Below are positions 1 to 38,542 of a DNA stretch of 38,542 nt, piece after piece; positions within the stretch are counted from its first letter, which is position 1, and each line of letters starts with the position of its first letter. This DNA comes from an uncultured Methanomicrobiales archaeon. GTDB lineage: Archaea; Halobacteriota; Methanomicrobia; Methanomicrobiales; Methanospirillaceae. A model generated the notes under the pieces. The model was not told where the DNA came from and ran no database searches. It saw only the letters and a list, made by a program, of their open reading frames with translations. A program made the position numbers and the translations under genes. The stretch spans positions 1-38,542 of the forward strand of contig CAIKOD010000118.1 of assembly GCA_903828975.1 (NCBI GenBank). Reading direction: 5' to 3'.

Positions 1-296
1 CACCTACTGAGCACGCAGCCATATGCAAGTATGGGTGGCGAGAGTCACGGCAATGGCACAGAAACGGCACGGCCTGTCATTAGCAATGATGCGACCGAGC
101 AAGGGGGTTAAAAATCCCCCCGTGCGAGAAGTGCGTCACGCACGAGATAACTCGCAGAGCGTAGGGACAGGATACGATGAAACGGTGAATCCCTGCGGGT
201 GCAAGCCGGAACAGGGCAGACGGGTAGCTCAGTACCTGCCCAGGTAGGCGCGTAGCTGAATGCCGCAATGAACAGAAGGAGGCTTACTCCTCCCAC
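1..296 (+). ncRNA. rnpB: RNase P RNA, 5' end cut by window edge
   Basis: This is the catalytic RNA of ribonuclease P, which removes tRNA 5' leaders. The evidence is the ordered set of conserved segments. A GGCACAGAAACGGC block near 55-69 corresponds to the conserved CAGAGA region. ACGATGAAACGGTGAATCCC lies near 173-192, followed by GGGTGCAAGCC. The 3' signature ACAGAAGGAGGCTTA is at 272-286, and CTCCTCCCAC after it would form the 3' strand of helix P1. The 5' strand of P1 and the first conserved region are not in the window, so the gene starts upstream. The small ORFs that cross this stretch on both strands are not coding. The 3' end is set to within a few bases. Confidence 0.88.
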
Positions 297-359
297 TCAT
301 TTCTTCTAAACGGTGATATGGGAAGATAATTTAAGGAAATATCACTATCAGTAATAATT

Positions 360-920
360 ATGCATATCCCTACTCCCAAAGAGATCAGGTCACGGAGGGA
401 AGTGCTCCAGATGCGACAGACTGAACTTGCCCGGAGAGCGGGAGTCAGCCAGTCAATGATCGCCCGCATCGAGTCCGGGAGTGTCGACCCCCGTGTCAGT
501 ACCTTAACCAGGATTCTCAATGTGCTGAACAGTTCAGTCAGGCACCGCGTTACCGCGTCAGATGTGATGCATACACCCGTTTTCGCGGTAAAACCGATCG
601 ACCCCATAACCACGGCTGTCGAGATAATGGACAAGAACAATATCTCGCAGCTACCGGTAATAGAGAACGGTGTACCCGTCGGATGTATTTCAGAGACCGC
701 TATTGTAAATGCAATTGAAGAGCAGCGGCTTCATAAAAGTCATATCTATTCTGCGAATGACTTCATGGAGTCCGGGTTTCCTACCGTCCCTCCTGATACT
801 GACGTGGAGACAGTAGTATCAATCCTCCAGCACCACCACGCAGTGCTTGTCCTCGAAGGCGGACGGGTGCAGGGGGTTATTACAAAACATGACCTGATCT
901 CCCTGATAGTCCGCCCGTAG
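360..920 (+). CDS. HTH-type transcriptional regulator with paired CBS domains
   Basis: The 186 aa protein has an N-terminal Cro/C1-type helix-turn-helix (about residues 8-55, with QTELARRAGVSQSMIARIES as the recognition core). A CBS domain pair follows (about 65-120 and 130-186). In this family CBS pairs bind adenosine nucleotides or similar ligands, so a ligand-responsive DNA-binding regulator is likely. The pathway it controls cannot be read from the sequence. It follows rnpB on the same strand after a 63-base gap. No clear Shine-Dalgarno site precedes the ATG. A weak AT-rich box about 26-35 bases upstream would fit a leaderless transcript (inference). Confidence 0.85.
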   Translation: MHIPTPKEIRSRREVLQMRQTELARRAGVSQSMIARIESGSVDPRVSTLTRILNVLNSSVRHRVTASDVMHTPVFAVKPIDPITTAVEIMDKNNISQLPVIENGVPVGCISETAIVNAIEEQRLHKSHIYSANDFMESGFPTVPPDTDVETVVSILQHHHAVLVLEGGRVQGVITKHDLISLIVRP

Positions 921-981
921 GTGCGAGTCCGGCAGTTACCGGTAAAAAAGGGTCAGATTATCATCTTTAAAAGGTGACACA

Positions 982-1650
982 CTAGATTTTTGAGACGAGG
1001 TCACGCAGGACTGACTCGGGGTCTTTTGCCTTGACCACACCCGAGGCAAGCAGGACACCATCAGTCCCGAGATCGATGGCAGTCCTGACACAATCCCCTG
1101 TCTGTATCCCTGCTCCGGTTAATACCATGACCTTTGGATTCACTAACCGGACCGCTTCTACAGTCTTTTTTATTATGTCAGGGTTTGCCTTCGCAACCGA
1201 TACGCCGCTCCCGATTAATTCAGGCGGTTCAACCGCCACATAGTCAGGCGAGAGGGCTGCAGCTGCGGCACTTGCTGCTTCGTTATTGGTACAGACGACG
1301 GATACCATGTGCGCTGCACGGAGTGCTGATACCGCGGCATCAATATCGGCAAGCGTGAGCCGCCGTTCTGAATGGTTTACAAGGGACCCCTTTGCACCTG
1401 CCTGTCTGAGTGCATCTGCGGTGATGGTCCCCGTATGGGCCCCTGGCTCTATCCCGTCAACGTGCTGGGCAAATACGGGGATTTCATAATGCCGTGATAT
1501 TGGATGAATATCGAGATAGGAGGGTGCGATACCGATTAACACACCGCTATCGACGCTGACAGCCTGGGCAATGGACGCAATCCGGTGCGCATGCTGTCCG
1601 GTACTTTCACGGTATGTCTTTAAATTAATCAGGATGAATGGGGCTGCCAT
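982..1650 (-). CDS. tpiA: Triosephosphate isomerase, archaeal type
   Basis: This enzyme interconverts glyceraldehyde 3-phosphate and dihydroxyacetone phosphate in glycolysis and gluconeogenesis. The 222 aa length matches the short archaeal form (bacterial forms are about 250 aa). Catalytic features are visible: the N-terminal ILINLKTY with Asn9 and Lys11, the histidine in VNHSERR, the glutamate in [13 protein letters not shown], and the phosphate-binding glycines near the C-terminus ([12 protein letters not shown]). The start at 1650 is preceded by a GGGGGTGA Shine-Dalgarno site. The U32 gene ends 56 bases upstream on the same strand, so the two may be co-transcribed. Confidence 0.95.
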
Positions 1651-1706
1651 GTTCTTTCACCCCCATATATGCATTATTCGATAAAGAACTGCACGCTTCG
1701 GAAATG

Positions 1707-4322
1707 TCAGACAAGATTTCCCCGGAAGGATGCAGACGTGATGCCACCGAGCGAGATCTTTTTCACCGCAGTGAGGAGATCGCTGAATTGTTCCTGGCCG
1801 CAGGGCTCACGAGAACGCCTGATTGCTTCCCTGTATAACGAAACCATTTCTTTTGCATAGGCTGGTGTCTTAAGGCGGGCGTCGATGGCAACCGATGAAA
1901 CACCTGCATCAATGAGTCCCGGGATACTGTCGATCAGGCAGGTCTCGCTTGCGTTCCTGATGTGGGTGTGACACCATGGATCAACATTGAATGGAAAAGT
2001 CCTTCCGGTACCATCCTGCAGGCCGAAGAAGAGGTTTTCATTCAGCCCGCCGCATGAATCTTTCCCATGGGGTATACCAGCATGGATGCAGTCCCTGCTA
2101 TTAAGGACTTCAAGATTACCCTGGACGATGACTTCAAACGCATGGATTTCACCGTGGGAAAACCACGCAGCCAGTGCTGACAAATCGTTGTGAGATAATT
2201 CGGGGGACAGGGTCAGGCTGAAAAAGCCAGGTAATGAGCCGGCTGCGACATGGTTAAAAATATTCAGGCCCGCACCCCCGCATACCCGTATTGCAGGAAA
2301 TATACGACGGACCGTTGTACCAAGACCGGCGCTGTCAACCATGATACCACCGATCCCCGTTTCAAGCAGTTCCGGAAGGACCGTCAGTGACATATCGATA
2401 TAATCCCTTTCGGGGATTGACGGCCATTTCCAGAATATCTGCCGGCTGCTCCCTGCCATACGCACAAGCAAATCCCTGATCTGGGCAAACATATCCCAAA
2501 ATGGCCCCTGGTCCAGTGGAACGATAGCTGTATTCCGACACCGGCAGGCTTTAGAACCGGCCCCTGGTTCAAAATATACACGGTCACATCCGGCTTCCAG
2601 TGCTGCAATTGCTATTTCCGCCGAACTGGCATAAACCGAGATTTTCATGGGACGAAAACAATGGCCAGTGCAGGGAGCAGGTAGTGCCGTCAGGGACGTG
2701 TTAAACAATTCGGCCTTTTCTTCTGCAGATGATAGTTCAACTGGTCCGGGCCTCCATGAAGAGGCAATTGCCGATTCAGCACCCTCGAGGAGATCTCTTC
2801 TGAGCTGGTTCAATGCCGATACCGGAGCGTAGAGACCACCAGGATAATGGAGGACGAGGTCATGGACGACAAATGGGGTACCGCCGGTCCTGCGTACCTG
2901 CCAGGCGATCTGTTCACTCCCAAGAGGTGAATGTTCCGCAATTTCCATCGGCAGACCGATATGATTGTAACTGACCTGTACCCCGTCTTTACCGGGCATT
3001 ACTGCATTAATCACGGGGCGTCGCTCTTCATCCCAGGTGATGACAAGGTTAAGGGGGATCGGAAATTGTTTTCCCGTTAGCCCGGGTTTTTCTTTTTTTT
3101 CTGCGGTACCGTCATCCCTCCTACGGGTAAGATAGAGGAGGTCCCCGGGTTTTACTGCACTTGAAACCGGGACTTTCAGTCCGTCAGCATCTCTGACAGG
3201 CATCCCGTAGAGGATCATCCCGTTTTCAGCTCCCGTGCGCGGGTCTATGAACACTATCCCATCCCCCTGATACAGTAACGTAGATCCTGAAAGCCTGACC
3301 CGGGCCAGATGTGCCGGGGGATGATACGATATGACTGTTCCTACCGGGATACCCCTGTGATCAGGGTGGTCCCTGCCCATTATCCCGCGGTGATGCGCAC
3401 CTTTGAGGTAGCCACCGGTAAAACCCCTGTTAAAGGCAAGTGCAAGTTGCTCCTCTTCTTTATCCAGGGGGCTCCACTCCCCCAAGGCAATGGCATCAAT
3501 CGCCCTGCGATAGACCGATATTACGGTGGAGACGTAGCGGGGGGACCTCATCCGGCCCTCGATTTTTAAGCTCTCTACCGGGGCGCGGACAATGGATTCA
3601 AGGTCCCGGTAACTGCAGAGGTCCTTTGTCGACAGGAGGTACTCCTCATGCCACCGTGTTTTAGAAAGGGAAACAGGCCGCCCGTACGTATCCATCTGCC
3701 CACTCACGCAGGCATAGGGTTTCCGGCATGGCTGTGCACACATCCCCCGGTTCCCGCTCCTCCCTCCAATCATTGATGACAGGAGACACTGCCCTGAGTA
3801 CGAATAGCACAGTGCCCCATGGACAAAAATTTCAAGCCCCACGCCCTGGCACTCCGGGGTGGATGCGATGTCTGATATCTCTTCCAGGGAGAGTTCTCTT
3901 GCAAGTACTACCCTTGAAAATCCCAGTTCCCGTGCCCATGCCACACCCTCGCGGCTGTGGATAGTCATTTGCGTTGAGGCATGCAGGGGTAGTCCAGGTG
4001 CTATCTCCCGTGCTACCGAAGCGACACCAGTGTCCTGGACAAGGATGGCATCGATGCCCGCCTGGTATAAAAACAATATAAATTGGGCCGTATCGGGAAG
4101 TTCGGAGTCACGGACAAGCGTATTGACCGTGACATAAACCTTAACACCCCGTAAATGTGCATACTGCACGGCATTCTCGATCGAGGCCGGGTTAAAGTTT
4201 TCCGCAAAATTCCTGGCACTGAAACGGTTCCCGCCGAGGTATACAGCGTCGGCTCCCGCATCGATTGCGGCTACGAGCGATTCTGTTGAGCCGGCAGGTG
4301 CCAGGAGTTCCGGGACTTTCAT
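1707..4322 (-). CDS. U32 family protein, long RlhA/YdcP-like form
   Basis: The 871 aa protein starts with the U32 opening MKVPELLAPAGSTESL. It carries the family signature (EIFVHGALCYSYSGQC) followed by RGMCAQPC. These give the four closely spaced cysteines that bind [4Fe-4S] in U32 proteins. The length and the extra C-terminal half fit the forms with a DUF3656-like region, such as E. coli RlhA. U32 members studied so far hydroxylate RNA bases (RlhA, TrhP) or ubiquinone precursors, and the older peptidase/collagenase label is doubtful. RNA hydroxylation is therefore the likeliest role (inference). The reading frame stays open 24 codons further upstream, but the ATG at 4322 gives the conserved N-terminus and has GGGGTT in front of it. 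Confidence 0.85.
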   Translation of the reverse strand: MKVPELLAPAGSTESLVAAIDAGADAVYLGGNRFSARNFAENFNPASIENAVQYAHLRGVKVYVTVNTLVRDSELPDTAQFILFLYQAGIDAILVQDTGVASVAREIAPGLPLHASTQMTIHSREGVAWARELGFSRVVLARELSLEEISDIASTPECQGVGLEIFVHGALCYSYSGQCLLSSMIGGRSGNRGMCAQPCRKPYACVSGQMDTYGRPVSLSKTRWHEEYLLSTKDLCSYRDLESIVRAPVESLKIEGRMRSPRYVSTVISVYRRAIDAIALGEWSPLDKEEEQLALAFNRGFTGGYLKGAHHRGIMGRDHPDHRGIPVGTVISYHPPAHLARVRLSGSTLLYQGDGIVFIDPRTGAENGMILYGMPVRDADGLKVPVSSAVKPGDLLYLTRRRDDGTAEKKEKPGLTGKQFPIPLNLVITWDEERRPVINAVMPGKDGVQVSYNHIGLPMEIAEHSPLGSEQIAWQVRRTGGTPFVVHDLVLHYPGGLYAPVSALNQLRRDLLEGAESAIASSWRPGPVELSSAEEKAELFNTSLTALPAPCTGHCFRPMKISVYASSAEIAIAALEAGCDRVYFEPGAGSKACRCRNTAIVPLDQGPFWDMFAQIRDLLVRMAGSSRQIFWKWPSIPERDYIDMSLTVLPELLETGIGGIMVDSAGLGTTVRRIFPAIRVCGGAGLNIFNHVAAGSLPGFFSLTLSPELSHNDLSALAAWFSHGEIHAFEVIVQGNLEVLNSRDCIHAGIPHGKDSCGGLNENLFFGLQDGTGRTFPFNVDPWCHTHIRNASETCLIDSIPGLIDAGVSSVAIDARLKTPAYAKEMVSLYREAIRRSREPCGQEQFSDLLTAVKKISLGGITSASFRGNLV

Positions 4323-4469
4323 TCGTAACCCCGGCCCACTGCATCCCGGGGGTTGTGCATCACCATGGTATCCGGTTTCCGCGACATTGCGCACCTGACA
4401 TAAGAATAGGTAAACTGTGTTCTTAATGCTGTTTTTTTTTGGTACCTGCCGCCATCTGTCACCATAAAG

Positions 4470-5009
4470 TCAACCCGCAAGGCCGGATATCCAGTGAATA
4501 AATCCTTCACTTACCGGTAACAGGAACGCTGAAGCTGCACAGAATGTCCCCATCATAACGATAAATGCAATCTTTCGCTCCCATCCAAGAAGCCATGTCA
4601 CAGCAGGGCAGACAAAAAACCCAACTACCAGCATCCCGGGGACAAGGGCAAAAACCCCGTATTTTTTAACAAGTGGTGATGAACCGTATTTCCCTCGTGT
4701 TCGCTCAAGAAAACGGGCCACCCGGGGTGAATATTTCCCGGAATGGTCAAATATTGATAACTGGAAAAAAATAATTCCGGTCGCTACAAGTGAAACAATA
4801 ATAAATGTAATGGCATTATCCATATCAAGCGCAGTTCCGATGAACACGGCCCCATATTCAAGTATCAATGTCGCTGACATCAGTACCAGGACAGACCCAG
4901 GTGGGACCATGAAGAAAAAACCGGCAATAAATGGTGCTATTCCTCCAATAAATAGTGCAATAATGCAATCCCTGGATATCACCCTTGCAGGGAGGCCCGG
5001 TCCGGTCAT
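4470..5009 (-). CDS. Small integral membrane protein, possibly Sm_multidrug_ex family
   Basis: The 179 aa protein has about four or five predicted membrane segments. The hydrophobic runs start near residues 16, 38, 65, 122 and 145, and a basic, hydrophilic loop lies between (FLERTRGKYGSSPLVKKYG). The loop followed by a Gly/Pro-rich helix is reminiscent of COG2426 'small multidrug export' proteins, but I cannot confirm this and no substrate is suggested. The start is uncertain because no good Shine-Dalgarno site precedes 5009. It lies divergent to aroD. Confidence 0.65.
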   Translation of the reverse strand: MTGPGLPARVISRDCIIALFIGGIAPFIAGFFFMVPPGSVLVLMSATLILEYGAVFIGTALDMDNAITFIIVSLVATGIIFFQLSIFDHSGKYSPRVARFLERTRGKYGSSPLVKKYGVFALVPGMLVVGFFVCPAVTWLLGWERKIAFIVMMGTFCAASAFLLPVSEGFIHWISGLAG

Positions 5010-5017
5010 AATGGCTG

Positions 5018-5060
5018 TTAAGATATAAGAACCCCGGGGGAATATGTTATCGGGAGAGGT
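5018..5060 (+). promoter_or_regulatory. aroD promoter and Shine-Dalgarno site
   Basis: A TATA-like box (TTAAGATATAAG, 5018-5029) lies about 45 bases upstream of the ATG at 5071, and GGGAGAGGT (5052-5060) lies 10 bases upstream. This spacing favours 5071 over the ATG at 5044, which would fall close to the expected transcription start. Inference from position only. Confidence 0.5.
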
Positions 5061-5070
5061 ACACGGGAAG

Positions 5071-5727
5071 ATGAAGATTGTCGTATCAACCGGTGAGCGG
5101 CCAAGTGGGACTCACCTGCTCCGGTATAATCCTGACCTGATTGAAGTTCGACTTGACCTGTTGCAGGGGGACATCCCCGGAGCTGTCCGGGAATGGTATG
5201 CGGAGACTGAAATTCCATTAGTCCTGACTCTCCGGAGTGAGCAGGAGGGAGGGGCATTTTCCGGCGATTCTGACCTCTGGATCGAAACCATTACGCCTCT
5301 TCTCCCCTATGCGTCCTATATCGATATTGAACAACGGTTCTCCTCTCATGCCCGTTACATCAGGGAGCAGGGAGTCAGCATCATCGCTTCAAATCACATG
5401 AAACGTATGCCGTCAATAGAGGAACTGGCCGCAATCGACGACGCTCTCCGTGAATATGGTGATATACCCAAAATTGTCGTCACCCCATCAGATGAACATG
5501 ACATGGTCCTCTTCCTCTCATTTACTATCCACGCTGAAAAACCGGTGATATCGAGTATTATGGGAGAACATTACCGGTACATGCGTCCGATTCTCCCCCT
5601 GTTTGGTTCAGAGTGGATATTCGCGCATGCAGGTGAAGCTACCGCTGCGGGCCAGTACCATATCAGCGACCTCCGGGAAATTTATGCCCGTCTCCTGGCA
5701 GGGAACGGGACGGCAAATACCCGTTAA
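5071..5727 (+). CDS. aroD: 3-dehydroquinate dehydratase, type I
   Basis: This enzyme dehydrates 3-dehydroquinate to 3-dehydroshikimate through a Schiff-base lysine. The 218 aa protein begins MKIVVSTGERPSG and has the type I barrel motifs: DLIEVRLDLL, LVLTLRSEQEGG, YIDIE, the catalytic histidine in IASNHMK, the lysine strand IPKIVVTP, and the C-terminal GSEWIFAHAG. The upstream in-frame ATG at 5044 is rejected because of the promoter and Shine-Dalgarno placement. It is the only aromatic-pathway gene here on the + strand and converges on aroC, so it has its own promoter. A hairpin terminator follows. Confidence 0.94.
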   Translation: MKIVVSTGERPSGTHLLRYNPDLIEVRLDLLQGDIPGAVREWYAETEIPLVLTLRSEQEGGAFSGDSDLWIETITPLLPYASYIDIEQRFSSHARYIREQGVSIIASNHMKRMPSIEELAAIDDALREYGDIPKIVVTPSDEHDMVLFLSFTIHAEKPVISSIMGEHYRYMRPILPLFGSEWIFAHAGEATAAGQYHISDLREIYARLLAGNGTANTR

Positions 5728-5770
5728 TAACCTGCAAAAAATACCTGAAATGGCACGTGGTGTCATCCCA

Positions 5771-5800
5771 CCCCTGTGTTATCAGGGGTTTCCTTTTTTT
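5771..5800 (+). terminator. Hairpin terminator after aroD
   Basis: CCCCTG (5771-5776), a six-base loop and CAGGGG (5783-5788) are followed by a T-rich run to 5800. It lies 43 bases after the aroD stop, in the convergent gap with aroC. Confidence 0.7.
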
Positions 5801-5823
5801 AGAATGCGCTAAAAAGCGAAAAA

Positions 5824-6843
5824 TCAGGCAGGGTTATTCTTCAGGATGTCCTGAAACCCTGAATATTTCAGTTGTTCAAGGAGGCCGTCAACCAACACCA
5901 GCGCGATCATCGCCTCTGCCACCGGGACAATCCGTGGGGCGATGCAGGGATCGTGCCTCCCCTGAACAGAGATCGTTACAGGCATGCCGGTAACCGTCAC
6001 GGTCTGTTGTTCCCTTAAAATAGACGGTGTCGGTTTTACAGCGATGCGGACGATAATATCTGCCCCAGTGCTGATACCCCCAAGAATACCACCTGCATGG
6101 TTGGTCAAAAACCCTTCAGGGGTCATTTCATCGTTATTTTCACTCCCTGACAATGCAGCTGCACGGAACCCTTCACCAATCTCCACGCCTTTCACAGAGC
6201 CAATCCCCATCATGGCATGGGCAATAGCAGCATCGAGTTTCCCTGATACCGGGTCCCCGATACCCGGAGGCGTACCTTTCGCAAGAATCTCTACAATTCC
6301 CCCGACAGAATTTCCAGCGTCCCTGGCAGTCCTGATCTCTGCTTCCATTTCAGCAGGAAGTGTTTTTCCATGGACTTCTATGACCCGCCCTGATATTGAT
6401 ACCCCTTTGTAGCCAAGAACCTTCAGAGCGACGGCACCTGCAGCAACGCGGGATATCGTCTCTCTTCCGGAACTTCGTCCCCCACCCCTGGAATCCCGGA
6501 TGCCATATTTTACCAGGTAGGTATAATCAGCATGCCCGGGCCTGAACACATCCTTCAGGGGGAGATAATCTTCGGTTTTCATCTCCTTATTCCGGATAAT
6601 AAGGGCGATCGGTGTGCCGGTGGTTTTTCCCTCGAATATCCCTGATAGCATCTCCACATGGTCTTCTTCCTTTCTCTGCGATGCCAGATCTGACTGGCCA
6701 GGGCGTCGCCTGTCAAGGAGTGGCTGGATATCTGATTCTGTTAACGGGACACCTGCCGGGCATCCGTCTATAACTACACCAAGCGCTTTTCCGTGGCTTT
6801 CCCCGAACGTGGTACAGCGGAAATTATTACCAAAGGTATTCAC
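5824..6843 (-). CDS. aroC: Chorismate synthase
   Basis: This enzyme converts EPSP to chorismate with reduced FMN. The 339 aa protein starts at a GTG ([18 protein letters not shown]) and has the family motifs [27 protein letters not shown], the RPGHADYTY region, [20 protein letters not shown] and GGISTGADI. The open frame runs 77 codons further upstream, but that part is unrelated and overlaps the upstream gene's end. The GTG at 6843 has an excellent GGAGGGGGTG site six bases ahead of it. It is the last gene of the - strand aromatic cluster, 61 bases after the kinase-dehydrogenase fusion. Confidence 0.95.
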
Positions 6844-6904
6844 CGGGAACACCCCCTCCAAGGGCTGGCAGGCCCGATACATGAAAAATACCTTGTTAAC
6901 GTGT

Positions 6905-8293
6905 TCATATAACATACCCCCGTACAACCGCAGGGAGCACCTCGATACCGGTGAAACAGCGGAACTGGGCACAGGCCTGGCGCACAAACATTTCAGTCCC
7001 GGGGATCGTGAGACAACCTGCTTTCCGGGCCGCGACCAGAAGCGGGGTGTCTGCAGGAGTATAGACCAGATCATAAATGGTCATCCCGGGTTTCAGCAGT
7101 GAGATATCAACTATTGACCGCATGTCAGACCCCATTCCAACCGGTGTTGCGTTGATGACGACATCAGGGTTAACTTCTGAAAACCCGGACAAGGGTTTGA
7201 CCAGAACAGAAAACCTTTCTGATAGTTCCTTTGCTTTCGCCTGTGTCCTGGTAAGGATCGTAACGTCCATATCAAGGGACTGTAATGCATACACTGCTGC
7301 AGCAGCAGCTCCCCCTGCCCCGATAACTGCAGCCCGTGACCCTTTCAGGTGACTCAGTGGGTCCATTATCCCGGTCCAGTCGGTATTAAACCCGAAGGTT
7401 GTACCTTCACACATCACGAGAGTGTTCGCCGCACCGATTGCCCTTACAGGGTCATCTGCTTCATCGATAAAGGCCAGCGCCTCGGATTTAAAGGGGATGG
7501 TAACGGAAATACCGCGTATACCTGTTTTTTTCGCCTCCCCGATGATTTCCCCGAAGTCGGGCCAGCATAACCTTGTGTAGTGGCAGTTCAGGCGGTATTG
7601 CGAGAACAGGCGGTTAAAGAGAGGGGGAGAGAGACTATGGTTACACGGGTTTCCTGCAACAGCGTAGATACGGGTAAGGGGATCCCGGTCGGGAGATCCA
7701 ATAGCGGATTCAAGTGCATCGGCCTCTTCTGGTTCAATTGAAGTTTTCCTCACAAATGACAGGAAACCTGCTGCACCCTTACTGGTTAAATTCCCCTCTG
7801 CCAGTATATGCCGTATGACCATGGCCGTCTCATTTGCGTCTTTCCGTGTAGTACTAATGCAAAAATCTGCTGATGCAATGTAAAACGGTCTCCTAATGGC
7901 CTGGAGCTCATGGATCTCCTCCCTGAGCGGAAGCCTTGTAAGGGAAGGGCGTTCTGTGCGGGCGATCCTCTGCTCAATGGTCCGGTCATCAGCAGTGAGA
8001 AGGAACACGGTGCTCCCCCGCCTTATTGCGGCCACGTTGGAGGGGTCCATTATTGCCCCTCCTCCCGTACTGACCACGGATTCAGATACATCAAGGGAGG
8101 CGATGACTGCACATTCCTTCTTCCGGAAATATTCCTCCCCGTGCTTCTGGAATATTTCATATATTGTCATCCCGGAACGTTTTTCGATCAGGGCATCTGT
8201 ATCAAAAAACGGCACGCCGAGCATGTGTGCAAGGAGTTCCCCGACCCTTGTCTTACCTGTCCCCCGAAACCCGGTGAGAACTATTCTTACCAT
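6905..8293 (-). CDS. Fused shikimate kinase and shikimate dehydrogenase
   Basis: The 462 aa protein joins two enzymes. Residues 1-165 are a bacterial-type (AroK, P-loop) shikimate kinase with Walker A GFRGTGKT (8-15), the shikimate-binding D31/D33 and R57, the GGG motif at 77-79, and an Arg-rich lid near 112-120. After a linker of about 40 residues, 209-462 are shikimate 5-dehydrogenase, with [20 protein letters not shown] (catalytic Lys269), a GAGGAAAAA dinucleotide-binding loop and INATPVGM. The two activities are consecutive: 3-dehydroshikimate to shikimate to shikimate 3-phosphate. Most archaea use a GHMP-family shikimate kinase instead. The start at 8293 has GGAGG seven bases upstream. 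The open frame extends further upstream but only overlaps aroA. Confidence 0.93.
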
Positions 8294-8327
8294 ATCTAAT
8301 CCTCCATTTCCACTGTATCGTACCACG

Positions 8328-9596
8328 TCATTCCGGTGCAATCCCCCTGATAATTTCAAAGAAATCAGGAAACGACTTGTCCACGCATCCTGCATTTCTG
8401 ATAGTTATATCCCCCCGTGTCAGTGCCAGTACCGCAGCACTCATCGCAGTCCGGTGGTCATCTCCCGGGTCGACAACGCCGCCATGGAGTGGGACAGGTG
8501 TGATACTGATCCCGTCCCCGGTCATACTCGCATTACCCCCGAGTCCGTTCAGGAGGTCAACCGTTGCGTTCAACCGGTCACTCTCCTTGTATTTCAGGTG
8601 GGAGGTACCAGTGATGTGGGACGGTGTGGATGCCATGGCTGCAACCATACAAAGTGTCTGTACCGTGTCAGGAGATGAAGACATATCCATCGTGATTCCC
8701 GTAAGGTCTCCAGTCCTCTCAACCCTGATACTATCTGCCTGGTACGTAACCCTGCACCCCATCCGGCCCAGTGCATCGACAAACATACGGTCTCCCTGCA
8801 CTGATCCGGGATTGAGACCGGCCACTTCCACAAAACCCCCGCAAACTGCAGCAATTGCAAAAAAGTACGATGCCGATGAGTAATCACCTTCAATGGTATA
8901 ATTACGGCCTTCGTAACCTGTGCCGGACCTGATCATGAACCTGTGATATCCCTCTCGACCGGGTTTCACCCCGAATGTCTCCATGCAGTCAGCCGTAATA
9001 TCAAGGTAGGAACGTGATGCGATATCCCCGGTAACCAGGACTTCGACATCGGCATCGGCATAGGGCGCCGGGATCATCAGTGCAGAAATAAACTGGCTGC
9101 TGATAGTGCCTGGAATTGAAACAACCCCGCCCCGGATTCTACCTTCAACAAGGACCGGAGGATACCCTGCGTTTGAAAGATACCTGATCCGGCCACCAAT
9201 AGAATTGAGCGCTTCCACAAGATGTCCGACAGGGCGTTCCTGCATCCGTGGGCTCCCGGTAAAAATTACCGGTTGAGGGCATAACAACGTAGCTGCGGTC
9301 AGGAGCCGGAAGCTGGTACCTGAGTTTTCCATATCGAGGGCCGTCATCTTCTCACAGGAAAAGTGCCCGGAACAACCCCTGATGCGGAGCATTCCAGGCT
9401 CCCCGCTTATGCCCGCACCAAGCGCCCGGAGTGCACGGCAGGTGACCCGCGTATCTCCTGAATCAAGAGGATTTGTTATCTCTGAAACGCCATGGGCAAT
9501 TGCCGCAATAATGAGCGCCCGGTGTGTATAACTTTTTGAAGGAGGGGCGGTGACGCGGTACTCGCACTCCTTCATTTTTGGGAGGGTGATATTCAC
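8328..9596 (-). CDS. aroA: EPSP synthase (3-phosphoshikimate 1-carboxyvinyltransferase)
   Basis: This enzyme transfers enolpyruvyl from PEP to shikimate 3-phosphate. The 422 aa protein has APPSKSYTHRALI near the start (PEP/S3P-binding Lys-Ser), the SGTSFRLL loop, GSPRMQERPV (Arg residues), SSQFISALM, KESDRL and the C-terminal DDHRTAMSAAVLAL. The ATG overlaps the stop of the prephenate dehydratase gene by four bases, which indicates translational coupling. The fused kinase that supplies its substrate starts 34 bases downstream. Confidence 0.96.
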   Translation of the reverse strand: MNITLPKMKECEYRVTAPPSKSYTHRALIIAAIAHGVSEITNPLDSGDTRVTCRALRALGAGISGEPGMLRIRGCSGHFSCEKMTALDMENSGTSFRLLTAATLLCPQPVIFTGSPRMQERPVGHLVEALNSIGGRIRYLSNAGYPPVLVEGRIRGGVVSIPGTISSQFISALMIPAPYADADVEVLVTGDIASRSYLDITADCMETFGVKPGREGYHRFMIRSGTGYEGRNYTIEGDYSSASYFFAIAAVCGGFVEVAGLNPGSVQGDRMFVDALGRMGCRVTYQADSIRVERTGDLTGITMDMSSSPDTVQTLCMVAAMASTPSHITGTSHLKYKESDRLNATVDLLNGLGGNASMTGDGISITPVPLHGGVVDPGDDHRTAMSAAVLALTRGDITIRNAGCVDKSFPDFFEIIRGIAPE

Positions 9597-10387
9597 GGGT
9601 TCACCTCAAGACATTTATAACAACCAAGCCGCCGGATAATCGTCAGCTCTTCAAGCTCAGCAAGGGATTCCTCGTACCCGGGCGACGTGGTGATGTCCAT
9701 GAAAAAAACGTAACTTCCCATACCTCTTTTTGATGGCCGGGACTCGATCCTGCAGAGGTTAATCCCGCGTCTTCCAAACACCGCGAGCAGTTCGTAGAGA
9801 AGCCCCGGGCGATCGGTTGCCGGATCAACAATAATACTGCACTTTTCCGGCCTTGATTCCTGCAGCGGGTGATCTGACACCCGGAAAAACCTGGTTACAT
9901 TGTGGGGGTTGTTCTCTATATGGGAGAAAATTACCGGCAGATTGTAGACCTCTGAAATCTTTTTTGATACCACTGCCGCACCCCTGCGGTCACCCAGCAG
10001 TTCAATAGCACTCGCAGCATTGCTTTTTGTAGGGATTATCTCAATACCCAGTTTATCAAGGAATTCACTGCACTGCTCACTGGTCTGCGGATGGGCATAA
10101 ATCACCGAGACCTCATCCACAGGAAGGAACGATGCAAGAAAATGATGAATCTCAATATAAATTTCCGCTGTTACAAAAACATTGTACCGCAAAAGACCGT
10201 CAAGTGAAGGACCTACCCCTCCAGCTTCGCTGTTTTCAACAGGTATCACCCCTTCACCCAGGCCCTGCTCCACGGTTGAGAGGACCGAGCCAATGGCCGG
10301 AAGGAGCCGGACCTCGCCGGCTGGAACTAATTTGCACGCAAGTTCATGGCTGAATGTCCCTTCCGGTCCAAGAGCGAACAGGGTCAT
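9593..10387 (-). CDS. pheA: Prephenate dehydratase with ACT domain
   Basis: This enzyme converts prephenate to phenylpyruvate in phenylalanine synthesis. The 264 aa protein has the catalytic domain at about 1-175 (FALGPEGTFSHELA, GVIPVENSEAGGV, NVTRFFRV with the conserved Thr-Arg-Phe). A C-terminal ACT domain (about 185-260) has GLLYELLAVF and the ESRP phenylalanine-binding motif, so feedback inhibition by phenylalanine is expected. There is no N-terminal chorismate mutase domain, unlike E. coli PheA. The gene overlaps both neighbours by four bases. Confidence 0.95.
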   Translation of the reverse strand: MTLFALGPEGTFSHELACKLVPAGEVRLLPAIGSVLSTVEQGLGEGVIPVENSEAGGVGPSLDGLLRYNVFVTAEIYIEIHHFLASFLPVDEVSVIYAHPQTSEQCSEFLDKLGIEIIPTKSNAASAIELLGDRRGAAVVSKKISEVYNLPVIFSHIENNPHNVTRFFRVSDHPLQESRPEKCSIIVDPATDRPGLLYELLAVFGRRGINLCRIESRPSKRGMGSYVFFMDITTSPGYEESLAELEELTIIRRLGCYKCLEVNP

Positions 10388-11211
10388 CGTTTCACCATCG
10401 CTTCAATCAGGGAATCTGTCAGGGATGACGCGGTGTTGCAGTAATCACCGAAATGTTCGCTATTTTGGGTAAAAATCTGCTCAAACGAGAGACGTTCTCC
10501 CGATAACACGGTTCTTTTAACATCGCTGACAGCATGCTCACATGCTTCAAGTACAGCAGGCACGTAGGGGTTCATCCTGAGCATATCAGCGTATAAACCA
10601 GGGTCCTGTGAAAGGAGCCGGCCCATCAGACCGGTCTCTATCTGGTATACGGGACTCATAAAAGGTTCAGTGTCAGCAGGTGTAATACCAATTCTCCGCA
10701 TGGTCTCAGCCATGCTGAGCGTGATGAAATGTGTCAGCCCCTGGACAACTGCCATCATCCTGTCATGCGCCTCAGGGGTGGTGATCGTTATCCTTGCGCC
10801 CTCCCTCTCAAAGATATCAGTCAGCCTGTCAAGATTCTCCTGGCTGCACCGCCCCGGGGTGACAATTATTGTTTGTTGTTCAAATGTCCGGACGGTTGGC
10901 CCGAACATCGGGTGAAGCCCGATGACTTCCGCCTTTGAACAGAGCATCTCCCTGACAGGGAACACCTTGAGCGAGGTCAGGTCACAAATAACCTGCGATG
11001 CCGTGAGGTGAGGGGCAATGGTCCGGATCACTTCTGCCGTGGTATGGATGGGAACTGAAACGATGATGAGATCGGATTCTGATGCGATATCCATCGCGTT
11101 AACCCGGGTATTCCTCCCGGAACGTGCCACTTCGTGTCCAGCCCGTTCAAACACCCCGGAAAACAGGCGCCCCATCCTTCCGGTACCCCCGATGATACCT
11201 ACCTTCATCAT
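10384..11211 (-). CDS. tyrA: Prephenate dehydrogenase
   Basis: This enzyme oxidatively decarboxylates prephenate to 4-hydroxyphenylpyruvate for tyrosine. The 275 aa protein has a Rossmann NAD(P) fold (VGIIGGTGRMGRLF), SDLIIVSVPIHTT, GLHPMFGPTV with the conserved substrate-binding His-Pro, and VVQGLTHF with the second conserved histidine. A helical C-terminal domain follows. No chorismate mutase or ACT domain is fused. The start could be either of two tandem ATGs (11211 or 11208). The upstream gene, DHQ synthase II, ends 70 bases away. Confidence 0.92.
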   Translation of the reverse strand: MMKVGIIGGTGRMGRLFSGVFERAGHEVARSGRNTRVNAMDIASESDLIIVSVPIHTTAEVIRTIAPHLTASQVICDLTSLKVFPVREMLCSKAEVIGLHPMFGPTVRTFEQQTIIVTPGRCSQENLDRLTDIFEREGARITITTPEAHDRMMAVVQGLTHFITLSMAETMRRIGITPADTEPFMSPVYQIETGLMGRLLSQDPGLYADMLRMNPYVPAVLEACEHAVSDVKRTVLSGERLSFEQIFTQNSEHFGDYCNTASSLTDSLIEAMVKR

Positions 11212-11281
11212 CGTGGTCCCCGGGATACTATTTCAGAGCAGCAACACAGGCACATATTCGTTACCATGATATATTCCATCT

Positions 11282-12268
11282 TCATTTTTCGATAATATGC
11301 TCTTTCACGGCTACCCCGAAATGTCGACCACTTTCTGTTACCGTCCCCATCACGATATCCCCGGTTTTTACGGAGGCAACAGAACAGGCACTCCCATCTT
11401 TTCGGACCAGGCGGATAGTCTCGGCATTCTGGAGAATGGCACTCACTTTTCTCCCCTGGTACTCAGCTTCAATGAGCAGGAGCTGACGTAGTTCAATCTT
11501 TACTCTCCCCACTGTTGCTTCTTTTGTCCTGCCCTGGGAATCCGAAATCAGTACCCGATCACCGGCCTTAAGATCTGACAGGTATGCGGTTTTTCCCCCG
11601 GGCATTGTAGCATAGGCATGAACTGCCCCGGCATTTACACGGAATGGCCGTGGTGAAACATACGGGTTTTCAAGCGTTTCCGCGTGGACGAGGAATGCTC
11701 CGGCCGAAGTATTGCCAATAAGCATCCCTTCGCTGTCAGATAACATTGAACAGGTATCCACGCAGACCCGGTCACCCATTCCGGCGGGAGTTATCCTGGT
11801 GATGGTAAGGGGAACGATTTCAGCCGGTTGAGACCCGGACTTAAGACGTGACGCAACCTTCCTGACAACTGCAGGGTCCGTTGTTGAGAGAAGAATACCA
11901 CAGACTCCTTTTTCAAGAACATTCAGGGCCAGTTCTGATGATTCAAGGTCCTTCACGAGTGCAATGATTCTGTCTGACATCGAAACAAGGTTCTCAAGGG
12001 GGATTACATTCCAGTCTTCGGTTTCAACGATCACGTATCCCTTCCGTGACAGTGCAACGGCCTCGTTTTCACTCGCTTTATCTCTTATCCTGCAGGTGAA
12101 TACATCAATTTCCGGGACGAGATCCCCATCAGGTGCAACGGTGCGGACCCTCCCCAGTTCACGACCGGATTTGGCCTGGTCAAGGACAAGGGTATCTGCA
12201 CCGCTTTCAATTGCTGTTGTCGCAACAGCCTTGTTCCAGGGCCTGCAGTCCACCCAGAACTCCTTCAT
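11282..12268 (-). CDS. 3-dehydroquinate synthase II (AroB')
   Basis: This is the archaeal NAD-dependent enzyme (MJ1249 type) that deaminates and cyclises 2-amino-3,7-dideoxy-D-threo-hept-6-ulosonate to 3-dehydroquinate, replacing bacterial AroB. The 328 aa length is typical. Family blocks include EFWVDCRPWNKAVATTAIESG at the start, KGYVIVETEDWNVIPLENL, EGMLIGNTSAGAFLVHAET, NPYVSPRPFRVNAGAVHAY, and a beta-rich C-terminal half. The ATG overlaps the stop of the preceding aldolase gene (ATGA), which places enzyme and substrate producer side by side. Confidence 0.94.
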   Translation of the reverse strand: MKEFWVDCRPWNKAVATTAIESGADTLVLDQAKSGRELGRVRTVAPDGDLVPEIDVFTCRIRDKASENEAVALSRKGYVIVETEDWNVIPLENLVSMSDRIIALVKDLESSELALNVLEKGVCGILLSTTDPAVVRKVASRLKSGSQPAEIVPLTITRITPAGMGDRVCVDTCSMLSDSEGMLIGNTSAGAFLVHAETLENPYVSPRPFRVNAGAVHAYATMPGGKTAYLSDLKAGDRVLISDSQGRTKEATVGRVKIELRQLLLIEAEYQGRKVSAILQNAETIRLVRKDGSACSVASVKTGDIVMGTVTESGRHFGVAVKEHIIEK

Positions 12269-13050
12269 CCGGACCGCTCCAGTGCGAGGGCGGGTTCCAG
12301 GTCATCATGGACCACAAGCCCGAGTGCTTTCACAAATGCACCGGGAGATACCCGCTGGAACGCATTACGGCCGACACAAACCCCGGCACCACCGGCATGC
12401 ACCGATTCACGGATCATCCGGAGTGACTCCAGGTCACCCATCTTCTCACCACCGGCAACCAGCACCGGGACTGAACAGGCATCAGTAATCTTTCTGAACG
12501 AAACAGGATCTCCGGGGTAATTTGTCTTGATCAGGTCTGCACCGAGCTCCTCGGCTACCCTGACACAGTGCCCGATAGCCTGCGGGGAATTGGGATCAAT
12601 GCCCTTTCCTCTTGGATAAATCATGACGAGCAGGGGCATCCCCCAGCGGTTGCAGTCTTTCACGATCTTCCCGGCAGACTCGATCATTCTCGATTCCTGC
12701 GGGGCGCCAAGGTTGATATGGATTGAAACCCCGTCTGCCCCGAGTGCAACAGCCTCCTCAACCGTACAGACAAGGACCTTGTCATTCGGGTCCGGGTTTA
12801 AGGAGGTACTTGCCGAGAGGTGGACGATAAGCCCGATATCGCGACCCCGTTTCCGGTGACCACGTTTAACAAGCCCTTTGTGCAAGACGATCGCATTTGC
12901 CCCGCCTTCTGATACCTCGGATATGATTTTAGTCATATCAAGGAGACCGTCGATCTGCCCAAGGGTAAACCCATGGTCCATCGGCACAATGACCGCCCTT
13001 CCCGTATTCCTGTCCATTATCCTTTCTATCCTGATGTCCTTCCCAATCAT
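12265..13050 (-). CDS. 2-amino-3,7-dideoxy-D-threo-hept-6-ulosonate synthase or paralogue
   Basis: This 261 aa protein belongs to the class I aldolase (DhnA/MJ0400) family. Motifs are PMDHGFTLGQIDG, GRDIGLIVHLSASTSLNPD, MIYPRG, ADLIKTNYPGD (Schiff-base lysine) and PVLVAGGEKMGD, then GAGVCVGRNAFQ at the phosphate site. In Methanocaldococcus, MJ0400 condenses DKFP with aspartate semialdehyde to give the precursor of 3-dehydroquinate. The coupling of this copy to AroB' by an overlapping ATGA favours the same role. A neighbouring paralogue is similar enough that the split of functions cannot be fixed from sequence alone. Confidence 0.9.
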   Translation of the reverse strand: MIGKDIRIERIMDRNTGRAVIVPMDHGFTLGQIDGLLDMTKIISEVSEGGANAIVLHKGLVKRGHRKRGRDIGLIVHLSASTSLNPDPNDKVLVCTVEEAVALGADGVSIHINLGAPQESRMIESAGKIVKDCNRWGMPLLVMIYPRGKGIDPNSPQAIGHCVRVAEELGADLIKTNYPGDPVSFRKITDACSVPVLVAGGEKMGDLESLRMIRESVHAGGAGVCVGRNAFQRVSPGAFVKALGLVVHDDLEPALALERSG

Positions 13051-13150
13051 AATATTCTTCCTCTCCCTTTTTCCTGGTTAAATTTCTAATCCGCTTTTTT
13101 TTGGTCTTTTCTATTTTTCGTAATCCTTCACATCCGGCATTCCGGATGAC

Positions 13151-13939
13151 TTATACCAGCGAGGCAAGTGCTTCATCAACACTTTTTCTTTCATGGACGA
13201 TCATTGCCGCAGCATGTACAAATCGTGCCGGGGTCCGGTGCTGGAACGCGTTCCTTCCAATCGAGAGACCGGCCGCACCACCTTCCATTGCTCCTTCAAT
13301 TAATTCCAATGTCGAGCGGTCATCTGTTTTCTGACCACCGGCTACCACCACGGGTACCGGACAACCCCGGGTCACTTCACGGAAACTATCAGGGTCACCT
13401 GTGTACACAGTTTTTACGATATCTGCACCGAGTTCGGCAGCCACACGGGCAGCCAGTTTCACCTGCTCTACGCCATGTTCATCGATGATCTTCCTGCCCC
13501 TCGGGTACATCATCGCAAGGAGCGGCATACCCCATTCCATGCAGTCAACCGCAATTTTTCCCAGGTCTGAAAGCATTACAGCCTCAGAATCGGCCCCGAT
13601 GTTCACATGCATCGACACCGCATCGGCCCCCATTTTCAATGCGTTCTGAACTGTGTTGATCAGCACTTTTTCATTGGGATCAGGTCCTATCGACGTGCTG
13701 GCCGAGAGATGCAGGATGAGCCCGATATCACGGCCTGTTTTCCGGTGGCCGTATAATGCGAGGCCCATATGGCCCAGCACGGCATTGGCCCCCCCTTCCG
13801 CCACCTGGTCAACTGCGTTACCAAGATCGATCAGGCCATCTATCGGTCCGTTCGTGACACCATGGTCCATCGGGACAATGATGGTCTTTCTTGTATTACG
13901 GTTCATGATGCGTTCAAGACGAATATCTTTCCCTCTCAT
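13151..13939 (-). CDS. Class I aldolase paralogue, DKFP or ADH synthase
   Basis: The 262 aa protein is a close paralogue of the next gene, sharing the opening [32 protein letters not shown], the catalytic lysine strand [10 protein letters not shown] and [12 protein letters not shown]. It is the first gene of the - strand aromatic cluster and has a strong GGGGAGGAGG site before its ATG. In Methanocaldococcus the second paralogue (MJ1585) makes 6-deoxy-5-ketofructose 1-phosphate, the other substrate of the MJ0400 reaction. By analogy one gene of this pair may make DKFP and the other ADH (inference). A plain fructose-bisphosphate aldolase activity is the main alternative. Confidence 0.88.
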
Positions 13940-14327
13940 AGTAATCCTCCTCCCCTGCCCAAACGGTCAGAAAATTGATCCGTTCAGTATGGGAGATACC
14001 TAAAACTATAGAAATAACGATAATAGCCAGGAATTGCTGATACTTTTCTTACAGCACCTGCTGGTTGAATAGTTCGATTAAAACAGGGTCCCTGCACAGG
14101 ACTACCGGATTTCATGCATCGCGGATGTGCTCTGCTGGTCGTGATAAAAACACTCCCGGGCAAAAAAACATTCACCACACATTGTCTTTTATGTGAGCAT
14201 TGCCAGTATTTAAATAAAGTGGTCCATTTATGGCATTTATATGAAATCCTGTAAAAAATTCATGGCAAGATATGGGTCAATCTGGCCCTGTTTGGCCCGT
14301 GTATTCAAGACCAAAAAATAAAAATAA
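13940..14327. other. Intergenic region with aromatic-cluster promoter
   Basis: This is 388 bases without a convincing gene. On the - strand a TATA-like stretch around 13998-14018 (reverse complement TTATTTCTATAGTTTTAG) lies 60-80 bases ahead of the first aldolase gene and is the best promoter candidate for the cluster. AT-rich sequence with further TATA-like boxes lies around 14185-14250 (TTTAAATAAAG, CATTTATATG). A 64-codon ORF inside (13984-14178, -) has no recognisable features and is ignored. Confidence 0.5.
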
Positions 14328-14335
14328 TTATTTTT
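14308..14335 (-). terminator. Oligo-T terminator after MBF1
   Basis: Read on the - strand, the stretch at the MBF1 stop codon is AATAATTATTTTTATTTTTT. This is the oligo-T type of stop typical of archaeal RNA polymerase, without a strong hairpin. Confidence 0.45.
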
Positions 14336-14831
14336 TACCTTTTTTAATAGAGATAACATCCCCGAGCGTGGGCACTACGTTCCCGGGTTTTTTCTTCTCA
14401 CTCTGATCTTCCGGAATGTCAAGGAGGCGGATCTCAAGTGTTTTTTCGAGCATCCGCCGCACGTCATCTTCAGGGATCAGGTCGCCATTTTCAATCTTTT
14501 TAATTAATAGTTCCCTTACTTTCAGGTCCATGGCGAGGTCTTTCTGTGACCAGCCCCTTTGCATTCGGGCATACTTGATCCTCTCACCGTAATCATCGAC
14601 TATGTCCCCTTCTATCATGTCAAACATATCACGTCGTGTTTTTGCAACCGGATGGGGTACCGGGGGTGCATTTGCCGGCCGGCGACCAGTACCGGGTCTT
14701 GGGGTAGTCCTATGGGGCTGCTGGATTTCAACACCATAATGTTCGCACTGGGGACAGACCTGGAGCTCCGCGCTCTCGACCCTGACATTTTTCAAAGCGC
14801 GCGCATTTGCGCCACATAATTCGCACTGCAT
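14328..14831 (-). CDS. MBF1-type transcription factor, zinc ribbon plus HTH
   Basis: This is the archaeal multiprotein bridging factor 1 homologue. The protein begins MQCELCGANA and has a zinc ribbon (CELC and CPQC) in the first 35 residues. A Pro-rich linker follows, then a Cro/C1-type helix-turn-helix (about 80-135, with RIKYARMQRGWSQKDLAMDL). A basic, Lys-rich tail ends it. I chose the ATG at 14831 (167 aa) over the in-frame ATGs at 14843 and 14855. The TATA-like box on this strand (14861-14871) predicts transcription starting near 14841, downstream of 14855. The gene is divergent from the PAN gene, with overlapping control regions. Its targets are not visible. Confidence 0.85.
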   Translation of the reverse strand: MQCELCGANARALKNVRVESAELQVCPQCEHYGVEIQQPHRTTPRPGTGRRPANAPPVPHPVAKTRRDMFDMIEGDIVDDYGERIKYARMQRGWSQKDLAMDLKVRELLIKKIENGDLIPEDDVRRMLEKTLEIRLLDIPEDQSEKKKPGNVVPTLGDVISIKKGKK

Positions 14832-14842
14832 AGTCGCAAACA

Positions 14843-14880
14843 TCTTTATAGTCATTTTTCCCTATATATCTATTTGAGGC
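14843..14880. promoter_or_regulatory. Overlapping divergent promoters of MBF1 and PAN
   Basis: Reading toward PAN, CTTTATAG (about 14843-14850) is correctly placed for transcription near 14872, followed by a TTGAGG site eight bases before the PAN ATG. Reading toward MBF1, AGATATATAGG (about 14861-14871) is the TATA candidate. The two boxes are interleaved within 30 bases, so simultaneous initiation in both directions would be hindered. Positional inference. Confidence 0.45.
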
Positions 14881-14886
14881 ACACAA

Positions 14887-16125
14887 ATGGCAGAGACTGC
14901 CCGCCAGCCACCGGAGCCGCAAAACCCGGAAGAATTATACCGGTACCTGCTGGAACGGGTAACAAGCATGGAATCACGCAACCTGGAGCTTCGCGAGCAG
15001 CTGCGCCAGATTGAGTCAGATAAACGATATATCGAGACCCAGAAAATCCGCTACGAGCGGGAGGTAAGGAAGTTAAAGAGCGAGATTGAACAGCTCCGGA
15101 GCCCTCCGCTGGTTGTCGGGACAATTACGGATATAATTGATAACAACCGGGTAATCGTGAGGAGCAGTGCGGGCCCTCGTTTTCTTGTAAGAAGCTCGCT
15201 CTGCATCGACCAGGAGAAACTCAAACCCGGTTCACGGTGTACCCTGAACCAGCAGTCACTTGCAGTGGTGGATATTCTGCCGAGCAGTTTTGATTCACAG
15301 GTCTATGGCATGGAGATCGTGGAGACCCCGATGGAAAGTTACAGCGATATCGGGGGTCTTGAGCAACAGATTACTGAAATTAAAGAGGCAGTTGAACTCC
15401 CCCTTAAACGGCCTGACCTGTTCGAGAAAATCGGGATAGATCCACCAAAAGGAGTACTTCTCCACGGACCACCTGGGACAGGAAAAACCCTGCTCGCACG
15501 TGCAGTTGCCCATGAAACAAATGCCCATTTCCTACGGGTTGTCGGGTCAGAACTCGTCCAGAAGTATATCGGTGAAGGGGCACGGCTTGTCCGGGAACTA
15601 TTTGAACTGGCGAAACAAAAGTCCCCGACAATCATATTTATTGATGAGATAGATGCAATCGGGGCGTCCCGGACAGAGGCGACAACTTCAGGAGACCGTG
15701 AGGTACAGAGGACACTTATGCAGCTCCTTGCAGGCATGGACGGGTTTGAACGCCGGGGTGATGTAAAGATCATCGGGGCGACGAACAGGATCGATATCCT
15801 TGACCGGGCACTGCTCAGGCCCGGCCGTTTCGATCGTATTATCGAGATCCCACTCCCGGACGCATGCGGCAGGCTCGCGATCCTGAACGTCCATGTCCGT
15901 GACATGAATCTCGATGAATCAGTGAGACTTTCTGAAGTTGCCAGACTCACCGAGGGTAAAAACGGGGCAGACCTAAGGGCGATCGTGATGGAAGCAGGGA
16001 TGTTTGCCATACGGAAAGAGCATGATCATGTTACCCATGAGGACCTGATTGCTGCCATTGAAAAAGTTGAGGCAGACTTCGACCGGCAGCGGATGATCAG
16101 CACGTTCGGCGCAATGTTCGCATAA
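14887..16125 (+). CDS. pan: Proteasome-activating nucleotidase (PAN), AAA+ ATPase
   Basis: This forms the hexameric unfoldase ring that feeds proteins into the archaeal 20S proteasome. The 412 aa protein has an N-terminal coiled coil (about 15-72) and an OB domain (about 75-140). The AAA+ module has Walker A GPPGTGKT (194-201), the pore loop KYIGEG (226-231), Walker B IIFIDEID (249-256), and an SRH with the arginine fingers in LLRPGRFDR. The last three residues are M-F-A, not the usual HbYX tail with tyrosine, so the proteasome-docking motif is degenerate (Phe in place of Tyr). It stands alone downstream of its own promoter. Confidence 0.95.
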
Positions 16126-16130
16126 GCCTC

Positions 16131-16159
16131 CTGCCCGGGGTCCCTTTTTTTCTTTTCCC
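16131..16159 (+). terminator. T-rich terminator after PAN
   Basis: CCCTTTTTTTCTTTT follows the PAN stop by about 18 bases. It is an oligo-T stop typical of archaea. Element A starts directly after it. Confidence 0.4.
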
Positions 16160-16517
16160 GGCTTTGTTGAAACACATATGAACGGGAAGTTCACACCCGG
16201 ACGATTGAAACTGGCTCGTTCAAAATCTCCTTATTTTGGGGTCCGTTCAGGCATTTTAATGGGAAACCCCCTCAATCTATTTTGTACATTTAGGTTATTC
16301 CTAAATTTAGTCACGCTCCCGGGGCTCCGCCCCGCCGCTTTGGCGGCCCTGATCGGGACAGGGTATGATCTCCAAATTTCTGAAATTTCCTTGAATGTCC
16401 CAATTGAACCCTGCCAATGGAAATCTTGTTGGGGGTTGGGCAGGGAGGGGGGAAAGCCCCTCCTGTCTGAGCAGTTCTGTTAATTTTTTTTATTACGCAT
16501 CGGATTTCTACCGAGCC
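16160..16517 (+). mobile_element. MITE-like element, copy A
   Basis: This is a 358 bp non-autonomous element. Its left end reads GGCTTTGTTGAAACAC and its right end, in reverse complement, GGCTCGGTAGAAATCC. It is flanked by CTTTTCCC (16152-16159) and CTTTTTCC (16518-16525), an 8 bp duplication with one mismatch. Inside are a small GC-rich double hairpin (GGGGCTCCGCCCC, then CCGCCGCTTTGGCGG near 16320-16346) and a longer hairpin near 16437-16470. A 101-codon ORF lies in it, but the differences from copy C mostly change amino acids, so it is not treated as a gene. It shares most of its length with copies B and C. Confidence 0.8.
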
Positions 16518-16630
16518 CTTTTTCCCTCAACCTCAGCATCATAAGAGCGGGAAAGGTCAACCCGATGGTCGCAATTAATAGCCATCAGGGAGATATCAGT
16601 GATGATTCACCTACATCTGAGGAATTCCCA

Positions 16631-17899
16631 ATGCTGTACCGGACTGTCCCAAAAACCGGCGATACCTTATCAATCCTTGGCTTTGGCTGTATGCGCCTGC
16701 CTTTGACCCGGACTCATACGATAGACGAGAAGCGGGCAATCCACCAGATACGGTACGCTATTGATAACGGGGTCAATTACCTTGATACTGCACCGGCATA
16801 TCACCTGGGCCGGAGTGAACCCCTACTTGGTCGTGCACTTGCGGACGGGTACCGGGAAAAAGTCCGGATTGCGACCAAGTTACCACCATGGTCAGTCAAA
16901 ACCAGGGAGGATATGGACTATATCCTTGATGGCCAGCTGGTGAAACTTAAAACTGGTCATATTGATTATTACCTCCTTCACAGCCTTGCCAAAGAGAGCT
17001 GGGACACCATGCTCCCCCTTGGAGTCCTTGAATTCCTCGACTATGCAAAGTCATCTGGTAAAATTATCAATGCCGGATTTTCATTTCATGGGGATCTTGT
17101 TACCTTCCGAAAAATTGTCGATGCGTATGACTGGGAATTCTGCCAGATCCAGTATAATTTCCTTGATGAGCTGAACCAGGCCGGGACCGAAGGGCTGAGC
17201 TATGCAGCATCGAAACACCTTGCAGTGATTGTCATGGAACCTCTCCGCGGTGGCAGTCTTGCAGGGCTGGTCCCCACCCAGGTAGAGGAGATCTGGAAAG
17301 AAGCACCTGTCCGGCGGACTCCGGCAGAATGGGGGCTCAGGTTTGTCTGGGACCACCCGGAGGTGACCGTTGTCCTTTCGGGAATGAACCACGAGTCCCA
17401 TATTAAGGAAAATCTGAAGATTGCTGGAGAGGCAGAACCTGGCTCTCTGTCCCCTGGAGAACATGCCCTCATCGCAAGAGTACGGGATACGTATACCAGC
17501 CTGATGCAAGTTGGATGCACCGGTTGCGGTTATTGCATGCCATGCCCTGCAGGTGTGAATATACCTGAATGTTTTGCCCTTTACAACGGGGCATCAATGT
17601 TTGGAAACCGTCGTGAATACGCTTTTCATTATCTCACCCGCCATGGCGGGATAACAGGGGACAGGTCATATGCAGGGCTCTGCAGGAATTGCGGAAAATG
17701 TGAAAAAATCTGCCCACAGCACCTGCCGATCCCTGCATACCTGAAAGAAGTTTCCGCTAAGATGGAAGGAAGGACAATGGGTATAAAAGTGGCAGTATTA
17801 AAAAGCGGCCTCGGGATGCTGGGTTGTGCGGGAAGATTTATCAGGATTTTTTCCCCTGATAAGATAACACGGAGAGACACAAACCAGGAAAAAAACTAA
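16631..17899 (+). CDS. Aldo/keto reductase with C-terminal [4Fe-4S] ferredoxin domain
   Basis: This 422 aa protein belongs to the COG1453 type. The aldo/keto reductase barrel (about 1-290) has ILGFGCMRLPL, the catalytic aspartate and tyrosine in NYLDTAPAYHLG, and the lysine in IATKLPPW. The C-terminal part carries a cysteine cluster CTGCGYCMPCPAGVNIPECF and a second cluster CRNCGKCEKICP. Together these give two predicted [4Fe-4S] sites, so electrons probably come from ferredoxin-like carriers or pass between NAD(P)H and Fe-S. The substrate is unknown. The in-frame ATG at 16565 is rejected because the conserved part starts at 16631, behind a GAGGA site. It lies between copies of the mobile-element family. 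Confidence 0.87.
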   Translation: MLYRTVPKTGDTLSILGFGCMRLPLTRTHTIDEKRAIHQIRYAIDNGVNYLDTAPAYHLGRSEPLLGRALADGYREKVRIATKLPPWSVKTREDMDYILDGQLVKLKTGHIDYYLLHSLAKESWDTMLPLGVLEFLDYAKSSGKIINAGFSFHGDLVTFRKIVDAYDWEFCQIQYNFLDELNQAGTEGLSYAASKHLAVIVMEPLRGGSLAGLVPTQVEEIWKEAPVRRTPAEWGLRFVWDHPEVTVVLSGMNHESHIKENLKIAGEAEPGSLSPGEHALIARVRDTYTSLMQVGCTGCGYCMPCPAGVNIPECFALYNGASMFGNRREYAFHYLTRHGGITGDRSYAGLCRNCGKCEKICPQHLPIPAYLKEVSAKMEGRTMGIKVAVLKSGLGMLGCAGRFIRIFSPDKITRRDTNQEKN

Positions 17900-17906
17900 G
17901 GATTAA

Positions 17907-17959
17907 GGCTTTATTGAAATACACATGAACGGAACGTTCATGTATGTTATCACAGAGCC
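17907..17959. mobile_element. 53 bp palindromic element P1
   Basis: Two arms of 24 bases that start at the outside with GGCTTTATTGAAAT and GGCTCTGTGATAAC meet at ATGAAC around a five-base centre (GGAAC). The arms are the same terminal sequence as MITE copies A and C. The flanks AGGATTAA (17899-17906) and AGGATCAA (17960-17967) form an 8 bp duplication with one mismatch, which supports insertion as a unit. It sits immediately after the aldo/keto reductase stop codon and could also act as a transcription-stop hairpin. Confidence 0.75.
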
Positions 17960-18225
17960 AGGATCAATTCTTTTCACGGGGCTCCAGGACATATATCGGA
18001 CGTACAGGACTTCGATACCTGTTAATGAAGAGAGTTTTGGTGCTGGAATACAGGGTCCCGGTGCTGATTGCCAATGTATCCACCACCTATCAGGGCCATA
18101 TTTTTCCGCCTTTTACAGATGACTGACCCCTGAACAGGCTTACCGCGGATCCGTTGGTAAAAACTACCGAATTGTTAATATACGCAAAAACAGATACGTA
18201 TTTTTTAAAGAGGATGTGAAAAAGC

Positions 18226-18531
18226 ATGGGTTTTATGTCAGAATTTATGGAATTTCTTCAGGAATATAAGATCATCGGCCTCGCGATCGCCTTCATAATC
18301 GGTGTCGCTGCATCAGCCCTCGTAAAGTCTTTTGTTGATAACCTGGTTATGCCTGTTATAGCGGTATTAATTCCCGGAGGTGCCTGGAAAACCGCAACAG
18401 TTATCATTGGTCCAATGGTAATCGGCTGGGGCCCGTTCCTTTCAGATCTGATTTACTTTATCATTGTCGCACTGGTCGTCTTCATTGTCGCAAAGAAAGT
18501 GCTGAAAATGGATAAAGTCACCAAAATGTAA
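18226..18531 (+). CDS. mscL: MscL family large-conductance mechanosensitive channel
   Basis: This pore opens under membrane tension and releases solutes after osmotic downshock. The 101 aa protein has an amphipathic N-terminal helix (SEFMEFLQEY) and a first membrane helix, IIGLAIAFIIGVAASALVKS, with the small-residue pattern of the pore lining. Then come VDNLVMPVIAVL, a short periplasmic loop (about 62-72) and a second membrane helix (about 75-90) ending KKVLKMDKV. It is shorter than typical bacterial MscL (about 130-150 aa), mainly in the loop and C-terminal bundle. GAGG lies 12 bases before the ATG. It is probably monocistronic. Confidence 0.85.
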   Translation: MGFMSEFMEFLQEYKIIGLAIAFIIGVAASALVKSFVDNLVMPVIAVLIPGGAWKTATVIIGPMVIGWGPFLSDLIYFIIVALVVFIVAKKVLKMDKVTKM

Positions 18532-18587
18532 TTTTTTCCGGATTTATTCAAATCCTGCGTGTTTGGATAAAAGAAGAGAACATACAT

Positions 18588-18636
18588 AGACAGGGGGGGG
18601 TTTTATTTCCTCCCTGTCCCACCCCGATAAGATATC
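18588..18636 (-). repeat. Decayed fragment D of the MITE family
   Basis: Read on the - strand, this stretch matches the part of copy B around the GACAGGGAGGGGG hairpin (18945-18996). The order is the same: a GATA/GAGGGTGGGACAGGGAGG part, a loop, then CCCCCCCTGTCT. No recognisable ends remain. Confidence 0.55.
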
Positions 18637-18778
18637 CTACGGGCTGGGTTCATCTGCAGAATTCCAAAAAAATTCAGGGATTCAAAGACCATCCCTTATC
18701 CCAACCAGAACCCTTTTTAATTGTTAGAGATCTTGGGGCACGTTCCTGAGATAGTCAGACCTGACACCCACATAATGG

Positions 18779-19044
18779 GGCTTTGTTGAAACCCTCTAAA
18801 TCTATTTTGGTCATCCGGTTATTCTAAAATTTAGTCACGATTCCCGGGCTCCGCCCCGCCGCTTTGGCGGCCCCGGTTGGGATAGGGTATGATCTCAAAA
18901 TCTCTGAAATTTTTCTTTGAATACCCCAATTGAACCCTGAAAAAGAGTATCTTGACGAGGGTGGGACAGGGAGGGGGTGAAACCCCCTCCTGTCTGAGCA
19001 GTTCTTTTAATTTTTTTATTACGCGTAGGATTTCTACAGAGTCC
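18779..19044 (+). mobile_element. MITE-like element, copy B
   Basis: This is a 266 bp relative of copy A, missing about 90 bases of its left inner part: GGCTTTGTTGAAAC joins directly to the segment that follows the CCCCCTCAATC of copy A. The right end in reverse complement is GGACTCTGTAGAAATCC. CATAATGG occurs on both sides (18771-18778 and 19044-19051), an exact 7-8 bp target duplication. A perfect GC hairpin occupies 18965-18994. No coding potential is seen. Confidence 0.8.
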
Positions 19045-19137
19045 ATAATGGATTTACTTCCGGATTTATTTTTCATTTGCACCGGTTTTCTTTTTAGAAT
19101 TGCAGGGTTTCAAAGAATAGTGTGTGGTCCCTGGAAA

Positions 19138-20988
19138 TCATGGGAAAGCCAGGTGGATACCTGCACCGATGGCCAGCCCGAGAATCAACGTGTACGTCGT
19201 CACCAGGACAACCGTCTTTAACCCCATCTGCCGGTAGAGGACGGCAATCGTGGATATACACGGGACAAACAGTACACTGATTATAGCCCAGGTATACAAC
19301 TGGACCTGGGTCATTACTGTATTCAGTGCAGGCGTACCGGCAAGGACCACCAATGCCCCGAGTGCCATCTCCTTCCGGAGGATCCCGAACATAAGGGCCG
19401 TTGTTGCGTAGGCAGGAAGCCCGAGCACCATTGTTGAAAATGGCGCGATAAAATTCGTAAATGCTGTTATTATCCCATAATACTGCAGTAACCCGAGTAT
19501 AACACTGCTGAGTATCAGCAGGGGCATTGCAATGATGAGAAATTCAGAAATTTTTCTCCACGATTTTTTCACTACATTACCGGCCTGCGGTGCCCGGAGC
19601 GGCGCCATCTCCATGATCATACCAAACCGTTCTCCCGGTGTTATCCGTGAGAGAAACAGCCCGGTAAGTACGACAAGAATGAATACGATAAGGTAAATTG
19701 AAAGTGCCCACCAGATACCAACAAAGGTTGCGACAACCCCGGCGATAATCACCGTCCGGGCAGAGCACGGGATCATGGTCACGAGAAATGAGGCAATAAA
19801 ACGCTCACGGCGCGATGCGAGGAGCCTGATGCTCATCACCGCAGGCACGGTACAGCCGAATCCAAGTATGAGTGGAATTATTGCCTGGCCATGCATGCCT
19901 ATCCTGTGCATCGCCTGGTCTGCCAGGAAGGCTGCTCGTGTCAGGTAGCCTGAGTCCTCTAAAATTGATATAAAGATATAGAATGTAAAAATGAAAGGAA
20001 ATGCGATGCCAATCCCTGCCTGAAGTCCAAGGAGAACAGAAATTGAAACCTGCTGGAGGAGTGGTGGCAGGCTGAGCGAAAGGAGCGGTGCAACCAGGTA
20101 GGTAGTAAAGAAAGCAACAATAATCCTTTCGAGCCATGAACCTATGGTAAATACCACGATCAGGATCCCGATAAGTATGGCCGCCATAATGGGGATGCCG
20201 GGTATACTCTTTGTAAGAAGCCGGTCCAGGTCGAACGCTGGTTTTTTTTGCCTGGTAGTAATTACACGGTCTGCCAGCTGTTCGGCAAAATGGTGACGGT
20301 TTGCTGAAATAATCTGGCGCGGGGACATCTTGTGCCGGTTTTCAATCTCGCCCGCGATTGCGGCAGACGAATCAAGCATTTCCTGGTCTGCCCCAATCCC
20401 TTCGAGTGAAAGGATAGCAACCGGTCTTGAGACCGGGAAGTTACCCATAATGCTTGTGACAGCAGCCTCGATGTGGTGGTCATACGCCACGGCAACGGTT
20501 GCAGGACAGGCAGAACTGAGCGCAGAAGGGAGAATCTGGCCGGTCCCCCTTCCATGGATCGCTGCTGTCATAATGACGGGGCAACCAAGAATTTTCGATA
20601 ATTCTGTTGAGTCGACAGATATACCAAATTTTTCTGCCTCGTCCGCCATATTCAGGACAACAAGCAGGGGCAGGCCATATTCCGCCACCTGGAGAAACAG
20701 GTACAGGTTTCTTTCAAGGTGAACTGCATCCAGTATCGCGATTACCAGGTCAAGTTCATGGCGTTCCAGCATGCCATTGACTAGTTTCTCTTCATCTGAA
20801 TCCCCGTCAAGCGAATAAATGCCGGGGAGGTCGCAGATTCCAAATTTTTCACGCTGGTAGCAGACATGTCCTTTTTCAAGTCCGACCGTTGTACCGGGAT
20901 AATTGCTTACCTCCACTCCGAGCCCTGTCAACTGGTTAAAGATCAGCGATTTCCCGACATTCGGATTTCCGATAAGCCCGATCTTCAT
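19138..20988 (-). CDS. feoB: Ferrous iron transporter FeoB
   Basis: This is the GTPase-coupled Fe2+ importer of the cell membrane. The 616 aa protein has an N-terminal G domain with G1 GNPNVGKS, the switch NYPGTTV, G3 DLPGIYSL and G4 NMAD. A helical GDI-like region follows (about 170-245). The C-terminal pore domain has the gate motifs around LILGFGCTVPAVMSIR and LVTMIPCSARTVIIAG with their conserved cysteines. It begins immediately after the stop of the DtxR-FeoA gene, whose end contains its GGAG site, so the two are co-translated. It is a shorter form than E. coli FeoB (773 aa). Confidence 0.95.
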   Translation of the reverse strand: MKIGLIGNPNVGKSLIFNQLTGLGVEVSNYPGTTVGLEKGHVCYQREKFGICDLPGIYSLDGDSDEEKLVNGMLERHELDLVIAILDAVHLERNLYLFLQVAEYGLPLLVVLNMADEAEKFGISVDSTELSKILGCPVIMTAAIHGRGTGQILPSALSSACPATVAVAYDHHIEAAVTSIMGNFPVSRPVAILSLEGIGADQEMLDSSAAIAGEIENRHKMSPRQIISANRHHFAEQLADRVITTRQKKPAFDLDRLLTKSIPGIPIMAAILIGILIVVFTIGSWLERIIVAFFTTYLVAPLLSLSLPPLLQQVSISVLLGLQAGIGIAFPFIFTFYIFISILEDSGYLTRAAFLADQAMHRIGMHGQAIIPLILGFGCTVPAVMSIRLLASRRERFIASFLVTMIPCSARTVIIAGVVATFVGIWWALSIYLIVFILVVLTGLFLSRITPGERFGMIMEMAPLRAPQAGNVVKKSWRKISEFLIIAMPLLILSSVILGLLQYYGIITAFTNFIAPFSTMVLGLPAYATTALMFGILRKEMALGALVVLAGTPALNTVMTQVQLYTWAIISVLFVPCISTIAVLYRQMGLKTVVLVTTYTLILGLAIGAGIHLAFP

Positions 20989-21714
20989 TTACATTTTCTC
21001 CACAAGAATAGTCCCTGCGATCTCAGGTGATAACGCGATGTCGCATTCCTTAACCTGGAGAACTACTGCGTTGTTATGAAGTTTTCTCTTTAAAATAACC
21101 ACTTCCCCGGGAATTACCCCGAGGTCGATTAACCTGTGAAGATACTCACCACCCGTGATCCCCATGACGGTCAGGGGAATGGATTCCGTCGCATCGATGA
21201 GAGAACGAAATGTCAGGCCGGTAGATGGTCCCACATGGGGGGCCTTTTTTTCTCCCGGCGTTATGCCTGGATCGGGGGGTTTCGGAGTACTATTGTTCAT
21301 TGGTTGGCAAAGGGGGGTATTCATCCGGTGCCGGCTTCTTCTGGACCCGGCTTTATTCACGTAGCTGCCTATCCGGTTGATGGCACTATCGGATATGGAA
21401 TGCTCCAGCACACACGCCTCGTCCGAGGCTGCACGCTCTTCCATCCCAAGGATCTCGCCAAGAAAGCATTGCAGGACACGATGTTTTTTCAGTACACGTT
21501 CTGCTGTACTATGTCCCTGGACCGTGAGGCTGATAGCCCCTTTTTCGTCGAAAACAAGGTCCCCCTGATTTTCAAGACTTTTTAAGTCCGCTGATGCGGT
21601 ATCCTCCCCAATTGACAGGTCTTCCGCGACATCTTTTGCAGAAGGTGTGGCCTGGGCAGCAAGATGCCTCACCAGTACTGCTTCAAGATAATCTTCCCGT
21701 TCAGAGGATTCCAT
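20989..21714 (-). CDS. DtxR-family metal-dependent repressor with C-terminal FeoA domain
   Basis: The 241 aa protein has a winged-helix DNA-binding domain (about 1-62), a DtxR metal-binding and dimerisation domain (about 65-125, with KKHRVLQCFL and the EACVLEHSIS ligand helix), a Pro-rich linker (about 140-160), and a FeoA/SH3-like domain (about 166-241, LTVMGITGGEYLHRLIDLGV). As the first gene of a two-gene operon with feoB, it is probably an Fe2+-dependent autorepressor. The FeoA domain could also contact FeoB, which has no separate feoA here. The Shine-Dalgarno site is weak. Confidence 0.88.
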   Translation of the reverse strand: MESSEREDYLEAVLVRHLAAQATPSAKDVAEDLSIGEDTASADLKSLENQGDLVFDEKGAISLTVQGHSTAERVLKKHRVLQCFLGEILGMEERAASDEACVLEHSISDSAINRIGSYVNKAGSRRSRHRMNTPLCQPMNNSTPKPPDPGITPGEKKAPHVGPSTGLTFRSLIDATESIPLTVMGITGGEYLHRLIDLGVIPGEVVILKRKLHNNAVVLQVKECDIALSPEIAGTILVEKM

Positions 21715-21785
21715 ACCAATCGTATGATTCAGTTCTATTTTATGGATTTGTTACGGTCACCACACTAATGCCTTCGGGTACTATA

Positions 21786-21806
21786 GCAGGAATGACCCAT
21801 TCCTGC
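21786..21806. promoter_or_regulatory. Perfect inverted repeat upstream of the feo operon
   Basis: GCAGGAATG and CATTCCTGC are perfect nine-base arms around a three-base centre. The site lies 72 bases before the start of the DtxR-FeoA gene and beyond a TATA-like stretch near 21735-21745. A metal-repressor operator is the preferred reading. A terminator of the acs locus is less likely because no T-run follows on the - strand. Confidence 0.45.
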
Positions 21807-21897
21807 TCCGGATTTAGATGGGTAAGAAATAAGAAAGAGATCATGCAGGAAACTGTTCCAGAGGTCCTGCAACAATATAACGACTTGCAATAACGGT

Positions 21898-22671
21898 TTA
21901 TTTTACACGTTCCTTTTCTTTTTTATCCGCAAATTCGATCAATTTTATTGCCATTTCCTTTACCGCTTCCCTCGCAGGACTCCCTTCCGGGACCAGGGAC
22001 ACCGGTGTCGCCGCAAGGTCCGCAGCTTCCACGGCAGGATCATAGGGGACCACTGCGAGGGGGGCATCCTCAAAAACCCCTGCAGGGGCTACACCGCTTT
22101 TATACCGGTTAAAAACCAGGTGCATAGCTGAACGGTCGATGCCAAGGTCAAGAGCAATATCGATGATCCGGGAAGCTGTACGAAGACCCCGTGCACCGGG
22201 GTCACTCACAATCAGGAGGAGGTCAGGTATGCCTATAGTGCCCCTGCTGATATGTTCCATCCCCGCTTCTGAATCAATAATGATGAACTGGTAATCACGC
22301 TCAAGCAGACGCATGCAGGTTTTAAGAAGATCGTTTGCAAAACAATAACACCCGGTCCCTTCAGGTCTGCCCATCGCTATCAGGTCAAAGCCGTCGTCCT
22401 CAACGAGCACCTGGTAAAACCGGAACCTGATATATTCAGTGCGTGTCATCCCGGCAGGAATACTCTTCGTGAATGCATCTTCGCGCATCCCGCCAAGGTT
22501 TTCCCGTACCTCCACGCCAAGTGCCTCATGAAAATTTGCATTCGGGTCAGCATCTACCGCAAGCACCGGTGCTTTCCCAAGACCGATTAGGGCCCGCACC
22601 AGCAGGGAACTAATTGTCGTTTTTCCTGTACCCCCCTTACCTGCAACGGCAATGGTATACGGGACAATCAT
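21898..22671 (-). CDS. CooC/AcsF-like nickel-insertion ATPase
   Basis: This is a MinD/ParA-type P-loop ATPase of 257 aa. It has a deviant Walker A KGGTGKTT (12-19), a DADPN switch I and an IIIDSEAGMEH switch II. The CXC pair in GTGCYC (C108, C110) is the metal-binding motif of CooC, which delivers nickel to CO dehydrogenase. The related AcsF loads the acetyl-CoA synthase A-cluster. Because the locus encodes acetyl-CoA synthase but no CO dehydrogenase, A-cluster nickel loading is the likelier job (inference). It is the last gene of the locus. A 48-base gap with an AT-rich, T-rich stretch precedes it, so it might also have its own promoter. Confidence 0.88.
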   Translation of the reverse strand: MIVPYTIAVAGKGGTGKTTISSLLVRALIGLGKAPVLAVDADPNANFHEALGVEVRENLGGMREDAFTKSIPAGMTRTEYIRFRFYQVLVEDDGFDLIAMGRPEGTGCYCFANDLLKTCMRLLERDYQFIIIDSEAGMEHISRGTIGIPDLLLIVSDPGARGLRTASRIIDIALDLGIDRSAMHLVFNRYKSGVAPAGVFEDAPLAVVPYDPAVEAADLAATPVSLVPEGSPAREAVKEMAIKLIEFADKKEKERVK

Positions 22672-22719
22672 AGTTCAGACCACCCGCCTTTATCAGGGCA
22701 GGCTGAAAAAAATATATTT

Positions 22720-23766
22720 CTACGGCCTTTCATTAATTTTATTCCCCCTCACATGGGCTGATATCATAGCGGCTGTTTCCATAATGTTACATGATTCTGT
22801 TTCGGTGGCGAATCGTATTCCACAGCTTGGGGTTATTATTGATTGGGCATCAAATAATTTTTCCGGGATATATGAGGTCACTTCTTTCCTGATGCTCATG
22901 TAGCGTTCATACAGTGATTCCGGGGTTTCCCCGGAAAAAACACGGTTATCGGCAGGCACAACACCCCATGCGACAACACCGCCCCGTTCAAGGTAGGTAA
23001 AAAGATCATCCCTGTACAGGAGAAATTCCTTCGTCGTCGCATAAGCATCAAACGATACCACACCCGGTTCAAGGGAAAAAATAAAACTCCAGTCGGTATT
23101 ACTGCAGCAATGAATGCCTATGCTCCCCTGGAGCAGATCTGCGATATCATGCCAGCCTGATTTGACGGTATCCATGTCTATCGGGACTACCGATGACCCA
23201 AGGGCAGCCAGGTACGGTTCGTTCAACATCACCAGGGTATTCGTGCCCCCTGCATTCCAGGTAAGTGTCTGTTCGAGCCAGCGGGCCCGGAGGGCGATCA
23301 ACTTCGAGAGGACGTCAGCGTACTGGCTGTCATAATATATCGGCCGTTTCTCTGCATCCACAACCTGCATACCAAACGTTACCGGTCCCGTGACCTGGCA
23401 TTTCAGTGCGAAGGGAGAGAGAAATTTCCTTTTTATAAATTCGTGAAAGCCTGAGGCATATTCCGTTGCAATTGCATAGGGTGAATAATTCCCTTCGATA
23501 TAATCGAGATAGATCTGTTCCATTACTCCCGAAAGATCCGCTTCACGGTCAACAAGCAGCCTTTCCTCCCTGATTACCCTTCCAGGGAGGCATTCTGAAT
23601 CACAAAATACAATATTTTCCAGAATTCCCCTGTTGGGGAGTGAGGGTGCATACGGTAACTGCGGGAATATCCTGATCACCTCATCACATGCTTTCACAGG
23701 GTCTGTATGCGGAAGGCTCCCTATGCCGGTCGCAAGGCTCCCGGGGGATGCCAGGTGAACCGCCAT
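22720..23766 (-). CDS. Core-MetE methyltransferase, probable folate-independent methionine synthase
   Basis: The 348 aa protein covers only the catalytic barrel of cobalamin-independent methionine synthase. The N-terminal folate-binding half is absent. It has the opening LATGIGSLPHTDP, a zinc-binding HCC motif (H219, C221) and a late cysteine in TPSCGIRF (C315) matching the DCG ligand of MetE. The acidic ligand may be D240. Core-MetE proteins (MesA-MesD families) make methionine from homocysteine with methyl-corrinoid donors. Here it follows the corrinoid Fe-S protein genes and their activator, so methyl-CFeSP is the likely donor. The ATG at 23766 overlaps the upstream stop (TAATG), and GGGAG lies about eight bases ahead. 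An in-frame ATG at 23802 is less likely. Confidence 0.82.
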   Translation of the reverse strand: MAVHLASPGSLATGIGSLPHTDPVKACDEVIRIFPQLPYAPSLPNRGILENIVFCDSECLPGRVIREERLLVDREADLSGVMEQIYLDYIEGNYSPYAIATEYASGFHEFIKRKFLSPFALKCQVTGPVTFGMQVVDAEKRPIYYDSQYADVLSKLIALRARWLEQTLTWNAGGTNTLVMLNEPYLAALGSSVVPIDMDTVKSGWHDIADLLQGSIGIHCCSNTDWSFIFSLEPGVVSFDAYATTKEFLLYRDDLFTYLERGGVVAWGVVPADNRVFSGETPESLYERYMSIRKEVTSYIPEKLFDAQSIITPSCGIRFATETESCNIMETAAMISAHVRGNKINERP

Positions 23767-25682
23767 TATGGTACTCCCGGGGGAATTTTTTTCAACCGGC
23801 ACTCATCGAGCATTTTCTGGACCCGGGGGAATAATGAGAGGTCTGTGTGGGGAAGGAACGAACTGCCGGTATACTCATCCATAAAGGACGACTCGGCATT
23901 CAGTTCGATATAGGCGATATTCTTTGCAATTTCATCAAGTGTTTTTCTTTTTTTCCGGTTGATCAATGCCATATTCGCTCCCTCAACGGCCCCGTTCCCA
24001 ATATTTCTTATCTGTTCAATGGGGACTTCAGGAATAAGCCCGATCATGATCGCATTTTCCTTGTGAATATAATTTCCAAATGCCCCTGAAAAATAGATGG
24101 TTGATAGTTCGTTTCGTGTAATCCCGGCCTGTTTCATAAGAGTTATGCAGGCAGCAAGAACTGAGGCCTTGCTCATAATCAGGTTCTTGATATCATTCTC
24201 GGTGATTACAATATCCTTGTTATTTCCACTTTCCTGTTTCCATGCAATGACGTATTCGGGGAAATGGACCCCCTGCCTGATACGCGGATGGATGATTTCA
24301 GTGTTGATCCGCCCTGTCCTGTCCACGACGCAGGCCCTGAGAAGGTCGGCAAGAAGGTCGATAAGCCCGGAACCACAAATCCCCATCGGTTTTATGCTGT
24401 TTATGGTCTGGTATTGGGGTTCCAGTGTTACCGGATCTATCGTGATGCGTTCAATTGCACCGGGGTTCGCTCTCATCCCAAAGAGGACCTCCCCACCTTC
24501 AAGGGCAGGCCCTGCAGCACCGGCACACGAGAACATCCAGTCACGGTTCCCAAGTACCACCTCAAAATTTGTTCCGATATCTACAAGAAGTGATATCTCA
24601 TCCCGTTCACCCATACCGGACGCAAGGATGTCAGCAATGATATCACCACCAATGAAATCAGAAACGGCAGGGAATAAGAAGACCGAAGCATCCTTCGCAA
24701 CCTCAATCCCAAGCCTCGGTGCTGCGGTGGTCAGGTAACGCCGCACTACCGGGACATAGGGCTCCTCGATCATGTACGCCGGGTCAATACCAAGGAGGAT
24801 GTGAGTCATGATTGTGTTCCCGGCAACGACAACCTCATAGATATCCTCCCTGTCGATCCCGGCACCATTCGCGGCAGTGGTGATTGCAAGGTTGATACTC
24901 TCGGCTGCAAGCGCCTGTAACTTGGGGAGCCCGTTCTTTCTTGCGAAATTCACCCTCGATAGGATGTCCTCTCCGCAGCTGATCTGGCGGTTATAATTTG
25001 ATGCAATACCAACAACATGCCCATCAACAAGACTTCGAATATATGCAACGACCGTGGTAGTGCCGAGATCTATGGCAACCCCGTAGAGTTCTTTTCTGGT
25101 GTCCCCCTTCTCAATATCAATAATCCGGTACCCGCCAGGTACAAGTGCGAGGGTTGCGGTAACCCTCCACCCGCTGTCACGGAGGACACGGGGCATCCCC
25201 CGGAGGACATCAAGGGGGGCATACATTTTCTCTGCCAGGGGACCACCCTGTTTCTGGATCCCCCATACAAGCCTTGTAAGGTCAGGGGACGGGTCTTCAA
25301 GTGTCGGGGGTGAGAGCTCGACATAATATTTCCATACGGACGGCTGAAAGGGGGTCTCGATACCAAGAGATTCCATCAGGATTTTCTGCTGCTGGATAAG
25401 TGAACTATCAGGGATCATGACATGGAGGTCATCCCTTACAACAGCCTGGCAGGCAAGACATGCACCCTGGCCAAGTTCATCGGCAGTAAAAAATTTTCCG
25501 AACTTTTCACGGTCAAATTCCACTGAACCGTTTTTTATGTAGACAATGCATTTTCCGCACTTGCCCTGCCCACCACAGACAACATTCATCTGGATTTGGG
25601 CACGCTGTATTGCATCAAGAATCGTACTCCCCGGTTCCACGGTGATCTTCCGGTAACTGGGGAGGAACGTGATGGAAGGCAT
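23766..25682 (-). CDS. RACo-like reductive activator of corrinoid protein
   Basis: The 638 aa protein has an N-terminal [2Fe-2S] ferredoxin domain (C36, C42 and C45 in CGGQGKCGKC, and C75 or C78 in CLACQ), a linker region (about 90-195), and an ASKHA-type ATPase domain with VAIDLGTTTVVAYI, VVVAGNTIMTH, LLVDIGTNFEVVLG and YFSGAFGNYI. Such proteins use ATP to return inactive Co(II) corrinoid protein to Co(I). The substrate is probably the CdhDE protein encoded next to it. It starts one base after the cdhE stop, a clear sign of co-transcription. Confidence 0.92.
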   Translation of the reverse strand: MPSITFLPSYRKITVEPGSTILDAIQRAQIQMNVVCGGQGKCGKCIVYIKNGSVEFDREKFGKFFTADELGQGACLACQAVVRDDLHVMIPDSSLIQQQKILMESLGIETPFQPSVWKYYVELSPPTLEDPSPDLTRLVWGIQKQGGPLAEKMYAPLDVLRGMPRVLRDSGWRVTATLALVPGGYRIIDIEKGDTRKELYGVAIDLGTTTVVAYIRSLVDGHVVGIASNYNRQISCGEDILSRVNFARKNGLPKLQALAAESINLAITTAANGAGIDREDIYEVVVAGNTIMTHILLGIDPAYMIEEPYVPVVRRYLTTAAPRLGIEVAKDASVFLFPAVSDFIGGDIIADILASGMGERDEISLLVDIGTNFEVVLGNRDWMFSCAGAAGPALEGGEVLFGMRANPGAIERITIDPVTLEPQYQTINSIKPMGICGSGLIDLLADLLRACVVDRTGRINTEIIHPRIRQGVHFPEYVIAWKQESGNNKDIVITENDIKNLIMSKASVLAACITLMKQAGITRNELSTIYFSGAFGNYIHKENAIMIGLIPEVPIEQIRNIGNGAVEGANMALINRKKRKTLDEIAKNIAYIELNAESSFMDEYTGSSFLPHTDLSLFPRVQKMLDECRLKKIPPGVP

Positions 25683-27020
25683 CTAGATTTTCCACTCCTT
25701 TTGAAGGTAATCTCCTATTTCTGCGGCATCACGGGGCCCTACAAGGACTTTCCAGCCGGTCTCCTCTTCGATCTTGCCGGAAAGCGGCGAGGCATAGCCG
25801 GGGATAATAAGACGGCGGTGCGAAACAAGATTTTCGAGGTCGAATTTTTTGATGGAGTCCCTGACAAGTGTCTCATTCAGCTTTCCCGCTGCAACCGCAG
25901 TAAGTACAGACAACCCCTCGGTGTCAACGATGAACATGTAACAGGGGACCCGGCTTGACTCAAGGTACCCCTGAACGGTGAAGTAGGTCAGTGAGAAGTT
26001 TACGGTAAGCAGTACCGGTGACTCTTTCCCCGGGTTACCAACAGGATATATCCCCGGGTTCATCTGGATCGGTTTCTGGGGGTCAGTATAGATGTTCTGG
26101 CGGAGGGTAAGTGTCGCTACTGATGATGCAGGCCCAAGTGCCGGGGTCACGATCACTCCTGCGTATTTGTCGATTCCCAGAACAAGCGCCGTGTCCTGCA
26201 TCTCGTAACGTGTTGTATCAAGGAAGATTGGATAACCAAGTTCTGGTGCAGACCGGGAGATAGATTTCTGCCGGATTTCGGTTGCTGCAGGGACATAGTC
26301 CCGGAGTGAAGGGAACGACAGGTCAAGAAGCAGGTCAGTAATACCTTCTGCATTGCAAAGTTTTGTCATCTCGCCCAGCGATTCAAGGTCTTTTGCACTT
26401 ACAACAAGCGGTGACCCGAATTTTTTCGCAAGGGCACACATTGGTTTGTACGTGTCTTTTGTGGCTGAGTAAATGAGAGGGCGGAAATTTCCGCATTTTT
26501 TAAGGCCTTCTTCCTGAACCACGGGGTCCGCAGCCATTAATACTTCGGGAATATGCGTCCCTGTTGCCTCTACAACACCCACTGCCTTTGAAAATACATC
26601 CGGATCCCCGCTTTCATTCGTTATTGCAACCCCGGAGAAGGTTAAATCGGTCCCTACCCTGACAAAATGTTCTGATCCTACTCTCCGGGTCACAGATTCA
26701 ATTTTTTCAGCAGGCCAGATGTCAGATACCTGGAACATGATGCCTGGCGGGTGATAGAACGTTTTTTCATGGCGGAAGACTACAAATTCCTCTCCAACTG
26801 CAAACCTCCGTTCTCCAACCCCGATCTTCACCAGCTGGATCGGAGGGCGTGTGGACGCACCAAGAATGTTTTTCGCATTGAGGTCGAGATAGGGACATTT
26901 ATCTATGTCACCCTTACCACTGGCGAGTTTCATTGCGAAGGTCAGGCAGGTCGGGTCCCCGCACTCTTTGCAGTTCTTTTTAGGCAGTAACTTGTAAATG
27001 TCAAGGGCTTTCAGTACCAT
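25683..27020 (-). CDS. cdhE: Corrinoid iron-sulfur protein large subunit (CdhE/AcsC)
   Basis: This is the gamma subunit of the acetyl-CoA decarbonylase/synthase system. It carries the methyl-cobamide and a [4Fe-4S] cluster. The 445 aa protein has the N-terminal cluster motif with C17, C20, C25 and C42, then a TIM barrel and a C-terminal corrinoid-binding domain (from about 320; LTVNFSLTYF, VVDTEGLSVLTAVAAG-like, IPGYASPLSG). The start at 27020 lies four bases after the cdhD stop and removes an unrelated 14-residue extension. It forms a heterodimer with CdhD. Confidence 0.94.
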   Translation of the reverse strand: MVLKALDIYKLLPKKNCKECGDPTCLTFAMKLASGKGDIDKCPYLDLNAKNILGASTRPPIQLVKIGVGERRFAVGEEFVVFRHEKTFYHPPGIMFQVSDIWPAEKIESVTRRVGSEHFVRVGTDLTFSGVAITNESGDPDVFSKAVGVVEATGTHIPEVLMAADPVVQEEGLKKCGNFRPLIYSATKDTYKPMCALAKKFGSPLVVSAKDLESLGEMTKLCNAEGITDLLLDLSFPSLRDYVPAATEIRQKSISRSAPELGYPIFLDTTRYEMQDTALVLGIDKYAGVIVTPALGPASSVATLTLRQNIYTDPQKPIQMNPGIYPVGNPGKESPVLLTVNFSLTYFTVQGYLESSRVPCYMFIVDTEGLSVLTAVAAGKLNETLVRDSIKKFDLENLVSHRRLIIPGYASPLSGKIEEETGWKVLVGPRDAAEIGDYLQKEWKI

Positions 27021-27024
27021 AATT

Positions 27025-27978
27025 TCAGAACTCCCCGGGCTTTTTTCCCGCCCATAATTCACGGAAGGCCAGTTTCAGCAGGGGAACCGTCTTTGGGTGC
27101 CGTACACAAACAATGGAAGCCCCGGCAACTGCCGAGGAGAGCGCTGCATAAAATTCCCATGCAACGGCTATATCGTCCCTGATAACGGGATCTGCTTCCC
27201 GGACTTCTTTTACGCTGAGGGAGTCCATGGCCGAGGCAATCATCGGCATGGCAAGGTCAGTATCCCCCTTTAACGCAGCATAGCGTATCCGTTCCATTAC
27301 TGAATAGGAATACTCAAACCCATATCCAAGCGACCCCGTATAAGGGTCAATCATAATATGGTCCGCCTTCACGCCGATTTCACGGAGGAGGATATTGAGC
27401 TGTTTCGCGAGGTTGATGTCAATTGGTGATTGTGCGACCATGGAATGATTGTAGGCCATCGCTGCAGCGGCAACACTGCGGTACCTCCCTGCCTCGGCAG
27501 TACCAAGGAGCAGGCGTTCACCCTGCCCTGCTTCACCGCACCGCTGGAATATCTCTGAGTCGATTGCCGGTTCATTACTCCCTTCTACGACCAGTGGAAG
27601 CCCCGTGCCGGATAGTACATCTTCCGTTACCTTTGTAATTGAAGGGAAGTCGTCGAATCCACGGCGTTTCGTACTGGTCAGGTATAGCCGGACAAGGTCT
27701 GCTCCGTATTGTTGTTCAGCTGCAGTTGCCCATTCCGGTGTATCAGACACGAGATCACCGGTATATGAAGTTACTATCGGGGACCAGTATGAAGGGTCAT
27801 CACAGATTTCAAACGCCACAAGCGGGATCGAACCTAGTGATGTTTTCATCCCGATGAAGGGTAGATCTGATTCACCACCGAGGCGGTATGAAACAGACCT
27901 CGTACCGTCTTCTGCCTTTGTTGCTCCAAGGACAACGTAACCAATTTTTCCACCCAGATCCGGGCTGTTTTCTGCCAT
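27025..27978 (-). CDS. cdhD: Corrinoid iron-sulfur protein small subunit (CdhD/AcsD)
   Basis: This is the delta subunit, a TIM-barrel partner of CdhE that helps hold the corrinoid. The 317 aa protein shows family blocks IPLVAFEICDD, GADLVRLYLTSTKRRGFDD, PLVVEGSNEPAID, AAAAMAYNHSMVAQSPIDINLAKQ and MIDPYTGSLGYGFEYSYSVMER. I start it at ATG 27978, seven bases after GAGGTGAT. A TTG two codons earlier is possible. It begins 11 bases after the acsB stop. Confidence 0.94.
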   Translation of the reverse strand: MAENSPDLGGKIGYVVLGATKAEDGTRSVSYRLGGESDLPFIGMKTSLGSIPLVAFEICDDPSYWSPIVTSYTGDLVSDTPEWATAAEQQYGADLVRLYLTSTKRRGFDDFPSITKVTEDVLSGTGLPLVVEGSNEPAIDSEIFQRCGEAGQGERLLLGTAEAGRYRSVAAAAMAYNHSMVAQSPIDINLAKQLNILLREIGVKADHIMIDPYTGSLGYGFEYSYSVMERIRYAALKGDTDLAMPMIASAMDSLSVKEVREADPVIRDDIAVAWEFYAALSSAVAGASIVCVRHPKTVPLLKLAFRELWAGKKPGEF

Positions 27979-27989
27979 CAGCAATCACC

Positions 27990-30020
27990 TCATAGTAACG
28001 GTTTCATTGCGAGGGCCGGGTGCTGGACTTCGTCGAGAAATGCAACCAGTTCCTCTAAGGTTGTTGCCTTCGTCTCATCGGCAATTTTTTCAAACAGGTC
28101 CGGGTGACCAAGTTCATTCAGTTTCTTAACGAGCCGTTCTTTCAGCTCCTCTTTTACCAGTGAGGGGAGCCAGACAAGTCGTTCAATTCCCCCTTCATCC
28201 TGAAGAAACCGGTCAGAAAGGATATAATTTTTAGAGATCCCGGCGAAACCAGGTGTCTGGGCTCCACCACCGATTGTCCCTGCAAGCGTGGAAAAAGACA
28301 TACCGGAGGGTGTGTCCCCCTTGTATTCGCGGTTCACGACCATGATACCGTTCACTTCAGGGAGCATCAGGGCAATGCATTCAAAGCACCCACAGCAGGT
28401 CATCGGGTACTCCATGATACTGTAAAGGGAACACCGTTCAACCTCCCCATGCGAGGCTTTCTTTACAAAGCGGTTTACACCTTCGAATTCTCCCTTATCA
28501 CGGTCAATCACTACCCCTTTCTCAACAGGCTGGTTTGCTCCTGAAGGGGATATTTCATATGCAATTTTACCATCCAGCCAGGAGATTGCGCCGCATAATG
28601 CAGGTCTTTCGGGTGTGATAATACAGACATGGTTTGGTGCAAAGGTCTGGCAGAGTGTGCAGGAATAAAACAAATCAACATCGGTATCTTTCATTCCCTG
28701 GATGCGCCTGTCGCGTTCCTCGTAAATCCCCTCAGCTTCCTTTTTCCCTGCCAGGACCGCCTGGAGGTCAGTCACCATTGTTACCTGGACGGCGTCCAGG
28801 AGGTCAGGGAAATCAATCCTGAACTTGGTCGCGATCAGCTTGCCGATATGCTCGATTTTTATTCCGTTTTTTACTGCATCTTTTGATATTCGTACCCAAA
28901 TGAGGTCACGTTGTGCAACATGCCATGATCCTTCACCATAATTGACGAAATTATGGATCCTCCGCTCTAAAACAGGTTCAAAATCCTTTCTCATTGATTT
29001 TCCTGCGACATCAACGATAATTCCAAGCGGGACTGCTGATCCCTCCTTAACAGACTCAATTTCAGGACCCATAACGCGGATAAGGCCATCTGTTACTTCT
29101 GATGCAGGTTTCACGCGGAGCAGCTCAAATGCAGGAGAACGGCCCCCGCCGAATTCCACGTACATCTCTTCCTTTCTTATACTCTTACCTTCAAATGCCG
29201 GGGAACATGACATTGGGATCGGGATAGCCGTGACCGTGACCTTGATCCCTTTTCGTTCCATCCCTTCCCTGACCGCGTCCTGCGGGAGCGTAGTGGTCCA
29301 CTCACCACCCTCGTATCCACCGAGAGAGAGAATAGGGATACCGAGAAGCCGTAGAGCGTCAACCAATGCAATGCCTTCATTATCGAGACCTGGAAATACG
29401 ATGGCAATCGCCTTTGCACGCTGGTTTGCATAGGCAAGCAGCCTGCCCGGGTCACCCGGGACAACCCCGCCGAACATCAGGGCAACCCGGGTGATAATAT
29501 CAACAAAATGCACACCATGGATGGATGTTGAACCGAGAGGGATAAGCCGGTACTCAAGTCCCAGTTTGACCGATGCTGACGAGAGAGAGGGTACCACGTC
29601 TCCGGCAAGGAAGGTGAGCATGTATTTTTCCTGAAGTTCCCGGCAGATCCGGGAGGCCGTATCGGAGTTCCCGGGGGTGCCAATTACAAGCGCGAGTCCG
29701 AGGATACTCCCGTCAACAAGGGAATACCCGAGTTTTCTGAGGACAGCATCCCCGATAAACCCGGTATACGGGGCAGGTTCACGACCTGGACCCTGTTCAG
29801 AAAAAGCAAGCACTGACTCACATGCAACAAAGGGGTTTTCGTCGGTGAGATTGTACACCTCGATCGCCTCCTGTGCTGTATGTACCGGGCGACCGGTGAG
29901 GGCATAGGCAACAGGCAGGTGATAGGCAGTCTCTTCATACGCAAAGGGTCCCTCTATAGCGTTCAACTTCTTCTTCAGGCTTGCATTGCCAAGCGTTATT
30001 GCGGTCTTCATCTCGGTCAT
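27990..30020 (-). CDS. acsB: Acetyl-CoA synthase, bacterial-type long form
   Basis: This enzyme makes (or cleaves) acetyl-CoA from CO, CoA and the methyl group of the corrinoid protein at a Ni-Ni-[4Fe-4S] A-cluster. All six A-cluster cysteines are present (C454, C457, C466, C476, C543, C545), as is the nearby F460. The spacing is the same as in Moorella AcsB (506, 509, 518, 528, 595, 597 and F512, a constant offset of 52). The 676 aa length includes the N-terminal domain of about 310 residues that in bacteria contacts CO dehydrogenase. Archaeal CdhC is about 470 aa and lacks it. It is the first gene of the locus, with GAGGT eight bases before the ATG. No CO dehydrogenase gene lies in the window. 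Confidence 0.95.
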   Translation of the reverse strand: MTEMKTAITLGNASLKKKLNAIEGPFAYEETAYHLPVAYALTGRPVHTAQEAIEVYNLTDENPFVACESVLAFSEQGPGREPAPYTGFIGDAVLRKLGYSLVDGSILGLALVIGTPGNSDTASRICRELQEKYMLTFLAGDVVPSLSSASVKLGLEYRLIPLGSTSIHGVHFVDIITRVALMFGGVVPGDPGRLLAYANQRAKAIAIVFPGLDNEGIALVDALRLLGIPILSLGGYEGGEWTTTLPQDAVREGMERKGIKVTVTAIPIPMSCSPAFEGKSIRKEEMYVEFGGGRSPAFELLRVKPASEVTDGLIRVMGPEIESVKEGSAVPLGIIVDVAGKSMRKDFEPVLERRIHNFVNYGEGSWHVAQRDLIWVRISKDAVKNGIKIEHIGKLIATKFRIDFPDLLDAVQVTMVTDLQAVLAGKKEAEGIYEERDRRIQGMKDTDVDLFYSCTLCQTFAPNHVCIITPERPALCGAISWLDGKIAYEISPSGANQPVEKGVVIDRDKGEFEGVNRFVKKASHGEVERCSLYSIMEYPMTCCGCFECIALMLPEVNGIMVVNREYKGDTPSGMSFSTLAGTIGGGAQTPGFAGISKNYILSDRFLQDEGGIERLVWLPSLVKEELKERLVKKLNELGHPDLFEKIADETKATTLEELVAFLDEVQHPALAMKPLL

Positions 30021-30331
30021 CGGCAGATACCTCTGTTACAAGTATTCCATCGCCATATGGTAAATGATTTCGGATAATCCCAATCGTTTGTGAGGGTTTA
30101 TAATCCAGGTAAACCAGTTTATCACAGTTTACCCGCATTATAACCTGTGCGAAATTGCACTATGATCCGGGACCCGAAAGAACCCGGATAATCGGGTAAT
30201 AAATTAACACTGTAAACGTGATTGTGTCACCATGAGGTAGAAAACGGTAATAACGGTCACTCAATGAACCCTTAAATACTACCCCTCTCAATGCTAATTG
30301 GCAAAGAAAACCTCATGGCCTGGAGGGTACT
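30021..30331. other. Divergent control region of acs locus and redox pair
   Basis: This is 311 bases without a gene, between divergent transcripts. It holds the acs promoter and an inverted repeat (separate entries), and a + strand TATA-like CTTAAATACT at 30271-30280, about 52 bases before the glutaredoxin ATG. A second CTGTAAAC-containing stretch lies near 30210-30230 and a short GC hairpin (CCCGG/CCGGG type) near 30169-30196. Confidence 0.55.
30095..30133 (-). promoter_or_regulatory. acs promoter with operator-like inverted repeat
   Basis: On the - strand, GGATTATAAACC (30095-30106) is a good TATA box, giving a leader of about 50 bases before acsB. Directly upstream of it, GGTAAAC (30108-30114) and GTTTACC (30127-30133) form a perfect seven-base inverted repeat with a 12-base centre. 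It covers the position where TFB would bind, so a bound protein would be expected to repress. Which regulator binds is unknown. Confidence 0.5.
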
Positions 30332-30613
30332 ATGAAAATGGAACATGTAGATGGAAAAAATGAAGGGAAGGTCGTACTGTTTGCACTCTCTACCTGTGGG
30401 TGGTGTAGTAAGACCAAGGAATTATTAAAAGAACTCGGAATTGCCTTTGATTTTGTCTATGTCGATCTCCTGCCAACTGAAGAGATGGACGATGCAATTG
30501 GACTCATCGAGAAGTGGAACCCGGCCGGATCCTTTCCTACGCTCATCGTCGATGATCGGAAAGCAGTAATCGGATTCCGGGAAGAAGAGATCAGGGGTGC
30601 ATTCAGCAAATGA
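30332..30613 (+). CDS. Glutaredoxin-like thiol-disulfide protein
   Basis: The 93 aa protein has the thioredoxin fold pattern, with [19 protein letters not shown] (active-site CGWC), [13 protein letters not shown], and the cis-proline loop [15 protein letters not shown] lies six bases before the ATG. It overlaps the ferredoxin-thioredoxin reductase gene by four bases (ATGA), which suggests it is the partner that the reductase keeps reduced. This fits archaea that lack glutathione. Confidence 0.88.
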
Positions 30614-31116
30614 ACGCGGGGGATATCAGCCAGGATGATGTGGAGAGAAAATACCAGGTACTTGACCGCGAGGCCGGAGAAGGCGGCTACCACCTTGGCC
30701 CGGACAATGAGTTTACAAAAAAACTTGTCCGTGGATTGCTAATCAATGAAGGTCGGTATGGATATCCTGCGTGTCCCTGCCGCTTCTCAAGGGGGATAAA
30801 AGCTGAAGACCTCGATATCATATGTCCATGTGATTACCGGGACCCGGATCTTGACCAGTATGGTGCCTGTTACTGCGCTTTGTATGTTTCTGATGCTATC
30901 CTGTCGAATAAACAGTCCCTTTCCCCCGTGCCTGAGCGAAGGCCCCCGAGGTGTGAAAGAAACAGCAGGAAAACGATTCATACAACCCAGACAGGATCCC
31001 TGTCGTACCCGGTCTGGCGCTGCAGGGTTTGCGGCTATCTCTGCGCGAGGGATGAAGCCCCCCTGGTCTGCCCGGTTTGTAAGGCTAAAAAAGACCGTTT
31101 TGAAAGATTTATGTGA
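30610..31116 (+). CDS. Ferredoxin-thioredoxin reductase catalytic domain fused to rubredoxin
   Basis: The 168 aa protein has an N-terminal FTR catalytic domain (about 10-100) with three paired cysteines: CPC (55, 57), CPC (72, 74) and CYC (87, 89). These hold the active-site disulfide and its [4Fe-4S] cluster. After a basic linker, a C-terminal rubredoxin domain (about 133-168) has [10 protein letters not shown] and LVCPVC for one iron. Electrons would run from ferredoxin or the rubredoxin domain to the disulfide and on to the co-encoded glutaredoxin (inference). Similar fusions are known in methanogens. Confidence 0.9.
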
Positions 31117-31789
31117 AACTCCATTCCGGGGGATTTTTAACACATTGCCGGAATAAATGGTTCCCTGACTAAATTTTCTTAATTATCTCTGATTAGCACG
31201 GGAAAAATGGTCTTGCAACCAGGTTAAAAAAATATACGGTGTCCCGGTTTTTCCGGGTTTTTTGTTTTTTGAGGGGTGTAATTGGATGGTACGGATGAGG
31301 TATCGATCGATTCCTTTTGTGTGGATTATCCGGTACCCGATTGGTGCAATAATAATTAAATGAAATAGCGCTGCCGAAAAGAGAAAATATGACGTTTTTC
31401 TCCGGACCTGTTATATCCAACTTCGGACTTCAATTATCTTAATTACTAACATATATACTTATATTACAAACCAATGCCGGAATTTTTGCAGAGGTAAGAT
31501 GAATATTTCAAGATTTGAGTTATATTTGAAATTTAACTGATAATATCCGGGTCATTTCATGTCCGATAAAAAAATCTTTGAGAATCATCTTGTCTGATAG
31601 TCCTTTTATTGAAATATTAGAAATTCCATGGATAATTGATTGTAATTACGGAATACCTGGAATTATCGAGTATTCCATCGTATTGTCAGCAATTATTCTC
31701 TGCGCGCGTTATGCTTTCTACCTTGGAACCATTTTTCACTATTTTGCGGGTATATGAACCATCAAATACTCCCAATTCAATGATTTATT
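31117..31789. other. Long gene-free, AT-rich region
   Basis: Apart from a terminator at 31243-31270, I see no gene, tRNA or repeat in these 673 bases. It is AT-rich, and its ORFs (for example 31193-31420 on the - strand) lack recognisable features. Near 31759-31766, AAATACT lies about 26 bases before the next gene's ATG and may be its TATA box, which would make that transcript leaderless. Confidence 0.4.
31243..31270 (+). terminator. Hairpin terminator after the redox pair
   Basis: CCCGG, a T5 loop and CCGGG are followed by TTTTTT G TTTTTT. It is the first strong stop after the FTR gene, 126 bases downstream. Confidence 0.65.
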
Positions 31790-32131
31790 ATGGCAAATAC
31801 TATCACCATCGAGGTGATTGGACTCCGTGACTCGTACTGTTCACCTTTTGCATGTGATGAAGAGAGGAGTTGCGGCCTTTCAGACTGTTACCCGATGGGG
31901 ACTCTGGTCAGGGCATTTGAAGTACTGGAAAAAACACTTACGAAAGAATACGGGGATGCCCTGTCATTGAAACTGACCCTTATTGACGATGAAGTCCCCC
32001 CACATATAGAAACAATTATTTCAGAACACTTCCCCCCGATCCCAATTATTCTTGTGAACGGGAAGATTACACCAATCGGACGGGTTTCATTGCCCTTAAT
32101 AAAAAAAGAGATAGAAAAGTGTCAACCCTGA
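31790..32131 (+). CDS. Small Cys-rich protein, possibly thioredoxin-fold
   Basis: I do not recognise the family with confidence. The 113 aa protein opens with a beta strand (TITIEVIGL). A cysteine-rich stretch follows, with C17, C22, C28 and C33 (DSYCSPFACDEERSCGLSDC), then a helix (LVRAFEVLEKTLTKEYG), strand LSLKLTLID, and a Pro-containing turn before strand PIILVNGKITPIG. The order is compatible with a thioredoxin-like fold whose active-site loop is enlarged. There is no Shine-Dalgarno site, which fits a leaderless transcript. It ends tail to tail with the carbonic anhydrase gene, with no gap. Confidence 0.75.
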   Translation: MANTITIEVIGLRDSYCSPFACDEERSCGLSDCYPMGTLVRAFEVLEKTLTKEYGDALSLKLTLIDDEVPPHIETIISEHFPPIPIILVNGKITPIGRVSLPLIKKEIEKCQP

Positions 32132-32716
32132 TTATACAATTTTTGTGAGCAACCCGGTGTCGAGATCATAATAAAGGCCATGGACCTGGATACTCTTCGT
32201 GTGGATAGCGTCCCTGACAAGGGGATATGTCTTTAAATGTTCGATTTGCAACCTGACATTCTCCTGCTCGATCATCGTTGAACGTTCTTTTATTTCTGCT
32301 GGTGTGGCTGGCTTTGGGATCTTCGCATCAACACGCTTTTTTGCATCCATTGCGTTGTTGAGCCAGTTTGGTATATACGCATCATTGAGGTCCTTGTCCA
32401 GGGCTTTGATTGCACCGCAATCCGAATGCCCGCAGATCACGATATGTTTGACTTTAAGATGTTTGATCCCGTATTCAAGCACGGTCGAAAGATTCCAGTC
32501 ATTGAGGGCCGCCATATTCCCGATATTCCTGTGAATAAACAGGGTCCCGGGCATTGAATCCGTGATATGCCCTGTCTGGAGACGTGAATCCGAGCACCCA
32601 ATCCAGAGTATCTCTGGTTTCTGTCCTTTGGCCAGCTCATTGTACACGCCGATATTTTTCTTAAATTGTACACTCCGGAACTGCTCATTCCCGGATAGTA
32701 GTTCTTCAATCGTCAT
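32132..32716 (-). CDS. Beta-class carbonic anhydrase
   Basis: This enzyme hydrates CO2 to bicarbonate. The 194 aa protein has the zinc ligands C41, H97 and C100 in GCSDSR and CGHSDCGA, and the Asp43-Arg45 dyad that gates the fourth ligand. The FIHRNIGN motif is also present. GGGGAT lies six bases before the ATG. In a methanogen it would supply CO2 or bicarbonate to carbon-fixing enzymes. It stands alone. Confidence 0.93.
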   Translation of the reverse strand: MTIEELLSGNEQFRSVQFKKNIGVYNELAKGQKPEILWIGCSDSRLQTGHITDSMPGTLFIHRNIGNMAALNDWNLSTVLEYGIKHLKVKHIVICGHSDCGAIKALDKDLNDAYIPNWLNNAMDAKKRVDAKIPKPATPAEIKERSTMIEQENVRLQIEHLKTYPLVRDAIHTKSIQVHGLYYDLDTGLLTKIV

Positions 32717-32917
32717 TCAAATCCCCGGATAGCTAATTAAGTTCATTATTAAAAAAATCCTATTTATATTATTTGATTTACCCAGCAGATGAATTGTCAA
32801 TTGGGTGAGGTGTATATGCAGTCTGGCAGGAAAAAAAAGACGAGAGGAAACGTATCAGCAGGTTCAAGCTAACATAACAAAAAATGCATCTGAATAAAGA
32901 CCAGTTCCGAGGTTATT

Positions 32918-33673
32918 ATGCCAGGAAATTTCCCGAGAGAACGATTCGTAGAAATAGACCTCATGAGAGGCCTTGCGGTTATCATGATGGTCCTCTATCA
33001 TGTTCTCTTTGATATTTCATTTTTCAACATCTACCCGTTAGACGTCACAACGGGGTTCTGGAAGATCTTCGCCATGATCACCGCTTCACTTTTCCTGCTG
33101 TTAGTGGGGATTTCATTTACTATCAGTGCTGCAAAAGCAGAAGTGACAATGGACAGGCGAAATTTTTTAATGAAATTCCTGAAAAGAGGACTTTCAATAC
33201 TGCTAATTGCGGTCCTGATAACCATCGTAACATGGTGGTATCTTGGAGAGGGCTATATTATTTTTGGAATTCTTCACCTCATCGGTTTTTCCATTATTAT
33301 CGCCCCCTTTTTTTTCCACCGTAAGTTGATAGCGTTGTATGGGGGTATTCTATTCATTATTGGGGGAATCCTGCTACAGGCAGTCAGGGGACCATTTATC
33401 CTGCTCCCGCTGGGTATACATCCGGCCTCATTTTACAGTGTGGATTATACGCCCATATTTCCCTGGTTTGGTCTCGTACTCATTGGAATATGTCTCGGGG
33501 AACTACTTTATCCCGGCGGTGAACGTGGTTATTCATTACCAGAATTCTATTCCTATTCTAAACTGCCAGAATTTCCAGGTAAGACAGTCGCATTCCTCGG
33601 CAGACACTCGCTCGCTATCTATATCCTGCACCAGCCGGTTATTATTCTCCTGCTTCACCCTCCATGGGGTTGA
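32918..33673 (+). CDS. DUF1624 membrane protein (acyltransferase-like)
   Basis: The 251 aa protein has about seven hydrophobic segments. It begins with the family hallmark RFVEIDLMRGLAVIMMVLYHVLFD (Asp-Met-Arg-Gly and Tyr-His). The end has FLGRHSLAIYILHQPVIILLL, another conserved block. DUF1624 is related to the catalytic domain of heparan-alpha-glucosaminide N-acetyltransferase, so transfer of an acyl group to a cell-surface sugar is possible, but no substrate is known. GAGGT precedes the ATG. Mobile element C follows 20 bases after the stop. Confidence 0.85.
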   Translation: MPGNFPRERFVEIDLMRGLAVIMMVLYHVLFDISFFNIYPLDVTTGFWKIFAMITASLFLLLVGISFTISAAKAEVTMDRRNFLMKFLKRGLSILLIAVLITIVTWWYLGEGYIIFGILHLIGFSIIIAPFFFHRKLIALYGGILFIIGGILLQAVRGPFILLPLGIHPASFYSVDYTPIFPWFGLVLIGICLGELLYPGGERGYSLPEFYSYSKLPEFPGKTVAFLGRHSLAIYILHQPVIILLLHPPWG

Positions 33674-33693
33674 AGGGGAAACAGGTAATTACT

Positions 33694-34030
33694 GGCTTTG
33701 TTAAAACGCTCTCAAATCTGTCTTGTGATTCTACGGTTGAACCCTGACCGAAAGTTTATCTTATTGGAGGAAGGGCAGCGTTCAATTGGGGCATTCAAAG
33801 AAAATTTCAGAGATTTGGAGATCATACCCTATCCCGACCATGGCCGCCAAAGCTGTGGGGCGGAGCCCCGGGAACGTGACTAATTTTTGGAATAACTTAA
33901 ATGTACAAAAAAGATTGGGAGAGTTCCCCATGAAAATGCCTGAACGGCCCCCAATATAAGGAGATTTTGAACGAGCCATTTTCAATCGTCCTGGTGTGAA
34001 CTTCCCGTTCATATGTGTTTCAACAAAGCC
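33694..34030 (-). mobile_element. MITE-like element, copy C
   Basis: This 337 bp element is in inverted orientation relative to copies A and B. Read on the - strand it starts GGCTTTGTTGAAACACATATG and ends with the complement of GGCTTTGTTAAAACGC, so it has recognisable terminal inverted repeats. It shares about 240 bases with copy A, including the GGGGCTCCGCCCC hairpin, and then diverges. No target duplication could be seen (TAATTACT against GATAATAA). It lies between the DUF1624 gene and the 3' end of the sensor kinase gene. Confidence 0.78.
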
Positions 34031-34076
34031 GATAATAAAGAAAAGCATGTGGATTTTTGGATCGTGAATTCTGGTA

Positions 34077-35936
34077 TTAAAAAACCTGCAAAACTGGATC
34101 AGCTTTTGGAAGTGTAAACACGAATGCCGCACCACTACTTGAATCACCCTTGATACGGTCCTCGACCCAGATTTTACCCCCGTACCGTTCAATAAGAGTT
34201 TTCGTAATAAACAGCCCAAGTCCTTTCCCGCTGCCTTTTTCCTCCCCGGTCTGGAACCGGATAAATATTACAGATTTTAGTTCATCCGGTACACCCGGCC
34301 CTTCATCAGTGATGGTAATTTTTACGGAGTGATCAGAATAGTCCTGCACGCTTATGATGATATGCACACCCGGGCCACCAAATTTTGCACTATTCCCGAT
34401 AAGGTTCGTTAAGACTTCTGCAAGCAGGTCGTCAGCCATGACAAGGGTATTGCACTCCTCGTATTCAATCGATGCCGAGGGATAATGCCTGATTTCCTGC
34501 TTAATCAGGGTGTCCAGATTAATTGCCTTGAAATCAAATTTCCGCTCCTGTATATGGCGGATAGTATCGAGGTTCCGTATTACTTCACGACTCTTCAGGA
34601 CTCCTTCAATCAATTTCCCTGCCACATCTTTCTCTTTCCCTGATAGCATTTCTGTGAGCAGTTCCCCATACCCAAGGGAGGCAAGGTTTGCATTATTGAT
34701 GTCGTGGACCAGGATATCGAGGTACAGGTTGGCCCTCCTGTTGGCTTCGATCAGGTTATCAGAAAGCCGGAGTTTTTGGACTGCACACCCGATCTCTTTA
34801 CCAATGGATTCGAGGACAACCCGGTCATCCTCTGCAAATGGCTCATTTTTGGGACTGACCAGGCATAGCAATCCAATCACTCTTGATTCACAACTGACAG
34901 GAATGATAGCACTCAGTTGTTTCGTATTGAGTTCATTTCCATCTGAAGAGTATGTCGTATAAAGCGCACTTCCATGAAGCACGATGTCATTGAACGGGGG
35001 GGTTGCCAACGGGATGCTCAATGGTAATGAAGAGGTCACGCTTTCTTCCCCTGAACGGTAATGGGCCTCGAGGAGATGCCGGTCCCCGTCCAGGAGGTAG
35101 ATTGCCCCTGAAGTAACAGGAAGAAGTTTTTTAATTTTTCCAAAGGATTTGTCCAGGAGGTCATACACACTCTCTGGATTGGATGTGATCGTGATTACTT
35201 CGTTTACGATGCTGAGCTGGTTATTCCGTCGTTTTATTCTCTCTTCGGCCTCCCGGATTGACGTGATATCCATAAAGGTAAAGACCAGGTGGTGTTCCGG
35301 CAGACGTGCGGCAGTAACAAGCACAGGGAATGAGGTCCCCTGGCGAGTTAAAAAGGAAGACTCAATATCCGAAATACTGTGTTCATTTTCCAGCCGGCCC
35401 ATTATTTTCTGAAAAGCAGGTGATTCATCCCAGATTGAAATAAGATGGACACCGGCAAGGTCTTTCGGGAGGTACCCAAGGTTTGCACCCGCACTTTTAT
35501 TCACTTCTTCGATTACCAGCGTTTCTTCCCGGTCTGATACCAGGACTACACCAGCCTGCGAATCGTTGAAAATTGCCTGGTAACGTGCTTCCTGCAACCG
35601 CAGGTTCCCTGAAAGTGCCGATACCACCACTGAAACCGCTACAAGGACATAAAAACTCGCTGTAGCTGTCGCATATGTCAGAGGGGCAAGATCAGGATAG
35701 GTAAACTGTGAAACGAGAATTAATTGCAGGATCCCGATACCAACGGCATACAATACACCCTTCTGGGGGTACCAGTAAGCGGCAAGGATAATGGGAAGAA
35801 AGAAAAGGAGCGGTGCAAAAATTGAGGCCCCGTTTACCTGGCCGGAAATATCGAATAAAACTGCTCCAACAGTTGTGATCCCAATAACAAGGAGCTTAGT
35901 ACTATTTTTCTCCACCAGGTCAGTGGTTATATTCAT
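34077..35936 (-). CDS. Membrane sensor histidine kinase with PAS and GAF domains
   Basis: The 619 aa protein has four or five membrane helices (about 15-108), a PAS domain (about 115-230), a GAF domain (about 240-390), and a kinase core with the phospho-acceptor H411 in LVHDINNANLASLGY. The ATPase domain has the N box NLIGNSAKF (511-519), DEGPGVP (544-550) and GSGKGLGLF (568-576). The HDINN form of the H box is common in methanogen kinases. GGTGA precedes the ATG. The response regulator gene lies upstream on the same strand after 332 bases, and the two are likely partners (inference). The signal sensed is not visible. Confidence 0.92.
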   Translation of the reverse strand: MNITTDLVEKNSTKLLVIGITTVGAVLFDISGQVNGASIFAPLLFFLPIILAAYWYPQKGVLYAVGIGILQLILVSQFTYPDLAPLTYATATASFYVLVAVSVVVSALSGNLRLQEARYQAIFNDSQAGVVLVSDREETLVIEEVNKSAGANLGYLPKDLAGVHLISIWDESPAFQKIMGRLENEHSISDIESSFLTRQGTSFPVLVTAARLPEHHLVFTFMDITSIREAEERIKRRNNQLSIVNEVITITSNPESVYDLLDKSFGKIKKLLPVTSGAIYLLDGDRHLLEAHYRSGEESVTSSLPLSIPLATPPFNDIVLHGSALYTTYSSDGNELNTKQLSAIIPVSCESRVIGLLCLVSPKNEPFAEDDRVVLESIGKEIGCAVQKLRLSDNLIEANRRANLYLDILVHDINNANLASLGYGELLTEMLSGKEKDVAGKLIEGVLKSREVIRNLDTIRHIQERKFDFKAINLDTLIKQEIRHYPSASIEYEECNTLVMADDLLAEVLTNLIGNSAKFGGPGVHIIISVQDYSDHSVKITITDEGPGVPDELKSVIFIRFQTGEEKGSGKGLGLFITKTLIERYGGKIWVEDRIKGDSSSGAAFVFTLPKADPVLQVF

Positions 35937-36268
35937 ATTTCACCCAAATTGAGATATTTGCCGTTTTTCGGGAAGGATTGCTGCATAGTCCCCTGGGGCT
36001 CAAGGGAGTAAATACAACTACCCTTGTTCATGCTGATCTTAATGGCCCTTCCAATATAACTTTACCTGCCACCGGAACCGATCATTGTCCAGGAGGGCCG
36101 AACCGTTCCTCTTGATAGTAGCATATGACGAATACCCCGATATACATTATCTGTGGTTACAACGACACGCCGGAACCCTGAAAAACCACAGGAAGCATCA
36201 CGTAATCACCAGAGAAGTGAGGATTCAGGGATCTTTTGATCAGACCCCATCTTAATTTTAAAACTTTG
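35937..36268. other. Gap between kinase and response regulator
   Basis: This is 332 bases with no convincing gene, repeat or RNA. The kinase's Shine-Dalgarno site is at its left edge. No clear terminator was seen for the response regulator, so read-through into the kinase gene is possible. Confidence 0.4.
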
Positions 36269-37636
36269 CTACATTCTACCGGATTTATTCTGGCCACGGC
36301 GAATCAGGAGTTGTGCATGGTCAAAACAGCGCTTGGCTTCTTCATACCTCCCCAGTTCCTTGAGGCAGACCCCACGGTAATTCCATGCATAGACATGATA
36401 GGGATTCAGGTTCAACACGGCATCGAAACTTTTTATCGCCTCTTCAAATAATTTTAAATCCCCATTACTCTTGCCAAGCTTTTCAAGAGCTTCTCCCCGG
36501 TTATAATGGACTTCCTCATCACTTGGGTTTATTGCAATAACCTTATTGAAGCACTGTATTGCCTCTTCATACCTTCCCAGTTCCTTGAGACAGATGCCTC
36601 TGCCATTCCATGCACCTGCATGGTCAGGTTCAATCTCAAGCACCCGGTCAAAAGACTGGAGAGCTTCCTGGTATTTCCCATGCTTATAGTAAAGGTCAAC
36701 ACCTTTATGGTACCATGAATTCGCGGTTTTCCCAAACATGCGGTCGAATAAACCCGGTGAAGCAGCCTCCGCAGAACCACCTGCCATCTCATGAGTAACA
36801 CCCGCCGGGATCATATCAGGAGCCGCTTTATCAGGCTTCCGGAATTCGGTGATGTCCCGGATCGATTCAATGGCTCCTATGATCTCACCTTTGGAATTGT
36901 AGAGGGGTGTTGCTTTTGCCCAGAGCACCGATTGCTTTCCCCTGGGCTTTGCATTTTCGGTTTCTGCGATAAGCATATCCCCCTCATGTTTACTGATCGA
37001 GTAAAATTTCCGCCTGATTTCTTCATCCGGTTTTGTGATCAGGTCAATAAGGATTGGGCGCCGGGTCCCATAAAAAGGAAGTGAATACTCATGATTTCCC
37101 TTACCCACGATGGTTTCTGCTTTAACTCCGGTCATCTCCTCCATTGCCTTGTTCCATGAAATAACTACCCCGCCTGTATCGATTGCAAATGTCGCATCAG
37201 GCAGGAAATTTATTATTTCAACCAGTAACTTCTCTGATGCCTGCAGATTCTGTTCCACATGACGCCGCTGGAATGCCTGTTCAATCATGTGGGAGAGTTC
37301 AGTGAACTGCGCCTTTGGGTCTCCACCTTTCTGCAGGTAATAATCGGCCCCGTTATTGAGAGCATCAATGACCACATGTTCCCGTCCTTTTCCGGTAAAT
37401 ATCAGGAACGGGGTATCATTGCCTTCCGCCCTGAGGATCTTGAGGAACATGATCCCATCCATCAGGGGCATCTCATAATCTGACACAATGACATCGAACT
37501 GTCGATTTTTTAAAACCCCCAGCGCTTCAAGCGCAGACCTGCAGGTTTCAACAGCGATTGACCCGGATTTCTCAAGATACAACCGTGTGATTTCCAGCAG
37601 GGCCGGTTCATCGTCAACGAAAAGGACCGATATCAT
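36269..37636 (-). CDS. Response regulator with receiver, PAS and TPR repeats
   Basis: The 455 aa protein has a receiver domain (1-125) with D8, D9, the phospho-acceptor D53, T81 and K103, then a PAS domain (about 135-260, LPDATFAIDTGGVVISWNKAMEE). About four TPR units fill the C-terminal part (about 305-450, repeated WNGRGICLKELGRYEEAIQ and similar). There is no DNA-binding domain, so its output is probably by protein contact. A GGGGTGAT site precedes the ATG, with a TATA-like box at 37715-37724. Confidence 0.9.
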   Translation of the reverse strand: MISVLFVDDEPALLEITRLYLEKSGSIAVETCRSALEALGVLKNRQFDVIVSDYEMPLMDGIMFLKILRAEGNDTPFLIFTGKGREHVVIDALNNGADYYLQKGGDPKAQFTELSHMIEQAFQRRHVEQNLQASEKLLVEIINFLPDATFAIDTGGVVISWNKAMEEMTGVKAETIVGKGNHEYSLPFYGTRRPILIDLITKPDEEIRRKFYSISKHEGDMLIAETENAKPRGKQSVLWAKATPLYNSKGEIIGAIESIRDITEFRKPDKAAPDMIPAGVTHEMAGGSAEAASPGLFDRMFGKTANSWYHKGVDLYYKHGKYQEALQSFDRVLEIEPDHAGAWNGRGICLKELGRYEEAIQCFNKVIAINPSDEEVHYNRGEALEKLGKSNGDLKLFEEAIKSFDAVLNLNPYHVYAWNYRGVCLKELGRYEEAKRCFDHAQLLIRRGQNKSGRM

Positions 37637-38182
37637 AATACATCACCCCGTAGCATCTTAGTCCCTGATCGTCTCATGGGGCATCCCCCTCCTGATGATA
37701 GTTGTTACCGTACCTATATATTAATTCATATTCCTTGCTCATGCGACGGCGCGATTCCAAATTTCATCTGATCATTTCAACAGCTGTCCGGATGGAAGTA
37801 TCACGAAACCACCGTTTATCTGGATCAAATGCATGGTACCGGGAGAAATCTGCAATGTGGCAAGCGAAACTGTTATATTATCTGAAGGAGACAAAAGCTG
37901 TACTGAAATTGATATGGCCCGGTTGACTGGTATCATCATATCATAATGCTGATACTCTTAAGATATGAATCACCGGCTGATACTCCCGGCATCACCATCA
38001 CCCGGACCATATCGTTCAGCTCATTCTCTTATCATTCGAATTCCTGAAGTCTTTTTGGTATCGTGCCTTCTGTTACAAATATAGTACGAAACGCCTTCTG
38101 ACGGTACCCGATCGGGGGGTTGTGTGAAAAAATGGATCCGTATGACCTCCTCTAAAATATGTCTTGTAGATTTAGGATTACT
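37637..38182. other. Intergenic region upstream of the response regulator
   Basis: This is 546 bases without a supported gene. The - strand TATA box (TTAATATATAGG, near 37713-37724) serves the response regulator. A 74-codon + strand ORF (37702-37926) has no family features and no Shine-Dalgarno site, so it is not called. Confidence 0.4.
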
Positions 38183-38234
38183 GGCTCTGTGGAAACGCAC
38201 ATGAACTTCTGTTCATGCGTGTTTCAGCAAAACC
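38183..38234. mobile_element. 52 bp palindromic element P2
   Basis: The left arm starts GGCTCTGTGGAAACGC, and the right arm in reverse complement starts GGTTTTGCTGAAACACGC. Both end ATGAAC around the four-base centre TTCT. The arms match the ends of P1 and of MITE copies A and C. No target duplication is visible. It may be a free palindrome like P1, or the end of the insertion sequence whose transposase begins at the window edge. Confidence 0.7.
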
Positions 38235-38398
38235 TGAAGATCTTTTAAATCATCCCGGAGATTCCAGATAAGTCTCTATCCTCAGTACTTCTCTAAATCA
38301 CCTTTTTCAAACATAGAGGATTCAACCTTCGATTCATAAACCATCCATTAAATGGGCCTATTTCTGATTGGAATATGGTTTCGGAAACCGCATCGTTT

Positions 38399-38542
38399 TT
38401 AGATTGCAGTCCAAATCATAAGTCGGAAGTGGTCGAACCGGAATCGCGCATCGTCCACGGTCCTTGGTCCTCTTCTTTGGAAAGAGAAGAATATCCATTT
38501 CAATGCTACCCAGATATTTTTCAAAAGGAATGCGATAATTGC
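38399..38542 (-). CDS. Probable transposase, C-terminal fragment running off the window
   Basis: The last 144 bases encode 47 residues and a stop on the - strand with no interruption up to the window edge. The peptide has FLLKNIWVALKWIFF, then RRGPRTVDDARFRF and DHFRLMIWTAI. The hydrophobic helix followed by a basic stretch and a short amphipathic end resembles the C-termini of DDE transposases of the IS4/IS5 kind. The fragment is short, so the family is uncertain. Confidence 0.45.
   Translation of the reverse strand, partial: AIIAFLLKNIWVALKWIFFSFQRRGPRTVDDARFRFDHFRLMIWTAI

Follow-up and report, generated by a model that had tools for sequence, protein, structure and literature searches.

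A six-gene acetyl-CoA synthase module with a MesB-like methionine synthase in Methanomicrobiales, and its relation to CO dehydrogenase

The analysed stretch of DNA (the window, 38,542 nucleotides) comes from an uncultured archaeon of the Methanomicrobiales. Between positions 21898 and 30020 its minus strand carries six genes in the order acsB-acsD-acsC-RACo-mesB-acsF. A sequence-only reading had described them as acsB, cdhD, cdhE, a RACo-like activator, a core-MetE and a CooC/AcsF-like ATPase, and all six open reading frames (ORFs) were recovered with the same positions and strand. Identities were assigned with family models, and for the MetE-like ORF with a structure model:

27990..30020, minus strand: acsB, bacterial-type acetyl-CoA synthase, 676 aa (NF040764, 892 bits, cut-off 800)
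27025..27984, minus strand: acsD/cdhD (NF003376, 350 bits, cut-off 280)
25683..27062, minus strand: acsC/cdhE, large corrinoid-binding subunit with Fe-S domain (NF003195, 532 bits, cut-off 306; PF03599, PF04060)
23766..25682, minus strand: RACo/AcsV-like reductive activator of corrinoid protein (PF14574, PF17651, PF17650, PF00111)
22720..23802, minus strand: mesB-like core methionine synthase (zinc ligands; MetE/MesD fold)
21898..22671, minus strand: acsF/cooC-like MinD-family ATPase (PF13614/PF01656)

The genes are as tightly spaced as had been described: neighbouring genes lie 0-11 bases apart or overlap briefly at the start codon, and a gap of 48 bases precedes the last one. When first start codons are used, CdhD-CdhE and RACo-MesB overlap, while internal ATGs leave near-zero gaps. 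The RACo/AcsV-like ORF combines three RACo Pfam domains with a 2Fe-2S domain, and the terminal ATPase, whose gene adjoins mesB in most of the loci read, including those of genomes without CO dehydrogenase (CODH), is probably an A-cluster nickel-insertion factor. The six-gene order is found again in many relatives, so the arrangement is not due to chance. No Rfam riboswitch was found near the cluster. Among the matches listed, the nearest named record is the uncultured Methanomicrobiales archaeon AM5_bin-0447, whose AcsB is 93% identical.

Neither Pfam nor NCBIfam gives a match for the MetE-like ORF, and a HMMER search of the PDB with a MesB profile returned none either. The AlphaFold model of this ORF (pLDDT 91) matches MetE/MesD structures and 3rpd, and depicts a 360-aa protein with a MetE-type fold that lacks the N-terminal folate domain. 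The zinc ligands H231, C233, D252 and C327 are kept in at least 97% of 44 homologues and reproduce the HCDC pattern of MesB; AcsC and AcsD, which are expected to accompany a MesB, are encoded in the same operon. The first possible start of the gene is a GTG at 23802, the likelier one an ATG at 23766, and the model is disordered over residues 1-13. Of the loci read beyond Methanomicrobiales, only two (L208 and L220) showed mesB, and their homologues are 31-33% identical to the window MesB.

Domains, CO alcove and origin of AcsB

The window AcsB carries an N-terminal A1 domain with a shortened helical bundle, followed by A2 and A3. It scores 632 bits against the Carboxydothermus enzyme in phmmer, and its model resembles the isolated A1 domain 6yua_A (TMt 0.79). 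Near the A-cluster this model is of low quality (pLDDT <50), and therefore no distances were taken from it. The A-cluster ligands (C454, C457, C466, C476 and C543-G544-C545) are intact in all 55 AcsBs of the clade. The domain layout and these ligands are shared with the bacterial CODH/ACS of Moorella, Carboxydothermus and Clostridium autoethanogenum; the window differs from these systems in its gene order, in the lack of an adjacent CooS or AcsE, and in two features of the AcsB protein itself.

The first is the length of A1, the CODH-docking domain in both acetogen structures (PMC11474084): between two landmarks the bundle spans 53-58 residues in the clade (n=55), whereas bacterial enzymes have 73-90 and the archaeal ACS fused to CODH has 75. 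The second concerns the CO alcove, for which five residues have been described in Moorella (G145, I146, V149, F229 and F512) and on which CO binding and autotrophy depend, whereas methylation does not (PMC11321310). Positions were mapped through Carboxydothermus numbering, one less than that of Moorella, as read from the phmmer alignment. Four of the five residues are kept and Ile146 is replaced by Tyr in 55/55 clade members (Y99 in the window), where the comparison set has Ile, Val or Thr. Since the 55 proteins form one clade, the Tyr alcove and the trimmed A1 count as one ancestral event and not as independent evidence. Both are also found in genomes that carry CooS, which counts against using them to argue for independence from CODH. 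Judged from their sequences, the clade AcsBs are at odds with Biester et al. (2024), who state that no methanogen has A1 (PMC11474084).

In the phylum sample, a long AcsB above the NF040764 cut-off occurs only in Methanomicrobiales and in one further family (f7), whose AcsB is fused to CODH. A tree of the best-80 sample, with no recognisable Dehalococcoides in it and a single long CdhC branch as root, places all Methanomicrobiales AcsBs in one clade outside the sampled bacteria, so that recent transfer from one of these bacteria is unsupported. The bacterial loci found mostly show acsB immediately downstream of cooS, accompanied by the order acsC-RACo-acsF-acsD; an ORF of 264-290 aa takes the acsE position in these clusters, an assignment by position.

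CO dehydrogenase in the genome and across the order

The sequence-only reading had presented the module as one without CO dehydrogenase. This is correct for the window, whose contig has no CODH family match, and wrong for the genome: the draft encodes two CODH systems, a cdhABCDE operon on a contig designated C13 and a CooS on another, C77. The C13 operon reads cdhA (827 aa)-cdhB-cdhC (459 aa)-cdhD-cdhE and is accompanied by a CooC-like ATPase and a divergent RACo; it thus supplies the second, archaeal-type cdhC for which a search had been proposed. It is a Methanosarcina-type ACDS (CdhABCDE), separate from the window module and distinguished from it by a CdhC without A1 and by the absence of mesB linkage. 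In the archaeal complex type a CODH domain stands in place of A1 (PMC11474084); having its own A1-less CdhC, the C13 operon is an unlikely partner for the window AcsB. The C77 CooS, a stand-alone protein above the TIGR01702 cut-off, is a possible one. A third candidate, on contig C82, proved to be a hybrid-cluster protein. Contamination is an unlikely origin of the CODH contigs: their tetranucleotide correlations (r 0.94-0.95) fit the genome, the C77 CooS is nearest to same-genus copies, and CdhA is also carried by same-genus genomes.

We scored long AcsB, CooS, MesB and CdhA in 61 Methanomicrobiales-type genomes (the window genome and its relatives), those at least 90% complete being termed good. 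Among good genomes, AcsB and MesB are jointly present in 28/28 and jointly absent in 22/22 (Fisher p 1e-14), and all 7 supported phylogenetically independent contrasts, drawn on a MesA tree that serves as a rough one-gene species tree, are concordant (p 0.016). AcsB shows no association with the presence of any CODH (OR 1.35, p 0.73), and on the same tree none of the CODH contrasts is significant. With CdhA alone the association is positive (p 0.003), but the phylogenetic contrasts lend it no support. Among AcsB carriers, CODH presence must have changed at least five times. Genomes G011, G034, G041, G042, G046, G048 and G051 have a CooS of the same clade and lack AcsB, and AcsB in turn is found in genomes that lack CooS. 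Against independence, CooS lies about 3 kb downstream of the module in three genomes (G010, G016 and G024). The module tracks MesB, not CODH. As for a bifunctional CODH/ACS, no CODH is found at the window locus and, at the gene level, none is statistically linked to it.

Four genomes hold the full module and no CODH, even as a fragment: G025 (96% complete), G027 (98%), G032 (91%) and G040 (99%), the last a closed genome of 1.98 Mb and the others drafts. The absence of any CODH that characterises the Dehalococcoides type is thus seen in these four and not in the window genome. A comparison of locus order across Methanomicrobiales, which the sequence-only reading had called for, finds the complete six-gene order in each of them. 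Each of the six genes gives dN/dS values of 0.04-0.23 in pairwise comparisons that take in CODH-less genomes, with one AcsB value saturated; module genes in CODH-less genomes are under strong purifying selection.

A possible route from acetate to methionine

We lean slightly towards reading the cluster as a CODH-independent methyl-transfer module, coupled to MesB and working in the acetyl-CoA-cleaving direction, a direction that we infer. Its role would probably be to make methionine from acetate carbon rather than to fix CO2. Acetate would be activated to acetyl-CoA by acetate-CoA ligase, which is encoded in 9/9 genomes checked. AcsB, matured by nickel insertion through the AcsF-like ATPase, would cleave acetyl-CoA and pass the methyl group to the corrinoid iron-sulfur protein AcsCD, which RACo would keep active by rescuing inactive corrinoid; MesB would then move the methyl to homocysteine, giving methionine. 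The CO would escape or, in genomes that have a CODH, be oxidised by that enzyme. More tentatively, and with rather less confidence, the whole clade might be a dedicated acetyl-CoA decarbonylase, in which trimmed CODH docking and a Tyr-filled alcove let CO leave and commit the methyl to MesB. The suggestion that the module is self-contained stands in part: it occurs with and without CODH, is linked to MesB and keeps AcsB under purifying selection in CODH-less genomes, although its own genome bears CODH. Of the two options once offered, acetyl-CoA cleavage or cooperation with a CODH encoded elsewhere, the evidence favours cleavage, in a genome that nonetheless has CODHs.

The main difficulty is that a MesA-like methionine synthase is also encoded in almost every relative. 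Methanogens have methyl-H4MPT, and with a nearly universal MesA this means that MesB is not required for methionine as such, so the gain from a second methionine route is questionable. If the clade is a dedicated decarbonylase, hydrogenotrophic methanogens would draw the methyl group of methionine from acetate despite making methyl-H4MPT themselves. The window genome encodes a single full-length Pterin_bind protein, which was considered as a candidate AcsE and is dihydropteroate synthase; no AcsE was therefore found there that would load methyl-pterin onto AcsCD. Against this argument, archaeal CdhD/E may take methyl groups from H4MPT without AcsE.

Several alternatives draw on the same observations. 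In a split version of the standard pathway, which we hold to be unlikely, the C77 CooS would feed CO to AcsB, acetyl-CoA would be built from methyl-H4MPT-derived methyls, and MesB would be a side branch. The CooS of the window genome scores above its cut-off, CooS adjoins the module in three relatives, cooS directly precedes acsB in most bacterial loci found, and A1 folds like the docking domain of bacteria, all of which speaks for this pathway; it is harder to reconcile with CooS and AcsB each occurring without the other and showing no association, with a full cdhABCDE for acetyl-CoA synthesis already present in the genome, and with the trimmed A1 and alcove Tyr. Methyl-H4MPT is abundant in methanogens, and it could instead load AcsCD directly for MesB to methylate homocysteine; AcsB would then serve only to capture CO on occasion, for exchange or as a methyl buffer. 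Price et al. predict the corrinoid protein (CoFeSP) as MesB donor and leave the methyl source in methanogens unnamed (PMC7857596), which would suit direct loading. We nevertheless regard this as distinctly improbable: all 28 good genomes with the module retain AcsB, selection on it is as strong as on the other module genes, and no AcsE was found in the window genome.

A decaying remnant of a CODH/ACS complex has a precedent in Methanoculleus, whose acetate-requiring members have partial CODH/ACS sets that Nagoya et al. (2021) read as ongoing deletion (PMC8621161). For the present module decay is scarcely credible: the complete six-gene order is kept, metal ligands are intact, and the low dN/dS in CODH-less genomes largely refutes it. 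Our results suggest that the partial sets of Methanoculleus are likewise an intact module instead of decay. Methanoculleus bourgensis MAB1 requires acetate and makes no methane from it (PMC5062929). A CODH-independent role for acetyl-CoA synthase would extend to a large methanogen order, and the sets of acetate-requiring Methanoculleus would become an intact pathway.

Operons joining mesB to the CoFeSP genes acsC and acsD are already known in some methanogens from Price et al. (2021), whose main text holds no test of CODH independence, AcsB retention or AcsB residues (PMC7857596). What is new here is the test of CODH independence, the replacement in the alcove and the finding of A1-bearing ACSs in methanogens. 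The parallel with Dehalococcoides drawn by the sequence-only reading is apt at the functional level: an ACS that does not require CODH, with acetate as the proposed methyl source. Acetate C2 labels the methionine methyl of Dehalococcoides, and the same route is proposed there (PMC7005905; PMC7857596). The module of D. mccartyi comprises AcsB, AcsCD and core-MetE/MesB, with neither CODH nor AcsE. It shares with the window module an ACS, a CoFeSP and a MesB-type synthase with no need for CODH (PMC7005905, PMC7857596), and with the window genome the lack of AcsE, none having been found in the latter. Unlike D. mccartyi, the window host is an archaeon with MesA and methyl-H4MPT, and its genome also has CODHs. 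Finally, the window genes form one tight operon that includes RACo and AcsF, whereas core-MetE of strain CBDB1 is grouped with SAM genes (PMC7005905).

CODH fused to, or encoded near, acetyl-CoA synthase

In three genomes of one family (f7; loci L133, L134 and L135), a CooS-type CODH and the acetyl-CoA synthase AcsB are fused in a single ORF of about 1,350-1,400 aa, which is followed by acsD and acsC. This ORF is a natural CODH-ACS fusion, and a further one is apparently encoded in a different Euryarchaeota record, L173.

L133 6591-10778, CODH-AcsB fusion ORF
L134 8164-12297, CODH-AcsB fusion ORF

In three related module-carrying genomes, G010, G016 and G024 (loci L044, L046 and L056), the six genes are followed, some 3 kb further downstream, by a CooS, which in G010 and G016 adjoins a CooC-like gene. 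CooS is also encoded in the genome of a Methanomassiliicoccus record that carries acsB, mesB and acsF.

L220 9944-20269, acsB-acsD-acsC, separated by about 4 kb from mesB and acsF

There is no cooS upstream of acsB at the Omnitrophota loci L184, L187, L213 and L216; at L216, acsB instead follows Fhs-like, FolD-like and methylene-THF reductase-like genes.

The methionine synthase MesA in the window's draft genome

MesA of this draft (G000) is encoded on contig C33.

L132 563-1477 (C33), MesA

It shares only 57% identity with MesA from a same-genus genome, and the tetranucleotide correlation of C33 is lower; the contig may be a contaminant.

Genes flanking the cluster

The cluster lies between two gene pairs.

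30332-31116, divergent from acsB, glutaredoxin and ferredoxin-thioredoxin-reductase/rubredoxin-like gene
19138-21714, directly downstream of the cluster, FeoB next to a DtxR-FeoA fusion

The divergent pair, which perhaps serves redox maintenance of the module, recurs beside acsB in numerous relatives, at L039, L044, L046, L143, L152-L154, L156 and L159, and the FeoB pair is likewise downstream of the cluster in the nearest relative, L141. The window also holds an incomplete RNA gene, cut by its edge.

1-298, archaeal RNase P RNA
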